Below, in pieces: positions 1 through 64,000 of a DNA stretch of 64,000 nt. The position numbers and the translations under genes are program-made. A model generated the notes under the pieces. The model saw only the letters and a list, made by a program, of their open reading frames with translations, was not told the DNA's origin and made no database searches. Within the stretch, counting starts at the first letter, position 1. Each line of letters starts with the position of its first letter. This DNA is from Bacteroidetes bacterium HLUCCA01 (GTDB taxonomy: Bacteria; Bacteroidota; Rhodothermia; Balneolales; HLUCCA01), in NCBI GenBank assembly GCA_001314545.1, contig LIHN01000001.1:712180-776179 (forward strand), given 5' to 3'.

Positions 1-1
1 C

Positions 2-1219
2 ATAGCCTTCGGACTCACCCGCGGATTACGACGCTGGTTTCCTGCCAACAGCCGCTATGTAGTCCGGCAGGGTGTGGCCAACCTGTACCGGCCCAACAAC
101 CAGACCCTGGCCATGGTGGTCACGCTGGGTTTCAGCACCTTTCTGATCGCCACGTTGTTCATGAGTCGCGATATGCTTCTGGGCCAGCTGGATACCGGGT
201 TTACCCAAAACCAATCCAATTTTGTGGCCTTCGACATACAGACCGACCAGCGCGAAGGGCTTCGCAGCATCATGGAGGCTGACTACGGGCTGGAAATCCG
301 CCAGGATGTCCCCATCGTCACCATGCGGATGACGCATATCAACGGGGAGCGCGTGGAGGCCATTCAGGACAGCAGCGAAACCATTCGCATCCCGAACTGG
401 CTGTATCAGCGGGAGGTGCGGGCTACCTACCGCAATGAAATCACCGACGCCGAACGCATTACCCGGGGTGAATGGATCGGCTATTTTGATGACTTTGAAG
501 GACTGGTTCCCATTTCCATCGAGGAGGGTGTTGCCGGTGAGATGGGCATTGAACTGGGCGATGAATTCACGTTCAACGTTCAGGGAATTCCCATGCAGAC
601 CTACGTGGCCAGTTTCCGGGAGGTCGACTGGCAGCAGGTACAGCCGAATTTCATCTTTACGTTTCCCTCCGGCGTGCTGGAGGAAGCTCCGCAGTTTCAT
701 GTATTCGTGACCCGGGTACCTGACCGGCAGACCGGCGCCCGGCTGCAGCGCGATATCATCACCAAATTTCCCAACTTGTCGCTGATCGACCTCGACCTGG
801 TGCTCGGAACAGTGGATGCCATTTTGAGCCGGGTCAGTTTCGTTATTCAGTTCATGGCCCTGTTCAGTGTGATAACCGGATTGATTGTGCTGACCGGTGC
901 CGTGGTTTCCAGCCGGTTTCAGCGCATCCAGGAAAGTGTGTTGCTGAAAACACTGGGTGCGCAGGGTGCGCAGATACTGGGCATCATGAGCGTGGAGTAC
1001 CTGATTCTGGGACTTATTTCGGCACTCACCGGAGTTTTTCTGGCGTTTGCAGCCGCGTGGGGACTTTCTGTAGCTGTTTTTGAAACAGCTTTTGTTCCCG
1101 GCATGCTCACCATTTCCCTGCTGGTTGTGGCAGTCATGGGTATCACCCTGGTTATCGGTCTGGTAAGCAGCCGTGATATCTATCGAAGGAGTCCGCTGGA
1201 GGTCTTACGATCGGCATAA
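2..1219 (+). CDS. ABC transporter permease, FtsX/YbbP type (3' part)
   Basis: The reading frame is open from base 2 with no stop, so the gene starts upstream of the window and about 405 C-terminal residues are visible. The segment opens with a short basic stretch, a transmembrane helix (LAMVVTLGFSTFLIATLF) and then a roughly 200-residue soluble domain. It ends with a classic FtsX permease region of three helices, with the coupling sequence SVLLKTLGAQ between the first two and the terminal RRSPLEVLRSA. Family members of this large two-repeat type (YbbP, DUF214) work with a LolD-like ATPase and are thought to move lipids, lipoproteins or toxic compounds across the inner membrane. The substrate cannot be told from this part. 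A GTG at 74 is in frame but is internal, because the upstream residues continue the same homologous region. Confidence 0.85.
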   Translation: MAFGLTRGLRRWFPANSRYVVRQGVANLYRPNNQTLAMVVTLGFSTFLIATLFMSRDMLLGQLDTGFTQNQSNFVAFDIQTDQREGLRSIMEADYGLEIRQDVPIVTMRMTHINGERVEAIQDSSETIRIPNWLYQREVRATYRNEITDAERITRGEWIGYFDDFEGLVPISIEEGVAGEMGIELGDEFTFNVQGIPMQTYVASFREVDWQQVQPNFIFTFPSGVLEEAPQFHVFVTRVPDRQTGARLQRDIITKFPNLSLIDLDLVLGTVDAILSRVSFVIQFMALFSVITGLIVLTGAVVSSRFQRIQESVLLKTLGAQGAQILGIMSVEYLILGLISALTGVFLAFAAAWGLSVAVFETAFVPGMLTISLLVVAVMGITLVIGLVSSRDIYRRSPLEVLRSA

Positions 1220-1319
1220 ACGTTTTTGTATCCGTGCCCATCAGTCTAACCGAGGTGCAAGACGTGAAAAACACCGGATCACTGACCGTATTCAGGCCGC
1301 ACACGCCCAAGGTATCGTA

Positions 1320-2537
1320 TCAGGTTGTATAGACCGAATTGAACAGCACATAATCGGTTGTGAGGTCCGTGCCCCAGGCGCGGGCCTCCTCCTGCCCTTC
1401 GTTCAGGTTCAGTTTGACAAAAATGTGCGACTCCCGCAGGAGTTTCTTCATGTAGTTACGATCGTACTCCACCGGCTTACCCTGGTCCAGCACCAGCACC
1501 AGCTCCTGCTCAATACCCAGGTACAAGTCGCAACGGGTGTAATCAAACGGCACGCCCGCGTTGCCGGCAGCGCAGATAATCCGGCCCCAGTTCGGGTCGC
1601 GACCAAACATGGCGGTTTTCACCAGAGACGATTTCGAAATACCCCGGGCCATGACACGGGCGTGTTCTTCACCGGGAGCGCCGGTTACGGTATACTGTAC
1701 AAATTTAGATGAGCCTTCCCCATCGCTGACAATGAGTCGGGCCAGGTGTTCCATCATCTCCAGAAGCCGTGCGTAGAACATCGCATACCCCTCGTCGGTC
1801 TCCTCACGCAGGGGCTCGTTTTCGGCAAGTCCGTTCGCCATCACCGCAACCATGTCGTTGGTGGACGTGTCGCCGTCAACGGTTATCATGTTGAACGTCC
1901 GGTCTACAGCGTTTTTAACCGATCGCCGGAGCAGATCCGGTTCAATAGCCACATCGGTCACGATAAACCCCAGCATGGTGGCCATATTGGGGTGTATCAT
2001 TCCGGAGCCCTTGGCGATGCCGCCCATATTGATTTGACGGCCGTCCACTTCGAATTCGAGGAAGCCCTCTTTGGCGAAGGTATCGGTGGTCAAAATAGCA
2101 TTGGCCGCGAAGGAGCCTGCGCTCGATTTATTCGTCAGTTTGGGGATAGACTTACGGATGCCGGCAACGATGTCATCGGTCGGGAACACCTCGCCGATTA
2201 CCCCGGTACTGGCCACCAGCACATCTTCCGGCGGAATTTCCAGTCCTTCGGCCATCGCTTCAACCATGGCCCGGGCCCCGGCATACCCCTGCTCTCCGGT
2301 ACACGCATTCGCATTGCCGGCATTGATCACCATAGCCTGTAATCGACCATTTTTTACATGTTCACGGGATATTTTGAGCGGTTCCGCAACCACTTCATTT
2401 TGTGTGAACACGGCAGCGGCCGCGGCCGGAACTTTGGAGTAGATGATGGCGAGATCGCGGCGCAGGGATTTGACACCGGAGTGCGCTCCCCAAACGCGGA
2501 TACCCCGCACATTGGTGATATTCTTTACCATAGACAT
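1320..2537 (-). CDS. argJ: Bifunctional glutamate N-acetyltransferase / amino-acid acetyltransferase ArgJ
   Basis: ArgJ transfers the acetyl group of N-acetylornithine to glutamate, recycling acetyl in arginine synthesis, and in bifunctional forms also uses acetyl-CoA. The 405-residue protein carries the autocleavage site MATML near residue 187, where the Thr becomes the N-terminal nucleophile of the beta chain. It also has the upstream KGSGMIHPN motif and the NAGNANACTG loop near residue 72. I chose the ATG at 2537 because it lies five bases after the argC stop and gives the expected N-terminus ([12 protein letters not shown]). A longer frame to 2609 would run into argC. It is the last gene of argBDCJ. 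Presence of ArgJ means no separate ArgE deacetylase is needed. Whether it is bifunctional cannot be seen in the sequence. Confidence 0.96.
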
Positions 2538-2542
2538 GATGT

Positions 2543-3682
2543 TCAGGGGTTTAGGGCGATGGTTTCCAGGGCGGTGGTTTCGGCAAGACCGAGCATGAGG
2601 TTCATGCACTGAACCGCTTGTCCGGAGGAGCCTTTGACGAGGTTGTCTATGACGCTGACCAGCAGCACCCGACCGGTACGCGCATCGTAATCGACATAAA
2701 CGCGCGCACTGTTGGTGCCTCGTACGTCTTTGAGGGAGGGCGGCGATGCGGCCAGGTGTACGAACGGCTCGTCGGCGTACGCCTGCTGCAGGGTGTGCAG
2801 CAGCGCATCACGAAACGTGCTGCTTTTGGCCGGTGTTTCGTTTGGAAGGGCGTAGATGGTGCTGAGAATGCCCCGGTCAACGGGCAGCAGGTGCGGGGTA
2901 AACTGAACCGGTCCGCAGCCGGCAGCCTGGCGATTATGGTCGTGTATCGGTGCGGGTCGGGCCGCATCGGCGCGTGCGTTGGCTTGCGACCGACTGCCGT
3001 GTTCTTCCCGGGCAACCGCATCCAGCATTTCCTGAATTTCAACGGTGTGCCGGTGTTTTTTAAGTCCATACGCCCGGAAATTTTCGTTCACGCCCGGAAA
3101 ATGCGTGACGGGTGAGGGTTTCACCCCGGCGCCGGTGGTTCCCGATTTCGCATCGATGATTATACTGCCGGGCTGCAGGAGTCCGGCCTTGAGCAACGGG
3201 GCCAGCGCCAGGATACTTCCGGTGGGATAGCAGCCCGGACACGCCACCAGCCGGGCCCGGGGTATTCGATTACGGTTCAGCTCCGGCATGCCGTAGACGG
3301 CCAGATCAAAGCCCTGCGGGTAGGTATGCTCCCTGTCGTACCACTGCCCATACACATCCGGACCGCTCAGCCTGAAATCGCCCGAAAGGTCGATGAACGG
3401 CACATTTTTTTCAACAAATGCACGGGCATACCGCATGGATACACCGTGTGGCAGGGCCAGAAAGACCACATCCAGGGGCATTTCAAGGGCCTGTGCTGCC
3501 GTTTTCAGGGTCATATCAACCGTGCCGGCAAAAAACGGATGTACCGCAGAGAAGGGCTCACCGGCACGCGACTCGCTGGTGATCACCTCGATGGATATGT
3601 CGGGATGGTGGTGCAATATGCGTACCAGTTCCGAACCGGTGTAGCCGGTTGCACCGATGATTCCTGCTTTGTAAGTCTTCAT
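2543..3682 (-). CDS. argC: N-acetyl-gamma-glutamyl-phosphate reductase ArgC
   Basis: ArgC catalyses NADPH-dependent reduction of N-acetylglutamyl phosphate to the semialdehyde, the third step of arginine synthesis. The N-terminal Rossmann motif GIIGATGYTGSELVR is at residues 8-21, the catalytic Cys is in ACPGCYPTGS (C151), and the active-site KHRHTVEIQ is at about 209-217. At 379 residues it is longer than the usual roughly 345. The extra length is mainly an Arg/Ala/His-rich insert at about 224-256, between KHRHTVEIQEML and the conserved FTPHLLPVDRGIL. The ATG at 3682 overlaps the argD stop in an ATGA arrangement, so translation is probably coupled. The insert is likely a surface loop and does not remove a known catalytic residue. 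Confidence 0.95.
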   Translation of the reverse strand: MKTYKAGIIGATGYTGSELVRILHHHPDISIEVITSESRAGEPFSAVHPFFAGTVDMTLKTAAQALEMPLDVVFLALPHGVSMRYARAFVEKNVPFIDLSGDFRLSGPDVYGQWYDREHTYPQGFDLAVYGMPELNRNRIPRARLVACPGCYPTGSILALAPLLKAGLLQPGSIIIDAKSGTTGAGVKPSPVTHFPGVNENFRAYGLKKHRHTVEIQEMLDAVAREEHGSRSQANARADAARPAPIHDHNRQAAGCGPVQFTPHLLPVDRGILSTIYALPNETPAKSSTFRDALLHTLQQAYADEPFVHLAASPPSLKDVRGTNSARVYVDYDARTGRVLLVSVIDNLVKGSSGQAVQCMNLMLGLAETTALETIALNP

Positions 3683-4911
3683 AACGATGGGGTTTTCCTG
3701 GACAGTAACACGTGTTCCATGGCATCAAAGGCTGTTTTCAGCTCACTCATGGTAATATTCAAGGGAGGCACCAGCCTGAGTACGTTCCCCGCCGTGGCGT
3801 TGGCCAGCACGCCATGTTGCAACAGCTCGCCGACCAGGGGTTTGGTATCGTAGTCAAATTCAATACCCAGCATGAGTCCCTCGCCTTTGATGCGGAGCAT
3901 GCCCGGCGGATTCATGCGGGTTAGTCGCTGGCGGATCCACTGCCCCTTCTCCACAACCGCCTCCAGCAGTTTTTCCTCTTCGATGACGTCCAGAACGGTA
4001 CAGGCCACCGCTGAAACCAGCGGATTCCCGCCAAATGTGGTACCATGATCGCCATAGTCCATGGCGTCACTGACCCGCTGCGTGGAAAGTATGGCACCGA
4101 TGGGCACGCCGCCGCCCAGTCCCTTGGCCAGGGTCATAATATCAGGCTGCACGCCGTAGTGATCTTTGGCAAACCACTGTCCGGTTCTGCCCACTCCGCT
4201 CTGAATTTCGTCGAAAATCAGCACGATGTCGTTTTCATCGCACACCTTCCTGACGGCTTGCACAAAACCGGGTTCGGCCGGGTTGATGCCCCCCTCGCCC
4301 TGAATCAACTCCATGATGATAGCGGAAATCTGCTGCGGTCCGGCATCGTTGATAGCCTGGTGCAGCGCGTCGATATCATTGAAGGGTACCTGCACAAAGC
4401 CGCCCGGCCTCGGACCAAAGCCCGTCTGCATCGACTCCTTCCCTGTGGAGATCGTAGCCAGGGTACGGCCGTGAAAGCATCCTTCCATGGATAGGACCGT
4501 TCCGCCCCTGCCGTTTTTGTACGCGTACTTCCGGGCAATTTTGATGGCTCCCTCCACCGACTCCGCTCCGCTGTTGGTCAGAAATACCCGGTCTAATCCG
4601 CTTATTTCCGTCAGCCTCCGGGAGAGTTCGGCCTGGGGGCGACTCAGATAAAAGTTCGATATATGGGTGAGCTTGCCGGCTTGTTCGCGCAGGGTCTGCA
4701 CAACCCGCGGATGGGCATGTCCTACATTGTTCACAGCAATACCGGCCAGAAGATCGATATAGCGTTTGCCGTCGATGTCCCAGACGGTGGCACCCTCGCC
4801 GCGGTCCAGCGTAACGGGAAACCGGCGGAATGTCTGCAGATAATGGGCTTTGTCGGAGGTGTGCAGCTGCTGATTGTCTTGCAGCGATGCGGTTTTAATC
4901 GGGGTATTCAT
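3679..4911 (-). CDS. argD: Acetylornithine aminotransferase ArgD
   Basis: This is a class III PLP-dependent aminotransferase that converts N-acetylglutamate semialdehyde to N-acetylornithine with glutamate as donor. The PLP lysine is in TLAKGLGGGVPIGA (K263). The cofactor Asp is in DEIQSGVGRTGQWF, and TNSGAESVEGAIKIAR binds the phosphate. The length of 410 residues fits the family. The start at 4911 overlaps the argB stop by four bases (ATGA), which decides it over a longer frame reaching to 4992. The family also contains succinylornithine and succinyl-diaminopimelate transaminases. The surrounding argB, argC and argJ genes make the arginine role most likely, though a shared lysine-pathway role is possible. 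Confidence 0.94.
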   Translation of the reverse strand: MNTPIKTASLQDNQQLHTSDKAHYLQTFRRFPVTLDRGEGATVWDIDGKRYIDLLAGIAVNNVGHAHPRVVQTLREQAGKLTHISNFYLSRPQAELSRRLTEISGLDRVFLTNSGAESVEGAIKIARKYAYKNGRGGTVLSMEGCFHGRTLATISTGKESMQTGFGPRPGGFVQVPFNDIDALHQAINDAGPQQISAIIMELIQGEGGINPAEPGFVQAVRKVCDENDIVLIFDEIQSGVGRTGQWFAKDHYGVQPDIMTLAKGLGGGVPIGAILSTQRVSDAMDYGDHGTTFGGNPLVSAVACTVLDVIEEEKLLEAVVEKGQWIRQRLTRMNPPGMLRIKGEGLMLGIEFDYDTKPLVGELLQHGVLANATAGNVLRLVPPLNITMSELKTAFDAMEHVLLSRKTPSL

Positions 4912-5747
4912 GGTGTAATCGTAGTTCCGTGGTCGTGCGGCGCGTCGAGCTGCGCTGGCCGGGTACCGTTGAGTATCCGGGCTTTGGAGCAACCCTGCCC
5001 CAGCGCTACCATACAGCTTTCAATTTTCGGGATCATTCCACCGTCGATGGTGCCATCGTTGATCAACCCGGACACCTCCGACGCGGAAAGGTTTCGGATC
5101 AGACTGGCGGGATTGGTGCGATCGGCGAGCAGGCCGTCTACATCGGTGAGGATGATGTATTCGCGGGCCTGAAGCACTCCGGCCAGATGTCCGGCGAACA
5201 TGTCTCCGTTGATGTTGAAACTGTTTCCGTTGACATCTGAGGCCAGGCAGGTGACCACGGGGATGTAATGGTGTTGGAGCAGGAGATGCAGCAGATGGGG
5301 GTCAACGTTGTCTACATCGCCCACGTGTCCCAGATCAACGCGTTCATCGCTTCCCTCCCGCTGGTGCCATCGTTTTCGGGCTGTAACCAGCTGCCCGTCT
5401 TTACCGGACAGCCCCACCGCGGCGTGACCCAGACTGTTGAGCAGGCCCACCAGGGCGCTGTTGACCTGCCCTTTGAGGGCCATTTCCACGTGGGTATAGG
5501 CTTCACGGGATGTGACCCTGTGGCCGTCAATAAATTCTGTTAAAATCCCGGCGGAGGTTAACTGACGTTGAATGAAGGGTCCGCCACCGTGTACGATGAC
5601 GATGTCGTATCCCCGTGTTTTCAGGGAAGCAATACGGTTGAGTACATCGCGCTGCAGGGCGACATCGCTCATGGCGTTGCCGCCGTATTTAAACAACAAT
5701 AAAGGTTTTGTGGGTGGTATGGCTTCTGTATCGGGATGAATCCCCAA
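4908..5747 (-). CDS. argB: Acetylglutamate kinase ArgB
   Basis: ArgB phosphorylates N-acetylglutamate with ATP, usually the controlled step of the pathway. The amino-acid kinase fold is shown by LLLFKYGGNAM (residues 16-26), IVHGGGPFIQRQL, the acetylglutamate loop NINGDMFAGHLAGVLQA and ILTDVDGLLADR. The length is 279 residues. I accept a TTG start at 5747 because AGGAGA lies about five bases upstream and the next ATG falls inside the conserved FKYGGNAM motif. It is the first gene of argBDCJ, and the 123-base gap upstream must hold the operon promoter. No arginine-repressor site could be recognised with confidence. An N-terminal regulatory extension like that of arginine-inhibited ArgB enzymes is not obvious here. 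Confidence 0.95.
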   Translation of the reverse strand: MGIHPDTEAIPPTKPLLLFKYGGNAMSDVALQRDVLNRIASLKTRGYDIVIVHGGGPFIQRQLTSAGILTEFIDGHRVTSREAYTHVEMALKGQVNSALVGLLNSLGHAAVGLSGKDGQLVTARKRWHQREGSDERVDLGHVGDVDNVDPHLLHLLLQHHYIPVVTCLASDVNGNSFNINGDMFAGHLAGVLQAREYIILTDVDGLLADRTNPASLIRNLSASEVSGLINDGTIDGGMIPKIESCMVALGQGCSKARILNGTRPAQLDAPHDHGTTITP

Positions 5748-5870
5748 ACCGTCTCCTGTAAATTGGCATTTTAATTAAGCACTGTAAGAAAGGGATATTC
5801 AGTGCAAACAACCACTTGCATCTTTGCCTGAAATGACAGTACAACACGGTTTTACACCCTGAAACAGGGT
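5748..5870 (-). promoter_or_regulatory. Promoter-bearing gap before argB
   Basis: This 123-base AT-richer gap separates the helicase stop from the argB start on the same strand and is the only place for an arg operon promoter. At its distal edge, ACCCTG-TTT-CAGGGT directly follows the helicase TAA and forms a six-pair hairpin that could act as a weak terminator, but no clear U-tract follows. No specific -35/-10 pair or Arg box is assigned. Confidence 0.4.
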
Positions 5871-8087
5871 TTAAGGATTTTCCAGAAGCCTGTTGAGCAG
5901 TCGACCCAGAAACTTGTCGTTGTAGACCCGGTTGATGTGGCGCATATCGGCAAAAATGATAAGCTGTTCCCGCGCACGGGAGAAGGCTACATTGAGCAGA
6001 CGGGGAACACGCAGTCCGTTCTTGGTTTCATCGAAGGGTCGCACACTGAAATGCCGCAGCTGATTGCGTTCGGTCATACCGGACATGACCGTGTCGAAGA
6101 GGATGACCCGCTTTTCGCGGCCCTGAAAGGTGTGAATGGTGCCGGTTTCAATCTCGGTGAGTCCCCGTTTGTTGAGTGCACGACGCAGATCCCATACCGT
6201 TGAGCGAAACGGTACGATGACCCCGATTTGCTCCATGGGTACCAGATCGCGTGTTACCAGCTGGTAGGCCGTGTCAACCAGCACTTTCTGGTGCATTTCG
6301 TTGATGGGACTAAATCCGTAGTCGTTGTTTTTCCGGGTGAGTACCGGTTCAAAAAAACTGGTGTCTACCACACGGAAGGAACGGGCTGCAGCGGTCTGGT
6401 CCGACTTCGGTGCCTTTTTTCGGGATTTACGCGATGTTACCGGTTTGCCCCCGGATGCGGTACCCTCGACGGTTTCCGTCAGCTTTTTGCCCGGTGGGTG
6501 CATCGGGAGCCCGTCGGGTGCAGTCTCAGGGGAGTTTACGGAAGCAGACGCAGAGCCGTCAGACAGCTTTCCGGTACGGAGCCGGCCTTCGTAAAAAACC
6601 TCACTGATGATGTCGGCCAGGTCTTTTTGCAGCCGGTACTGGGTGTCAAAAAAGCTGGTCTGGAGCGGATTGAAATCGTGCCAGTCAAAAAGCTCACTGA
6701 CCTGTTCGGCCCGGGAGGCGAAGGCGAAGATATCTTGTTCCAGCAGGGCGCCGGCTTTTTTATCGGTTGTTATGGCGATGGGGGGCAGCTGCATGGGATC
6801 ACCGGCAATGACCAGGTGTCGGGCGCTTCTGCTGGCCATTACCGCCAGAAACGGCAGGGATGCCATAGACGACTCATCCACCACCACCGCGTCAAATTCC
6901 ATATCGAAGAACAGGTCGGAGGTACAGACTTTGGCCAGGGTAGTACCCACCGCTTTTTTGGAAATCAGTTCGTAAAAATCGGCGTTCTGCAGCTGCTGCT
7001 GCAGGGTATCGGTCAGCTCTTCCATACGGCGGAGCCCTCCCTGCCGGCGAATTTCACTGATAGCGGTATCCAGTTGCACGGAGAGCTCCTCGTCGGGAAC
7101 ACCGCCATCCAGTTCAATGGCTTCCAGTTCGTCCTGCAGCTGTTTGTAGCGGGTGAGCTGCTGCTGGTAGCGCTGCGCCCGCTGGCGGAGCCGGGTGCGA
7201 CGGGCATCGGCCTGTTTGGCGTGATGAATGCGGTCCAGGGCTTCGCTGCTCAGGGCAATATCCCCGAAACGGGTGATATTGGGAATCTCGGCGGAGGATT
7301 TCAGGGCATGGAGGGCCTCCATCACAGCCAGCATGCCCACATCCACGGCCCGGTTGGTGTTACTGACAAACAGCACCCGGTCGCCGCGGAGGATGTAGTT
7401 GGCCACGATGTAGCCCAGGGTGCTGGTTTTTCCGGTTCCGGGCGGACCCCAAACAAAGCTCACCGGGTTATACAGGGCCTTGCGGATGGCCTCCTGCTGG
7501 GAGACATTTCGCAGGCCGTCTTCATGGATTTCAAGGTCGCCCATTTCGTAGAGCTGACGGGCGTATTCGGTTTTTGCCGGCTCCACACGCGATGGCGGGG
7601 TGGGATAAAACAAATCCCGGATGCGCTGAAACTGCTCTTCACGCTCGGCCGACTGAATCAGGCGCAGCTGGTCCTGCATTTTGCGCAGTACGAAATCGTT
7701 TTCCCACTCCAGATCAATACGGGCGATTTTCGGTCCCAGGTGTTCCGGGAACCGCAGGGTGATTTCATCCTCTTTGGCATCTACGTAACTGACCGTAAAG
7801 GTCTGCTCGCCGGCCCGGGCCCGGATGACCTCGGCAAAACGCAGCCCGTTATTGGAGGAGGTGAATTTGTAGTCGTATTCGTCTTCGTCTTTTTGGGCGG
7901 TATAGTCTCCACCCTCGAGGGTATCCCGGGAGGGACGTTCCTTGACCGCCGCAATTTCTTCATCCAGGGCAAACTGAAAATCGCGCAGCAAGGCCGTAAC
8001 CTTATCAAAGTCTTTGCCGCTCAGGGGAGCACGCAGTATGGTTTCGACCGGTTTACCGGGGGATGAATCCAGGGGCATAGGGTGCAT
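5871..8087 (-). CDS. Superfamily 1B helicase, DNA2/NAM7 (AAA_11/AAA_12) type
   Basis: This 738-residue ATP-dependent nucleic-acid helicase belongs to the SF1 Upf1-like branch. Walker A is GPPGTGKT at 214-221, Walker B is VVVDESSMASLPF at 401-413, motif III is GDPMQLPP at 429-436 and motif IV is DTQYRL at 481. Motifs V and VI are TIHTFQGREKRVILFDT and LLNVAFSRAREQLIIF near the C-terminus. Residues about 290-375 are a charged helical, coiled-coil-like insertion between motifs Ia and II. Residues about 508-568 are a low-complexity Ser/Pro/Lys linker. The N-terminal 200 residues resemble the beta-barrel region of such helicases. The start ATG shares its A with the stop of the upstream AsmA-like gene (TGATG), so the two are translationally coupled. 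Whether it acts on RNA or DNA is not visible. Confidence 0.88.
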   Translation of the reverse strand: MHPMPLDSSPGKPVETILRAPLSGKDFDKVTALLRDFQFALDEEIAAVKERPSRDTLEGGDYTAQKDEDEYDYKFTSSNNGLRFAEVIRARAGEQTFTVSYVDAKEDEITLRFPEHLGPKIARIDLEWENDFVLRKMQDQLRLIQSAEREEQFQRIRDLFYPTPPSRVEPAKTEYARQLYEMGDLEIHEDGLRNVSQQEAIRKALYNPVSFVWGPPGTGKTSTLGYIVANYILRGDRVLFVSNTNRAVDVGMLAVMEALHALKSSAEIPNITRFGDIALSSEALDRIHHAKQADARRTRLRQRAQRYQQQLTRYKQLQDELEAIELDGGVPDEELSVQLDTAISEIRRQGGLRRMEELTDTLQQQLQNADFYELISKKAVGTTLAKVCTSDLFFDMEFDAVVVDESSMASLPFLAVMASRSARHLVIAGDPMQLPPIAITTDKKAGALLEQDIFAFASRAEQVSELFDWHDFNPLQTSFFDTQYRLQKDLADIISEVFYEGRLRTGKLSDGSASASVNSPETAPDGLPMHPPGKKLTETVEGTASGGKPVTSRKSRKKAPKSDQTAAARSFRVVDTSFFEPVLTRKNNDYGFSPINEMHQKVLVDTAYQLVTRDLVPMEQIGVIVPFRSTVWDLRRALNKRGLTEIETGTIHTFQGREKRVILFDTVMSGMTERNQLRHFSVRPFDETKNGLRVPRLLNVAFSRAREQLIIFADMRHINRVYNDKFLGRLLNRLLENP

Positions 8088-10855
8088 CAGTTACGCTGAA
8101 ATCCACGGATGAGCCGTCGGGCGGCATCCTCTACGGAGTCTACCCCCTGCTGGCGGAGATATTCCGCTGCAATACGCTGTACTTCGTCGCGATCGATGGT
8201 GAGCCGTGGATTTTCACTGCTGCCCACCAGGGCCAGCGGCAGCACCACAATCCCTTCCTCGGCTTTGAGCGCCTCCACAACCTGGGGCGTGAGCAGCCGA
8301 CCCAGCTGCGCGTCGTAGCGTTCGGGCAAGCGCAGTCGCAGCGCATAATCAAGGCGGTCTTCCAGCAAGTTCTGGGTTCCGTTCATGACCATGCCAATAT
8401 CCCGACTGGTAATATTCAGGTCGGTCAGGGTCATGATGCCGTCTTCAATCGCATACTGTGCATCGAAGGTGTCCAGCGACAAATCGCGCAGTTCATTATT
8501 TCCCAGCAGGTCGGCAGCGGCGTTCTGGATGGGATGATTGCGAAGCCTCCCGCGCGATACTCCGAAGGATCCGCCGGCCAGAATGGTGGGGGTATCCTGC
8601 TCCATCATGGCGTTCATCCCGGCCTTGTAGTCGGTGCTGGCTGAAAAGCCCCCGCTCAGGTATTCATGAAGCTTACCCGTTCCGGTCATCTGAAAATCGT
8701 TGAAAAAGGCTTCGGCCCTGAGATTGTCCACATCGCCGATGAACTGTATGTCGAAGTAATCGGGTCGGGTCACATCCCAGCGCAAATTGCCGCTCACCGA
8801 GCCGTCATATACCTGTGCGGAAGCTTCCGGCATGCGAATGGAGCGGGTGTCGGACTCCGCCCTGCCGCGGATTTGCGTGATTTCAATGCCCATCATGGTC
8901 AGGGTGTCGACCGAGGCGGTGAGGCGGGTTTCCAGGTTGGGCAGCTCTATGATCAGCGGCTCCGACTCGGTTTCTTCCTCCCAGTCGATCAGCTCATCCA
9001 TATTCAGATTACGACTGCGGTAGGTGGCCGTGAGGAAGGCCGGTTCTACCGTCCCGGGCTCTTCCATGAGGTTTCGCCAGCGATTCAGGCTTCCATCCAG
9101 GCTGAAATTTGATGCCCCCATCATCATCCGGAAACCCTGCAGCCGCACGTCCTGGTCGCTGAAAGTCAGATTCCCGTTCATAGCCCGGATGGGTTCGGGC
9201 AGCAGGGAATCGGCCCGGACATGGGTATCGGTGAGTCGTACGCCCCCCTGAAAGCGGACGGCATCGAAATTATCGACCGGACCACGCAGGGCGAGGTCGG
9301 CTTCTGCCCGTCCGCCTAGCTCCATCATGAACGCTTCCAGACTGTAGTAATCGTCGATTTCATCCAGGTTGACACCGGCCCGGAAGCGCATGTTCAGCTG
9401 GGGGGTCCCCCGCATGTAATTGGTCACGGTACCGCTGCCCTCAAAGGTGTTGTCGCCCGAGGTAAGCCCGAGGTCGGCAAAACGAATTTCCGAGGCTGTG
9501 AGCGTGGAGCGGATGCGGATATTTTCGATGGGTCGGGCAATATCACGATGCCGGATGAATCCGTCGGTCAGGTTCAATGCCCCGCTGATCCGGGCGTCTT
9601 CAGGTCGCTCGAGGTTACCGCTGGCCGACCCGTCAAAGGTGAACATACCCCGGATCATCAGGGTGTCTTCATCGATGGGATAAAATTCACGGATGGTGGC
9701 CAGATCGAAGCGTGCATCGGCATCGAAATTGTACCGGGGATTGGCGGAAAGCGGCGCGTTGATCCAGCCTTGCATGTTCAGGGTATTCCCGGCCACCTGA
9801 AGGCGCAGATCCGATACATCAACACGTTCATTATTCGCCAACAGGTTGATGAACACCTCCTCAACCGGTTCTGCAGCGTCGGGGTGTTTGAGAAAACCGT
9901 CCTCTACCTGCAAATCCACGTTGAAATCCGGGATGACCTCCCCGCCAAGCCCGCCCTGCACAGTGGCGTTGAGGGTAAGGGCCCCGCGCGACTCAATGCC
10001 ATCGGTGTACTGCGCAAATGCTTCGGGCACCAGGTCCAGCAGCGCCCCGAAATCATCGGAGCCGGAGGTGAAGGCCAGATCCAGCTGCATGACCTCCTGC
10101 GACCATCCGGCAAGTTCACCCTCCACATTCAGGCCCAGGCCGCGGATGCTGAAAACACCACGGGAAATCTGCAGGGTCTCCCCCTCCAGGTCCAGCGATG
10201 AGGTTTGCTGCAGGCTCAGGGCAAGGTCGTCCAGGTAGCGTACCCCATCCAGCTGCAGGGACAAACCGCCCAGCGTGGCATCCAGCTCGGTTTCAATACG
10301 GGCTGCCAGTTGTACGGCCATGGTCAGGTTCAAATCACGGAGTTCGGCCCGGGTCCGGGTCTGGCGATCAGTATATCGGATATGCGCACCGGAAACCAGA
10401 ATTTCGTCGATGTTGAGCTGCATGGGCGCGGTGGTGTCGGCCGGAGCGGCGGTTGTCGTATCGGTTGCAGCCGTGAGAAAATCGATGGTGGTAGAACCGT
10501 CAGGCTGAATTTCGAAATCGACCTGCGCACCGGCAATTTCAAGGCGGTTGACCTGGACCTCCCCTGAGAGCAGCTGCACCAGGTTGGCCGAAACCATCAG
10601 CTCGTCAAAGCGCAGGAAAGGGTCGCCCCCGGGGGTGTCCAGCGTAAATTGCTCCAGAACCAGTCCGATATCCGGAAAGGTACGCACGAGGGAGAACCCG
10701 ATGCGCTCAACGCTCACTTCCGTACCCAGCGACTCATTGACCCGGGGGAGGATGAGTTCTTTGAGGCGCTCATCGCTCAGATAAAAATACAGGGCGGTGA
10801 CGGCAGCAAGAACCACCAGCAAAGCGACCGCCAGAATGCGTAAAAAGAGTTTCAT
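8087..10855 (-). CDS. AsmA-family inner-membrane/periplasmic protein
   Basis: This is a 922-residue protein with one N-terminal transmembrane helix (about residues 4-27) and a long periplasmic body. The opening resembles AsmA: ESLGTEVSVERIGFSLVRTFPDIGLVLEQFTL is the typical start of the beta-rich groove. The C-terminus has the AsmA_2-like FDAQYAIEDGIMTLTDLNITS and MVMNGTQNLLEDRLDYALRLRLPE. AsmA-like proteins (TamB, YhdP) are bridge-like proteins linked to phospholipid transport to the outer membrane; that role here is family knowledge. The stop overlaps the helicase start by one base. The many repeated beta segments (GxxLNxQGWINAP-like) fit a repeating-beta-groove fold. Confidence 0.85.
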   Translation of the reverse strand: MKLFLRILAVALLVVLAAVTALYFYLSDERLKELILPRVNESLGTEVSVERIGFSLVRTFPDIGLVLEQFTLDTPGGDPFLRFDELMVSANLVQLLSGEVQVNRLEIAGAQVDFEIQPDGSTTIDFLTAATDTTTAAPADTTAPMQLNIDEILVSGAHIRYTDRQTRTRAELRDLNLTMAVQLAARIETELDATLGGLSLQLDGVRYLDDLALSLQQTSSLDLEGETLQISRGVFSIRGLGLNVEGELAGWSQEVMQLDLAFTSGSDDFGALLDLVPEAFAQYTDGIESRGALTLNATVQGGLGGEVIPDFNVDLQVEDGFLKHPDAAEPVEEVFINLLANNERVDVSDLRLQVAGNTLNMQGWINAPLSANPRYNFDADARFDLATIREFYPIDEDTLMIRGMFTFDGSASGNLERPEDARISGALNLTDGFIRHRDIARPIENIRIRSTLTASEIRFADLGLTSGDNTFEGSGTVTNYMRGTPQLNMRFRAGVNLDEIDDYYSLEAFMMELGGRAEADLALRGPVDNFDAVRFQGGVRLTDTHVRADSLLPEPIRAMNGNLTFSDQDVRLQGFRMMMGASNFSLDGSLNRWRNLMEEPGTVEPAFLTATYRSRNLNMDELIDWEEETESEPLIIELPNLETRLTASVDTLTMMGIEITQIRGRAESDTRSIRMPEASAQVYDGSVSGNLRWDVTRPDYFDIQFIGDVDNLRAEAFFNDFQMTGTGKLHEYLSGGFSASTDYKAGMNAMMEQDTPTILAGGSFGVSRGRLRNHPIQNAAADLLGNNELRDLSLDTFDAQYAIEDGIMTLTDLNITSRDIGMVMNGTQNLLEDRLDYALRLRLPERYDAQLGRLLTPQVVEALKAEEGIVVLPLALVGSSENPRLTIDRDEVQRIAAEYLRQQGVDSVEDAARRLIRGFQRN

Positions 10856-11152
10856 GAAATTAACAGGCTGTAAATCAACGGTTGAATGAACAGAGGCTAT
10901 TTATATAGAGCAGGAAAAGCCCGATTTATTACACAGCTTTTTAAAAAAAGTTCATTGTAAGGTAGTGAATCTGCCGGCCAATTGACATGATATCCTTTCC
11001 GGCAGACCGACCACGGTGTGCTGCCTGCAGAGCAGAACCGCCGGATGAAAACCCGATTTTAGCTTTGAGAATACGCGCTTTTTTCGGTAATCTGCATGCT
11101 TAGTCTTCGCATCCAACCGAACCGAACCAAGGTCTTCATCCACCGAATCGTC
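10856..11152. promoter_or_regulatory. Divergent intergenic region, asmA-like gene / cstA
   Basis: About 297 bases lie between two divergent genes, so both promoters must be here. The first 100 bases are AT-rich (TTTATATAG and an A-rich run near 10941-10950). The inverted pair CTGCCGG at 10971-10977 and CCGGCAG at 10999-11005 flanks a 21-base loop and could be an operator or a hairpin in the cstA leader. No coding sequence or known riboswitch is recognised. Confidence 0.4.
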
Positions 11153-12769
11153 ATGAGTCTAATTCCGATTATTGTTGTCGCCATTGTTGTGCTGAGTGCT
11201 GCCTATGTTCTGTACGGCGGCTTTATCAGCCGTAAGCTGGGTATCAACGATGAAAACATCACCCCGGCCCACAAGCTGCGGGATGACATCGATTATATGC
11301 CCACGAAAACCCCGGTCGTGCTGGGGCACCATTTTGCCTCCATAGCCGGGGCAGGACCCATCGTTGGACCCATTATTGCCGTGGCTTTTGGCTGGATTCC
11401 CGCCCTGATCTGGATCCTGGTGGGTGGCATTTTTTTCGGCGCCGTACACGACCTCACCTCCATGATGGCCTCCATCCGTCACCAGGGCAAGTCGATCGGC
11501 GAGGTGATTGAGCGCTACATCGGTATTTCCGGGAAAAACCTGTTCATGGTGTTCGGATTCGCCACACTGATCCTGATCATCGCCGTGTTTATGGACATCG
11601 TTGCCAAAACCTTTGTGAGCGTCCCCTCGGCCGCCAGTGCTTCGGTCATGTTCATGGCGCTGGCCGTGGTCTTCGGCGTGGTAATGAAAAAAACCCGCAT
11701 CCCGTTTGTGGTGCTCACGATTCTGGGTGTGGCCATCATGTATGGCATGGTCTACCTCGGCACGATTTACCCCATTGAGCTCAGCTACTGGACGTGGATC
11801 ATCATTCTGATGGCGTACTGCTTCCTGGCGGCCATCGCCCCGCTGTGGATTTTGCTGCAGCCGCGCGACTACCTGAACTCCTTCCTGCTGTATGGCATGA
11901 TGCTGCTGGGACTGGTCGGTATTTTCTGGGCGAATCCTCAGATCGCGATGACCTCGGCGGTGGAGTTCGAGGTGGAAACCCTGGGCTATCTGTTTCCGGT
12001 GCTGTTTGTGACCATTGCCTGCGGCGCCATCTCCGGATTTCATTCGATGGTGGCCTCAGGAACCACCAGCAAACAGATTGATCGGGAGAGTGACGCCAAA
12101 AAAGTTGGTTTCGGCGGAATGTTGATTGAGTCGCTGCTGGCGGTGGTATCGGTGGGCACCGTGATCATCCTGACCCGCGAGGAATACATCAGCTCCCTGG
12201 CCGATTTGGGTCCGGTCACGTTGTACTCCCAGGGTCTCGGGGGCTTCATCGCCTCGCTGGGTATTGCCGCTCCCCTGGCTATTTCCTTTGTGGCTCTCAC
12301 GGTTTCGGCTTTTGCCGTGACCACCCTGGATACCTGCACCCGGCTGGCCCGTTTTCTGGTTCAGGAACAGTTTCAGGGAAGTGATGCCATCAGCGCGCGG
12401 GTGCTGTCCGGCAACCGGTACATCGCTACGGGACTGGTGATTATGTTCAGCTGCGCATTGCTGTTCACCGGACAGTTTCAGGAGCTCTGGCCTATTTTCG
12501 GGTCGGCCAACCAGCTGCTTGCCGCCATCGCCCTGCTCACCGCCACCGTGTGGCTGTATAAAACCGGAGTTAATCCGATGTTTACGCTGATTCCGATGGT
12601 GTTCATGTTTGTGGTAACGCTGACCTCGCTGGCCATCTTCGCCTGGAAGAATTTCATGGCCAGCAGCTACGCCCTGGCGGTTATTGCCCTGCTGCTGTGT
12701 GCATTGTCGATTGCGTTGATTCTGTTTGCCCGGAAAAGTCTGCGTGCGGTGCTCAACGAGAATAGCTGA
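11153..12769 (+). CDS. cstA: CstA-family carbon starvation / peptide-pyruvate transporter
   Basis: This is a 538-residue polytopic membrane protein of the CstA family. The N-terminal family signature is clear: YVLYGGFISRKLGI, then PTKTPVVLGHHFASIAGAGP and a GGIFFGAVHDLTSMMASIRHQGKS loop. Later GSANQLLAAIALL is conserved. In E. coli, CstA and its relative YjiY/BtsT transport peptides or pyruvate. This protein is shorter than E. coli CstA, like many homologues from the Bacteroidota side. I chose the ATG at 11153, which places the first hydrophobic helix at the N-terminus; a longer frame from 11096 adds a non-conserved basic stretch. It stands alone on the plus strand between two minus-strand operons. 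Confidence 0.92.
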   Translation: MSLIPIIVVAIVVLSAAYVLYGGFISRKLGINDENITPAHKLRDDIDYMPTKTPVVLGHHFASIAGAGPIVGPIIAVAFGWIPALIWILVGGIFFGAVHDLTSMMASIRHQGKSIGEVIERYIGISGKNLFMVFGFATLILIIAVFMDIVAKTFVSVPSAASASVMFMALAVVFGVVMKKTRIPFVVLTILGVAIMYGMVYLGTIYPIELSYWTWIIILMAYCFLAAIAPLWILLQPRDYLNSFLLYGMMLLGLVGIFWANPQIAMTSAVEFEVETLGYLFPVLFVTIACGAISGFHSMVASGTTSKQIDRESDAKKVGFGGMLIESLLAVVSVGTVIILTREEYISSLADLGPVTLYSQGLGGFIASLGIAAPLAISFVALTVSAFAVTTLDTCTRLARFLVQEQFQGSDAISARVLSGNRYIATGLVIMFSCALLFTGQFQELWPIFGSANQLLAAIALLTATVWLYKTGVNPMFTLIPMVFMFVVTLTSLAIFAWKNFMASSYALAVIALLLCALSIALILFARKSLRAVLNENS

Positions 12770-12801
12770 TACGGCTGCAGGCAAGGGCCCGGCGACGCCC
12801 C

Positions 12802-14217
12802 TCAGGCCTTCCAGATCAGCTTTTTGCGCCGGAACAGCGCCACTATCCAGGCCAGCAGCAGCGTGTAGATAACCGCACGAACCACACCGGCCAGCGGTGA
12901 GGTCGTGAACCCGCCAATAAACTCAAGCAAACCGGTTAGTCCCAGCACCGGGTACAGCAAGTTCATCATACCGACGTACGCCAGCATGGGATTCTGCCCG
13001 TTTTCAACCAGCCAGCGGCACCCGATTTGCCGGCGATACACATCCAGAACAATCATAAAAGCAATGAGTATCATGCCCGAAAGCCCGGCCGTCACGAAAT
13101 AGTAACTCCAGGTACTCCAGTCTTTTTTAATCCCGCCCTCAAAAGGCTCAAAAACCAGTCCCAAAACCAGCCAGAACACCGCCCATTGTACCATGAGCCG
13201 AAGCGTACGCTCGGCAGGGGTAACGGCCTTTCGAACCAGCGCCAGCATGCCCAGGCAGACCACTACACTGCTCAGAAACGTCATCCCGCTGAAACGTAGC
13301 TGAAGTCCGGCCAGGGCGATGAGCACCAAAGCCACTGCCGATCCGACCAAAAACGCATACTGCCAGGTGGACCAGGTCCGCAGGGGCTGCTCCCTGAGCG
13401 ACTGCTGCCATTGAATCAGCTGCTCCCCGGCAATCATGCCCGGAATAATGATAAACAGGTATTTCAGGTAGTAGAAGCGGAAGACCCAGGGTGCAGGTGA
13501 AGCGTTCCACAGGGTGTGCACCCAGCCGTCTTCTACCGAGGCCGACAAAATGGCAGCCAGCAGCACCGCCATGACACCCAGTCGGAGCAGCAGGTTCTCG
13601 CGGGTCCACAGCCAGACAAGTCCCCCGAAAACAGCCATATTAGCCAGAACGATGATGATAATATCACTGCGTGTGAGTTTAAAACCGCTGCCATCGGGAA
13701 AAGAGACATAGAGCAGCAGTCCCAGCGCCGCCGCCAGTCCTGCCCCACGCAACAGGTATCTGCGAATGGTCGACCAGGCAGCGGGTACGGCGGTGTAGAT
13801 CATGAACAACGCCGCGAATCCACCCAGAGCCGTCAGCCAGGTCGCGGCGCTGGGATCCGGGTTCAGGGTATACGGCCGGACGTGCTGCAGAAAGATGGCG
13901 AAGAAGGCCAGCATCGCGCCGCGACCCAGCAGCGACCCGATCAGGGAAAGCATCCCCTCACCTCGGGCAATCCGCCGACCCATCGCCAGCGGAATGGCAG
14001 CGCCCATGGCAAACAGAAACATGGGGAAAACAAGATCAACCCAGGTCAGGCCGGCCAGGGTGGAATCAAAAACGTGGGTTGGCGGAGGCAGCTGGGCGTG
14101 GTACATCCATGCAGGAAGTACCCGGAACGGAACAATGCCTGACAGAACCATGAGCAGAATGGCCAGGCCGCGCAGGGCGTCCAGACTTTGTGCCCGGTTG
14201 TCGCTGCTGCCAGCCAT
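12802..14217 (-). CDS. DUF5009 / NagX-like polytopic membrane protein
   Basis: The 471-residue protein has about 11-12 hydrophobic helices. It begins with the signature SLDALRGLAILLMVLSG and contains TWVDLVFPMFLFAMGAAIPLA, both typical of DUF5009. This family is related to DUF1624 and to the heparan-alpha-glucosaminide N-acetyltransferase HGSNAT. In Shewanella and relatives the related NagX sits in N-acetylglucosamine gene clusters and has been proposed to act in uptake; that is genomic inference in the literature. Here it is the last gene of the glycan locus, four bases after the preceding stop, with AAAGG just before its ATG. It could instead transacetylate sugars across the membrane. Confidence 0.82.
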   Translation of the reverse strand: MAGSSDNRAQSLDALRGLAILLMVLSGIVPFRVLPAWMYHAQLPPPTHVFDSTLAGLTWVDLVFPMFLFAMGAAIPLAMGRRIARGEGMLSLIGSLLGRGAMLAFFAIFLQHVRPYTLNPDPSAATWLTALGGFAALFMIYTAVPAAWSTIRRYLLRGAGLAAALGLLLYVSFPDGSGFKLTRSDIIIIVLANMAVFGGLVWLWTRENLLLRLGVMAVLLAAILSASVEDGWVHTLWNASPAPWVFRFYYLKYLFIIIPGMIAGEQLIQWQQSLREQPLRTWSTWQYAFLVGSAVALVLIALAGLQLRFSGMTFLSSVVVCLGMLALVRKAVTPAERTLRLMVQWAVFWLVLGLVFEPFEGGIKKDWSTWSYYFVTAGLSGMILIAFMIVLDVYRRQIGCRWLVENGQNPMLAYVGMMNLLYPVLGLTGLLEFIGGFTTSPLAGVVRAVIYTLLLAWIVALFRRKKLIWKA

Positions 14218-14221
14218 CCTT

Positions 14222-16258
14222 TTATTTAACCAGGGTTACCGCACGGGTGCGGACCTGGCTGCCCGCTTCCAGCCGGAGCAGGTACGTGCCGGAGCTGAGG
14301 GAGGAGGCATCAAAGCGCACTTCGTGTCGACCGGCAGGAAGTATGCCCTCTGAGAGTGTGCCGGCCGGTCGACCCAGCACGTCGTACGCGGTAAGGCGTA
14401 TCTGCATGGTTTCAGGGAGTTCAAACGCCACGGTCGTTGCCGGATTAAACGGGTTCGGGAACCCCTCGTGCAGCACAATCTGTCCGGGCAGCTGTGCGTC
14501 AGAGGCAAGGCTGGTACCCTGCAGATAATCCACATTCAGCAACATATTCACGGCGCTGACGCCATCCAGCGAGTCCACAGGCATCCAGGTTTCATCTACG
14601 GTTACGTAGACCGAGGTGGTATGATCGGGATTGCTGTGGGCGCTGCCGTCATCGGTGCCCAGACTGAACGGATTGGCGGTAAACGTGCCGGTTACCCCGA
14701 TGTGAAATACCTCGCGCAGTGAACCCCAGGCGCTCACGTCAATTCGGTTGAATTCGCCCTGCACTACACTTGTAAGGGGTAGCTCGACCAGATCCAGGAA
14801 CGTTCCGGGCAGACCATCATCGTCATCGTAAAGCACCACAAAGAGGTTGTCGGTAATCTGGGTATTGTCTTCAACTACAAAGGTAGCCCGTTTGCGCAGG
14901 ATGTATTCGTTGTTGAACTGCGAATTCTGCATAAACAGCCATCGCTCACCGCCCTGGCTGTCAGACACATACACCGCAGAACGCGAGCGGGGCGTGGGTT
15001 CGGCGCTGTCGGAGATCAGGCTCAGGGCGTCCGGTGAGCCCTCGGCGAGGAGTTCGGTGACCACCCAGACGTCCTGCCCTGCCCGCACGTCCAGTCCGCG
15101 GTCGGGCAGGGAGAGCGTGTTCCAGGCATTCAATTGCAGGTCGCTCAACACTACGGTTATGGGTTCGCCCAGTGGAGCGGAGGTATCCGGTGTGCCGGGC
15201 TCATCTACTATCTGAGCGGTGGGAACGTACTGGGCGCGAATCCACAGCTCCACATTGGCCGCCGCGCCGTCGCCGTAGGCATCTGAGGTCGCGATGGTGT
15301 TCCAGCTACCGTTTTCCCGCAGCAGCGACCGGCCGATGACCGGGGTGGTGGCGGCGCCGGTAGAGAAGGCCATGTGGTCCTGCAGGTCCACGGCAATCAG
15401 CTCAAAGGTGATGGCCAGATCCGTTTCGGTTTCCGTGATGATATTCAGCGACTGCAGAGAGACCGCATTCCACTCCTTGACCGTTATGTCGGTGAGGGCA
15501 ACTTTCACCGACCCGATGTCGCCATCGGTGGTATCCGGGACTCCCTCGGTTATATTCCAGACCCGCACCCACAGGGTATCATTGGGAACCGGGTCGCCCT
15601 CGGGCAGGAAGGTGTTATGATTCATGTTCTGAACCCAGAACTCCGTGCCGCTCAGCAGCACACCGGCCGGAAGGGTGAATCGCGTTCCGTACGCATCCCG
15701 CGCCGTACCCACCGGAAAGTTGAACTCCCAGTTGGGATTGTTCTCCGGATTTTCATTGCCGTATTTCACGGTCTGACTTTCCGGCTGAAACGAACCGTAA
15801 AACGACACCCGCAGCGAATCGTTGAATCCATCGGAGGAGGTACTGCCGGATCCGGCGAAAATGGATATATCCCGGAGTCGGGCGTCTTCCGGAGCGGTAA
15901 AACGGGTGGCGTGTTTCAGAAAGGTTTGTGGTACATGGTTGAAGGGAAGCGGCCAGGCAAAACTGGCCTGCTCACCGGCGTAGCCGATCTCCTCTTCGCG
16001 GGTTCCGGCCGTGATGCCGTCGATGTAGAGGTTGACGGCTTCGAAGGTGCCTCCGGTGGATGTAAACCGGGCAGCCATCTGATTGATGAACGGCACGCCG
16101 CTGCCGGGATACCCCTCGATTCCGGTCGAGCCGTCTGGGGTCACGGGAAGCGACCATACCCGATCGAGGTCGCCGTGATGGCGCAGTTGCAGGGATTGAG
16201 CCACCAGACTGCCGGCAGCAGCCATCGTAACGGTCAGGAACAAAATCAGAGCTTTCAT
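14222..16258 (-). CDS. Secreted protein of unknown function with T9SS sorting domain
   Basis: This 678-residue protein has a signal peptide (MKALILFLTVTMAAAGSLVAQS) and a C-terminal type A sorting domain of about 80 residues. That domain has GFPNPFNPATTVAFELPE, then YDVLGRPAGTLSEGILPAGRHEVRFDAS, ending in VTLVK. The body is beta-rich with no recognised catalytic motif. Two internal segments resemble each other (ALTDITVKEWNAVSLQ and VLSDLQLNAWNTLSLPD), pointing to repeated jelly-roll-like modules. I chose the ATG at 16258 for the best signal peptide, with GGTGGA upstream; an in-frame start at 16273 exists. Its position between the SSS symporter and DUF5009 genes suggests a surface role in glycan handling, but no substrate can be named. 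Confidence 0.8.
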   Translation of the reverse strand: MKALILFLTVTMAAAGSLVAQSLQLRHHGDLDRVWSLPVTPDGSTGIEGYPGSGVPFINQMAARFTSTGGTFEAVNLYIDGITAGTREEEIGYAGEQASFAWPLPFNHVPQTFLKHATRFTAPEDARLRDISIFAGSGSTSSDGFNDSLRVSFYGSFQPESQTVKYGNENPENNPNWEFNFPVGTARDAYGTRFTLPAGVLLSGTEFWVQNMNHNTFLPEGDPVPNDTLWVRVWNITEGVPDTTDGDIGSVKVALTDITVKEWNAVSLQSLNIITETETDLAITFELIAVDLQDHMAFSTGAATTPVIGRSLLRENGSWNTIATSDAYGDGAAANVELWIRAQYVPTAQIVDEPGTPDTSAPLGEPITVVLSDLQLNAWNTLSLPDRGLDVRAGQDVWVVTELLAEGSPDALSLISDSAEPTPRSRSAVYVSDSQGGERWLFMQNSQFNNEYILRKRATFVVEDNTQITDNLFVVLYDDDDGLPGTFLDLVELPLTSVVQGEFNRIDVSAWGSLREVFHIGVTGTFTANPFSLGTDDGSAHSNPDHTTSVYVTVDETWMPVDSLDGVSAVNMLLNVDYLQGTSLASDAQLPGQIVLHEGFPNPFNPATTVAFELPETMQIRLTAYDVLGRPAGTLSEGILPAGRHEVRFDASSLSSGTYLLRLEAGSQVRTRAVTLVK

Positions 16259-16285
16259 AGACAAGTCCACCATAGATTCAGGTTA

Positions 16286-18070
16286 TTACTCCATCCCCTC
16301 TTTACTGAGGTGACGGTACCAGTTAAAGTATAAAAACACGCTCAGCACAACGAGCAGCGCCGAAGCATACCCGAAATACTCCCATTGCTTGGTGACAAAC
16401 AACATGGGAGTAATTCCCATGAACAGCATCCAGGGCACGGCGATGACGGTCGACCATATATCCCGGCGATTTTCCCTGTGTACCGCTTCCATGTCGATGT
16501 CGGTGAGGTGGTCACGCACCCGGCCCCAGAACCCGAACGGCCGCGTCTTTTTGTAGAACTCGCGCAGGGTATCTTCGTCGGTCGGGGCGGTCATCAGGGC
16601 AATCACAATACTGCCGATGAAGGTGACCAGGGCCGTAACAAAAAACATCTGGATTTCGGTAAGGTGAACCAGCCCGGAAAAGCGCACAAAAATAGCGGTG
16701 ATCATCCCCACGAAGGTGCCTCCGGCGTAGCCGTACCCGTTAAATCGCCACCAGTACCAGCGGATAAACTGCGGCACGATCAGCCCCACACCAAAGCCCA
16801 TGGTCAGGAAGCCCCACACATCGTTCAGACTGGAGAACATGTAGGTAGACATCAGTCCGAACAGGACGATGGCAACCGAAGCGATACGACTCTGCAGGAT
16901 GAGCGCCTTGCGGTCGGCGTCGGGACGAAGAAAACGCTGATACAGGTCGTTCACCCAGTACGCGGCGCCGGAGTTTACGATAGCAACATAGGTAGACATG
17001 GCCGCGGCCAGCAGTCCGGCCACGAGCAGACCCTTCACGCCGGCCGGAAACAGCTCCATAAGCACGGTGGGCAGTACCACCTCGGGATTTTCAATGACTT
17101 CTCCGGCCGCACTCAGCGATATGGCCAGAATGGCAATACTCATGATGAACGGCCATCGGAACGACAGCAGGAAAATCCAGAACACGCTGAGCAAACCTAC
17201 TTCCCGCTCGTTTTTGGCGGCCATAAATCGCTGTATCATATACCCGCCGCTGCCACACATCCCATCGATGGTCGACCTAAGCAGGTAAAACATGGTAGCC
17301 ATACCAATGAGGTTGTACTGGCTGTACTCGCCGGGCATATTCATCTCCCATTTCGGTACAAAACTGGCCCAGTCGGACAACTGGTGCGTAATCTGCCGGA
17401 AAGTACCATCGCCCATGGGCACCGAAACCACGAAGGTTTCGGGCAGGGTAATCGTGGCCATGACCGTGTAAACCACATACACGATGACCACCATAATCAG
17501 CGCTCCCTGAAACACCTCGGTGTATACAACGCCGTATAGTCCGCTCAGTGCGGCATAGAAGGCACACAGGGTAATCATCAGGATGGCGGCCGCATCCGGG
17601 GAGATGTCCAGCAGCTGACTCAGGAAGATTCCGGCGCCCTGTATAAAATAGGATATCGCCCAGATGGCGAAGATGAGCTGGGCAACGGCAGCCAGAATCC
17701 GCGCGGCCTCGCCCTGCCGGTTTTTGCCAAAACGAAACTCCATCCATTCGGCGATGGTCATCACCTCCGCCCGGCGATTCCATTTGCCCATGAAAATCAT
17801 GAAGAAAGCCAGGATGAGTACTACGCCACCGCGGATTTCAATGAAAAATCCCTGTACCCCCATGGCGTAGACCAGTGCGGCGATAATCATGGTGCCGGAC
17901 ACGTCCAGATTGGACGCCATGCCCGAGGCTCCCAGCGCCCACCACGGCAGGCCGCGATCGCCCAGGAAGAAGCTGTCCGTACTGCGCGACGCCCGGTGCT
18001 GCAGGTAAATGCCAATCCCTATGAGAATCAGCAAATAGCCTATGATGATGATGTAATCAATTAAAATCAC
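16286..18070 (-). CDS. Sodium:solute symporter (SSS/SLC5 family)
   Basis: This is a 594-residue membrane transporter with about 13-14 helices. The SSS-type opening is DYIIIIGYLLILIGIGIYL and RSTDSFFLGDRGLPWWALGASGMASNLDVSG, followed by the GVYGVVYTEVFQGALIM-like helix and PAGVKGLLVAGLLAAAMSTYVAIVNSGAAYWVNDLYQRF, the conserved sodium-site region. The GTG start at 18070 has GAGGT about eight bases upstream. Many Bacteroidota glycan loci use SSS proteins to bring monosaccharides or sialic acid across the inner membrane. Here it lies just downstream of two GHL10 genes, so their product is the likely cargo (inference). The exact sugar cannot be read from sequence. Confidence 0.88.
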   Translation of the reverse strand: MILIDYIIIIGYLLILIGIGIYLQHRASRSTDSFFLGDRGLPWWALGASGMASNLDVSGTMIIAALVYAMGVQGFFIEIRGGVVLILAFFMIFMGKWNRRAEVMTIAEWMEFRFGKNRQGEAARILAAVAQLIFAIWAISYFIQGAGIFLSQLLDISPDAAAILMITLCAFYAALSGLYGVVYTEVFQGALIMVVIVYVVYTVMATITLPETFVVSVPMGDGTFRQITHQLSDWASFVPKWEMNMPGEYSQYNLIGMATMFYLLRSTIDGMCGSGGYMIQRFMAAKNEREVGLLSVFWIFLLSFRWPFIMSIAILAISLSAAGEVIENPEVVLPTVLMELFPAGVKGLLVAGLLAAAMSTYVAIVNSGAAYWVNDLYQRFLRPDADRKALILQSRIASVAIVLFGLMSTYMFSSLNDVWGFLTMGFGVGLIVPQFIRWYWWRFNGYGYAGGTFVGMITAIFVRFSGLVHLTEIQMFFVTALVTFIGSIVIALMTAPTDEDTLREFYKKTRPFGFWGRVRDHLTDIDMEAVHRENRRDIWSTVIAVPWMLFMGITPMLFVTKQWEYFGYASALLVVLSVFLYFNWYRHLSKEGME

Positions 18071-18181
18071 GTTTCGACCTCATGTACTTGTTTTCGGTAC
18101 GGCACATCCCATCACCGGAGTGTACCTGAATCTATTCCCATCCGACCTGCACGGCCCGGTTCCGCCGGAATCCGTGACGGT

Positions 18182-20194
18182 CTACTTTATCAACATCATT
18201 TTCTGCGTGAATACCTGTCCGCCGGTCTGCATGCGGTACACATACATGCCGCTGGCCAGACCGGATCCGTCAAAAAGCACCTGGTGCATACCCGCACCTC
18301 GGACACCGTCAACCAGCGTAGCCACCTGCCGGCCCAGCATATCATAGACCGTCAGCTGCACCCGGGCCGACTCCTCCAGCTGAAACCGGATATGCGTAGT
18401 GGGGTTGAACGGGTTCGGAAAGGCCGGATGCAGGGCCACGGCACGCGGTCGCTCCAAGGCCAGCTCGTCCGGGGTGAGGCTGGTGGCCACCGGAATCTCC
18501 ACATCGGGCGACTTACTGCGGTCCAGAATCAGCATGACGGCATCGGCAAAAACCGGTCGACTGTCGGTAATGTCATTGGTCTTGATCTGAACAACCTGCT
18601 GTGATCCGGCCGACAGATACACATTGGCGATGGATATCCACCCGCGGTTACGGAAGGCGGTCTGGTCGATGGTAGTCACCACCGAGTCTTGTCCTGCGTT
18701 ATGGTACACCGTGTACGGCGCCACCCGTGTGGCGGTATTCGGATTGGTATTGGCATCCCAGGGGGTGTAGGCATAAACCCGGTACCAGGCGTCGTAGGGC
18801 ACATCCATGGTGTAGGTGATGGTGGCACCGCTGCCGGCCTGTCCCCGCAGCGAGCGCCCTTCGTAGCCCGGCGGGGCGGGCGAGGGAATCACAGCCTGCC
18901 AGCTGCCCGTTCGCGAGACCCCCGCATCGGTTTCATTGACGATGGTTGCCGGCGGACGGCGAAGCTGGCCTTGCCGGAACGGCAAAATAGCGGGCTGGCT
19001 GTAGAACGTTGCACCGAGTGTATCGGCCAGGAAATCGTTGGCAGCACCCATCCCCTCGTAAAAGAAATACACCTCACCGTTGATGCCATAGTCCCGGTTA
19101 AAGGCCACCATCTGCCGGACCGTTGCCGGGGAAACCACCTCGTTACCGGCGCGAATCAGCATTCCGGGCGCCAGTTTATGACGATGTTCCGGTCGGATGT
19201 ACCCGCCCGTTGATCCGGGCTCGGGACCTACCGTCTCCTTAAGCCGCTGCAGGTACTGCTCGGCCGTACGCTGGGCCGGATACAGCTGCGGATGCACCAT
19301 ATCCACATAGCTGGAATCCAGCCACCGGGGCGTATCCTGCAGGTACTCGCGCAGGGAGAAGTTGTAATGGCTGGGCGACATCGAGACAATGAGGTTCTCA
19401 TCCTTTTCCTTGACGCTGCGGTACAACCGACCCAGGAAATTGGTGAGTTTATCCGCCCGCCACAGCAGCCAGTCGTTGTTCAGATAACCATCCGGCGGAC
19501 TGGCACCATCGTGCTCACTTTTGTATAGCTCCACGGTAAAGGCATCGTACCCCGCCTCCGATGGCATGGCCGGCAGACGGTCGTCGCCCTGAATTCCATC
19601 GATGTCATAGTTGTCGATGACTTCGTGGATGAGGCTCATCAGCAGTTCCTGCACCTCCGGGTGCAATCCGTTCATCCAGTAAAAGCCGTTTTTGGAAAAG
19701 AACTGCCCGCTGGAATTACGGGCTGCCCATTGCGGATTGGCCTGGATGAGCCGACCGCCGGTCTGGTCGCCGAAGGTGGCGGCAAAACCATATTCAAACC
19801 AGGGGATGACCTCCATACCATTGCGGTGTGCCTCCACAATGAGCTCGGCGAGGGGATCCCGACCCTGACTGGCGAATACCCCCTCAATTTCAACGCCAAA
19901 GCGGTCCAGCATGAGCTCGCTGCGGTACTGTGTTTCGGCTTTGTTCCAGACTACCGGAAAGATCACATTGATCCCGTTGGCCGCCAGATAATCCATGGCA
20001 TCGGCGATGGAGTCTTTGTTGTAGAGCATGGGCGATGCCACATTGGTTACCCACACGCCGCGGATTTCCTCGGCGTATTCGGTCTGCTGGGCGGTCAACG
20101 GGGCGACGTGCACGAGCAAGGAGACTATAAGCGCCATGCTTACCGCCATTGCCTGCAGGTTGCCATTTCGTAGTTTGTAGGTCAGTAAAGTCAC
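18182..20194 (-). CDS. GHL10 (DUF187) glycosyl-hydrolase-like protein with golvesin-like and T9SS sorting domains
   Basis: This 670-residue secreted protein has three parts. After a signal peptide (about 1-36) comes a GHL10 TIM-barrel domain (about 40-410). Its conserved strands are EIRGVWVTN, INVIFPVVWNKAETQY, GMEVIPWFEYGF and the catalytic-region motif DGIQGDDRLPAMPSE at 199-213. A golvesin/Xly-like beta domain (about 430-560) follows, with GSGATITYTMDVPYDAWYR and VFADAVMLI. The last 80 residues are a T9SS sorting domain (HPAFPNPFNPTT through KMMLIK). The related E. coli DigH (YddW) cleaves denuded peptidoglycan strands. The start is GTG at 20194, kept because an inner ATG at 20149 would leave the signal peptide without a basic n-region. 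Confidence 0.85.
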   Translation of the reverse strand: MTLLTYKLRNGNLQAMAVSMALIVSLLVHVAPLTAQQTEYAEEIRGVWVTNVASPMLYNKDSIADAMDYLAANGINVIFPVVWNKAETQYRSELMLDRFGVEIEGVFASQGRDPLAELIVEAHRNGMEVIPWFEYGFAATFGDQTGGRLIQANPQWAARNSSGQFFSKNGFYWMNGLHPEVQELLMSLIHEVIDNYDIDGIQGDDRLPAMPSEAGYDAFTVELYKSEHDGASPPDGYLNNDWLLWRADKLTNFLGRLYRSVKEKDENLIVSMSPSHYNFSLREYLQDTPRWLDSSYVDMVHPQLYPAQRTAEQYLQRLKETVGPEPGSTGGYIRPEHRHKLAPGMLIRAGNEVVSPATVRQMVAFNRDYGINGEVYFFYEGMGAANDFLADTLGATFYSQPAILPFRQGQLRRPPATIVNETDAGVSRTGSWQAVIPSPAPPGYEGRSLRGQAGSGATITYTMDVPYDAWYRVYAYTPWDANTNPNTATRVAPYTVYHNAGQDSVVTTIDQTAFRNRGWISIANVYLSAGSQQVVQIKTNDITDSRPVFADAVMLILDRSKSPDVEIPVATSLTPDELALERPRAVALHPAFPNPFNPTTHIRFQLEESARVQLTVYDMLGRQVATLVDGVRGAGMHQVLFDGSGLASGMYVYRMQTGGQVFTQKMMLIK

Positions 20195-20235
20195 GTAGAT
20201 GATAGATGAAGGGTGATAAAAAAGCCGGGCTGCGA

Positions 20236-21726
20236 TTAATTTCGTCGGATCAGCAGCATGATTTGATCGGCCGGCAAGCTGCCTGCATCGGCAAGGCCGA
20301 CCCTCGAGCCGGCTGTAAAGTCGGATTCTCCGATTACCGTCCAGCCGGGTGTAGTGTGAAGGACCGTATGGCTGAGTATTTTCTCGGTACCATCAACCCG
20401 CAGACGAATCTGCACGTCGTTATAGCCATCCTCATTTTCAGGTAATTGCATGAAAACGCGGTATGTACCCGATTCCGGGATGGTGATACCCTCGCCGCCT
20501 GAGGTTGCGGACAATCCGGGAAATCGCCAGTCAGGATTTGCCCGGTACGGCTGAACCGCCGGTTCGCTGTAGAAATACTTGTGCAGGGAATCGGCCAGAA
20601 AGGCATTGGCATGGTGTAACCCCTCGTAAAAGAAGAAAATCTCCCCGTCAAGTCCCAGCTCGCGATGGTAAGCCATGGCCTCCATCACATATTCCGGTCC
20701 GTTATAGCGGGGACCCGATTTAATCAGCACACCGGGCGATACATACACGCCGGTGCGGTCTACATACATGCTTCCATCGTCCATGGCCATATAACCGGAG
20801 TAGCGCGCCACATCGTCTACCGTGGTCAGATATCGCTCGATTTCATAGCGATACGCCTGGGGGTGCAGGATGTCAACCTGTCCGCGACGAATCCATTCGG
20901 GCGAGTCCTGCAGGTATTCACGCTTCGACCAGTCGTACACACTCGGCGATAACGATACGATGAGATCCGGATTCACTGATTTAACCATTTCATACAGCCG
21001 GCCGCCAAAATCGCTGAGCTTGTCCGACTTCCACTGCAGAAAATGCGGTTCACGGGACGAATCCGGCACGGTTCTGCCCGTTTCCTGCTCGTACAGTGTA
21101 CGGGTAAAATCGCTGTATCCGCCTTCGCTGGGCATGGCCGGCAGGCGGTCGTCGCCCTGAATACCATCCACATCGTAGTTCTCTGCCACTTCGCGGACCA
21201 GCGCCAGCATGAAATCCTGCACTTCCGGGTGGATGGCGTTCATCCATTCAAAGCCGTTCTTCTTCAGCAACGCTCCGGTGCTGTCGCGCGCGGCCCATTC
21301 GGGTCGCATGGCAATCAGATGTCCGCCGTCGGCTTCAAACGATGAGGCAAAACCGAACTCAAACCAGGGCATGACTTCCATACCACGGCGATGGGCGTGA
21401 ATAATCAGTTCAGCCAGCGGATCTCGCTGCTGTTCGGCAAAAAGCGGATCGATACGGTACTCCTCGCCAAAATAATCGGCCATGACCTGGCTGGGGTACA
21501 GGGTGTAACCCTTGTTCCAGACCACCGGAAAGATCAGGTTGAATCCGCGATCGGCCAGATAATCCATGGCCTGTTCTATCCCACCCGGAGTGAACAAGAC
21601 CTCACTGTCAACGTTGGTAATCCACACGCCACGCATTTCAGCGGGTCGCGGATCAACCTCAGGTTCCGGGTTGGCGGTACAGGCTGCCAGCAGCAGGAGC
21701 ATCGGCAGCAGCAGATATCGATTCAT
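20236..21726 (-). CDS. GHL10 (DUF187) glycosyl-hydrolase-like lipoprotein
   Basis: This is a 496-residue lipoprotein; the lipobox LLAAC puts the lipidated Cys at 16. The GHL10 domain (about 27-400) closely parallels the neighbouring gene: EMRGVWITN, LIFPVVWNKGYTLYPSQ, GMEVMPWFEFGFASSF and DGIQGDDRLPAMPSEGGYS at 185-203. The C-terminal 100 residues are a smaller beta domain. It lacks a sorting domain, so one GHL10 copy is probably exported by T9SS and the other anchored in a membrane, which suggests sequential cleavage (inference). The gap to the downstream GHL10 gene is 41 bases. True GH10 xylanases are a different family. The DGIQGDDR form differs from the DGIHFDDY form of YngK-like members. 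Confidence 0.86.
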   Translation of the reverse strand: MNRYLLLPMLLLLAACTANPEPEVDPRPAEMRGVWITNVDSEVLFTPGGIEQAMDYLADRGFNLIFPVVWNKGYTLYPSQVMADYFGEEYRIDPLFAEQQRDPLAELIIHAHRRGMEVMPWFEFGFASSFEADGGHLIAMRPEWAARDSTGALLKKNGFEWMNAIHPEVQDFMLALVREVAENYDVDGIQGDDRLPAMPSEGGYSDFTRTLYEQETGRTVPDSSREPHFLQWKSDKLSDFGGRLYEMVKSVNPDLIVSLSPSVYDWSKREYLQDSPEWIRRGQVDILHPQAYRYEIERYLTTVDDVARYSGYMAMDDGSMYVDRTGVYVSPGVLIKSGPRYNGPEYVMEAMAYHRELGLDGEIFFFYEGLHHANAFLADSLHKYFYSEPAVQPYRANPDWRFPGLSATSGGEGITIPESGTYRVFMQLPENEDGYNDVQIRLRVDGTEKILSHTVLHTTPGWTVIGESDFTAGSRVGLADAGSLPADQIMLLIRRN

Positions 21727-21748
21727 AGATTAGTGACTCCGTGTTGCA

Positions 21749-22861
21749 TCAGGCCGAGCTTCTGACAATAAGTTCCGGCTCCAGCAAGATGCGTTCTGGT
21801 TGGATTTTTACTTCTTTATTGATGATCTGAACCAGCTTTTTAAAAGCGGCCTGACCAATCTCCCGCCGGGGGACCGATATGGTTGTCAGGGGTACCCGGG
21901 CTTCGGAACACCGGTCGATGTTGTCGAACCCGATAACGGCAATATCATCCGGAATGGAGAATCCCCGCTCCAGCAGCGCCTTCTGAAAGCCCATGGCGAT
22001 GAGGTCATTGAACAGAAAGATACCCTCGAAACCTATTCCTTTCAGGTCCAGGCTCATACCCAGCTTGTATCCTTCATCAAAGGCTGTTGCTTCTGAACCA
22101 AGCGAACAGCGCAGGACAAAACAATCCTCATCTACATTGACGCCCCCGTCACGCAAGCCGTCTGTAAACCCCTGCAACCGCATATCGTCCACGCGGAAGC
22201 CTATTTCACCGACTATAGCGGCAAATTTGGTGATCCCCCTGCTCAACAGACGTTCCGCTGCAAGCCGTCCGCCCTTGTAATTATCGGCGTCAAAACAAAA
22301 CGTGGGGGTATCATATACATCCTGCAGAATGACGAAAGGCAGATGCTGTGCCAGCATTTTTTCAAAAACACTGACCCCGTGCAGCGACTTTCGCATGGTA
22401 GTGACCATCACCCCTTCTACCTGGTCCTGCAGCAGCTGATACATCATTTCTTCCTGGTGGTGGTCATCCACCGAGACCGTTACCATCAGCCGTTTTTGCA
22501 GGGTACGTGCAGTGTCACTCAGACCTTTGTGAATGCCCGAGAAGTACGGACCATCAATATCCCGCACCAGCAATCCGATGGTATCCTGGTCTACTTTACG
22601 GCGATTTTGCGAGGCTATACCGGCAGACCGGTCCGGGGTGTTGACGTAGGTACCCCTGCCGGCCCGGGCCACAATGAGATTCTGCTCGCTGAGAATCTGC
22701 ATTGACTTCTTGATAGTAGACATGCTCACGTTATAGGCAACAGCGAGCTCCTTGAAATTCGGAAGCCGGCCTTCAGGACCAAACCCGCCGGACTGTATCC
22801 GGCTGCGAAGGTCGTCAGCTACCTGGTTGTAGAGTTTTTCAGATGTATCTTCTAAAATCAT
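21749..22861 (-). CDS. GntR-LacI hybrid transcriptional regulator
   Basis: This 370-residue regulator joins an N-terminal GntR winged helix (about 5-75) to a LacI/periplasmic-binding-like sugar sensor (about 85-370). The winged helix shows LYNQVADDLRSRIQSGGFG, LPNFKELAVAYNVSMSTIKKSMQIL and RAGRGTYVNTP. The sensor shows TIGLLVRDIDGPYFSGIHKGL, VEGVMVTTMRKS, AIVGEIGFRVDDMRLQGFTDGL and VIGFDNIDRCSEARVPLTTISVPRREIGQAAFKKL. This is the AraR-type arrangement, in which sugar binding relieves repression. It is embedded in the glycan operon, nine bases after the porV-like stop, so it probably controls that operon. Candidate operators lie in the 32.1-32.4 kb divergent region. Confidence 0.9.
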   Translation of the reverse strand: MILEDTSEKLYNQVADDLRSRIQSGGFGPEGRLPNFKELAVAYNVSMSTIKKSMQILSEQNLIVARAGRGTYVNTPDRSAGIASQNRRKVDQDTIGLLVRDIDGPYFSGIHKGLSDTARTLQKRLMVTVSVDDHHQEEMMYQLLQDQVEGVMVTTMRKSLHGVSVFEKMLAQHLPFVILQDVYDTPTFCFDADNYKGGRLAAERLLSRGITKFAAIVGEIGFRVDDMRLQGFTDGLRDGGVNVDEDCFVLRCSLGSEATAFDEGYKLGMSLDLKGIGFEGIFLFNDLIAMGFQKALLERGFSIPDDIAVIGFDNIDRCSEARVPLTTISVPRREIGQAAFKKLVQIINKEVKIQPERILLEPELIVRSSA

Positions 22862-22870
22862 GGGTATGTA

Positions 22871-23884
22871 CTAAAAAGCGACGGTTACCCCAACCATACT
22901 GGTGCTGCCGAGCAGTCCGCGGTCACTCCATGCGTAGTCGGCCCGGATACGGTTCATCACGTTCAGTCCAAACCCCAGTCGCAGCATCCCTTCTGCATCA
23001 TCCAGAAAAAGCTGGGATACACCGCCCCGAAGGAAGAGCAGGTTGTTGAATCCGTACTCAGCCCCGGCATTTACATAGGGATCGTTACTGTTGGGATACA
23101 GCGCATCAGCAACCAGCAGCAAACGGTGCCACTCGTTATCAAAAACCGTGTAACCGGCTCCCAGTCGGAAGGTTAAGGGAATATCCCATGAACGTAAGGC
23201 TAAATTAGCTAAAAGACCATCGTTGTTACCGGAAGAATTCGGGTCGAGGTCGATGCGTTTGAGCGTATTATCACCATTGAGCATCATCTCCCCGCCGAAA
23301 TTGGAAATATTGAATCCGATGCGCAGGTTTTCCAGGGGGGTGCTGTACTGCATCCCCAGATCCAGCCCTATGGTAGACGAAGACATCCGCCAGATGGTGG
23401 AATTGATGTACTTGACCGACCCGCCAATCGAGAAGTTGGCCGTGAGCTGCCGGGCCGCCGTCAGACCAATCATGATATCCTGCACCTTGAAATTCTCCCC
23501 GGTTCCGTCCGGGAAAATGATATCGGTAACCTCCATCTCACCGGAGTCAAAAATGTATATCTGGGCACCGATGTGGGCCACTTGCGGCACATTGAATGCG
23601 ATGGCCGCATAATTCAGCCGCGTGCCGGCAATCCACTCCGTGTAGTTAAAGGAAGCCTGCCCGCTGCTGATTCCGGTGATACCGGCCGGATTCCAGTACA
23701 ACGACATCACGTCATCGGTGGCCGCCACAATGGTCTCGCCCATGGCTACACCCCGGGCGCCCACGCCGATCTCCAGAAACGCCCCGGCCGTGGTACCCAC
23801 CTTGCTCTGGGCCTGAAGGGCAGCAGGAGAACCGGTAACCAATGCCGCAACAGCAATCAATATCAGTTTTTTCATAGCCTTCAT
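22871..23884 (-). CDS. PorV/PorQ-family outer-membrane beta-barrel protein
   Basis: The 337-residue protein has a signal peptide (MKAMKKLILIAVAALVTGSPAALQAQ) and the family opening: FLEIGVGARGVAMGETIVAATDDVMSLYWNPAGI, with GARG and YWNPAG motifs, then alternating beta strands to a terminal MVGVTVAF. PorV works in T9SS as the shuttle that carries cargo to the surface-attachment complex. Copies encoded next to TonB receptors and large secreted proteins are common in this group, and their specific role is less clear. The start ATG overlaps the preceding stop (TGATG), so it is translationally coupled to the 1084-residue protein. PorQ or a generic FadL-like porin is the alternative. Confidence 0.85.
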   Translation of the reverse strand: MKAMKKLILIAVAALVTGSPAALQAQSKVGTTAGAFLEIGVGARGVAMGETIVAATDDVMSLYWNPAGITGISSGQASFNYTEWIAGTRLNYAAIAFNVPQVAHIGAQIYIFDSGEMEVTDIIFPDGTGENFKVQDIMIGLTAARQLTANFSIGGSVKYINSTIWRMSSSTIGLDLGMQYSTPLENLRIGFNISNFGGEMMLNGDNTLKRIDLDPNSSGNNDGLLANLALRSWDIPLTFRLGAGYTVFDNEWHRLLLVADALYPNSNDPYVNAGAEYGFNNLLFLRGGVSQLFLDDAEGMLRLGFGLNVMNRIRADYAWSDRGLLGSTSMVGVTVAF

Positions 23885-26800
23885 CAGTTTATTATCGCAA
23901 ATTTGCCCACTTTCTCACCAATACCTTCTGCTTTCACATGGTAGAAATACAGTCCGAAAGCGGCTTCCAGATTGTCTTTGGTGCGTAAATCCCAGACCGC
24001 GTACCCCGAACTTTCCGGCAATTCCCTGACGAAATTACCATTGACCGTGTAGATGCGGATGGTGCTCTGTGAGGGCAGGTTCCGGAATTCAATGCGCCGC
24101 TCACCCCGGCCCTGCAGAAACGGTCGACCTTCCGTTATGGTGGCCGCAACGTAGGGGTTGGGCACAACGGTGATGCGGTCCAGAACCGATTCATCCGCGT
24201 TGGGATCGGCCACCCGGGCTGTGGAACGGAACCGGTAGGTGTCACGGGCTCCAAAGGGAATCTGCGAGCGCATCACAAACACATCGCCCGGCTGCGGCAA
24301 TACAATCTGATCTTCCGGCAGGTCATCGCCGTCAGCATTACGCGGCCGGTCAAAACTGATCTGCCAGGATGGAATGTAGCGCGAATCAGCTGGATCATCC
24401 TTGAAGACAATCTGGATGTTTTCTTCCAGGTCGATGACGCCGTTGTTTCGGGTTGCCGTGGGCTCGTTCAATATGAAATCCAGCGGCCGACCGGTTTCGT
24501 ACTCATAGACTTTGAAAAACACCGGTCTGGTAATCCGACCGGTAGTTGAGGTGAAATGCGAATCCACCGGCTCTCCTTCCGGATCAAAGAACTCAACGAC
24601 CACGGAAAGCGGCCACTCGGGACCGTCCGGATAGGTAAAGGTGGGTACCCGTGCAATGGTCGTGCGCAGGTTCGACTGGCTGTCCTGACTCCAGGATGCA
24701 TTCTGCTGGGTGTTGGCCAGCGAAGGCTCCTGATTTTCAAACTGCAGGATAAATCCACGGTCGAGCAGCTCATGGGTCCAGGTGCGCTGCGGATCTCCGT
24801 TGAGCCTGAGCGGTACCGGCTCGGCATCCACAATCCGGTTACCCAGATCATCGGTCACGGTAAAGGTGCTGGTGGTGACTTCAACAGCCGACTTGCCCGG
24901 CTTCCGGGCCTCTTCGAAGGTGACGGAAAAGGCCGCGTCTTCAAAAAGCTGCGGCGACACGGCAATAGCCCGGATGGTACCGGTTGCCACGCCGGCCGTT
25001 CGCTCAGTCCGGCTCTGACTGTCGGTGTCGAGGCTGCCCTCCACCAGGTCACTGGGCTGGGCGTTGGGCCGGGCCGCAACGGTGTTCGGACCGAAGGAGG
25101 TAATGACTCCATTGGTTACCGTAATGCTGGCCGGCGACTCCGACGGGGAAATCCGGAACAGGTTATCCAGCTCGGAAATACCGCGGTCAAAGAAGTCCAG
25201 ATCGTACCCCTGATCGTAGGAGACCACCGCGTAGTAGTACGTCCGACCGTTGATCACATCCTCATCGATGAAATAATGGCGCAGCCCCGTGTCATCGCCC
25301 ATGTAGTAGTGTACGCCGGTAGGCTGATCGACTTCCTCACCCAGCTGCAGCGGGTGCGGACCGGTGAGTCCGTTTACCAGATCGTACTGCGCGATACCCA
25401 CTTTGTAACGGGGGGTACCCAGCGCGTCGGTAATATCTTCCGCATCCCGGAAACTGGGATCGGTTGATTTGATAATCCGGTAGCCCTCAAAATCAAATCC
25501 GTAGATGGGATCGAAGGAAAACTCAGCGGTTTCATCCCATTGCAGCACGACCCGCCCATCACCCGGAATGGCGGTGACTTTGGGGGGCAGCGGCGGACGG
25601 GCGAACCGATAATCGGCGTCATAAATACGCTGCGCCACCTGCGCGTTACGGAACATCTCGCGCTCGTTGGCGCCGAAAACGAAGGAGGTAGAAAACCGCT
25701 CGGTCTGGTCTGGTCGCAGCGTGAACGGACCGGAGGCGAAGATCCAATACTGGTTGACCGCCTGCTGCGGCACATCAAAGAAGCCGGGCTGCATGCGTGG
25801 CCACATTTGCTCTTCGTTGTTGATGTTTACCGTGCCGAAAAGGGGTGCAAAGAAGGAGGTCAGACCAATCTGATCGGATTCATCTTTATCGAGGCGACCG
25901 AAATTGGGTTCGCCCTGGTCGGGCCGGCCGTTGCCTTCGGTTCCGTCGCTGTCAGGACCCGGATAATTCGGATCCAGCGGACCGATGCCATCGGTGCCCA
26001 CATCGTCGGTGAGCGGATTCCAGTTACAGTTTTCATCGCCTTCCCAGCGTTCCTTCGGCTCACTGTATACGCCGCAGGGACCGAAAACAAACTCCCCGGC
26101 GGGGTTGTTGCGCCGTTCATCCACCAGTCCGTCGCTGTCGTTGTCAATGCCATCATCGGCAATTCCCGGACTTTCCAGGAATTTCCAGCCGATATATCCC
26201 GGGGGAATTTCACGAAACTGACTCCAAAGCCCTACACCCGTAGCCGACCAGCCGTATACAATGTTCTGGCTGCGGTCGAAGGCGGCGGCATCATCCGAGG
26301 CCCCGGATCCGGATGGGTTCACATCGGTATACCCACCGAAAAAAATGGGGTTATCGTTCATATTGTAGGTGTAGCTGGTGGTACCCGTGTTGGTCACCTC
26401 GTACTGCATGAACAGGATGTCTTTGGCAAGGGCCTGACTCCACTGAAAGAGTCGAACATTAACCTGTACACCCAGTCCGCGCTCGGTAGAATCACGGCTG
26501 TCCGGATAAAACTGATACTCCCGGTTCCAGGCGTCATCCATCACGTAGAAGACCTCCTGATCGGCATTGAACTGGTTCAGTCCGAAAAACCCGTTCCAGG
26601 CGCCGTCCCAGCTGGCATCACGACCGGGCCAGCTATCCGGCCAGCTGTTCGGGTTGGCCGAGTTGGCAATCTCCACATCGGTTGCCTGCAGATTCAAATA
26701 CCCGGGCAGCGGCTGAAATTTCCATTCAATACCCGTCTCCGGGTCAATGGTCTCCCCGCCGTCGCGGTATCCGTCGGATATGACAACCTGTTTCGGACCG

Positions 26801-27138
26801 GTAACCCCGCCACGGTTCAGGTTCACTTCCCCGCCCACAAATCCGGTCATTTCGTGCAGGTGGCCGTGGCCCGTGCCCCGGGGCCACACCCCGGCCTGAT
26901 TAATACTTTCGTTACCCCGACCGATGGTTCCAAAGTTGGTGATAATCGATTCTACATCGTTACCGGCTACATTCAGGTTGGTCCGGAATTGCCGCTCACT
27001 GCGATTGGGGTCAACATAAACCCCGGAGTTATCCTGAGCATCAATCTCACCGGCAGCAGCCAGCAGGAAAACCGTGCCCGCTATACCGGTCAGCAGCCGT
27101 TTAATACCTGTGCGTTTCATAGTGCGATGGCTATTCAT
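23884..27138 (-). CDS. Large secreted surface protein with T9SS-like C-terminus, TonB-receptor partner
   Basis: This is a 1084-residue exported protein of unknown function. After the signal peptide (about 1-35) comes a beta-rich body. It includes a calcium-binding-like Asp-rich stretch (DDGIDNDSDGLVDE), a second acidic stretch (GPDSDGTEGNGRPDQGE) and a fibronectin-like segment (PKVTAIPGDGRVVLQWDE). The C-terminus has VVPNPYVA, EFRNLPSQSTIRIYTVNG and YFYHVKAEGIGEKVGKFAII, a sorting-domain variant. It sits between the TonB receptor (14 bases upstream) and the PorV-like gene (coupled). No SusD motif is present, but the position is where SusD would be, so it may be the extracellular binding partner of the receptor (inference). 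AAGGA lies 12 bases before the ATG at 27138. Confidence 0.75.
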   Translation of the reverse strand: MNSHRTMKRTGIKRLLTGIAGTVFLLAAAGEIDAQDNSGVYVDPNRSERQFRTNLNVAGNDVESIITNFGTIGRGNESINQAGVWPRGTGHGHLHEMTGFVGGEVNLNRGGVTGPKQVVISDGYRDGGETIDPETGIEWKFQPLPGYLNLQATDVEIANSANPNSWPDSWPGRDASWDGAWNGFFGLNQFNADQEVFYVMDDAWNREYQFYPDSRDSTERGLGVQVNVRLFQWSQALAKDILFMQYEVTNTGTTSYTYNMNDNPIFFGGYTDVNPSGSGASDDAAAFDRSQNIVYGWSATGVGLWSQFREIPPGYIGWKFLESPGIADDGIDNDSDGLVDERRNNPAGEFVFGPCGVYSEPKERWEGDENCNWNPLTDDVGTDGIGPLDPNYPGPDSDGTEGNGRPDQGEPNFGRLDKDESDQIGLTSFFAPLFGTVNINNEEQMWPRMQPGFFDVPQQAVNQYWIFASGPFTLRPDQTERFSTSFVFGANEREMFRNAQVAQRIYDADYRFARPPLPPKVTAIPGDGRVVLQWDETAEFSFDPIYGFDFEGYRIIKSTDPSFRDAEDITDALGTPRYKVGIAQYDLVNGLTGPHPLQLGEEVDQPTGVHYYMGDDTGLRHYFIDEDVINGRTYYYAVVSYDQGYDLDFFDRGISELDNLFRISPSESPASITVTNGVITSFGPNTVAARPNAQPSDLVEGSLDTDSQSRTERTAGVATGTIRAIAVSPQLFEDAAFSVTFEEARKPGKSAVEVTTSTFTVTDDLGNRIVDAEPVPLRLNGDPQRTWTHELLDRGFILQFENQEPSLANTQQNASWSQDSQSNLRTTIARVPTFTYPDGPEWPLSVVVEFFDPEGEPVDSHFTSTTGRITRPVFFKVYEYETGRPLDFILNEPTATRNNGVIDLEENIQIVFKDDPADSRYIPSWQISFDRPRNADGDDLPEDQIVLPQPGDVFVMRSQIPFGARDTYRFRSTARVADPNADESVLDRITVVPNPYVAATITEGRPFLQGRGERRIEFRNLPSQSTIRIYTVNGNFVRELPESSGYAVWDLRTKDNLEAAFGLYFYHVKAEGIGEKVGKFAIIN

Positions 27139-27152
27139 AATGGGCTAAATCC

Positions 27153-29807
27153 TTAAAAATCAAACTGTACACCGGCACGAATAATGCGCGGAGTGGGCTG
27201 AACCAGGGGATTTCTGACAAAATCTTCACGGGTATTGACCCGTTCAATCCCGCTGGCTCTGCTGGCCTCGATTTCATCCCGACGAAGGTTCGGGTAGCGG
27301 TCGGTGCGGTAGAAATCCAGCAGGTTTTCTCCGATGAGGAAGAACTGTCCGGTCACCCCGCCAATGCGGATCACGCGGGATGCGCGCAGGTCAAAGTAGA
27401 CCTCGGGATTATACCGTGCTTCGTTGCGCTGCTCGGTGACCACCGAGCCTACAATGTCCCGCGGCGTGAAGGGATAGCCGGTACGGTACTCGCCGGTCAC
27501 GCCCACATTCCAGTCCTGAAGCCGCATGGCGATGGTGCCGGCCAGGTTGTGCCGTAAATCCCACGCCAGGGGAATGAGCACCGCCGTGGCTTCGGTATTG
27601 TTCTGGGCATCAAAGAAGGCCTGCTGGGGATCGGAGCCGTTGCCCCGGACCGACTGATACGTGTAATTCAACGATGCCGACAGGCCGCTGGAGGGTTCAA
27701 ACAGCGAGAAGGCCGCGGTCACACCGCGAACCGAACCGAAGTCGACGTTCTGGTACACGCCATAGGAGTCGCCGCCGGAGTAGGCCTCGAACAGCTGGGT
27801 GCCCAGAAGATTACGGATGTCGCGGTGGTAGACGGTCAGATCAAGGGCCAGAAACGGATTGAGCTGCTGCTGCAGACCGATTTCGTAGAGGACCGATCGC
27901 TGCGCTTCCAGGTCGGCATTGCCGAGTACGGTATTAAAGGTACCTCCACGAACGGCAAAACGAGGGTTTTCATACAGACGCTGAAATTCGGGAATCTGAA
28001 AAAACTGTCCGTAAGAGGCATAAATGACCCCGCTGGCCGTAATCGGAAAGGCAAAACCCAGGCGGGGACTAAACTGCCATTTTACATCGGCATCCCGGAA
28101 GGCTTCCTCCTCCGGACGGTTGGTCAGGGAATTGTCCGGATCGCGTAAATCAGTTGGAACCCGCGACTGCGGATCGAAGTAGTCGAAACGAAGTCCTACG
28201 TTGATGATAAGGTCTTCAATCTCAATCTTGTCCTGGATGTAGGCCGAAATTTCCAGCGGTGTACGCGAATACTGCCGGTACAGTCGCGCGTCATTGAACT
28301 GAATCCGTGGCGTAAAATCGCCAAACGTGAACGGATTGACCTGTATTCGGAAATCCTCGTAATTCAGCTCGTTATACCGGTATTCGAAGCCGGCCTTGAT
28401 CAGGTGATGGCGACCGGTCTGCCGGGTAATGTCAAACCGCAGCGCGTAGGTGGCACTGTTCCGGTCCAGATAGTAGTTGTCAACGCCCCCGGTGCTGAAC
28501 ATGAAGGAAGGCTGATTACCCCGACCAAAGATGTACCGGTAGCGGGGGTCTGTCGAATCTTCGTACACATACTGGGTAAAGTTGGTCATGTTGGCTGTAA
28601 CCCGCACGTTGTAGAACAGTCGGTTGGAAAGCACATGATTCCAGGTCACCAGATGATTGAAATTCTCACTGCGCTGGGTCGGCATGAAATCCGGATTCAG
28701 CCGGTACATGTGGTTGTAGAAACTGGCCCGCGTATACCCCCGCGTGAAGGAGTAGGATAGCTTGATATCCCGGGTCATATCCCAGGTGAGCTTTCCGAGG
28801 GTGGTAAGCCCTACGCGATCGTTCATAGATACAATCGATGAATCTCCGGTAGACACGATGTTCCAGGAATCGGCATTGGCACTGCTGAAGTTGGAGCTGT
28901 CGGCCGGAGAGAATATCCTTCGACCAAACAAGTGCCCTTCATCTTCCGAATATCGGGCGTTGATGAAAAATTTAATCGGTTTGAAAGGTGTCGGACCTGA
29001 AAAAGAACCCTCAAATGAGCGAATACCGACCGGATTGGCCTCATCAATTTCGAAATATATATCATCCCGGTTGGAAAAATACCCGCCGAGACTGCTGATA
29101 AACGTACCGCGGTACGCATCGCCTCCCTCCCGGGTAACGATATTGATAATGCCGGAGTTGGCCTGACCGAATTCGGCGTTGAAACTGCCGCTGATGACTT
29201 CAACTTCCTGCACAGCCGTATTCTCCACCGGTACGGAAAGCCCGAAGTTGAAGGGGTTGGATACGGCAATGCCATCCACATAGTATTTGACCTCGCTGGA
29301 ACGACCGCCGCGGATGTGCAGCGTTCCGCCCTGTCCGCGGGTGACACCGGCCTGCAGACTGACAGCCTGCTGAAAATTATCGACCGGCAGGATGGTCAGA
29401 TCGTCACCGCTGACCTTGGCCGAGGCCGAGGTACGGTCGCGGGTGATCATATTGGCCTGGGCAGAAACAACGACCTCGCCCAGCATGAGTCCCGACTCAA
29501 AAAGTTCAAAATTGATGGTGGTGGTGCGGTCGGTAGAAACCTCGACATCGGTGATGGTAACCGTGTCAAAACCCAGATAGGACGCGACCAGATTGTAGGT
29601 GCCGGGCCTGACATTCAGGATAAAGTAGTTACCGTCAAGGTCGGTCGATGCCCCGCGTGTGGTACCCTCAACAATGACATTGACCCCAATCAAGGGTTCA
29701 CCCTCCTGGTCAACAACGCGCCCTTCAATTTTGCCGGACTGCGCCCATGCCGCACCCGCTGTTACCCATAGTGTTGCCATCAGCAACATCAATCGCTTAG
29801 TAGTCAT
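27153..29807 (-). CDS. TonB-dependent receptor with N-terminal carboxypeptidase-like domain
   Basis: This 884-residue outer-membrane receptor imports ligands using TonB energy. The signal peptide is 1-22. A carboxypeptidase-regulatory-like domain follows at about 26-112 (GKIEGRVVDQEGEPLIGVNV, TDLDGNYFILNVRPGTYNL). The plug domain is about 115-235, with LHIRGGRSSEVKYYVDGIAV, EVEVISGSFNAEFGQANSGI and the plug-end INIVTREGG. The beta-barrel takes up the rest and ends in an aromatic residue (IRAGVQFDF). The SusC-specific signature is not obvious and no SusD follows, so it is a general TonB receptor of the glycan locus. A 108-base gap separates it from the CBM9-like gene upstream. Confidence 0.92.
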   Translation of the reverse strand: MTTKRLMLLMATLWVTAGAAWAQSGKIEGRVVDQEGEPLIGVNVIVEGTTRGASTDLDGNYFILNVRPGTYNLVASYLGFDTVTITDVEVSTDRTTTINFELFESGLMLGEVVVSAQANMITRDRTSASAKVSGDDLTILPVDNFQQAVSLQAGVTRGQGGTLHIRGGRSSEVKYYVDGIAVSNPFNFGLSVPVENTAVQEVEVISGSFNAEFGQANSGIINIVTREGGDAYRGTFISSLGGYFSNRDDIYFEIDEANPVGIRSFEGSFSGPTPFKPIKFFINARYSEDEGHLFGRRIFSPADSSNFSSANADSWNIVSTGDSSIVSMNDRVGLTTLGKLTWDMTRDIKLSYSFTRGYTRASFYNHMYRLNPDFMPTQRSENFNHLVTWNHVLSNRLFYNVRVTANMTNFTQYVYEDSTDPRYRYIFGRGNQPSFMFSTGGVDNYYLDRNSATYALRFDITRQTGRHHLIKAGFEYRYNELNYEDFRIQVNPFTFGDFTPRIQFNDARLYRQYSRTPLEISAYIQDKIEIEDLIINVGLRFDYFDPQSRVPTDLRDPDNSLTNRPEEEAFRDADVKWQFSPRLGFAFPITASGVIYASYGQFFQIPEFQRLYENPRFAVRGGTFNTVLGNADLEAQRSVLYEIGLQQQLNPFLALDLTVYHRDIRNLLGTQLFEAYSGGDSYGVYQNVDFGSVRGVTAAFSLFEPSSGLSASLNYTYQSVRGNGSDPQQAFFDAQNNTEATAVLIPLAWDLRHNLAGTIAMRLQDWNVGVTGEYRTGYPFTPRDIVGSVVTEQRNEARYNPEVYFDLRASRVIRIGGVTGQFFLIGENLLDFYRTDRYPNLRRDEIEASRASGIERVNTREDFVRNPLVQPTPRIIRAGVQFDF

Positions 29808-29915
29808 AGTATCCGCAACTGTTATTCGTTGGTTGGATCAGAAAAAAATAGTCCGGCACGAGGCAGTCAGCCCCGTACCGGAATTTGGTTTGAGAGAGAA
29901 TCGCTATGAAAATGA

Positions 29916-32075
29916 TTACTTGATGAGAAGCATGGTTCGGCTGACCGATTCAGCGCCGGTTGTCAGTCGGTAGATATACACACCGCTGGACAGACCTGAA
30001 GCGTCAAAGGTAGCCGTTGAGATTCCTGCCGGCTGCATTCCGTTAACCAGCACCGCTACCTCCTGTCCCAGCATGTTGTACACACTCAGGCGAACCTGCT
30101 GCGACTCCGGCAGGGCAAAGCGGATGGAGGTGGTGGGGTTGAACGGATTCGGGAAGTTCTGCGCCAGTTCAATTCGCGTTGGCTGCTCACTGTCAATACC
30201 TTCGGCAAAATCAATGCTGACCGCGGAGGGCAGACCGGCCTCAATGACATGACCACGCATGCCAAAGTTGTGGGAATCACGCCACAGCGAGGGATACCGA
30301 CCCAGGCGCAGGTAGCGGTTCACACCACGGTCGCCCTCGTCAAGATCGGTGACATCGGCGTCCATGACAATGATCTGACCCGGCTGCGGCGCAAACAGCG
30401 GCCAGGTGAAGTCCGAGAACGGTCCGCTGCCTTTGGCAATCTGACCTGCCAGGGTGGCAAACGGGATTTTCCACTCCAGGAAGTAGCCCTGCTCGTCTTC
30501 GAAGAAGTCGGTAGCGGCAACCGTGCCGATGAGAGTCGTGTCTACATAGGCGCCGGCATAGGTAAACTCCTCGCTGTCAAACGGTATGGCATTGAAATCC
30601 AGGGCGCGAAGCAGCAGCTGGTAGTCCGGACCGAGGGTGCTTTCGGTGTTGTCCGTGCCCGGAGCAATACGGTAGTGACGGTTGGCATCGAAGGTTTCTT
30701 CGGTTACCGGATTGATAAACTGGAAGTTGGTTGCATCCGGGCTGGTTCCCTCAATATGCGGACTCCCAGCTCGGTTACCGATATCGAACAGGCCCAGATA
30801 CACGCTGAGGTGATCGTAGTTGAAGGCCAGATTCGGGGTAGCCGGGGTTTCAATCATGGGCGTACCGGCATCGCGCACCACCAGACCGAAGTAGATGTTG
30901 TCGTCATCCATTTTGGTGGCCATGTAAAAGCTGAAATCGTTCGGGTCGGTGGGCACACCCTGTACCGGACCGTCATTGGTTACCTGCAGGAAGTGCGGGT
31001 GGTCCTGGCTGTTGCCGTAGAACATGGCATCCGACCAGTCGTCCATGTTCCCGTCGATGGTTACATTCTGCTCGGCTTTGTAGTCGATGTAGATTTTATT
31101 GTCAGGACGATCCCAGGGATTGGCTTCCAGATCTACAATGCGACCACGCATGCCAAAGTTATGCGCATCTCGCCACAGCGCCGGATACTGTCCGGCCCGC
31201 AGGTAGGTGTTGAGTCCTTCAGCCTGGTCGCGGTCGGTAACATCCACATCAAAGGGGATAATCATACCATGCTCGGGCTGGAACAAGGGCCACTCGAAAT
31301 TGGCGAAGGGTCCGCTGCCCTTGGCAATATTGCCGGCCAGGGAGGTGAAGGGGATTCGCCACTCCACATCGTAGCCGAGTTCGTCTTCCCAGAGTACAAC
31401 GGAGGCAACGGTTCCGCCCAGTGTGGTATCTACGTAGGCACCGGCGTAGGTATGATCGCGCGATACGAAGCTGGCTGGATCATGCTCGACGGCGCGGAGC
31501 AGCAGCTGGTAGTCCGGTCCGAGGGTCGACTCGGTGTCATCGGTGCCGGGAGCGATGCGATAGTGCCGGTTGGCTTCGAAGGTTTCTTCGGTCACCGGAT
31601 CAATAAAGTTGAAGGGGGTTGCGTCAGGACTGCTTCCTTCGATGTGCGGACTGGAGGGCAGCTCACCGATGTCAAACAGACCCAGATACAGACTGATATG
31701 GTCGAAGTCGAATGCCAGATTCGGAGTAGCGGGCTCACCATACAGCGGAACGCCTTCATCGCGCACCCGGGCTCCCAGATAGATGGCATCATCGGTCATT
31801 TTCAGGGCAACATAGGCACTGAAATCGGCCGGATTATCAGGCACACCCTGAACCGGGCCGTTGTTGGTGACCTGCAGGAAGAACGGACTGTCCTGACTCA
31901 TGAAGATGAAATGCGCATCGTCCCAGTCGCTCAGGTCGCCATCAACGGTTACCTGCTGCCCATTGTAGGCAATGTCTACTAGATTGTGTGCCGAAGCACC
32001 ATTCTGGGCCCATGCCGTGGCAGCGCTTCCAAAAAACAACACACCAAGCAGGGCTGATAGTACATATTGTTTCAT
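29916..32075 (-). CDS. Secreted protein with tandem CBM9-like domains and T9SS sorting domain
   Basis: The 719-residue protein has a signal peptide (MKQYVLSALLGVLFFGSAATAWAQ), two copies of a roughly 295-residue CBM9-like beta-sandwich domain and a sorting domain (NFPNPFNPTTSIRFALPES to TMLLIK). Copy 1 begins VTVDGDLSDWDDAHF and copy 2 VTIDGNMDDWSDAMF. Both contain a nearly identical PVTEETFxANRHYRIAPGTD segment followed by TLGPDYQLLLRA, so the duplication is recent. CBM9 domains bind sugar chain ends. It is the first gene of the minus-strand locus and faces the divergent operator region. I chose the ATG at 32075 with AGGTG upstream; a GTG two codons earlier is possible. It is probably a surface glycan-binding protein; no catalytic motif is seen. 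Confidence 0.84.
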   Translation of the reverse strand: MKQYVLSALLGVLFFGSAATAWAQNGASAHNLVDIAYNGQQVTVDGDLSDWDDAHFIFMSQDSPFFLQVTNNGPVQGVPDNPADFSAYVALKMTDDAIYLGARVRDEGVPLYGEPATPNLAFDFDHISLYLGLFDIGELPSSPHIEGSSPDATPFNFIDPVTEETFEANRHYRIAPGTDDTESTLGPDYQLLLRAVEHDPASFVSRDHTYAGAYVDTTLGGTVASVVLWEDELGYDVEWRIPFTSLAGNIAKGSGPFANFEWPLFQPEHGMIIPFDVDVTDRDQAEGLNTYLRAGQYPALWRDAHNFGMRGRIVDLEANPWDRPDNKIYIDYKAEQNVTIDGNMDDWSDAMFYGNSQDHPHFLQVTNDGPVQGVPTDPNDFSFYMATKMDDDNIYFGLVVRDAGTPMIETPATPNLAFNYDHLSVYLGLFDIGNRAGSPHIEGTSPDATNFQFINPVTEETFDANRHYRIAPGTDNTESTLGPDYQLLLRALDFNAIPFDSEEFTYAGAYVDTTLIGTVAATDFFEDEQGYFLEWKIPFATLAGQIAKGSGPFSDFTWPLFAPQPGQIIVMDADVTDLDEGDRGVNRYLRLGRYPSLWRDSHNFGMRGHVIEAGLPSAVSIDFAEGIDSEQPTRIELAQNFPNPFNPTTSIRFALPESQQVRLSVYNMLGQEVAVLVNGMQPAGISTATFDASGLSSGVYIYRLTTGAESVSRTMLLIK
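30600..31990 (-). repeat. Internal direct duplication encoding the two CBM9-like domains
   Basis: Two stretches offset by about 890 bases inside the CBM9-like gene are strongly similar at the DNA level. For example, the sequence around 30670-30720 matches that around 31558-31608 with scattered substitutions, many of them synonymous. The second copy in coding order is slightly diverged (NRAGSPHIEGTSPD versus ELPSSPHIEGSSPD). This is a whole-domain tandem duplication, and such copies can recombine. Confidence 0.75.
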
Positions 32076-32140
32076 ATACACCTATTATTTTGGGTTGAAG
32101 AATTCTTGCCCATCAGCACCTTCCGATGCCAAAAATGGAC

Positions 32141-32156
32141 ATAATGTACATAATAG
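32141..32156 (-). promoter_or_regulatory. Candidate operator A (CTATTATGTACATTAT on minus strand)
   Basis: Read on the minus strand this is CTATTATGTACATTAT, with ATGTACAT as a palindromic core. It lies about 65 bases before the CBM9-like start. It matches the site at 32349-32364 in 14 of 16 positions. Likely binder is the GntR-LacI regulator encoded at 21749-22861 (inference). Confidence 0.5.
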
Positions 32157-32232
32157 TTGTGATTATTATGACTTGACAGCTAAAGTATATCTCCGCAGCG
32201 ACTAAGTCAAAAAAAAGTTTTCAAAAAATCAA

Positions 32233-32244
32233 AAAAGCGCTTTT
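32233..32244. promoter_or_regulatory. LacI/CcpA-type palindrome AAAAGCGCTTTT
   Basis: This is a perfect 12-base palindrome with the central CG expected for LacI-family operators and cre sites. It lies midway in the divergent region, where it could affect both directions. A close relative precedes glpK. Confidence 0.5.
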
Positions 32245-32348
32245 AGTTTCTTCTTGCTTCTTAAGCGACATTTATTTAGAATTGAACTTCATGGTAAGCT
32301 GTACACCTCCTGACGAGCATAATATGCGTGCATTTATTTTATTTATGC

Positions 32349-32364
32349 CTATTATGCACATTGT
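32349..32364 (+). promoter_or_regulatory. Candidate operator B (CTATTATGCACATTGT)
   Basis: This is the plus-strand counterpart of operator A, 52 bases before the GH38 start. Each copy points toward its own gene, which is what a shared regulator of divergent transcripts would use. Confidence 0.5.
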
Positions 32365-32416
32365 AAATTTGCTTACCTTCCCATTTACCACATCGTAATC
32401 TGTCAGCATTCCGGGC

Positions 32417-35125
32417 ATGTCTGAAACCAAACAGCAGAAAAAAGTCGCAATCGTCGTTTCCCACACCCACTGGGACAGGGCCTGGTATCTGACCTTCCAG
32501 CAATTCCGCCACCGCATGGTGCGCATGATCGACCGCCTGATCCCCCTGCTCCAGCAAAATCCAGACTATCACTCCTTCACGCTCGACGGACAGACCATTC
32601 TGCTGGATGATTACCTGGAAATCAAGCCCTACAACCAGAATATCCTCAAACAGCTGATTTCCTCCGGCAAAATGGTGGTCGGACCCTGGTACATTCTGCC
32701 CGACCTCTTCCTGGTCAGCGGCGAATCCGTCATCCGCAACCTGCAAATCGGCCTTCAAACCGCCCGAAACTACGGTGCCAGCATGCAGGAAGGCTACGTA
32801 CCCGATCCCTTCGGGCACTTCGCACAGCTGCCTCAGGTGCTCCATAAATTCGGCATCGATTCCTTCATCTTTATGCGGGGACTGGATGCAGAAAGCAAAC
32901 AAAAGGCAGGAAGCATCTTCAACTGGCGCAGTCCGGACGGAAGCCAGGTGCTCACCACCTACCTGGCAGACGGCTACTTTAACGGAGCGGCCCTGGGTTA
33001 TCCCGACCAGTACGGACGGTTTGACGGACTCACACCGGATCGCGAGCTGGCCTCCAAACGACTTCATGAAGCCGTTGAAAAACTCAAAAACCTCCAGAAA
33101 GAATCCGTTTTTCTGATTAACAATGGCTTTGATCACATGCCCGAGCAGCCCGAGCTTCCCCGCCTGCTCGCTGAAATCAATCAGCATGCCAACGGAACCG
33201 GCTTCCGCCACGGCACCTTTCGTGATTTCTTCGAGGCTGTACGCAAAGAAAACCATCCCCATGAAATAGTAGAGGGCGATCTTCTCGGAAATGCCGACCA
33301 CCCCATCCTGTCCAGCGTCTTCTCCACCCGAATCTACCTCAAACAGCAAAACCACCGGGCGCAGTCGCTGCTGGAACGCCACACCGAACCCCTCCTGCTG
33401 TGGGGCCGGTTCCACACCAATCGCCCCGACCCCTCCGATTTCCTCGGCTATGCATGGAAGCTGCTGTTGCAAAACCATCCCCATGACGACATCTGCGGGT
33501 GTTCCACCGATGGGGTACACGAAGACGATGAAGTCCGTTTCCGGCAGGTCAGCGAACTGGCCGAATCCCTCATTGTGGAACAGCTTGAGTCCATGCTGGA
33601 ACAAGGATTGCAGCCACCCGGAGCCACCGGAGCGCAGTCTGCCGACCTCTTCGTCTATAATCCCAATCCGTGGCCGGTCACCCGTCGCATCCGCACCTGC
33701 ATCCTCTTTGCCAATCCCGGGGCGGAAAAGGGTGAGCGCACACCCCTCCGCAAGCTGATGGCCTGCGGGGCAAACGCAGAACAGGTTCCGGTAACCATCA
33801 TCAGCTCCGACCCGCACAGCATCCGCAACAATTTCCTGGAAACCAGCTGGGGCCGCCGCTACGAGGTCGCCCTGAGCGCAACCATTCCCGCAGGCGGATA
33901 TCACATCCTTCATCTGTATGAAACCGATGAAATCCCCGCAGAACCGGCAAAAACAGACTACTTCCGATGCGAAACCGGCGGAAGTGTACTAACCGGCGAT
34001 GCCGGCGGATACCGGCTCACCATCGGCGCAACCGGCACCGAACTGCGAAATTTCATCGATTTTGAGTTCGAGCACGACAATGGCGACACCTATACCTTCG
34101 GTCCGGTACCCGATCAGCAAACGGTAACAGCCAGACTTACGGCTGTTGAGCCAGACCCCCACGATCCCCACCTGCTGGTTCTCAGGCATGAACTGGACGT
34201 GCCGGTCGCGCTGAACAGCGCAGAACGGACAACACTCCGGCTGCAGACCGTGCTCCAGCTTCAGCACGACGGCTCCCTGGCCGTATCGGTTCAGTATACC
34301 AACACCTGCAGCGACAACCGGCTTCGCATTATCCTACCGGCCGCCCTGCATACCAACCAGGCGCTGGCCGACGGGCACTTCCGGCTGGCTGAGCGACAAA
34401 CCATCGCCTTCCAAACACCCGAAACAGATCCCGATCGCTACCAGGCCTATCCGGGTGAACTGGAATACCGCACCCGGCACATGAATGACTTCCTGTTGCT
34501 GGATGACACCCGGCAACGAACCTGGATAGCTACCCGCGGACTGCATGAATTTGAACTGCTTCAAAATGACGAGGGTGCCCGTGTAGCTGTAACCATCAAC
34601 CGCTCGGTAGGACTGCTGTCTACCGGCAACGGAAGAATTCGCCGCGTGCAGGCCGGTCCGGCCATCCGCGTACCCGGCGCGCAGTGCCACAGGACCATCA
34701 CGGCCGACCTCGCCCTGGGCATGGTACCCGCATCGCAAAAAGAGCAGGCCGTTCAACAGGCCCGAAGCTTCGCACACCCGGTCTGGGTGCGTGAAATGCC
34801 GTACCTGCCGCATCTCAAGACCACCGGACGCGTTCCAAGAGCAGCCTCCATCGTCACCATAGACAATCCCATGGTTGCCCTTTCCTCGTTCAGATTGCAT
34901 CCCGATGGCGAAACCGCGGTGCTGCGCGTATACAATCTCAACGGTAATGTCGAGAGTACCACCGTACGGTGCGACATCCCGGCACACAACTGGGCTGCCT
35001 CCGACCTGAATGAACGTTGGCCGGAAAGCGGAATACACACCTGCGACAAGCCCGGCCAGTTCGAACTAACCCTCAACCCGCACGAAATTCAGACCATACT
35101 GCTGCGCACACAGGATACCCGCTGA
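32417..35125 (+). CDS. GH38 alpha-mannosidase
   Basis: This 902-residue glycoside hydrolase family 38 enzyme hydrolyses alpha-mannosidic bonds with retention, using a zinc ion. The Zn-binding motif is HTHWDR at 16-21 (H18, D20). The nucleophile is the Asp in VPDPFGHFAQLPQ (D130). A Zn His is expected in the NHPHDDICGCSTDGVHED segment near residues 353-370. The C-terminal half is the beta-rich GH38 C domain. No signal peptide is present, so it acts in the cytoplasm on imported mannosides or mannosyl-glycerate-like compounds. It is the first gene of the plus-strand series and faces the shared operator region. Linkage preference (alpha-1,2/1,3/1,6 or 2-O-mannosylglycerate) cannot be told. Confidence 0.93.
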   Translation: MSETKQQKKVAIVVSHTHWDRAWYLTFQQFRHRMVRMIDRLIPLLQQNPDYHSFTLDGQTILLDDYLEIKPYNQNILKQLISSGKMVVGPWYILPDLFLVSGESVIRNLQIGLQTARNYGASMQEGYVPDPFGHFAQLPQVLHKFGIDSFIFMRGLDAESKQKAGSIFNWRSPDGSQVLTTYLADGYFNGAALGYPDQYGRFDGLTPDRELASKRLHEAVEKLKNLQKESVFLINNGFDHMPEQPELPRLLAEINQHANGTGFRHGTFRDFFEAVRKENHPHEIVEGDLLGNADHPILSSVFSTRIYLKQQNHRAQSLLERHTEPLLLWGRFHTNRPDPSDFLGYAWKLLLQNHPHDDICGCSTDGVHEDDEVRFRQVSELAESLIVEQLESMLEQGLQPPGATGAQSADLFVYNPNPWPVTRRIRTCILFANPGAEKGERTPLRKLMACGANAEQVPVTIISSDPHSIRNNFLETSWGRRYEVALSATIPAGGYHILHLYETDEIPAEPAKTDYFRCETGGSVLTGDAGGYRLTIGATGTELRNFIDFEFEHDNGDTYTFGPVPDQQTVTARLTAVEPDPHDPHLLVLRHELDVPVALNSAERTTLRLQTVLQLQHDGSLAVSVQYTNTCSDNRLRIILPAALHTNQALADGHFRLAERQTIAFQTPETDPDRYQAYPGELEYRTRHMNDFLLLDDTRQRTWIATRGLHEFELLQNDEGARVAVTINRSVGLLSTGNGRIRRVQAGPAIRVPGAQCHRTITADLALGMVPASQKEQAVQQARSFAHPVWVREMPYLPHLKTTGRVPRAASIVTIDNPMVALSSFRLHPDGETAVLRVYNLNGNVESTTVRCDIPAHNWAASDLNERWPESGIHTCDKPGQFELTLNPHEIQTILLRTQDTR

Positions 35126-35130
35126 TTCTT

Positions 35131-36864
35131 ATGAAACACTCCCGCAGAAATGCTACGGGGTCACTACCGCAAGCCATCGTCAGTTCACATTTACCTGTGA
35201 TACTGGCGGTGGCGTTTGTGGTTCTGGTGTCCTGCACCCCACGCCAGCCCGATGACATGCTGGCGCCTGTGGCCTCATGGAATGGCATCCAGGTAAGCGG
35301 TGAACATTTCGTACAGGAATACCAGCTTTTCGGAACCTACGCGCCCTTTACCGACCGTCCGGAGCTGCGCCAATACTATGCCGGGATCATGCTGGAACGC
35401 ATGCTCATTGCCGAGGCCGGTCGCCGGGCCGGACTGGATACCACCCGTGCGGTTCGACACGCCGTTCAGCGCCGCAGCGATATGACCGCCCGCCGCCACC
35501 TGTTCAACACCGAGGTTCGTCCCACCGTACCGGAACCCACTGAGGATGAACTTCGAACCGCGTTCCGCCGAAGCAATACCCGCATCCGCGCCCAGCAGAT
35601 TTTTGCCCCTACCCGTCAGGAAATCGACTCCCTGTACACCTTGTTGCAAAACGGGGCCGATTTCGACCGGCTGGCCGAGGAGAGCATGCAGCGGGCCGGT
35701 TCCGCGCAGGGAACCGCAGGCCACATGGGCTGGGTCACATTCAACCAGCTCGACGAAGCCCCTGAAAACGTGCTCTTTGCCACACAACGTCATCACATCG
35801 CCCCACCGGTTGCTTCCCTGCGGGGGTGGCATATTTTCCGCGTGTGGGACGTGGAAGAAACCGTGTTCATGGACGAATCCACCTTCAACAATCGTCGCGA
35901 CCGACTCCGCTTTGAGGTGTTCCAGCGCAGGTTCGATGAGGCTTCTGCCAGGTTCATACAACAGGAGATTTTCAGTGCCGGACTGGTCGTTGATATGCAG
36001 GTCCTCGGCTCCCTGTACGATGCCATACGGCCCAGTATGCCCAACCGCTCGCATCCGGAGGAAGTGATCCGGTTCAACAACGAGCTGAGCCTTTTGCAAC
36101 CGGAAATCGACGAAAATACCCCGGTAGCTGAAGTTGACGGGCAACCCTTCACCGTAGGTCAGTTTCTGTATCACATGCCCGATATTCCGGTCGACTGGAT
36201 TGCAACCGACTTCCGCCATGCCCTCGAAATCGCCATCCGTGATTCCATCCTGGCCCATCGGGCGCAGCGCGTACGACCAGACACCACCGCAGCTATGCGA
36301 CTCAACCGCAAGGTTGCCGAATATACCGCCCTGTATTACTCCACCCTGCAGCAGACCGTTGACACCCTGCAAACCGAACCCCTGGCTGAAAGGTATTACG
36401 AGGTGTGGAAAAACGAACAATTCGTTGATTATCAGACCACCAGCTATACCCTGTACACCTTTGCCGACAGCCTGACTGCGGTCCGGGCCCTTAGTGAATT
36501 TCAGCGCGGACAGGATTGGGAGCGTATGGTTGCTTCACTGCCGGATCAAAGCGTTTCCATCACCCAACACGAAGCCACGACCCTGGAAGAAACCGTGCTT
36601 CCGGTACATGCCCTGCCCGTAAGCCAGCCCGGCGAAGCCCCCCTGCTGAGTGGTCCCTACCAGCGGGCGAACTGGGCGGTTATACATGTGACCGACCGGC
36701 AAACGCACTGGATGCCCTTTGACCAGGTGCGCGATGACGTGCTGCATCTGCTTAGCGGCCGCAAAATACAGGTTGCCCACCGGGAACTGCTGCCCGGGGA
36801 TTTCACCACAGACGAGATTCTGCTGGATACCCTGCTGCTCGACCGCCTGCTGCCGTATTATTGA
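35131..36864 (+). CDS. PpiC-type peptidyl-prolyl isomerase lipoprotein (SurA-like)
   Basis: The 577-residue lipoprotein has the lipobox VLVSC with Cys35. A SurA-like N-terminal helical region follows, including GTYAPFTDRPELRQYYAGIMLERMLIAEAGRRAG. A rotamase segment at about 148-240 has IRAQQIFAPTRQEIDSLYTLL, then GADFDRLAEES and GHMGWVTFNQLDEAPENVLF. A second, more diverged PPIase-like half follows. These proteins fold or chaperone outer-membrane proteins in the periplasm. I chose the ATG at 35131, five bases after the GH38 stop; a frame extending back to 35017 would overlap GH38. Its place behind a glycosidase suggests either simple co-transcription or help in folding the locus's outer-membrane proteins. 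Confidence 0.85.
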   Translation: MKHSRRNATGSLPQAIVSSHLPVILAVAFVVLVSCTPRQPDDMLAPVASWNGIQVSGEHFVQEYQLFGTYAPFTDRPELRQYYAGIMLERMLIAEAGRRAGLDTTRAVRHAVQRRSDMTARRHLFNTEVRPTVPEPTEDELRTAFRRSNTRIRAQQIFAPTRQEIDSLYTLLQNGADFDRLAEESMQRAGSAQGTAGHMGWVTFNQLDEAPENVLFATQRHHIAPPVASLRGWHIFRVWDVEETVFMDESTFNNRRDRLRFEVFQRRFDEASARFIQQEIFSAGLVVDMQVLGSLYDAIRPSMPNRSHPEEVIRFNNELSLLQPEIDENTPVAEVDGQPFTVGQFLYHMPDIPVDWIATDFRHALEIAIRDSILAHRAQRVRPDTTAAMRLNRKVAEYTALYYSTLQQTVDTLQTEPLAERYYEVWKNEQFVDYQTTSYTLYTFADSLTAVRALSEFQRGQDWERMVASLPDQSVSITQHEATTLEETVLPVHALPVSQPGEAPLLSGPYQRANWAVIHVTDRQTHWMPFDQVRDDVLHLLSGRKIQVAHRELLPGDFTTDEILLDTLLLDRLLPYY

Positions 36865-36882
36865 ATCCGTGCATAGGAACGT

Positions 36883-37018
36883 CCACCACCATCCCGTACC
36901 GTATCCCCATTCAAGAATCCACCACAATCCCGCGCCGTACCCCCATTCAAGAATCCACCACCGCCCCGTACCGTATCCCCATTCAAAAACCGTCCACCAC
37001 CATCCGAAGCACCTCCCC
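36883..37018. repeat. 36-bp tandem repeat, three copies plus a partial fourth
   Basis: Copies begin at 36883, 36919, 36955 and 36993 with the unit starting CCACCACC and ending ATTCAAGAAT. The period is 36, 36 and 38 bases. The repeat fills nearly the whole gap between the PPIase stop and the DUF4434 start. It is in frame with DUF4434 and would read as HHxPxPYPHSRI units if translated. Confidence 0.85.
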
Positions 37019-37924
37019 ATGATCACAGGAACCTTCCTCGACGAAATCACCCACGACATCCCCGCCCAGAACTGGTCGGCCAAAGACTGGAGTGCCGACT
37101 TCGACGCCATGAAAGCCATCGGCATCGACACGGTCATCCTCATCCGTGCCGGGTATCGCAAGCAGGCCACCTTCAACTCCACCGTGCTGCAGAAAGCCAT
37201 GGGCATTTTCCCCGTGTACACCGATCTGGTAGACCTGTTCCTGACCGAAGCCGAGCGATGCGGGATGGACTTCTATTTCGGAACGTACGATTCGGGCAGG
37301 TACTGGGTCAACGGCCATTTTCAGCAGGAAAGCGATATCAACCGGGCCTTCTGCGATGAAGTCATTGAAAAATACGGTCATCGCAACGCCTTCAAAGGCT
37401 GGTACATCTCCCATGAAATCCACTCCTTCAACGATGGCATGATGCAGGTGTACGAGCAGCTCGCCTCCCACCTTCGCGGACTCAAGTCCGGTCCCATCCT
37501 CATCTCCCCGTACGTCAAAGGTTCCAAACAATTCGGCGACCAGGCCACCAGCCTGGAGCAGCATCGCCATGAGTGGGAGCAGGTCTTTGCCCGCATTCAG
37601 GGCCACGTTGACATCGTGGCGTTTCAGGATGGCCAGGTTGAATACGATGAACTCGAGGAATACCTGAATATCAACCAGGCGTTGGCGAAAAAATATGGAC
37701 TGACCACCTGGAGCAATGTAGAGTCCTTCGACCGGGACATGCCCTGGAACTTCCCTCCGATTAAATTCAAAAATCTGCGTTTCAAAATGGAGGCGGCGCA
37801 GCGCTCCGGAGTCGATAAGCTTATCACCTTTGAGTTTTCCCATTTTATGAGTCCGCACTCCATGTACCCCTCCGCCCATGGACTCTACCGGCAGTACCAG
37901 GCGTGGTTGTCCGGGGAGGAATGA
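37019..37924 (+). CDS. DUF4434 glycoside-hydrolase-like protein
   Basis: This 301-residue protein has TIM-barrel features of the DUF4434 family: GTFLDEITHDIPAQNWSAKDW at the start, IGIDTVILIRAGYR, CGMDFYFGTYDSGRYW, KGWYISHEIHSFNDGM and GPILISPYVKG. Near the end comes VDIVAFQDGQVEYDELEEY with acidic residues in the barrel. The family is placed with glycosidases by fold, but the reaction is not well defined. No signal peptide is seen, so it is predicted cytoplasmic. I start it at the ATG at 37019, which begins the conserved domain. An in-frame GTG at 36869 would add about 50 residues made of the His/Pro repeat and cannot be excluded. Confidence 0.82.
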   Translation: MITGTFLDEITHDIPAQNWSAKDWSADFDAMKAIGIDTVILIRAGYRKQATFNSTVLQKAMGIFPVYTDLVDLFLTEAERCGMDFYFGTYDSGRYWVNGHFQQESDINRAFCDEVIEKYGHRNAFKGWYISHEIHSFNDGMMQVYEQLASHLRGLKSGPILISPYVKGSKQFGDQATSLEQHRHEWEQVFARIQGHVDIVAFQDGQVEYDELEEYLNINQALAKKYGLTTWSNVESFDRDMPWNFPPIKFKNLRFKMEAAQRSGVDKLITFEFSHFMSPHSMYPSAHGLYRQYQAWLSGEE

Positions 37925-38300
37925 GGGTAAAGAAACAGCGCCTTCACATGGATACCCTGACAGGATTTACAGGTGTATTCATCGACAATCAGATTGCATA
38001 AATCATCCACGTGGAAGTAAAATACAGCGATTCTGAATCGAACTCCGGCGGTGAACTTTATTTCCTGTATATACGACGTGAGCCATCAGGGTTACATACT
38101 GTCCCACAGTAATTTATCGATAGCTTTTAGTCTGGATTTTTTGTACCTATCAGATACAGGAGGCGTGAAGCCGTTTCCTAAAAATCCGACTCCACTGCCC
38201 CGTGTGCATACGGGAGCAATCCGACCAGCCGGCCGAATATGCTCCTGCAAGGTGTGTGCTCCTTGCTTCACTATGTATTTCGAAAAAAGTGGTGGAAATT
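37925..38300 (+). promoter_or_regulatory. Long leader before the 819-residue secreted protein gene
   Basis: This 376-base gap has no convincing coding sequence. Its last 150 bases contain several hairpins. AGGAGGC pairs with GCCGTTTCCT at 38158-38179 with a small bulge. CCCGT pairs with ACGGG at 38199-38214. GGAGCA at 38213-38218 can pair with either of two TGCTCC copies at 38240-38245 and 38257-38262. Mutually exclusive pairing would fit a structured 5' leader, but no known riboswitch consensus is recognised. Confidence 0.35.
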
Positions 38301-40760
38301 ATGAAAAAAAGCTTATCTGTGCCCCTACAGGGCTTGCATCGTATCCTGATGCTGCTCATCCTGAGCCTTTTCCTGACCAGCTTCGCCCGCGGTCAACACG
38401 TAGCAAGTTTCGCCGCCAGTCCCCCGCAAATTACCGGTGATGTACCAAACATGGACGTTACAGATGCCCTGGCCCTGGCCGCGGTTATAGCCGCAGACAG
38501 TCTGCCGGGTTCCAGCCTGTTTCAGCTTTGGGGCGAAGAAGACTTCTACGCGGAAGACGGTCAGACTCCGCCTGCCCTTTGGCCGGCTCCCTCCGGCGAG
38601 GCCTCGTCATGGAGTTTTGTTTACATCGCCGAAAATCTCACTGATATCTTCATTGTGACCATTGTTTCCGGGGGAGACCCGCACCTGGAGCGATTTAGCA
38701 TTGACGACATCCCCGAAGACGAGCGCCCGCCGGTGGACCTGAGTACGCTGGCCATGGTCCCGACCGAATTTGTGAATCCCACGCAGGCGCTTGCCACCTC
38801 CATTGACAACGGCCTGAGCCAGTACGTTGAACTGGCCCGACAGAACAGCGATTACTACGCGTCCTATACCCTGAGTTCGTTCTGGTTCTTATATCAGGAT
38901 ATCACCACCGCCGAGAGCAATCCTTTCTGGGAAATTCAGATTGACTACGGCAACTGGAATGAGCAGGAACGGCGATACGAGTACACTGAAGCCATAGGAC
39001 TGGTTGACGCTGTGACCGGTACCTTCCTGGGGCTGTATGTGGAGGAAGGCTTTGACGAACCCGATCCATTCGAGCTGGTTTCACGTAGTCCTGCAGACGG
39101 AACGACAGGCTTAAATCCCGTAAGTACGATATCCTTCGGGTTCAACCAGTCGGTCTTCTTCCCAAGTTTCGATTACATGCAAGGCCAGCCAGGTCCGTTC
39201 TACAGCTTTTTCCCGAAAGACTCCATCGCCGTTGATGCCGTTACCTTAAGCGAAGACCAGCTCACGGTGAGTTATGAGGCCATACATACCCCGGACACTG
39301 ATTTTCTGTGGATTCTGATTGCCCCGGGAAGCTCCTCTGGCAGTCTGCTCACCCAGCCCGAAGTGCTGCACTATTCCACGGCGCAAACCATGGCGTCAGC
39401 AACCGTATCGGGTACCCTTGACCTGCTGAATACCCCCGAGGGCTACTACAAAACACCCGGAGGTGGTACAGAAACCATCTTCGGCTTCAACAAAGCCACG
39501 CTGCCGGTAACCCAAAGCGATTTCGGAGCGGAACCCTACGCCCAGACCATCGTGGCGCTGATTGCGCCGCCGTATAATTTTGATGAATTCTACGGGTCCA
39601 TCAACGAACTGAATCTGCGCTATGCAACCGTGGCCGACCCGGTAACCGGAGCCTACACCATACCCCACGCCGCTGACGGTGAATACTACGTTGGTGCGGT
39701 CAAATACAGCACAGAATTCGGTTTTCCCTACGTCAAGGCGGCAGGATTTCTGGAACGTGACGGGGAACCGGCTACGATATCCATCGAAGGAGGGAGTCTG
39801 TCTGACATAGACTTCACCGTACGCGGCTACTTCCCCGAACTGGTCTCCCGGGTAGACGCACAACACGCCGCCGGCGTAGCGCAGGTCTATCAGACTACTG
39901 AAATGCCCGATACGCGCCTGTTAGCCCTGGGCACCTTTGAATACAAGCCCTATGACCCCTATCTGAAATCGGGTACGGATTCGCCGGCAACCTCCGCCGA
40001 ATTCCCGGCCGGAACCGCTGAAGACTGGTGGTTCGCCTACTTCGATGAGACAGCAGAGACTATGCACATGCTCACCGTTTTTGACGATCGTGTGACCGGT
40101 CATGATATCATGCCGGTAGCCGATATCCCTGCCGAAGACCTGCCGCCGGTGCCTGTGGGTGAACTTCGTACCATTCCCCAAACCTACATTAATTCAACCG
40201 ATGCCATTCAGGCCATTCGCAATCACGGTCTGGATGACTTTCTGGCAACCCTGCCCGCTGACGCCAGTATGGAAGTTGAATATGAAATGGGCGACCTGTG
40301 GTCGGAGTATCCGGAGCATACCTCCGCTGAAACCGGTCACTTCTGGGTGATAGATATCTATGCATTCTGGTGGAAGGAATTCGGCGATGATATCGTCAAC
40401 TACGATTATTACGGACAGTACCTGGTGCATGCGGAAACCGGCGAAGTAATCACCGAAATTGTGGAAACCAGTACCAACGAACTACAGGAACTGCCGCAGA
40501 CCGCCTCCCTTGACCAGAACTATCCCAATCCCTTCAATCCGCACACCCAGATACGCTTCAACCTGCCCGCATCGGGCGAGGTGTCCCTGAACGTATTTGA
40601 TGTCACCGGCCGACGGATTGCTACCCTGGTTGACGCACAGCTCCCCGCCGGTACCCATACCGTGCGCCTGGACGGAAACGGGCTTTCAAGCGGGGTGTAT
40701 ATTTATCAATTGGTAACGCAAGAACGCTCCCTGTCACGAAAAATGACCCTGATTAAATAA
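38301..40760 (+). CDS. Secreted protein with duplicated N/C module, Ig-like domain and T9SS sorting domain
   Basis: This 819-residue exported protein of unknown function has a signal peptide near residues 1-30 (LLILSLFLTSFARGQ). An N-terminal module, with SSWSFVYIAENLTDIFIVTIV, IDDIPEDERPPVDLSTLAMVP and FVNPTQALATSIDNGL, recurs after residue 560 as EDWWFAYFDETAETMHMLTV, VADIPAEDLPPVPVGELRTIP and YINSTDAIQAIRNHGL. Between them lies a Big_5-like segment (VSRSPADGTTGLNPVSTISFGF). The end is a sorting domain (NYPNPFNPHTQIRFNLPAS to KMTLIK). I chose the ATG at 38301 for the signal peptide. No enzyme motif is visible; a binding or structural surface role is more likely. Confidence 0.78.
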   Translation: MKKSLSVPLQGLHRILMLLILSLFLTSFARGQHVASFAASPPQITGDVPNMDVTDALALAAVIAADSLPGSSLFQLWGEEDFYAEDGQTPPALWPAPSGEASSWSFVYIAENLTDIFIVTIVSGGDPHLERFSIDDIPEDERPPVDLSTLAMVPTEFVNPTQALATSIDNGLSQYVELARQNSDYYASYTLSSFWFLYQDITTAESNPFWEIQIDYGNWNEQERRYEYTEAIGLVDAVTGTFLGLYVEEGFDEPDPFELVSRSPADGTTGLNPVSTISFGFNQSVFFPSFDYMQGQPGPFYSFFPKDSIAVDAVTLSEDQLTVSYEAIHTPDTDFLWILIAPGSSSGSLLTQPEVLHYSTAQTMASATVSGTLDLLNTPEGYYKTPGGGTETIFGFNKATLPVTQSDFGAEPYAQTIVALIAPPYNFDEFYGSINELNLRYATVADPVTGAYTIPHAADGEYYVGAVKYSTEFGFPYVKAAGFLERDGEPATISIEGGSLSDIDFTVRGYFPELVSRVDAQHAAGVAQVYQTTEMPDTRLLALGTFEYKPYDPYLKSGTDSPATSAEFPAGTAEDWWFAYFDETAETMHMLTVFDDRVTGHDIMPVADIPAEDLPPVPVGELRTIPQTYINSTDAIQAIRNHGLDDFLATLPADASMEVEYEMGDLWSEYPEHTSAETGHFWVIDIYAFWWKEFGDDIVNYDYYGQYLVHAETGEVITEIVETSTNELQELPQTASLDQNYPNPFNPHTQIRFNLPASGEVSLNVFDVTGRRIATLVDAQLPAGTHTVRLDGNGLSSGVYIYQLVTQERSLSRKMTLIK

Positions 40761-40800
40761 TCCGGAACAAGCACAGGCCGTGATTTGATGAGGCGTCTAC

Positions 40801-40855
40801 CCCCGGTCGCCATGCAACCCTCCCTAAGAATTGGTTGTGTGGCGACTTTCCGGGG
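40801..40855. other. Long imperfect inverted repeat (hairpin)
   Basis: The arm at 40801-40819 (CCCCGGTCGCCATGCAACC) pairs with 40833-40855 through GGTTG, GGCGAC and CCGGGG with small interruptions and a 13-base loop. It lies 40 bases after the stop of the secreted-protein gene. No U-tract follows, so it may be a processing or stability hairpin, or a weak terminator. Confidence 0.5.
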
Positions 40856-40995
40856 CGTCTTAGATGCAAAAAGCAGCATCGAATCCATACCGTTTGAATG
40901 AAAATCAGCCGGGATTCCATAACTTTGCTGCATCATCCAACCGGAGCAGCTGCCTGAGGCGCACCTGCCCTTTTTAGTTTATCCCTGACCCTACC

Positions 40996-42168
40996 ATGTC
41001 ACTGCAACCCCTGATCCGCGTTTATCGCAACGAACTTCTCGAAAATGTCATCCCTTTCTGGGAAAAACACTCCGTTGACACCCGCAACGGCGGATTCTGG
41101 AACTGTCTGGACCGCGACGGCAGTCGGTATGACACCCGAAAATACATGTGGCTGAACGGTCGGCAGACCTGGATGTTCAGCAAACTCTACCGAACCGTGG
41201 AAGCCCGGCCGGCATGGCTGGATATTGCCCGGAACGGGGCGGATTTTCTGCTCGAAAAAGCCCGGAACGCAGACAATCGGGTGTATTTCAGCATGACCGA
41301 AGACGGAAAACCGGTGCAGTTACAGCGCAAAATTTTCTCCGAATGTTTCTGGATTATGGCCCTGGCCGAGTTCGCCCGTGCCAGCGGGGAAGAACGCTAC
41401 CTGAAGGAGGCCAAAGCCATGCTGGAACGGGTGTGGGACTGGAGCAGCGATCTCACCAAGGTGGGCAGACCCTCTTACAGCGGGGAAACTCCGGCACAGT
41501 CGCTGGCCATCCCCATGATTCTGCTGAACCTCATCGAGGAAGTAGCCGGAGACGACCGGGATGCCTATCGCGTTGAAGTTGAGGAATGTATCCGGCGCAT
41601 GCTCCTGCACGTGCATGAAGACACCCAAACCGTCTTTGAAATCGTCACCCCTGACGGACAGCCCATCCATTCGGCCGAAGGTCGGGTGCTGAATCCGGGT
41701 CATGCCATCGAGGCCGGCTGGTTTCTGCAGCACTGGGCAACCCATCTGAATCGTCCGGATCTCAGTCAAACCGCAGTGAATATGGTGCGATGGAGCTATC
41801 GTCGCGGATGGGACCCTGAATATGGGGGCATCTTCTACTTCCTGGACAGCGAAGGATACAGTCCGGTGCAGCTGGAATGGGATATGAAACTGTGGTGGCC
41901 GCACTGCGAAGCGCTCTACGCCCACCTGCTCAACTACAGCATAACCGGTGACCAATCGGATCTGGACGATTTCATGCAGGTACATGAGTACAGTTTCCGG
42001 CATTTCAGCGACCCCGAATATGGCGAATGGTTCGGGTATCTGAACCGGCGCGGCGAGGTCACCCATCGCTTCAAGGGCGGACCGTACAAAGGCTGTTTCC
42101 ACGTGCCCCGGGCGCTGCTGCTGGTATGGAAAAAACTGGAAACGATGCATACACCGACGTCGGTTTGA
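40996..42168 (+). CDS. AGE-family sugar epimerase/isomerase (N-acylglucosamine 2-epimerase family)
   Basis: This 390-residue (alpha/alpha)6-barrel enzyme epimerises at C2 or isomerises sugars. Family features are FWEKHSVDTRNGGFWNCLDRDG, MWLNGRQTWMFSKLY, KIFSECFWIMALAEFARASG, LNPGHAIEAGWFL, WDMKLWWPHCEALYAHLL and the terminal GCFHVPRALL; the histidines of the last three motifs are the expected catalytic ones. No signal peptide is present, so it is cytoplasmic. The closest type appears to be the renin-binding-protein/GlcNAc 2-epimerase branch (GlcNAc/ManNAc). Mannose isomerase and cellobiose 2-epimerase share this fold and cannot be excluded. Next to GH38 it would feed released mannose or ManNAc into central metabolism. 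Confidence 0.87.
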   Translation: MSLQPLIRVYRNELLENVIPFWEKHSVDTRNGGFWNCLDRDGSRYDTRKYMWLNGRQTWMFSKLYRTVEARPAWLDIARNGADFLLEKARNADNRVYFSMTEDGKPVQLQRKIFSECFWIMALAEFARASGEERYLKEAKAMLERVWDWSSDLTKVGRPSYSGETPAQSLAIPMILLNLIEEVAGDDRDAYRVEVEECIRRMLLHVHEDTQTVFEIVTPDGQPIHSAEGRVLNPGHAIEAGWFLQHWATHLNRPDLSQTAVNMVRWSYRRGWDPEYGGIFYFLDSEGYSPVQLEWDMKLWWPHCEALYAHLLNYSITGDQSDLDDFMQVHEYSFRHFSDPEYGEWFGYLNRRGEVTHRFKGGPYKGCFHVPRALLLVWKKLETMHTPTSV

Positions 42169-42354
42169 CCAATCCGTCGCAGCGGATCCGACCCTGATCC
42201 AGTCCCGCGCGCAGTCATCCGCCCGCCTGCTGACTGACACCGGAGCATGGGCATCGGTAAGCAGCTTCCGCAGATCGGAAGAAAAAGGGAATAACGGGCC
42301 CGCAGCACCCGCAGCGCCAGAATTTACATTGCATCGCATTTGAAACGTCCGTAA

Positions 42355-42382
42355 GTTTATAGACAACCACTTGACTATACAA
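42355..42382 (+). promoter_or_regulatory. Paired GntR operator sites in front of the GntR/UTRA gene
   Basis: GTTTATAGACAA (42355-42366) and TTGACTATACAA (42371-42382) are two diverged copies of the 12-base motif found exactly before glpD and glpK, in opposite orientation. They end four bases before the ATG, so binding would block initiation; this is the usual layout for autorepression. Confidence 0.65.
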
Positions 42383-42386
42383 TCGC

Positions 42387-43181
42387 ATGAACATTCAAAC
42401 GGCGCTAATTCCCAAATACTACCAGATTTACGAAGACCTGCTGGCCATGATCCGACAAGGCGAATTCAGCGAGGGCGACCGTTTTCCCAGTGACACCGAG
42501 CTTGTAGGAACGTTTAAGGTAAGCCGGGGGACGATCCGGGAGGCGGTCAAGTTACTCATTCAACAGGGCTTCCTGGTGCGGGAACAAGGAAAAGGCACCT
42601 TCGTCACCTATCAAAAGATTACGCAGGACTCCGACAAACTGGTCGGTTTCACGGAAGTCATGTCGCAACACGGGCTCAAGCCCTCTGCACGCATCATCGA
42701 GAAGAAAATCGTAGATCCGGCCCCCTATATCGCCAACATCATGAATCTTGGAAAAAGCGAGAAAGTGGTTCGTGTAATCCGGGTACGCTATGGCGACAAA
42801 GAACCGTTGATTATTGAGCGCTCGTTCTTCCGGTACAACCTGTTCCGGCCCATCATTGACATGGACCTGGAAACCAACTCTATCTTTGAACTGCTTTACC
42901 GTCACACTACCACCCGACTGGGGTACGCCATGCAACGCATCGAAGCCATCGCCGCCGGTCAGTCTGAACACAAGCTGCTGAATGTAGAACTGGGCACCCC
43001 GCTGCTGCTCATGAAACGTTTCATCCAGGCTAAAGACGGCAGTTATTTTCAGTATTCGGAGGATGTCTACCGCAGCGACCGCATTACCTTCACAACCAAA
43101 ACCATGCCCTACGAAGATCACCACGACTCCCACGGGCTCCCTCTGGACCTGATGAAAAACGATCCCGCCTATAGCAGCTGA
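42387..43181 (+). CDS. GntR-family (HutC/UTRA) transcriptional regulator, probable glycerol regulator
   Basis: This 264-residue repressor has a GntR winged helix at about 8-75 (YYQIYEDLLAMIRQGEFSEGDRFPS, GTFKVSRGTIREAVKLLI and EQGKGTFVTY). A UTRA effector domain spans about 85-240 (KLVGFTEVMSQHGLKPSARIIEKKI, VRVIRVRYGDKEPLIIERSFFR, RIEAIAAGQSEHKLL and PLLLMKRFIQAKDG). UTRA regulators bind small effectors, often sugar phosphates. The 12-base motif before this gene, glpD (43474) and glpK (47677) points to control of glycerol use, with glycerol 3-phosphate or a related compound as possible effector (inference). Palindromes of the TGGTCTAGACCA type bound by NagR/DasR are similar in form. Confidence 0.9.
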   Translation: MNIQTALIPKYYQIYEDLLAMIRQGEFSEGDRFPSDTELVGTFKVSRGTIREAVKLLIQQGFLVREQGKGTFVTYQKITQDSDKLVGFTEVMSQHGLKPSARIIEKKIVDPAPYIANIMNLGKSEKVVRVIRVRYGDKEPLIIERSFFRYNLFRPIIDMDLETNSIFELLYRHTTTRLGYAMQRIEAIAAGQSEHKLLNVELGTPLLLMKRFIQAKDGSYFQYSEDVYRSDRITFTTKTMPYEDHHDSHGLPLDLMKNDPAYSS

Positions 43182-43228
43182 GCAGCGGCTCCGGGGGGAA
43201 GCACCCTCCGCTCACACTTGCCCCCCCT

Positions 43229-43409
43229 ACCCCGAGGGAATCATGCAAGAAGCCCGGTCGTGGCAACAAGGTTGAACGCGCGCGCCTTGCCCTTGCGGGA
43301 ACCGTCCAGAAATCATACGTGGCAACGAGGTTCAACACGCATACCTCACCCCGAGGGAATCATAATAGAAGCCCGGTCGTGGCAACCAGGTTGAACGCGC
43401 ATACCCCCG
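43229..43409. repeat. Dispersed direct repeats of about 60 bp
   Basis: Copy 1 (43229-43290) and copy 3 (43349-43409) share CCCCGAGGGAATCAT, AGAAGCCCGGTCGTGGCAAC and AGGTTGAACGCGC. A shorter middle copy (43319-43346) has CGTGGCAACGAGGTTCAACACGC. The repeats lie just upstream of the glpD regulatory sites and are non-coding. Confidence 0.8.
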
Positions 43410-43443
43410 TCCCCATAATTTTTTCAGATTTTAGTTGACTTAT

Positions 43444-43457
43444 TGGAAGCGGTTTCA
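43444..43457. promoter_or_regulatory. cre-like site TGGAAGCGGTTTCA before glpD
   Basis: This 14-base sequence fits the LacI/CcpA-type consensus TGnAAnCGnnnnCA. Its reverse complement resembles the site at 47690-47706 before glpK, which keeps the same half-sites with two extra bases. Confidence 0.5.
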
Positions 43458-43473
43458 CATATTGGTAATGAAC

Positions 43474-43485
43474 TTGTATAGACAA
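43474..43485. promoter_or_regulatory. GntR operator TTGTATAGACAA before glpD
   Basis: This is the exact reverse complement of the site before glpK and matches those before the GntR gene in 10-11 of 12 bases. It has the TTGT...ACAA dyad typical of GntR/UTRA operators and lies about 70 bases before the glpD ATG. Confidence 0.7.
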
Positions 43486-43553
43486 CCGAACAATCAAAGC
43501 TTACAGCCCGGCCCGTTTCGTCAAGGAAGAGCCCGAATTATCACCTCAAATAC

Positions 43554-45119
43554 ATGGTTATGAACAGACAGAAACTACTAAAACACCTGGATACCGCTGA
43601 ATACTGGGACATCATCGTCATCGGTGGCGGTGCTACCGGACTTGGCGTTGCTGTGGATGCAGCATCCCGTGGGTACAAAACCCTCCTGCTTGAAATGCAT
43701 GATTTCTCCAAAGCAACCTCAAGTCGGAGTACCAAACTGGTTCATGGAGGCGTGCGCTATCTTCAGCAGGGCGACGTTTCCCTGGTCATTGAGGCCCTTA
43801 AAGAACGCGGCCTGCTCATCCAGAATGCCCCGCACCTGGTTACCAACCAGGCGTTCATTGTACCCAGCTACGACTGGTGGAATGGTCCGTTCTACGGTGT
43901 GGGCATGAAAGTGTACGACCTGCTGGCCGGCAAGCTCGGCCTGGGTCCGTCCAAATTACTCTCGCTGGAAACAACGCTGGAACGCATCCCGACCATCGAA
44001 AAAGAAGGCCTTCGGGGCGGCGTGGTATACTATGACGGACAGTTCGATGACGCCCGTCTGGCGGTCAACCTCGCACAGACCGTGCACGACCATGGCGGAA
44101 TACCGCTGAATTATATGAAAGTAACCGGACTGCTTAAATCGCCGAAGGGCTATGTAACCGGTGTGAAAGCCACCGATGGGGAATCCGGAAAAGAATATGA
44201 GCTCAGCGCGCATGTGGTGATTAACGCTACCGGTATCTTCACCGATGATATCGTAGCCATGGATGAAGACAATCCGAAACCGATGATTGCCTTCTCACAG
44301 GGTGTCCACCTTGTGCTCGATAAGGAATTTCTGCCCGGAGATACCGCCATCATGGTACCGCACACCGATGACGGTCGCGTCTTATTCGCCGTGCCCTGGC
44401 ATGATAAGGTTATTGTGGGCACCACCGACACCCCCGTACCAAAAGCCGAACTCGAGCCCCGTCCGCTGGAGGAGGAAGTTGAATTCATTCTGCGGCACGC
44501 TGCCAAGTACATGAGCAAAGATCCCGAAAGAAAAGACGTTAAAAGTGCCTTTGCCGGGTTACGTCCTCTGGTGAAACCACCCGAAAACAAAAATACAGCG
44601 CAGATTTCGCGCAGTCATCACCTGCAGGTTTCCACCACGGGACTGGTCACCATAACCGGCGGAAAATGGACTACCTACCGCAAAATGGCTGAAGACACAG
44701 TAGACCAGGCCCTGGCTGTTGCCGGTCTTCAAGAGAAGAAATGCGTCACCGAGCATATGCGCATTCACGGGTGGCTTAAAAATGTTGACCGGGCCGACCA
44801 CCTGCACGTGTACGGGTCCGACATCGTTGGTATTAAGAACATCATTGCCGGGGATGCCTCGATGGCGGAAAAACTGCACAAGGATCTGCCCTATATCAAG
44901 GCCGAAGTGGTCTGGTCAACCCGCAACGAAATGGCCCGCACCGTTGAGGATGTGCTTTCCCGCAGGATGCGCGCCCAGCTGCTGGACGCCAGAGCCAGTC
45001 TGGAAATGGCCGCCGAAGTGGCTCGAATCATGGCCGATGAACTCGGTAAGGATGAGCAGTGGCAAAAAGACCAGATCGCAGAGTACGCCGAGGTGACCAG
45101 GCATTACGTGCTGGACTAA
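43554..45119 (+). CDS. glpD: Aerobic glycerol-3-phosphate dehydrogenase/oxidase GlpD
   Basis: This is a 521-residue FAD enzyme that oxidises glycerol 3-phosphate to dihydroxyacetone phosphate and passes electrons to the quinone pool. The dinucleotide motif DIIVIGGGATGLGVAVDAASRG is at 19-40. The FAD-contact SSRSTKLVHGGVRYLQQGD, substrate-region FAVPWHDKVIVGTTDTP and ITGGKWTTYRKMAED are all present, followed by a C-terminal helical cap. The length matches GlpD. It is preceded by a GntR operator and a cre-like site. Start at 43554 or at the ATG two codons later; neither has a strong ribosome site. With glpK and glpF downstream it completes aerobic glycerol use. Confidence 0.94.
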   Translation: MVMNRQKLLKHLDTAEYWDIIVIGGGATGLGVAVDAASRGYKTLLLEMHDFSKATSSRSTKLVHGGVRYLQQGDVSLVIEALKERGLLIQNAPHLVTNQAFIVPSYDWWNGPFYGVGMKVYDLLAGKLGLGPSKLLSLETTLERIPTIEKEGLRGGVVYYDGQFDDARLAVNLAQTVHDHGGIPLNYMKVTGLLKSPKGYVTGVKATDGESGKEYELSAHVVINATGIFTDDIVAMDEDNPKPMIAFSQGVHLVLDKEFLPGDTAIMVPHTDDGRVLFAVPWHDKVIVGTTDTPVPKAELEPRPLEEEVEFILRHAAKYMSKDPERKDVKSAFAGLRPLVKPPENKNTAQISRSHHLQVSTTGLVTITGGKWTTYRKMAEDTVDQALAVAGLQEKKCVTEHMRIHGWLKNVDRADHLHVYGSDIVGIKNIIAGDASMAEKLHKDLPYIKAEVVWSTRNEMARTVEDVLSRRMRAQLLDARASLEMAAEVARIMADELGKDEQWQKDQIAEYAEVTRHYVLD

Positions 45120-45330
45120 CACCCGTATACGCTGCGGGTTCGCATTGGGCTATGAAGTCCGGCTTTGTTTTCTGCACGATGGCCGGTCACATAGCGTTGA
45201 ACGAAAGCAACATCGGCGGGCAATCATTCCGCCGGTTTGCTATAGTTCAGCACCTACATCCGGTTGATGCCGGTCGGTTGGTATTTTTGAGGTGACGGCG
45301 GGTTGACGGATTTTCATCTGCTTCCCGTCG

Positions 45331-45963
45331 TTATCGGTTCTTATGCATCCGATGCAGGGCGTCGAAATACGCTTTAAGCTCCTGAAGGGCCCGGCCTCTG
45401 TGGCTGATTTCGTTTTTCTGTGCTGCCGGCATCTCGGCAAAGGATTGCCGGTAACCCAGCGGCATAAATACCGGATCATATCCAAAGCCCCCCTCACCAC
45501 GCTCTTCCCGCAGAATCTGCCCCTCGCAGATGCCCTCAAAGAGCTGTTCGCCCTGCGGACCAGCAAGAGCGATGACCGTGCGGAAGCGTGCACGTCTGGA
45601 AACTGTCTGAAACTGCCGCCGCTCATGGCGGTCGAGGTCATACAGGAGGCGTTCTACGTTTTGGACATACGTGGCATTTTCGCCGGCATACCGCGCGGAA
45701 TACACCCCCGGCGCACCGCCCAGCGCTTCGACCTCCAGCCCGGTATCATCGGCCAGACTGGGCATGCCCGTTGCCTGAAATGTATACCGGGCTTTTTTCA
45801 AGGCATTGGCCTGCAGTGTATCGCCATCCTCCACCACGTCCTGCAGTTCAGCAAAATCCAGCGACGATTTCAACTGTATACCGGTATCCGCCAGAACATC
45901 CTGCATTTCCCGGATTTTGTGGGTGTTGCGGGTGGCCAGAACCATGACCTCGGGCTTTTGCAT
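45331..45963 (-). CDS. rdgB: Non-canonical purine NTP pyrophosphatase, RdgB/HAM1
   Basis: This 210-residue house-cleaning enzyme hydrolyses dITP, XTP and ITP to the monophosphates. Family motifs are VLATRNTHKIREMQDVL at the start, SLADDTGLEVEALGGAPGVYSARYAG (catalytic acids and substrate loop), GFGYDPVFMPLG and the terminal SHRGRALQELKAYF. The length fits the family. It follows the PfkB kinase by 12 bases on the same strand, so the two form a small operon unrelated to the glycerol genes around them. The gap to the convergent glpD gene holds no clear terminator. Confidence 0.95.
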   Translation of the reverse strand: MQKPEVMVLATRNTHKIREMQDVLADTGIQLKSSLDFAELQDVVEDGDTLQANALKKARYTFQATGMPSLADDTGLEVEALGGAPGVYSARYAGENATYVQNVERLLYDLDRHERRQFQTVSRRARFRTVIALAGPQGEQLFEGICEGQILREERGEGGFGYDPVFMPLGYRQSFAEMPAAQKNEISHRGRALQELKAYFDALHRMHKNR

Positions 45964-45975
45964 ACCGTCTGTGTG

Positions 45976-46893
45976 TTAGTCGTGAGCAGGTATGGAACTA
46001 AGCTCTTTGAAAGCGTCATAGCGAATCCGCAGCGACTCCTGGTCAAGGTCGATCAGTCGCTCCGGACCGAAACGCTCAACGCAGTAGCTGGCCATGACCG
46101 AGCCGTAAATCACGGCGCGACGCATGTTTTCAGCGCTCAGGTCACCGCTGGCCGCCAGCCAGCCCACAAACCCGCCCATGAAGGTATCCCCGGCACCGGT
46201 AGGATCAAAAATGTCGAGAACCGGAAATGCGGGAGCTGAAAAAATTTCATTCTCCGTGAAGAGCAAGGCCCCGTGCTCACCTTTTTTGATGATCAGCGTC
46301 CTGGGTCCCATATCCTGAATGGCCACGGCTGCCTTGACCAGATTCGATTCATTGGAAAGCTCCCGGGCTTCCGAGTCGTTGATGATCAGCACGTCTACCC
46401 GCTTGAGTGTCTGCAGCAGGTCATCCTTGGCACCCTCGATCCAGAAATTCATGGTATCGCAGATTACCAGCTTCGGATTGTCAACCTGGTCGAGCACCAT
46501 TGACTGCAGCGCCGGGGCGATGTTGCCCAGACATACAAAGTCGCACTTTCGCAGATTATCCGGAATAACCGGCTTGAAATGCTCGAAGACATTCAGCTGG
46601 GTATCCAGGGTGTCCCGGGAGTTCAGGTCAAAATGATAACGACCTGCCCAGAAAAACGTCTTTCCGGATGCATCGACCGTCAGTCCGTCCAGGTTGACGC
46701 CGCGATTACGGAGCGTCTGCAGGTCAGCTTCGGCAAAATCATTGCCGACAACGCCCACCAGATTAACCTCGGGCGTGAAGTACGATGCGGTCAGGGACAG
46801 GTAGGTAGCCGAGCCACCCAGGATACGGTCGCGTTTGCCGAACGGCGTTTCAATACCATCGTAGGCAACCGACCCAACTACAAGAATGCTCAT
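45976..46893 (-). CDS. PfkB-family sugar/nucleoside kinase
   Basis: This 305-residue ribokinase-fold kinase phosphorylates an alcohol of a sugar or nucleoside with ATP. The N-terminal GSVAYDGIETPFGKRDRILGGSATY contains the PfkB Gly-Gly motif, and the second signature DPTGAGDTFMGGFVGWLAA holds the catalytic Asp and the anion hole. The substrate is not evident. Its general form is close to adenosine-kinase-like PfkB members often annotated as sugar kinase in this phylum. I chose the ATG at 46893 (MSILVVGSVAYDG), because the longer frame to 46977 adds a non-conserved stretch. It is upstream of rdgB, which might suggest nucleoside salvage (inference). Confidence 0.88.
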   Translation of the reverse strand: MSILVVGSVAYDGIETPFGKRDRILGGSATYLSLTASYFTPEVNLVGVVGNDFAEADLQTLRNRGVNLDGLTVDASGKTFFWAGRYHFDLNSRDTLDTQLNVFEHFKPVIPDNLRKCDFVCLGNIAPALQSMVLDQVDNPKLVICDTMNFWIEGAKDDLLQTLKRVDVLIINDSEARELSNESNLVKAAVAIQDMGPRTLIIKKGEHGALLFTENEIFSAPAFPVLDIFDPTGAGDTFMGGFVGWLAASGDLSAENMRRAVIYGSVMASYCVERFGPERLIDLDQESLRIRYDAFKELSSIPAHD

Positions 46894-46989
46894 GTGTATA
46901 CGTGTTTTTAAAAATGGGTAATGCGATGCGGCAGAAACATCATTTTCATCGCGCGAAAAATTCATCGGAAAATACACAACCTTGCCGGG

Positions 46990-47170
46990 AATTGCTTGAC
47001 AGCTTTTTAGTGGGGGCCGTCAGCCCGGACCAATGGGCCGGGTCGTTAGCGCGGCACTCAGGGTCAACTGGAGCCACTCACGCGAAGCTTAGGGTCAGCC
47101 CCGGCCGTTGGCGCGGACCAAAGGGCCTCACCCCGGGCAAGCCGTAAGGGCCGGACCGCAGCCATCCCTG
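46990..47170. repeat. GC-rich mosaic repeats between two minus-strand genes
   Basis: Short words recur in shuffled order: GTCAGCCC (two copies), GGACCAATGGGCC with a GGACCAAAGGGCC relative, and CGTTAGCGCGG with CGTTGGCGCGG. The 285-base gap has no gene. It could be a degraded repetitive element or structured untranslated RNA of the winged-helix gene. Confidence 0.45.
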
Positions 47171-47178
47171 CCGCGGCT

Positions 47179-47490
47179 CTACGCAAACCACCCGTTGACT
47201 ACCCGTTTCCAGTTTAGAATAGCCATACGACCCTTATCAGACAGGGCCATATAGGTTTGTTCCCTTCCCCCGGATGGCGTTTTGTTCACCAGAATAAATC
47301 CTGCTTCGCGCAGTAATTTAAGTTGTACACTTAAATTACCGTCGGTAGCCCTGACGGCATTCTTCAGAGAAGCGAAATCGGTTTCATCGCTGTTGTGCAG
47401 GGCCGCAAGGATGGCCAGACGCAGTCGGTTAGCCATTAACTTGTCTATGTTTTTATGGTCAAGATCGAGGTAATCACCGGATAAACTCAT
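47179..47490 (-). CDS. Small winged-helix transcriptional regulator (HTH_34-like)
   Basis: The 103-residue protein is a single winged-helix domain: NRLRLAILAALHNSDETDFASLKNAV, then the recognition helix DGNLSVQLKLLREAGFI and a wing with GREQTYMALSDKGRMAILNWKRVV. This matches the small winged-helix family of ArsR/MarR-like single-domain regulators. There is no sensor domain or obvious metal site. It is divergent from glpK across a shared 308-base region, so it might contribute to glpK control, though a housekeeping role is equally possible. Confidence 0.82.
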   Translation of the reverse strand: MSLSGDYLDLDHKNIDKLMANRLRLAILAALHNSDETDFASLKNAVRATDGNLSVQLKLLREAGFILVNKTPSGGREQTYMALSDKGRMAILNWKRVVNGWFA

Positions 47491-47640
47491 ACAAATCGGG
47501 GCAATGTGAAATTTTTTTTCAGGGGTTTACTGGCAGGCTGTCTTCCCAAAATACGGCGAATTCATTGAGCAGATGCTGTTTTTGTTCCGCATTGGACATC
47601 TTCTCTTAATGAACAAATTGTAAATTCGAAAAAAAACTTC

Positions 47641-47654
47641 TGAAAGCGCTTTTA
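47641..47654. promoter_or_regulatory. cre-like palindrome TGAAAGCGCTTTTA before glpK
   Basis: It contains the perfect palindrome AAAGCGCTTT and is very close to the classical LacI/CcpA operator. It shares its core with the site at 32233-32244 in the glycan locus. Confidence 0.55.
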
Positions 47655-47676
47655 TTTTGGTTGTTAAATTGTTTAA

Positions 47677-47688
47677 TTGTCTATACAA
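47677..47688. promoter_or_regulatory. GntR operator TTGTCTATACAA before glpK
   Basis: This is identical to the glpD site when read on the other strand (12 of 12). It lies 111 bases before the glpK start and immediately next to a cre-like half-site pair at 47690-47706. Confidence 0.7.
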
Positions 47689-47798
47689 CTGAAACCGCTT
47701 TTCCAAGGCGTCATCGTCAACAGGCCTTGTCGGTTTTGATCGGAAGTCAACCAATTGCAGCCAATTATGAAAAAAACCTATAACTGAAGGAAATCAAC

Positions 47799-49295
47799 AT
47801 GGAAAAATACATCCTAGCCCTTGATCAGGGTACCACAAGTTCACGCGCCATTTTGTTCAATAACAGTGGCGAGATTGTCTCGGTCGCTCAGAAAGAGTTT
47901 CGTCAGATTTATCCCAAGGCCGGATGGGTTGAGCACGACGCTCAGGAGATCTGGTCGAGCCAGGCCGGTGTTGCTGCCGAAGCCGTGGCTGCTATAGGGG
48001 CTAACGGGCTGAATCTGGCCGCCATCGGAATTACCAATCAGCGTGAGACTACCGTAATTTGGGAGCGGGAATCAGGCAAGCCGATACACAATGCCATTGT
48101 ATGGCAGGATCGGCGTACGGCCGAGTACTGTGACGAGCTGAAAGCCAGGGGCCTGGCCGAAAAAATTCAGCAGAAAACCGGTCTGGTGGTGGATGCCTAC
48201 TTCTCCGGAACCAAGGTCAAGTGGATCCTGGACAATGTAGAAGGTGCCCGTGAGCGCGCGAAAAAGGGCGAGCTGGCCTTCGGGACGATCGATTCCTGGC
48301 TGGTGTGGAACCTGACACGCGGCGATCTGCACATCACCGATGTTACCAATGCCTCCCGGACCATGTTGTTCAACATCAACACCATGGACTGGGACGATGA
48401 AATCCTCTCCATCATGGACATCCCCCGGGAACTCCTTCCCGAAGTCAAGCAAAGCAGCGAGGTGTACGGCAACACCAAAACCACCATCTTCGCCAGCAAA
48501 ATCCCCATCGCGGGCATCGCGGGCGACCAGCAGGCAGCGCTTTTCGGACAGATGTGTACCAAACCCGGCATGGTTAAAAACACCTACGGTACGGGTTGCT
48601 TTATGCTCATGAACATCGGCGACAAGCCGGTTCCTTCCAAAAACAATCTGCTTACCACGGTAGCCTGGAAAATCAACGGGAAAACCGAGTATGCGCTGGA
48701 AGGATCCATTTTCATCGCCGGTGCCGTTGTGCAATGGCTGCGTGACGGACTGGGCGTAATCCGCGAGTCGCGCGATGTTGAGTATTTTGCCAACAAAGTT
48801 GACGACTCTGACGGCGTGTATCTGGTTCCGGCCTTTGCCGGTCTGGGCGCCCCCTACTGGAACCAGTATGCACGGGGCACCATGGTAGGCATTACCCGCG
48901 GAACGACGGCCGCTCACCTGGCGCGCGCAGCACAAGACTCCATCGCCTATCAGACCCTGGATGTCCTGGGTGCGATGCAGGCCGACTCCGGCATCGATAT
49001 AGCCGAGCTGCGGGTTGACGGCGGTGCAACGGTCAACGACACCCTCATGCAATTTCAGAGCGACATCCTGCAGGTTCCGGTCTCCCGTCCGAAAGTGACC
49101 GAAACCACGGCATTGGGCGCCGCCTACCTGGCCGGACTGGCCGTCGGGTACTGGAAAGATGTGGATGAAATCCGCAAGCAATGGCAGGAAGACCGCAAGT
49201 TCAGCCCGGAAATGGAAGACGCCAAAGTTGCCGAACTGACCCGGGGCTGGAAGCGGGCCATCAAGGCCGCTCAGGTCTGGGCAGACGATAAATAA
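47799..49295 (+). CDS. glpK: Glycerol kinase GlpK
   Basis: This 498-residue FGGY-family kinase converts glycerol and ATP to glycerol 3-phosphate. Motifs are [17 protein letters not shown] (phosphate 1), [33 protein letters not shown] (glycerol-binding region), [13 protein letters not shown] (phosphate 2) and [21 protein letters not shown] (adenosine motif). The length is that of bacterial GlpK. GAAGGAAA precedes the ATG by about eight bases. Downstream glpF gives the usual kinase-facilitator pair. Control by the GntR/UTRA protein and by a cre-binding factor is inferred from upstream sites. Confidence 0.97.
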
Positions 49296-49309
49296 ACGCC
49301 ACAGATAAT

Positions 49310-49337
49310 CCGGCAGCCGCGCACCTGCGGCCGCCGG
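49310..49337 (+). terminator. GC-rich hairpin after glpK
   Basis: CCGGCAGCCGC and GCGGCCGCCGG form an 11-position stem with one mismatch and a six-base loop, 15 bases after the glpK stop. Only a short T run follows, so it may attenuate rather than end transcription into glpF. Confidence 0.5.
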
Positions 49338-49451
49338 GTTTATACGCAGCGCAGAACCCGGGTACCGATACACCCGATCCGCGCATACCATGTCTTAGTA
49401 TCGTTTTAAAAACAAACACCGTAACAAAAATCAATATAGGAGATTCATACG

Positions 49452-50216
49452 ATGAGTCCTTTCTTAGGTGAATTCATTGGTACCGCCATCCTGATTCTAT
49501 TGGGTAACGGCGTGGTTGCCAACGTGGTTCTGAATCAGACCAAAGGCAACAACAGCGGCTGGATTGTCATTACCCTGGGTTGGGGTATGGCGGTATTTAC
49601 CGCAGTTTATGTGACCGGCCAGTTCAGCGGGGCACATATCAATCCGGCTGTGACCGTGGGTCTTGCAACGGCCGGACTATTCGACTGGGCCATGGTTCCC
49701 ATGTACATCGGCGCACAGATGCTCGGCGCAGCCTTCGGCGCCCTGCTGGTATGGCTGGCCTACAAAGACCACTTCGCCGCAACCGAAGATGGTGGCGCCA
49801 AGCTGGCCGTCCACTCCACCGGTCCCGCCATCCGCAACACCGGATCGAATCTGATCACCGAGATCATCGGTACCGTTATGCTGGTTTTCGGCGTGTTCTA
49901 CCTGGCAAGCCCCGGCTTTACCTCCATTGACGGGGAGTTACTGCAGGCCATAACCATTGACGGACAGCAGGTCGGGTTCGGACTGGGATCACTCTCTGCC
50001 CTGCCTGTAGGTCTGCTGGTACTGGCCATCGGCCTGAGCCTTGGCGGTCCGACCGGATACGCCATCAACCCGGCACGCGACCTGGGTCCGCGTATTATGC
50101 ATGCCATCCTGCCTATTCCCAACAAAGGAAGCAGCGACTGGGGCTACGCGTGGATTCCGGTGGTTGGTCCGATTCTCGGTGCCGTTATCGCCGCTTACAT
50201 CTTTATGGCGTTTTAG
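49452..50216 (+). CDS. glpF: Glycerol uptake facilitator GlpF (MIP/aquaglyceroporin)
   Basis: This 254-residue channel has six membrane helices and both pore motifs, HINPAVTVGLA and AINPARDLGPRI. The Asp after the second NPAR is the aquaglyceroporin mark, so glycerol rather than only water should pass. It opens FLGEFIGTAILILLGNGVVANVVL, as in GlpF. The ribosome site AGGAGA lies nine bases before the ATG. It follows glpK by 156 bases. Dihydroxyacetone could also enter through it, which would suit the dhaKLM genes downstream (inference). Confidence 0.95.
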   Translation: MSPFLGEFIGTAILILLGNGVVANVVLNQTKGNNSGWIVITLGWGMAVFTAVYVTGQFSGAHINPAVTVGLATAGLFDWAMVPMYIGAQMLGAAFGALLVWLAYKDHFAATEDGGAKLAVHSTGPAIRNTGSNLITEIIGTVMLVFGVFYLASPGFTSIDGELLQAITIDGQQVGFGLGSLSALPVGLLVLAIGLSLGGPTGYAINPARDLGPRIMHAILPIPNKGSSDWGYAWIPVVGPILGAVIAAYIFMAF

Positions 50217-50392
50217 ACCACCCACATCGTTCTGCAGCCGGTAAACCCGTAGCGATGAGCCATCCACATCAGCTCCCGCTTACACCGCATGCCGGCTGCC
50301 AGCAACGATGCTCCTTTTCCCCAAACCCTCTCAATTATTATAGTCAGCCCGACTACGACCTTAACCCCTTAGATACTATTTCGGAGATTGTT

Positions 50393-51109
50393 ATGAAAAA
50401 AAAACTGTTAACGGCCACATCGCTGCTCATGCTGGGCATGCTGGCCATCCCAACCCATACCGCAACCGCACAAGACCTGAGCGTTGATGCAGGCATGACC
50501 CTCACCAGCCGATTTATTTACCGTGGCGCTGAACTCGGAAACTCACCCAACGTTCAGGCCATGGTTGGCATCAACTCCGGGGGCTTCTCCCTGTACGGAT
50601 GGGGATCGCACAGCCTCGGCCAGGACGACAACGCCTACAAAGAAGTGAAATTCTGGGCCAATTACACCCTGGATCTGGGTGAATTCAACCTGACGCCACA
50701 GATCGAAAATCATTTCAACGCATATACTGATTTGTTTGATTTCGATGAAAACACCACCACCCATGTCTTTCAGGCTTCGGCAAAGCTGGCCGGAAAGGGC
50801 GAGGCAGCCCCGGACCTGATGATCGGGTACGCATTCGGAAGCCCCGTTGAAGGCACCATCTACGCTGAAGCAGGCTACGCTTTCGCCTCCGGCGACTATG
50901 GGATGCGGGCATTCGTATCAACCCAGTATTCCGACGGACCCGGATTCGTTGATCTGGGATACAACAGCAAGTTTGTAGTTAACCAAATTGGCGTTTCCGC
51001 AAGCCGGACCCTGCAAATATCTGATTCCTTCAGCCTGCCTCTGGGCATCTCGCTGATTGTGAATCCGAAAACCGAGCGCATCTTCACCGCAGCAAGCTTC
51101 AGCTTCTGA
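50393..51109 (+). CDS. Small outer-membrane protein, TorF-like porin candidate
   Basis: This 238-residue protein has a signal peptide (MKKKLLTATSLLMLGMLAIPTHTATAQ) and a beta-rich body ending in an aromatic residue (AASFSF), as outer-membrane barrels do. The opening LSVDAGMTLTSRFIYRGAELGNSPNVQAMVG resembles the TorF putative porin family. I chose the ATG at 50393 for the signal peptide. It lies between glpF and dhaK and ends in its own strong terminator. Context suggests an outer-membrane channel for glycerol or dihydroxyacetone, but this is unproven and the family has no firm function. Confidence 0.75.
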   Translation: MKKKLLTATSLLMLGMLAIPTHTATAQDLSVDAGMTLTSRFIYRGAELGNSPNVQAMVGINSGGFSLYGWGSHSLGQDDNAYKEVKFWANYTLDLGEFNLTPQIENHFNAYTDLFDFDENTTTHVFQASAKLAGKGEAAPDLMIGYAFGSPVEGTIYAEAGYAFASGDYGMRAFVSTQYSDGPGFVDLGYNSKFVVNQIGVSASRTLQISDSFSLPLGISLIVNPKTERIFTAASFSF

Positions 51110-51120
51110 TTCGTCTGTCT

Positions 51121-51163
51121 GAGGGTGGCTTCGGCCCCGGCGGAAGTCGCCCTCCACGTTTTT
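51121..51163 (+). terminator. Rho-independent terminator after the outer-membrane protein gene
   Basis: GAGGGTGGCTTC at 51121-51132 pairs with GAAGTCGCCCTC at 51143-51154 over 12 positions (two G-T wobbles) with a 10-base GC-rich loop. Then CACG and a run of five T follow. It separates the outer-membrane protein gene from dhaK. Confidence 0.75.
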
Positions 51164-51195
51164 ACCCTCTACACCTCCCAACCATCTGAACCGCC

Positions 51196-52269
51196 ATGAA
51201 AAAACTCATCAATAACCCCGACGACGTACTGCGCGAGCAGCTTGAAGGCATGCAACTGGCCCACCACGACCTGATACACATACATCTGGATCCGGCGTTC
51301 ATCACCCGAAAAGAGGCCACCCCGAAAGGTAAGGTCGCCCTTATCTCCGGCGGCGGCAGCGGACATGAACCCATGCACGGCGGTTTTGTGGGATACGGCA
51401 TGCTGGATGCGGCCTGCCCCGGTGAAATATTCACCTCCCCCACACCCGACCAGATGTACGAGGCAGGCAAAGCCGTTGAAGCCGGTGCAGGTATCCTCAA
51501 CCTGGTCAAGAACTACACCGGCGATGTAATGAACTTTGAAATGGCGGCCGATATGCTCATGGCCGATGGCATCAAGGTACAGAATCTGATTATCGATGAC
51601 GATGTAGCCGTTAAAGACAGCCTCTACACCGCCGGTCGACGCGGCGTCGGAACCACGGTCCTCATGGAAAAAATTGTAGGCGCCGCTGCCGAAGACGGTT
51701 ATACCCTGGAGCAGCTCTCCACCCTGGCCCGGAAAGTAAACCGGTATGGCAGAAGCATGGGAATGGCACTGACCTCCTGCATCACACCGGCCAACGGCTC
51801 CCCCAGCTTTGAAATCGGCGATGACGAAATGGAAATCGGTATCGGCATTCACGGTGAGCCCGGCATTCAGCGTGAAAAAATGAAAACCGTGGATGAAATC
51901 ACCGAAATGATGACCCTGGGCATACTCGAAGATCCGGCCTATCACCGCCAGCTGCGTGCGTGGAGCCCCGAAAAAGGAGAATGGATTGATGTGGCAGAAA
52001 CCGATGAGCCCTTCGGCAGCGGCGACCAGGTGATCGCGTTTGTCAACAGCATGGGCGGTACTCCGGTGAGCGAACTGTATGGCGTGTATCGCAAGATGAA
52101 CGAAATCATCGAAAAAAAGGGACTCACGGTGGTTCGCAATCTCATCGGCCCCTACATCACCTCCCTTGAAATGCAGGGCTGCTCGATAACCCTGCTGAAG
52201 GCAGACGAGGAAATCCTGAAATACTGGGACGCCCCGGCACACACTCCGGCCCTGCGTAAGGGCATGTAA
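51196..52269 (+). CDS. dhaK: Dihydroxyacetone kinase, substrate-binding subunit DhaK
   Basis: This 357-residue subunit binds dihydroxyacetone covalently through a His as a hemiaminal. Motifs are [41 protein letters not shown] near the start, [16 protein letters not shown], and [15 protein letters not shown] with the reactive His. The length matches E. coli DhaK. In PTS-type systems DhaL carries ADP as cofactor, rephosphorylated by DhaM. All three subunits are here, but dhaK is separated from dhaL by a strong terminator. Confidence 0.96.
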
Positions 52270-52530
52270 TAAGGGTGTTTCCAAACTGATTATGATCGCC
52301 AAACGATCAGACAGCCACCAATTCCCGTCGCATTTCGACGATACTAGGTAAATCTGCAGCGTTTTAGCTAACCATGCTGCAAAAAACCGGTCGAATGCAA
52401 GCGAATGGCAACACACATTCCCCCATCGAAACGGCCTGCATCACTCCACTGTTGAAATGGTGGTGGTGCAGGCTTTTTTTAATGGCATTAGTTTCGTATT
52501 TGTTACCAAACCGACTCAATTATTGCTCCT
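52270..52530 (+). promoter_or_regulatory. Gap between dhaK and dhaL
   Basis: 261 non-coding bases hold a strong terminator (52434-52480) and then an AT-rich stretch of 50 bases before dhaL. A separate dhaL promoter or readthrough control must lie here; no operator of the two classes above was found. Confidence 0.45.
52434..52480 (+). terminator. Strong rho-independent terminator between dhaK and dhaL
   Basis: GCCTGCATCACTCCA pairs with TGGTGGTGGTGCAGGC around a short loop (GTTGAAA region), followed by seven T at 52474-52480. Stem and U-tract make it the clearest terminator in the window. Confidence 0.8.
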
Positions 52531-53157
52531 ATGATTACCAAATCTCACCTTATTGAATGGCTGCGTGCATGCGATGCCATCTACACAGAAAACAAAACCT
52601 ATCTGACCCAGCTGGATACGGCCATAGGCGATGCCGATCACGGAAACAATATGCATCGGGGGTTCAGAAAAGTGGGAGAACAGCTGGATTCATTGGCTGA
52701 CAAAGACATCGGAGCTCTGCTCAAAGCCGTTGCCATGACCCTGATTTCAACTGTCGGAGGTGCATCCGGACCCCTGTACGGTACCTTCTTCCTGCAGGCC
52801 GCGGGCAAGGCATCCGGCCTGAATGAACTTAATGCCGCGCAAATGGCGGATGTACTGGAAGCTGGCATCGGGGGCATAAAAATGCGGGGCAAAGCCTCTG
52901 CGGGCGACAAAACCATGCTGGATGCCTTTATCCCCGCACTGGAAGCCTTCCGTACCACACCCGATGATCTCCAAACAGCTCTGAACAACGCTGCCGATGC
53001 CGCCGAAAAAGGCGCCGAAGACACCATCCCCCTGATTGCCCGGAAAGGCAGAGCCAGCTATCTGGGCGAACGTAGTCGGGGCCATAAAGATCCCGGTGCC
53101 ACATCGGCCGCCATGATGTTGCGCGAACTGGCCAAAGCAGCTGAAGGAGACGCATAA
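52531..53157 (+). CDS. dhaL: Dihydroxyacetone kinase, ADP-binding subunit DhaL
   Basis: This 208-residue all-helical subunit holds ADP/ATP with two Mg ions and transfers phosphate to dihydroxyacetone on DhaK. The Mg-nucleotide motif is DTAIGDADHGNNMHRGF near residues 29-45. ISTVGGASGPLYGTFFLQAA, KMRGKASAGDKTMLDAF and RASYLGERSRGHKDPGATSAAMML are also conserved. The length fits the family. Its stop is immediately followed by the dhaM-fusion ATG with no gap, so the two are coupled. Confidence 0.96.
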   Translation: MITKSHLIEWLRACDAIYTENKTYLTQLDTAIGDADHGNNMHRGFRKVGEQLDSLADKDIGALLKAVAMTLISTVGGASGPLYGTFFLQAAGKASGLNELNAAQMADVLEAGIGGIKMRGKASAGDKTMLDAFIPALEAFRTTPDDLQTALNNAADAAEKGAEDTIPLIARKGRASYLGERSRGHKDPGATSAAMMLRELAKAAEGDA

Positions 53158-55587
53158 ATGACCGGTATCGTCATTGTATCACATAGTGCGGAGCTGGCTG
53201 AAGGACTCCGTAAACTGGCCGGACAAATGGGACAAGGAAAAGTCCCTCTGGCCGCGGCCGGAGGAATCGACGATCCGGACGAGCCCATCGGCACCGATGC
53301 GATGAAAATTCTGGAAGCCATTCAGCGGGTATATAGCGAAGATGGCGTGATTGTCTTCATGGACATGGGCAGCGCCATTCTGAGCACTGAAATGGCGCTG
53401 GACTTCCTGGATGAAGATCAACGCAGCAAGGTAGTGCTGTCCCCCGCCCCCCTGGCCGAGGGCGTGATCACGGCAGTGGTCACCGCGGCCACAGGAGCTT
53501 CCCGGCAGGAAATCCTCCGGGAACTCGACCATGCGCTGACCGGCAAGCAGTCCCAGCTGGGACATACCACCCGGACTGCTGCTGACACCCGCCAGTCTGT
53601 ACCGGATGAGACCTCCGATTTCAGCCATTCCGGCACGTTTACCCTGGAAAACACCCTCGGACTTCACGCCCGGCCTGCAGCCCGGATGGCCACCATCGCC
53701 GGTAAATACGAGGCCGATATTCAGCTGCGTAACCTCACCCGGGAGACCGACTTCGTATCTGCACGCAGTATCAATGCGCTGATTGGTCTGCAGGCCGTAA
53801 GGCAGCATACCCTGGAACTGCGGGCAGCCGGCAATCAGGCTGCCGAAGCTTTTTCTGAACTCACCGGACTCCTGCAGCGACACTTCGATGAATCCACCGA
53901 TCCGCCCGGTCGCACACCGGAAAATCCCAAAGAAACACCGAATCCACATCGTATCAATGGCATTTCCGTGGGTGCAGGTGTGGCTGTAGGACCGGTATTT
54001 CAGTTCACTGTCAGCCCATCTGATGTTAAACCGGAGCATAGCCAAAACCCTGCCGATGAAAAAGAACGGCTGCGCGCTGCTCTGGATAAGGCCGTGGGCG
54101 AACTTGATGAAATTGCCTCCCGTAATCTGTCGGCCGGCGATGCTGAAATCTTTCAGGCACACAAACTCATCGTCACAGACCCCGAGCTGCTCAGGGATGT
54201 ACATCGCAGCATCGATAAGGACCATTTCACGGCCGATTACGCCTGGTGGAAAGCCATAGAACAGTACACGGCATTATACCGCGCTTCTTCCAGTCCTGTG
54301 CTGGCAGAACGGGCCGCAGACGTGCAAGACGTCGGCGGCCGGGTGCTCAGACACCTCTGCGGGGACCCAGACCACAGCCCGGTACCCGATGAACCATCCA
54401 TTCTGGTTACCGATGAGCTCTCCCCTTCGGCGGCGGCCAGCCTGGACAGCAGGTTGATTATCGGAATTCTGACCGAACGCGGCAGCGCTACCTCCCACAG
54501 CGGTATTCTGGTCAGTTCTCTGGGAATTCCTGCCGTTTTCGGCGTCAGCAACGCCATCGAAAAATGCAGGACAGGCCAGCAAATCATCCTGGACGGTGAT
54601 AATGCCCGGGTGTATATCAAGCCTACCGCCCACCAGCTGGAACAGATGAAACGGCGGAGGGATAACTGGCTGAAAACCCGGTCGATGGCCGATGGAATCA
54701 AACTGGAGCCGGTCTGCGCCCCGGATGGAGACCCACTGGAGGTTCTCAGCAATGTATCTTCTCCGGAACACGTGAAAACATCTGTTGAGAACGGAGCTGA
54801 GGGTATCGGGCTGTACCGCACCGAATTTCTGTTTATGGGCAGGTCGGAAGCGCCCGATGAAAACGAGCAGTACGAAACCTACCGGCAGGCGCTGCAGGCC
54901 ATGGGTGGGAAACCGGTCACTTTCCGCACCATCGACATCGGCGGAGATAAACCGGTCGACTACCTGAGTATTGAAAAAGAAGCCAATCCCTTTCTCGGCT
55001 GGCGGGGTATCCGGTTTTCATTGGACCGCAGGGACGTATTCCGCACACAGATCCGGGCGCTGCTGCGGGCATCGGCTCACGGTCCGCTCAGGATTATGTT
55101 CCCCATGGTAGCCACGGTGGATGAGTGGCAGCAGGCCCGGAAACTGACGATGCAGGCCGGTGAACAGCTCCGCTCAGAGGGCATTGCCTACCAGGAGAGC
55201 ACGCCTCTGGGTATCATGGTGGAGGTTCCTGCTGCAGCACTGTGCATAGAGGACTTTTTATCCGAGGTGGATTTTGTCAGTATTGGCACCAACGACCTCA
55301 CGCAGTACGTCATGGCCGCCGATCGCATGAACGGTAAAGTAGCCGCCCTGGCATCCTATCACCAACCGGCCGTACGTAAACTCATTGAAACCACCATCCG
55401 CGCTGCACGCCGGCACAAGGTGCCGGTATCCATGTGCGGGGAAATGGCCCGGGATACCGGAGTCACCCGACTGCTGCTTGACTACGGGCTTCGTAGTTTC
55501 AGCATGAATGCCGGGGCAATTCCCGAGTTCAAGCTCTTTGTGCGCAACCTCAGTGCAGACGGACCATCCGGAGCATCTTCACATTAA
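53158..55587 (+). CDS. dhaM: DhaM-HPr-Enzyme I fusion, PEP-dependent dihydroxyacetone kinase phosphotransfer protein
   Basis: The 809-residue chain joins three phosphocarriers. Residues 1-130 are the EIIA-Man-like DhaM domain (VIVSHSAELAEG, active His9; VFMDMGSAILSTEMAL). Residues about 158-245 are HPr (NTLGLHARPAARMATIAG, His170). Residues about 265-800 are Enzyme I, with the phospho-His in GSATSHSGILVSSLGIPAVFG (H447) and a complete PEP-binding barrel: EGIGLYRTEFLFMGR, TIDIGGDKPVDYL, NPFLGWRGIRFSLDR, VSIGTNDLTQYVMAADR and the catalytic Cys in VSMCGEMARDTG (C760). E. coli DhaM has only a truncated EI part, so this version could take phosphate straight from PEP. It ends the dhaLM unit and regenerates ATP on DhaL. 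Confidence 0.94.
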   Translation: MTGIVIVSHSAELAEGLRKLAGQMGQGKVPLAAAGGIDDPDEPIGTDAMKILEAIQRVYSEDGVIVFMDMGSAILSTEMALDFLDEDQRSKVVLSPAPLAEGVITAVVTAATGASRQEILRELDHALTGKQSQLGHTTRTAADTRQSVPDETSDFSHSGTFTLENTLGLHARPAARMATIAGKYEADIQLRNLTRETDFVSARSINALIGLQAVRQHTLELRAAGNQAAEAFSELTGLLQRHFDESTDPPGRTPENPKETPNPHRINGISVGAGVAVGPVFQFTVSPSDVKPEHSQNPADEKERLRAALDKAVGELDEIASRNLSAGDAEIFQAHKLIVTDPELLRDVHRSIDKDHFTADYAWWKAIEQYTALYRASSSPVLAERAADVQDVGGRVLRHLCGDPDHSPVPDEPSILVTDELSPSAAASLDSRLIIGILTERGSATSHSGILVSSLGIPAVFGVSNAIEKCRTGQQIILDGDNARVYIKPTAHQLEQMKRRRDNWLKTRSMADGIKLEPVCAPDGDPLEVLSNVSSPEHVKTSVENGAEGIGLYRTEFLFMGRSEAPDENEQYETYRQALQAMGGKPVTFRTIDIGGDKPVDYLSIEKEANPFLGWRGIRFSLDRRDVFRTQIRALLRASAHGPLRIMFPMVATVDEWQQARKLTMQAGEQLRSEGIAYQESTPLGIMVEVPAAALCIEDFLSEVDFVSIGTNDLTQYVMAADRMNGKVAALASYHQPAVRKLIETTIRAARRHKVPVSMCGEMARDTGVTRLLLDYGLRSFSMNAGAIPEFKLFVRNLSADGPSGASSH

Positions 55588-55704
55588 GGATCAGAAACCG
55601 GATAAACTGCCAGATCAGGTTAATCCGCTTATGGCGGGTTATCCAGGTGGGTTTGGTGGCGAACTCATGCTGATGCAGACTGTCTTTTTGCTCTTTCATT
55701 GGGG

Positions 55705-57165
55705 TTACTCCGGTATAACGTACCACATGGGATTGGCTTTGGCCTTGTAAATAAACCCATGATGCAGTAAATGTTTAATCCAGTGTCCGGCCAATCCGAT
55801 TTCGCCGGTGGTGTAGCGCAGGGAGCGACCCGTCTCCGGGAATAGCTCATAGTTGGGCACGATAGGATGTACCGTCATAGACACGGCGGACCCGTCGAAG
55901 AAGCCTTTGCCGACGGATGCAATGCAGGCTGCACCCATACGCGCCATAGACGACTTCCGCGTGGGTTCCTCTGCCCGTCCCAGCATCATATCAACGATAT
56001 TCAGTGCGGTTTGTCGACCAATTACCCCGCTGGGCATGCCGGTTCGAGGCGGAGTCGGGAAAATGGGCGTTCCAGAAGGACTCTTCATCGGCTTGGAAAT
56101 GGAATGGGGCGGGGCAAAGGCGATGCCCACCGCAAACAGATTGCTGTATTTCGGGTTCTGGTAGGTCTCCGGCCAGTCAGACGGACTCCACTGCTCATAC
56201 GGCTTGCCGCTGTAATCGGCATCCACCTTCATAAATCCGTTCGGGGCAAAAACCTCGCCGGTTATATCGGTTCCGGCCTTGTCAAAAGCCTTCATCCCCA
56301 CCCCGGAAAACGGAGGCAGCAACATCGCAAAATCGAACTCCATTTCACCCTCATCGCCTGAAATCGTTTCGTATTTGAGTTTTTTCTCCTGAATTTCGGT
56401 GACTCCCGCCTGGGTGGTCCACTCCACGCCCCGCTCGGCGAACAACGACTCAGCGAAGATGTTGCCCGGCGTCACGTATCCTCCCTGACGCATATGCACC
56501 CCGCCCATCCCGAAATCACCCAGGGCAAATTCGTTGGATATCCAGTGGATGTCGGCCTTGTGGCGGACGCCGGCCTTACGCAAGGCATGCTCCACATTGA
56601 AGGTATATTCGAAGGCGGCACCCTGGCAGGTACACATTCCATGGCCGGTACCGATCAGGATTTTCTGGCGTTCTCCGGCCTTCATCCTGCCGATGGATTC
56701 CTGCAGGTGCTCCCAGGCTTCGGCTGCGTGACCGTAGGTACACACCGAGGTAGTATGTCCGCCGTGGGGTCCAAGGCCCGGTGTCTTCGCGAATTCCAGT
56801 CGCGGACCGGTGGCGTTGATCAGGTAATCAAAGGTAACTCGGCCGGTCTGGCCGCTGCGGGCCTCATCGGTATACGCAATCTCAACAAAAGGTCGGGGTT
56901 CGTCGGTCTTCCCCTCCGGATAAATGGCCGTAGCTTTGGCCTGAATAAGCTCCATTCCCAGCTTCTTATACACATTGGGCAGCTGGAAGGTAACCTGTTC
57001 GGGTTTCATGGTACCCGCACCCACCCATATATTGGATGGAATCCAGTTGTAGTTTCGGTTGGGCGTAATAACTACAACCTCATGTTTACCTTTGAGTTTA
57101 CGCCACGCATGCATAGCAGCGGTGTGCCCGGACACGCCGGCACCCAGTACGACCAGTTTTCCCAT
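55705..57165 (-). CDS. FAD-dependent oxidoreductase, sulfide:quinone oxidoreductase-like
   Basis: This 486-residue two-Rossmann flavoprotein is of the SQR/FCSD type. The N-terminal FAD motif is LVVLGAGVSGHTAAMHA. ITPNRNYNWIPSNIWVGAGTM and FDYLINATGPRLEFA fit SQR relatives. Cysteines that could be redox-active are in TTSVCTYGHAAEAWE, GTGHGMCTCQGAAFEY and GAACIASVGKG. No membrane helix is seen; SQRs attach as peripheral proteins. I start at the ATG at 57165, because GGAGAG lies eight bases upstream and the FAD motif begins at once; an upstream frame to 57210 adds nothing conserved. Sulfide oxidation is the best guess, but the family includes other quinone reductases. Confidence 0.8.
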   Translation of the reverse strand: MGKLVVLGAGVSGHTAAMHAWRKLKGKHEVVVITPNRNYNWIPSNIWVGAGTMKPEQVTFQLPNVYKKLGMELIQAKATAIYPEGKTDEPRPFVEIAYTDEARSGQTGRVTFDYLINATGPRLEFAKTPGLGPHGGHTTSVCTYGHAAEAWEHLQESIGRMKAGERQKILIGTGHGMCTCQGAAFEYTFNVEHALRKAGVRHKADIHWISNEFALGDFGMGGVHMRQGGYVTPGNIFAESLFAERGVEWTTQAGVTEIQEKKLKYETISGDEGEMEFDFAMLLPPFSGVGMKAFDKAGTDITGEVFAPNGFMKVDADYSGKPYEQWSPSDWPETYQNPKYSNLFAVGIAFAPPHSISKPMKSPSGTPIFPTPPRTGMPSGVIGRQTALNIVDMMLGRAEEPTRKSSMARMGAACIASVGKGFFDGSAVSMTVHPIVPNYELFPETGRSLRYTTGEIGLAGHWIKHLLHHGFIYKAKANPMWYVIPE

Positions 57166-57457
57166 ATTGCTCTCCACTATTGATAGATGGGGCGATGTGA
57201 ACCGAATCACGGCGCAATCGCCTATCCTGCAATAAGCATATAAAAAAGCCGAATGTCAATTTAAACCGGCGAAAAACACACGCTGACAGCAGGGAAAATA
57301 GCACAGGCACACGCACGCACCAGCAAACGCACCGGTACAGGCATCAGGTATTGACCATCTTCGGACCCCGGACTTAGAGCCCTGCCCATCTTGCCGGGCG
57401 ACCGGCACTATGCAGCAATTGCCAGCCCCGGTTGCCATCGGTCAGAGCAGCCGTCTG

Positions 57458-58378
57458 TCAGGAAACCGTATGATTGGCGGCCGTTGCCCGCACCACTTCA
57501 CGCCGACGGTTAAACTCGAAGTCGATCCGGCCCAGTACGATGCCGGCAAACCCGACCTGAGAGATAATGGTCACACTGCCGTCATCCTTGCGGATACGTT
57601 CCGGAGCATCCATGAAGGTATGGGTGTGCCCGCCGATGATCAGGTCAATGCCACGGGTCTGGGTGGCTACCGTTACGTCATCTACCCGGGCAGGATTTTC
57701 GTAGTTGTAACCCAGATGACTCAGACAAACCACCAGGTCACATTTGTAGTCGTAACGAAGCCGGTTGGCCTGATACTGCGCCAGTCGGACCGGGTGCCGG
57801 TAGGCAACCCCCTCGTGCAAAGCCGGGAGCACCAGTCCGTCAAAATTGATCCCCAGCCCGAAAATCCCAACCTTGATCCCGTCAACATCGCGCACGATAT
57901 TTTCTTTGACGTAATCGGCCATGGGCGAGGTCCCGAAATCATAGTTGGCATTCACGAAAGGGAACTCTGCCTCGCCGGCAACCTCCACAAAGCCGTCAAT
58001 TCCGTTGTCAAATTCGTGATTTCCCGGGGTGGATGCATCGTAGCCCATCTGCGACATCACCTTGAAGTCCAGTGCACCCTTGTAGTAGTTGAAGTAGGGG
58101 GTCCCCTGAAACACATCACCGGCGTCCAGCAGCAAAACATTCGGATTCTCCGCACGGATACGTCCTACCAGGCTGGCACGTCGTGCCACACCGCCCAAAC
58201 CGGCATAGCGTGAAGCGTTTTCAGGAAACGGATCGATGCGGGCGTGGGTGTCATTGGTGTGCAGGATGGTCAGCTGACGGGTACCGTTACCGGCATAGCT
58301 GAGCAGCGGCGTCACGGAGGTGAGTCCCAGGCCCAGTCCGGCGGCCGACATACGTCTGAGGAATGTTTTTCTATCCAT
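57458..58378 (-). CDS. 5'-nucleotidase-type metallophosphatase, N-terminal half protein
   Basis: This 306-residue exported calcineurin-like phosphatase holds the catalytic domain of a UshA-type 5'-nucleotidase. The metal motifs are LTILHTNDTHARIDPF (DxH), LLLDAGDVFQGTPYF (GD), TPGNHEFDNG and IIGGHTHTFMD. The N-terminus MDRKTFLRRMSAAGLGLGL resembles a signal with paired arginines, Tat-like but not canonical. The C-terminal substrate-specificity domain is encoded separately just upstream (58493-59254), a split seen in several Bacteroidota. The gap is 114 bases. Together they likely release nucleosides and phosphate from extracellular nucleotides. Confidence 0.9.
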   Translation of the reverse strand: MDRKTFLRRMSAAGLGLGLTSVTPLLSYAGNGTRQLTILHTNDTHARIDPFPENASRYAGLGGVARRASLVGRIRAENPNVLLLDAGDVFQGTPYFNYYKGALDFKVMSQMGYDASTPGNHEFDNGIDGFVEVAGEAEFPFVNANYDFGTSPMADYVKENIVRDVDGIKVGIFGLGINFDGLVLPALHEGVAYRHPVRLAQYQANRLRYDYKCDLVVCLSHLGYNYENPARVDDVTVATQTRGIDLIIGGHTHTFMDAPERIRKDDGSVTIISQVGFAGIVLGRIDFEFNRRREVVRATAANHTVS

Positions 58379-58492
58379 TTCGATGGGGTTCTTGCGTTAA
58401 CAAAGGTCGGGACTGAAATCCCGCTGCAGGGCGAAGTTGTGTGCTTGCGTTATAGTCGGAACGCCGCCGTTTTGCATGATGATGCGCTCCGC

Positions 58493-59254
58493 TCATTCAT
58501 CAGTCAGGCGGATGCGGCCTTCCAGCTGGTAGTCCAGCACCCTTCGGTGACGGATATACTCAATCATGGCATCGCGGATCAGCACGGGCAGGTCGATGCG
58601 TTCACGGGCCTGCATAAATACATCCATCCCATCGCCTCCGTCAGCCACATAACTGTTGGTTGCAACCCAGTACTCCTGGTTCCTGCGAAGCGGCTCTGCG
58701 CCCACGAGGATGTCCACGGCCCGGCCGTCTTCAATGCGAAACCGGATACCGCTGACGGGCTCCCCCCGCCGGGCGGCAATCTGGTCGGCCAGCATACGGA
58801 CCTGCTCGCCACTGAGCAGCAGCACACTGATGGTGTTTTCAAAAGGCATCAGCTCGTAAATATTGCCGATGGTGATTTCACCCCCGGGCAACGGGGCCCG
58901 GAGACCGCCAAAGTTGGCAATACCGATGTGTACGGGTTGACCGAGTTCACGAACGGCTGCCGAGCGGAGGATATCGGCAGAGAGATTGTTGAGGGTGCCT
59001 TCGGGCCGGCCCCGGGTGATGGGGGTCTCGGAGCGGGCGATGACCGTATTCATGCGCGACTGCAGGTCTGCGGCATACACAGCAACCAGGGCAACCATCG
59101 CCGAATCTTCCGGAATCTGATCGTCCAGCTGGTAGAAGGTATCTGAGCTGGATTCCAGTTCCAGTACGTACGAGGGCGAGGTACATGCCAGACTTCCGGT
59201 TACCAGCAGCAGCACGAGCAGGTTACGGGTCCACGACGGTCCGGTGAATTTCAT
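58493..59254 (-). CDS. 5'-nucleotidase C-terminal domain lipoprotein
   Basis: This 253-residue lipoprotein (lipobox TGSLAC, Cys24) is the substrate-binding C-terminal domain of a split UshA-like 5'-nucleotidase. Motifs are RPEGTLNNLSADILRSAAV, HIGIANFGGLRAPLPGGEITIGNIYELMPFENTI and YWVATNSYVADGGDGMDVF. The specificity residues that stack on the base are normally Phe, and NTISVLLLSGEQV with surrounding aromatics fits. It lies in the same orientation directly before the metallophosphatase gene. The two proteins probably assemble in the periplasm or at the outer membrane. Confidence 0.9.
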   Translation of the reverse strand: MKFTGPSWTRNLLVLLLVTGSLACTSPSYVLELESSSDTFYQLDDQIPEDSAMVALVAVYAADLQSRMNTVIARSETPITRGRPEGTLNNLSADILRSAAVRELGQPVHIGIANFGGLRAPLPGGEITIGNIYELMPFENTISVLLLSGEQVRMLADQIAARRGEPVSGIRFRIEDGRAVDILVGAEPLRRNQEYWVATNSYVADGGDGMDVFMQARERIDLPVLIRDAMIEYIRHRRVLDYQLEGRIRLTDE

Positions 59255-59272
59255 GAGGGCGACCAGTTAAGA

Positions 59273-60031
59273 CTATTGTTGACGCATCTGCTCCAGGACC
59301 ATATCCTGAAGACTGACCAGACGGGTGCCGGCAGGGATATCCATCACTCCATCGGGCAGACCGGCGGTGATGTTACTGAGCTCGGCTTTCATCACCAGCT
59401 TACCATCGGGAGAGAAGGCTTCGGCCATCAATGGTGTCTGTCCGTCGCGGAGGATATCGGCCAGCGGGGAGAGTCCGGACGTGGCTGTCATCCCGCGCCA
59501 GGCTTCGCTGATCATTGCCGTGTTAACCTTAAAATCTTCGCTGACCCAGATATGAAAATAACTGTCGTCATCCTGATTGAGGACGACCCATTTAACGGCT
59601 TCATAACCGTCGAAAGGCCTGGTTTCTTCCGTTTCCGTCACGGATATATTGGCCTGCGGTGGTGCGGGTTCCCGACCCTGCATGCCGGCCATCAGGTTCA
59701 TGGCCGCATTGAGTTCCTGCATCTGCATGCGCAGCGCCGTGGGCTCATCTGACAGGAAAATCATATCCTGCTGGTCCATCCGAAGCAGAATCTTCCCGGA
59801 GTCCATGCCCGGCATGCTTCGGTGCCGGGAGGAGGCCACCTCGCCCAGTCCGGTCAGCAGCATGCGCCGGGGTGAGGTATAAATCTGGACCACGGTTTCT
59901 TCGCCGTCTTCCGGCTGGGTAAATACCGCCTGAAACGAGCCGGTGAAGTACGACTGCGCCCGGGTGTTTGCAACGCCCGCTACGCAGAGGAGTATAGCCG
60001 CAAAGGCTGCTTTTTTGAGTATAGCGAGCAT
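59273..60031 (-). CDS. Periplasmic DUF4412-like protein
   Basis: The protein (about 252 residues) has a signal peptide (MLAILKKAAFAAILLCVAGVANTRAQ) and a LolA-like beta fold typical of DUF4412. Signs are TGSFQAVFTQPEDGEETVVQIYTSPRRMLL, KILLRMDQQDMIFL, RPFDGYEAVKWVVLNQDDDSYFHIWVSEDF and GVMDIPAGTRLVSLQDM. The family has no proven function; the fold suggests binding of a hydrophobic ligand. I chose the ATG at 60031 for the signal peptide; a longer start at 60076 is possible. It lies 18 bases before the 5'-nucleotidase C-terminal gene. Confidence 0.7.
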   Translation of the reverse strand: MLAILKKAAFAAILLCVAGVANTRAQSYFTGSFQAVFTQPEDGEETVVQIYTSPRRMLLTGLGEVASSRHRSMPGMDSGKILLRMDQQDMIFLSDEPTALRMQMQELNAAMNLMAGMQGREPAPPQANISVTETEETRPFDGYEAVKWVVLNQDDDSYFHIWVSEDFKVNTAMISEAWRGMTATSGLSPLADILRDGQTPLMAEAFSPDGKLVMKAELSNITAGLPDGVMDIPAGTRLVSLQDMVLEQMRQQ

Positions 60032-60142
60032 CGTGTGCCGGATACGGTCGGCCGATGGTTGAGTTTTTGGGGTCATGCTGCCGTGGTTAATGGTATTTTC
60101 TGTGTGTGTAACAGGCTAATGGAGGGCTTTCGGCCCGACATG

Positions 60143-61264
60143 CTACTCTGCAGGAACCTGCTCCGTTATTTTTTTAATCCAGCCACCTAGCAGTACATCC
60201 TCGCCCTCGTAACAGACCAGAGCCTGTCCGGGCGTGATGGCTGCGCGACCTTGGGGGAAGCGCATTCTGACTTCGGTGTCGCCGGTTTGGGTGAGGAATC
60301 CTTCCTCGCCGTCGTCATTATAACGGATGGCACCGATACATCGCATATCTTCTTCGGGTACCGACGCATATTTTCCGAAATTCACATCTTTGGCGATGCA
60401 GGTGGTGTTCACCAGGTCTTCCTCGCCGCCGATGGTAATGGTATTGGTTTCCGGATCGATGTGGGTAACATAAACGGGTTTGCCCATGGGCAGGTGCAGT
60501 CCGCGGCGCTGACCGATGGTGTAGAAGGGGTAACCTTTGTGCTTGCCCACGATGTTGCCTTCCTTGTCTACAAACAGGCCGCCGTCTACTTTTTCCTGCA
60601 GCCCCGGTACACGATCGCGCAGAAAGCGGCGATAATCGTTGTCGGGCACGAAACAGATCTCGTAGGAATCCTTTTTGTTGGCCACATTCAGCAGGTTGTA
60701 ATCGGCCGCAAACTGACGGATTTCGGACTTGTGGTATTGTCCGAGGGGGAATTTGGTGCGGGCCAGATGCTTTTGTTCCACTCCCCACAGGGCGTACGAC
60801 TGATCCTTGTTGTGGTCTTTACCGCGGGAGATTACAAAACGGCCGTTTTCCTCGCGCAGATTGGCGTAATGCCCGGTGGCGATGAAATCACAGCCGAGGT
60901 CGTCGGCCCGCCGCATAAGGGCAGCCCATTTGATGTGGGTATTGCAAAGTACGCATGGATTCGGGGTACGACCGGCCATGTACTCGTCTACAAAACGCTC
61001 GATGACCCAGTCGCCGAATTCTTCGCGGATATCCACGATGAAATGGGTAAACCCGAATTTAAGGGCAATCTGACGTGCGTCGTTCATGGACTCCAGCGTA
61101 CAACAGCCGGTTTCTTTGTTAGACTTGCCCCCGCTGGAGCTATAGTCCCAGGTTTTCATCGTTATTCCGATGACTTCGTAACCTTGTTCGCGCAACATGA
61201 CAGCAGCAACGGAAGAATCGACTCCCCCGCTCATTGCCACCAGAACGCGGCCCTTCGTGCTCAT
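60143..61264 (-). CDS. mnmA: tRNA-specific 2-thiouridylase MnmA
   Basis: This 373-residue enzyme makes 2-thiouridine at position 34 of Lys, Glu and Gln tRNAs. The PP-loop is VLVAMSGGVDSSVAAVML, the nucleophile Cys is in NPCVLCNTHIKW, and the second Cys is in the terminal CIGAIRYNDDGEEGF-like region. FIATGHYANL and HKGYPFYTIGQRRGLHLP are also typical. I chose the ATG at 61264, because the domain begins at once (MSTKGRVLVAMSGG); the in-frame extension to 61462 only covers the direct repeats upstream. It stands alone as a single gene, and the repeats lie in its 5' region. Confidence 0.96.
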   Translation of the reverse strand: MSTKGRVLVAMSGGVDSSVAAVMLREQGYEVIGITMKTWDYSSSGGKSNKETGCCTLESMNDARQIALKFGFTHFIVDIREEFGDWVIERFVDEYMAGRTPNPCVLCNTHIKWAALMRRADDLGCDFIATGHYANLREENGRFVISRGKDHNKDQSYALWGVEQKHLARTKFPLGQYHKSEIRQFAADYNLLNVANKKDSYEICFVPDNDYRRFLRDRVPGLQEKVDGGLFVDKEGNIVGKHKGYPFYTIGQRRGLHLPMGKPVYVTHIDPETNTITIGGEEDLVNTTCIAKDVNFGKYASVPEEDMRCIGAIRYNDDGEEGFLTQTGDTEVRMRFPQGRAAITPGQALVCYEGEDVLLGGWIKKITEQVPAE

Positions 61265-61331
61265 AATAGTAACTGGATTGTGTTGGTTGTAGCCTTGAAA
61301 AATACGCATTTTCGGCCAATAGTTCCCTACC

Positions 61332-61475
61332 CTGCCCTGAGGCGATGGTGCAGGTTGCCAGAGCCGGCTTAATGCACGGTATTTTTTCCTGGTCAGCTGC
61401 CCTGAGGCGATGGTGCAGGTTGCCAGAGCCGGCTTAATGCACGGTTTTTCCTGGTCAGCCAACCTGAGACGATTC
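61332..61475. repeat. 65-bp tandem direct repeat, two copies plus a fragment
   Basis: Copies start at 61332 and 61397 with CTGCCCTGAGGCGATGG and continue through CAGGTTGCCAGAGCCGGC and TTAATGCACGGT, then a T-run and CCTGGTCAG. A truncated third copy (CCTGAGACGATTCAGC) starts near 61463. The two full copies are almost identical. They lie in the 337-base gap between thrC and mnmA, where nothing else is seen. Confidence 0.9.
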
Positions 61476-61601
61476 AGCGGCGGCGGTTTTCACCGGAAGG
61501 CAGATCGGGAAAGAGCGATGAGGAGCAGATAGGCTCCCGGATGGCGGATTTGGTCACAGACCGATACGGTACGTATGGCTCAAATATGTCCGGAGCAACC
61601 G

Positions 61602-62906
61602 TTACAGCAGGTCCACGAGCGCCTTCGACACTGCCGCTATGGGCACCGAAAGGACATCCCTGTCGCGCAATTCTGCCAGTCGGTCGGGCATGATGGTCTG
61701 GCCCGGGAGCTCCTGCTCCATGACTTCGATAAACTTGGCGGGATGCGCCGTGGCCAGCACAACGCCGTAGTCGTTGGCGTAGCGCGACTGCCCGCACATA
61801 CGGTTCCAGACCTCAATACCCGTAGCCGTGTGGGGATCGCTCAGGTAGCCTTGCTCATGGAAGACCCGGGCAATGACCTCCCGTGTACGGGCGTCACTGA
61901 CCCGGTCGCCTTTCAGAAAGCTGCGCAGCGCCGCATGATTGCCCCCGTACAGATGCTCAAGTCGCTCGAAGTTACTCGGACTGCCCACATCCATGGCGTT
62001 GGAAATGGTGGCAACAGAGGGCCGGGGCTGATAGACACCGCGCTCCAGGAATTCCGGCACCACATCATTGGCGTTGGTAGCGGCGATAAACTGTACATTG
62101 GGCATGCCCAGATGGGCGGCCAGCACCCCGGCTGTGATATTCCCGAAATTCCCGCTGGGTACCACAAAGGTAATCTTACGGTGGGGCTGCTCCCGGGTCA
62201 GCGAGGCCCAGGTATTCACATAATACACCATCTGAGGAATCAGCCGCGCGATGTTGATGGAGTTGGCGGAAGTCAGATTGTAGGACTCGGAAAGCTCGGC
62301 ACTGGCAAAGACTTCCTTGACCATCCGCTGGCAGTCGTCGAAGGTGCCGTCAACCTGAATGGCCGTGATATTGTCACCCAGAGTAGCAAACTGCCGTTCC
62401 TGCAGGGGACTGACTTTGTCTTTGGGGTAGAGAATAAAGGCCCTGACGCCCTCCACCCCATGAAATCCTTTCGCAACGGCGGCGCCGGTATCACCGGAGG
62501 TGGCGGTAAGTACCGTGAGAGGGCGACCATTGGCCGAGACTTTGCACTCCGGCATAATACGGGCCATGAACCGGGCCCCGAAATCCTTGAACGCCAGGGT
62601 CGGACCATGAAAAAGTTCCAGAACGCCGGTGCGGTCGTCAAGCGGTACCACCGGTGCGGGAAAATCGAAGGCTTCGGCGGCCAGCTGCTCCAGAAATCCC
62701 GCCTCGAATTCATCGCCGATGAGCTCGTTAAATAAAACCGCGGCGATTTCAGGAAGGCTCTTACCGCGAAGGCCGGTCCAGAAGGAACCGGGCAGCTCAG
62801 CGATACGGGTGGGCATGTACAGCCCGCCATCGGGCGCAAGTCCGCGCGAGACGGCCTGTTTAAAACTGGCTAGCGGCACCTGGCCGCGGGTACTGATGAA
62901 TTTCAT
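61602..62906 (-). CDS. thrC: Threonine synthase ThrC
   Basis: This 434-residue PLP enzyme converts O-phosphohomoserine to threonine. The PLP lysine is in PTLAFKDFGARFMARIM, and TATSGDTGAAVAKGFHGVEGVRAFILYPKDKVSPLQERQ is the typical phosphate and substrate region. NSINIARLIPQMVYYVNTW, VPSGNFGNITAGVLA and DVGSPSNFERL match the long (class I) form found in E. coli and yeast. It is eight bases after thrB and closes the thrABC operon. The start at 62906 gives the usual MKFISTRG opening. Confidence 0.96.
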   Translation of the reverse strand: MKFISTRGQVPLASFKQAVSRGLAPDGGLYMPTRIAELPGSFWTGLRGKSLPEIAAVLFNELIGDEFEAGFLEQLAAEAFDFPAPVVPLDDRTGVLELFHGPTLAFKDFGARFMARIMPECKVSANGRPLTVLTATSGDTGAAVAKGFHGVEGVRAFILYPKDKVSPLQERQFATLGDNITAIQVDGTFDDCQRMVKEVFASAELSESYNLTSANSINIARLIPQMVYYVNTWASLTREQPHRKITFVVPSGNFGNITAGVLAAHLGMPNVQFIAATNANDVVPEFLERGVYQPRPSVATISNAMDVGSPSNFERLEHLYGGNHAALRSFLKGDRVSDARTREVIARVFHEQGYLSDPHTATGIEVWNRMCGQSRYANDYGVVLATAHPAKFIEVMEQELPGQTIMPDRLAELRDRDVLSVPIAAVSKALVDLL

Positions 62907-62914
62907 GGATAGGT

Positions 62915-63865
62915 TTAACGCAGGGTAGGCCCTTGATGATTTACTTGTGACACATAGAGATCGGTATCGAGCTGATACGGTACAAACGCTTGCTGCATGG
63001 CCTGCCCGACGATGCGTGCGCTTGCTTCACCCCGGCACAGGGCAAAAATGGACGGACCGGAACCGGAGATACTACACCCGAGGGCACCGTTGGCCAGGGC
63101 CTCACCCTTCACGGCATCAAAGCCGGGGATCAGCAGGGAGCGGACCGGCTCAAAAATGATATCATCCAGCGAGCGACCAATAAGCTCATAGTCTTCCTTC
63201 ATCAGTCCGGTGATCAGTCCGGCCAGGTTGCTCCACTGCACCACGGCGTCGTCCAGCCGGATATTCTTTTTGAGCACTTTACGGGCATCTTCGGTAAGCA
63301 GCTCAATATGCGGATGCACCACAGCGCACCACAGGTCGGCAGGCACGTGCAGCTGCACCACATCCAGCGGCTTGTAGGAGCGCACCAGCACAAAGCCACC
63401 CAGCAGCGCCGGGGCTACGTTATCGGCATGGGCCGCGCCGCAGGCAATCTTCTCCGACTGCATGACGAAGGGCAGGAGTTCTTCGCGGGTGAAGGGCTCG
63501 CCCAGCAGGGCATTGGCGCCAACAACGGCCGCAACCGAACTGGCCGCCGAGGACCCGAGTCCGCTGCCCAGCGGCATCATTTTCTTAATCCGAATATCAA
63601 AACCTGCATCCGCACGGGCATCCCCTTTGGCACGCAGTGCATCCAGCAGGGTCAGAATCGCCACGCTGGCGGTATTTTTATGGGCTTCCAGCGGGAGACG
63701 ACCCTCATCGCCGGTAATTTCCGTTACACGCACCCCGGTACCGACCGTGGAAACGAGGGTGACCTCATCGCCGGGTTCATGGATGGCAAAGCCGAGGGAA
63801 TCGAATCCGCAGGCCACATTGGCCACCGTAGCAGATGCGAAAACAGTGATTTCGGATGGGTTCAT
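62915..63865 (-). CDS. thrB: Homoserine kinase ThrB
   Basis: This 316-residue GHMP-family kinase phosphorylates homoserine. Motifs are VFASATVANVACGFDSLGFAI at the start, the ATP loop IKKMMPLGSGLGSSAASSVAAVVGAN, and the C-terminal ALGCSISGSGPSIFAL. The length fits ThrB. It follows the 3' end of thrA by 78 bases and precedes thrC by eight, which is the classical thrA-thrB-thrC order. Confidence 0.96.
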   Translation of the reverse strand: MNPSEITVFASATVANVACGFDSLGFAIHEPGDEVTLVSTVGTGVRVTEITGDEGRLPLEAHKNTASVAILTLLDALRAKGDARADAGFDIRIKKMMPLGSGLGSSAASSVAAVVGANALLGEPFTREELLPFVMQSEKIACGAAHADNVAPALLGGFVLVRSYKPLDVVQLHVPADLWCAVVHPHIELLTEDARKVLKKNIRLDDAVVQWSNLAGLITGLMKEDYELIGRSLDDIIFEPVRSLLIPGFDAVKGEALANGALGCSISGSGPSIFALCRGEASARIVGQAMQQAFVPYQLDTDLYVSQVNHQGPTLR

Positions 63866-63943
63866 AAACGTTGGTGTAAGCTGCTGCGTACATCCTGCCG
63901 GATGCAGACAGGGTAAAGTACAAGGGACTGCGTCAAATCTGGA

Positions 63944-64000
63944 TTACGATACTTTAATAATGTCGGCCAGCACGCCGCTTGCCGTTACCTCGGGTCCGGC
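63944..64000 (-). CDS. thrA: Homoserine dehydrogenase / bifunctional ThrA (3' end only)
   Basis: Only the last 18 residues are in the window: AGPEVTASGVLADIIKVS and a TAA at 63944-63946. GPE.TASGVLADI is the usual C-terminal helix of homoserine dehydrogenase domains, as in ThrA, and the gene is directly upstream of thrB on the same strand. Whether an aspartokinase domain is fused cannot be seen here. Confidence 0.75.
   Translation of the reverse strand, partial: AGPEVTASGVLADIIKVS

Follow-up and report, generated by a model that had tools for sequence, protein, structure and literature searches.

A DhaM-type multiphosphoryl transfer protein as the only Enzyme I found in Bacteroidetes bacterium HLUCCA01, and probable displacement of the housekeeping Enzyme I in its lineage

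In the genome of Bacteroidetes bacterium HLUCCA01 (G000 below), dhaK and dhaL are followed directly by a gene in which a DhaM-type EIIA, an HPr and a full-length Enzyme I (EI) are fused. This arrangement raises the question of what the fused EI serves: the dihydroxyacetone kinase alone, or also the other phosphotransferase system (PTS) components of the cell. The locus lies in the window, a 64,000-nucleotide stretch of contig LIHN01000001.1 (positions 712,180 to 776,179, forward strand), where the row of genes reads glpD, ITPase-like, PfkB-like (these three named by eye), glpK, glpF, porin-like, dhaK, dhaL, the fusion, a flavoprotein gene and a nucleotidase pair. The presence of glp genes in the same row as the fusion suggests glycerol catabolism as a possible source of dihydroxyacetone. 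The features, with positions in the window, are listed below; G296 is a congener of G000, G297 belongs to the same family, and L010 is from the MAG PBR18_bin42.

45976-46977, minus strand: PfkB-like gene (named by eye), marking synteny on the left side; present also in G296, L010 and G297
47799-49295, plus strand: glpK, glycerol kinase (TIGR01311, above cut-off)
49452-50216, plus strand: glpF-like MIP channel (TIGR00861, above cut-off)
50396-51109, plus strand: putative porin-like protein (no Pfam match, named by eye); most related loci that were read also have it next to glpF
51196-52269, plus strand: dhaK (TIGR02363, 478 bits, cut-off 406.25)
52531-53157, plus strand: dhaL (TIGR02365, 251.4 bits, cut-off 138.3)
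53158-55587, plus strand: EIIA(Man)/DhaM, HPr and full-length EI fused in 809 aa (one open frame, profile matches, alignment)
53158-53547, plus strand: EIIA-Man (DhaM) domain of the fusion with active His9 (Pfam residues 3-119, TIGR02364, alignment with E. coli DhaM)
53632-53877, plus strand: HPr domain with His170, Arg172 and Ser204 (Pfam residues 159-240, alignment)
53956-54603, plus strand: N-terminal part of EI, HPr-binding subdomain and phospho-His domain with His447 (Pfam residues 267-385 and 411-482, alignment)
54712-55551, plus strand: C-terminal PEP-binding barrel of EI with Cys760 (Pfam residues 519-798, 365 bits, catalytic residues aligned)
57458-58378, minus strand: metallophosphoesterase gene flanking the locus, a synteny marker kept in G296 and G297

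The ATG of the fusion is at the base right after the dhaL stop codon, with GGAG eight bases upstream. The first-pass annotation, made from the letters alone, had placed DhaM, HPr and a full EI in one chain at 53158-55587, and these coordinates are correct. Matches above the Pfam cut-offs cover the chain in order, EIIA-man at residues 3-119, PTS-HPr at 159-240, PEP-utilisers_N at 267-385, the mobile His domain at 411-482 and PEP-utilizers_C at 519-798. The protein scores 516.8 bits against the EI profile TIGR01417 (cut-off 341.7), with nine catalytic residues included, and 125.9 bits against the DhaM profile TIGR02364 (cut-off 98.25), as a DhaM-type EIIA-Man with the active His9. It stays below the cut-offs of the E. 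coli-type profiles NF008382 for PtsI (451.6 bits, cut-off 824) and NF008478 for DhaM (373.2 bits, cut-off 520); the fusion has a PEP-binding domain that is absent from E. coli DhaM. Identical residues number 211 of the 544 aligned with E. coli PtsI and 156 of the 459 aligned with E. coli DhaM. Alignment with E. coli PtsI, PtsH and DhaM identifies the active residues as EIIA His9, HPr His170 and Arg172, and EI His447, followed in the PtsI alignment by Arg554, Arg590, Arg616, Glu689, Asn712, Asp713, Arg723 and Cys760. The EI residues are the counterparts of E. coli EI H189, R296, R332, R358, E431, N454, D455, R465 and C502. The earlier numbering of His9, His170, His447 and Cys760 was right, and the PEP-binding barrel is complete as had been proposed, with none of the catalytic residues lost in the alignment of EI with PtsI. 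A frame artefact is ruled out by the single open frame and by similar fusions in other genomes among the matches listed.

The truncation of the EI part in E. coli DhaM (b1198), also stated in the first-pass annotation, agrees with the alignment. Like the fusion, the E. coli protein has EIIA, HPr and the phospho-His domain of EI but, at 472 aa, it ends just past that domain and, unlike the fusion, has no PEP-binding domain. DhaK and DhaL, encoded immediately 5' of the fusion, are both complete and above their family cut-offs. DhaK His57 and His219, and DhaL Asp29, Asp34 and Asp36, align with E. coli DhaK and DhaL, respectively, and by these counterparts are presumably the functional residues. 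PEP would phosphorylate His447 of the fused EI, from which the phosphate would pass to HPr His170, to EIIA His9 and on to DhaL-ADP, with DhaK then transferring it to dihydroxyacetone. Each of these predicted steps follows from the DhaKLM mechanism, as given in the available part of PMC3863723, together with the residues seen. With a full EI and with DhaK and DhaL intact and adjacent, the chain thus appears to hold a complete relay from PEP to DhaL, as the first reading of the sequence had supposed.

This architecture is not new. With EIIA-Man, HPr and EI in one chain and dihydroxyacetone kinase genes adjacent, the fusion is an IIAMan-type multiphosphoryl transfer protein, and an EIIA-Man, HPr and EI protein encoded beside dhaK was already published in 2008, as the accessible text of PMC2405797 documents. 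There, Comas et al. (2008) state that IIA-Man multiphosphoryl transfer proteins are "invariably associated" with dihydroxyacetone kinase genes. The Vibrio parahaemolyticus protein, used in a test in that paper, resembles the fusion in having EIIA-Man, HPr and EI in one chain and dihydroxyacetone kinase neighbours, and the codes amhe given in a figure legend for Desulfovibrio vulgaris and Photobacterium profundum are read as the same domain order. According to the same partial text, E. coli DhaM is a reduced form that lost its EI part because the general EI took over its work. The accessible text describes no case in which such an EI is the only EI of a genome with the native ptsI gone. Among the papers listed from an open-access collection that mostly excludes subscription journals, none has a title or abstract start reporting that a DhaM-type EI took the place of a housekeeping EI. 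What appears to be new here is the genomic role of a known architecture.

That role depends on the other PTS components of G000, a draft genome of 3.37 Mb in 22 contigs that is 98% complete. The only EI found is the fusion. Matches to PF02896 comprise the fusion and one 906-aa frame (288 bits) which, with 91.5 bits against TIGR01417 (cut-off 341.7), was rejected as a second EI and is taken for pyruvate phosphate dikinase. The first-pass annotation had envisaged a relay independent of general PTS enzymes, which would suit an organism lacking sugar PTS. This was borne out in so far as no separate EI, no PTS_EIIC (PF02378, the only EIIC family searched) and no second EIIA-Man was found; the searches with PF02378, PF03610 and PF07475 covered the window's own genome only. 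It does not hold for the remainder, as G000 has a separate HPr, in which the His15 and Ser46 equivalents are kept, an HPr kinase (HPrK) and an EIIA-Ntr gene located directly before a sigma-54 activator gene. This gene set looks like that of a regulatory PTS, which needs an EI, and the presence of a separate HPr, HPrK and EIIA-Ntr makes it probable that the EI is not dedicated to dihydroxyacetone. As the only EI found in a 98% complete draft with HPr and EIIA-Ntr present, the fusion is a candidate for the housekeeping EI of a regulatory, PTS-Ntr-like chain. Among 40 relatives, a PF00359 EIIA was found in all 40 and HPr in 39. More than one PF00359 match occurs in 36 of the 40 and, in G000, an 862-aa frame (C7, L170 2840-5428) combines an Na/H exchanger, Usp and a weak EIIA_2 domain.

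In most of these relatives, the EI that would serve such a chain is encoded beside ptsH. Full match tables, read by hand, place an EI match within 150 bp of the separate HPr in 35 of the 39 relatives that have one. Of the four exceptions, G315 has the pair on two different contigs; the others are G000, the congener G296, and G297. EI above cut-off is present in 37 of the 40; G302 and G312 have partial EIs only, and in G317, which is 80% complete, both HPr and EI are missing. In G000, G296 and G297 the usual neighbours of ptsHI in other genomes are all present: on one side a small gene for a carbohydrate-binding module, on the other a gene that looks by eye like gatC, followed by one more gene. 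Only ptsI is absent. The gaps between open frames where ptsI would be expected measure 283, 156 and 162 bp, respectively, and with three native EIs as queries no remnant of ptsI was detectable at these ptsH loci (best E 0.18). A further member of the family, G298, still has ptsI beside ptsH. In the comparison of 17 ptsH loci, of which 14 were chosen for having an EI near HPr and three for its absence, so that 14 of 17 is not a frequency, a protein of ~100 aa with an AMPK1_CBM/CBM48 match is encoded near ptsH in 14 (for example L165 9572-9943).

The absence of ptsI could be apparent only, with the fusion an ordinary dha protein, a native ptsI lying in an unassembled part of the genome and nothing displaced. 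That G000 is a 98% complete assembly in 22 contigs leaves some room for such an oversight. The native locus is, however, assembled through in three genomes without ptsI, and G296 (96% complete) and G297 (82%) also have a single EI above cut-off each, of the dha type, so that we consider a missed native gene very unlikely.

In both G296 and G297 the sole EI above cut-off lies at the locus that corresponds to the window's, with the PfkB-like gene on one side and the nucleotidase pair on the other. DhaK was not found in a search of either genome, in the case of G297 an absence from an 82% complete draft in which the EI locus itself is assembled. The row of G296 follows that of the window except that dhaK, dhaL and the flavoprotein gene are missing, as are the domains EIIA and HPr. 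The row of L010 is the same as that of G296 as far as the end of its contig; G297 additionally lacks glpK, glpF and the porin-like gene. By tblastn (E limit 10), nothing other than the EI gave a match below E 0.1 to dhaK, dhaL, EIIA or HPr at the G296, L010 and G297 loci. In G296 the EI match begins at fusion residue 239, thereby taking in the linker and the last residues of the HPr domain. The free EIs of G296, L010 and G297 each retain all nine catalytic positions, and His15 is kept in the separate HPr of G000, G296 and G297.

Two further features were noted at the locus. The Pyr_redox_2 flavoprotein gene at 55705-57210 (minus strand), between the fusion and the nucleotidase pair, was not found at the G296 or G297 locus. 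The pair itself appears to be a split 5'-nucleotidase, made up of the metallophosphoesterase at 57458-58378 and a C-terminal-domain gene at 58493-59254 (both minus strand), and the split is kept in G296 and G297.

These comparisons can be set against the reading that the fusion is a dedicated one-protein relay, in which the fused EI and HPr serve the dihydroxyacetone kinase only and the separate HPr, phosphorylated only on Ser by HPrK, needs no EI. The tethering of the three relay parts beside DhaK and DhaL fits such dedication, as does the occurrence of DhaK in 10 of the 40 relatives, exactly the 10 that have a second HPr match. It does not explain why G296 and G297 have kept a catalytically complete dha-type EI without DhaK, DhaL, EIIA or the HPr domain; with these gone, the separate HPr is the only plausible partner left for that EI. 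Nor does it account for the retention of His15 in the separate HPr of all three genomes, or for the coincidence that an EI beside ptsH is missing in just those three genomes whose only EI is of the dha type. Nine of the ten DhaK-bearing genomes have an EI beside ptsH (partial in G312), and G000 is the exception; this distribution also fits a fused EI that serves the separate HPr. We regard an exclusive relay as unlikely.

A family of the same order, f2, indicates the direction of change. All six f2 loci read hold dhaK, dhaL, EIIA, HPr and EI in that order, with one EI cut by a contig end and one carrying an in-frame stop, and in five of the six the porin-like gene lies between glpF and dhaK. 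The stop, a single in-frame TAG within the EI part of the G314 fusion (C209; L111, about 3355), points to either a pseudogene or an assembly error. The f2 genomes also have a separate EI beside ptsH. Since the f2 loci all have the full operon, the full dha operon is likely the ancestral state and the free EI derived.

The phylogeny of EI is consistent with this order. A tree (IQ-TREE, LG+C20) was built from 56 rows chosen from 106 non-identical ones, some of which are partial copies of one gene, leaving out the G314 fusion with its stop and the fusions of G022, G304, G310 and G312, which are fragments. The EIs of the window, G296 and L010 group together with support of 100/93, G297 joins them with 100/96 and four f2 dha fusions then join with 100/96. 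Far from these, a clade of 31 rows (100/100) unites the order's native EIs with EIs from other orders and classes of the phylum. Forcing the EIs of the window, G296, L010 and G297 to group with 21 native EIs, a clade named after the tree had been seen, is rejected with a p-AU of 6e-62, and the same constraint on the EI of G297 alone, a long branch in the tree, is rejected with a p-AU of 3e-4. Displacement of the housekeeping EI by the dihydroxyacetone-relay EI is thus well supported, by synteny and by phylogeny. Holding the three free EIs as one clade gives a p-AU of 0.465, compatible with one or with two events in which EI was freed. The same value would also accommodate the reverse history, in which a free EI beside glpK is older and the EIIA-HPr part in the window was fused to it secondarily. 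This would require an independent origin of an identical fusion, which is improbable given that the f2 EIs are the nearest outgroup and that the f2 loci hold the same genes in the same order, and we give this history hardly any credence.

Displacement followed by freeing of the EI might have left traces on the surface that contacts HPr. Among 532 alignment columns with enough rows, the EIs of the lineage match the native EIs against the fusions in 4, and the fusions against the native EIs in 30. The four native-like columns correspond to E. coli positions 111, 187, 221 and 437. The HPr-binding subdomain, with 109 of the 532 columns, contains one of the four. Given 4 native-like and 30 fusion-like columns, the comparison was not taken as evidence for adaptation of the HPr-binding surface. 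At position 111, which we take to lie in the HPr interface, Tyr or Phe is present in all 21 native EIs and in all four dha-type EIs of the lineage; at this single site, nine f2 fusions have Val (six) and Phe, Met and Ile (one each).

The history that these data point to begins with a full dha operon in genomes that also carried ptsHI. In the lineage leading to G000, the native ptsI would have been lost from the ptsHI operon and the EI of the fusion would have taken over its work. The fusion would then phosphorylate the separate HPr and, by way of this HPr or of its own HPr domain, EIIA-Ntr. In the relatives, deletions would have removed dhaK and dhaL as well as the EIIA and HPr domains, with the EI alone kept to serve HPr. 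That the fusion feeds the separate HPr and EIIA-Ntr is proposed because it is the sole EI found, and the strongest argument for it is that the relatives kept an intact EI after the dihydroxyacetone-specific parts had gone, in genomes from which native ptsI is lost. We consider it likely that a DhaM-type multiphosphoryl transfer protein, the only EI found, has displaced native ptsI and works for the dihydroxyacetone kinase as well as for the separate HPr and EIIA-Ntr, and that its EI alone has been retained in relatives. Domains, residues, gene content, the loss of ptsI from its place and the phylogeny are observed, while enzymatic activity, transfer to the separate HPr and the sequence of the losses are inferred. 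The dual use in G000 is probable. We lean slightly towards a more specific statement, that a catabolic multiphosphoryl protein displaced the housekeeping EI of the lineage and energises HPr and EIIA-Ntr, with the free EI of the relatives serving that chain alone and, in G000, one EI shared competitively between dihydroxyacetone flux and the regulatory PTS.

Feeding of a regulatory chain by a fused EI may have a precedent, by analogy, in Pseudomonas putida. FruB, like the fusion an EI-bearing protein of a sugar branch, is held to pass phosphate to the regulatory PtsN, and PMC3562155 ascribes to it the phosphorylation of PtsN in mutants of ptsP and ptsO. FruB of Pseudomonas differs in having a fructose-type EIIA (PMC2405797, partial text), and P. 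putida keeps its own regulatory EI, PtsP.

If the fused EI does energise both chains, the supply of glycerol or dihydroxyacetone could directly set the phosphorylation of HPr and EIIA-Ntr. The case looks like the mirror image of the reduction published for E. coli, in that the EI of a pathway made PtsI dispensable and then outlived the pathway. Related genomes with both EIs, with the fused EI only or with the freed EI only would allow the choice of HPr partner by EI to be tested directly, and the same set would allow a test of how glycerol catabolism connects to the regulatory PTS. For annotation, there is the warning that a gene named 'DhaM' may encode the only EI of a cell. PMC3863723 puts forward the hypothesis that dihydroxyacetone arises by overflow in brines. 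The GlpK of Firmicutes has a motif with a His that is the target of phosphorylated HPr. Control of this kind was considered for the window's glpK product and dropped, with no such His seen by eye in its sequence.

Comparable proteins occur outside the phylum. On a plasmid of Vibrio rumoiensis (NZ_AP018688.1), dhaK and dhaL are followed by a fusion of 799 aa (WP_089139191.1) that is 39% identical over query residues 1-801 and has the same nine EI catalytic residues. Its locus differs in being on a plasmid, with a glycerol dehydrogenase gene upstream and dhaR downstream. Among the 473 plasmid records with a match, 45 have a single place where 80% or more of the query is covered; of five records that were opened, one has three separate genes and one a fructose-type protein. 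An unfused arrangement is also seen on a Chloroflexota contig (L018 5995-8414), where EIIA-Man, HPr and EI are encoded by three separate adjacent genes ~4 kb downstream of dhaK and dhaL.
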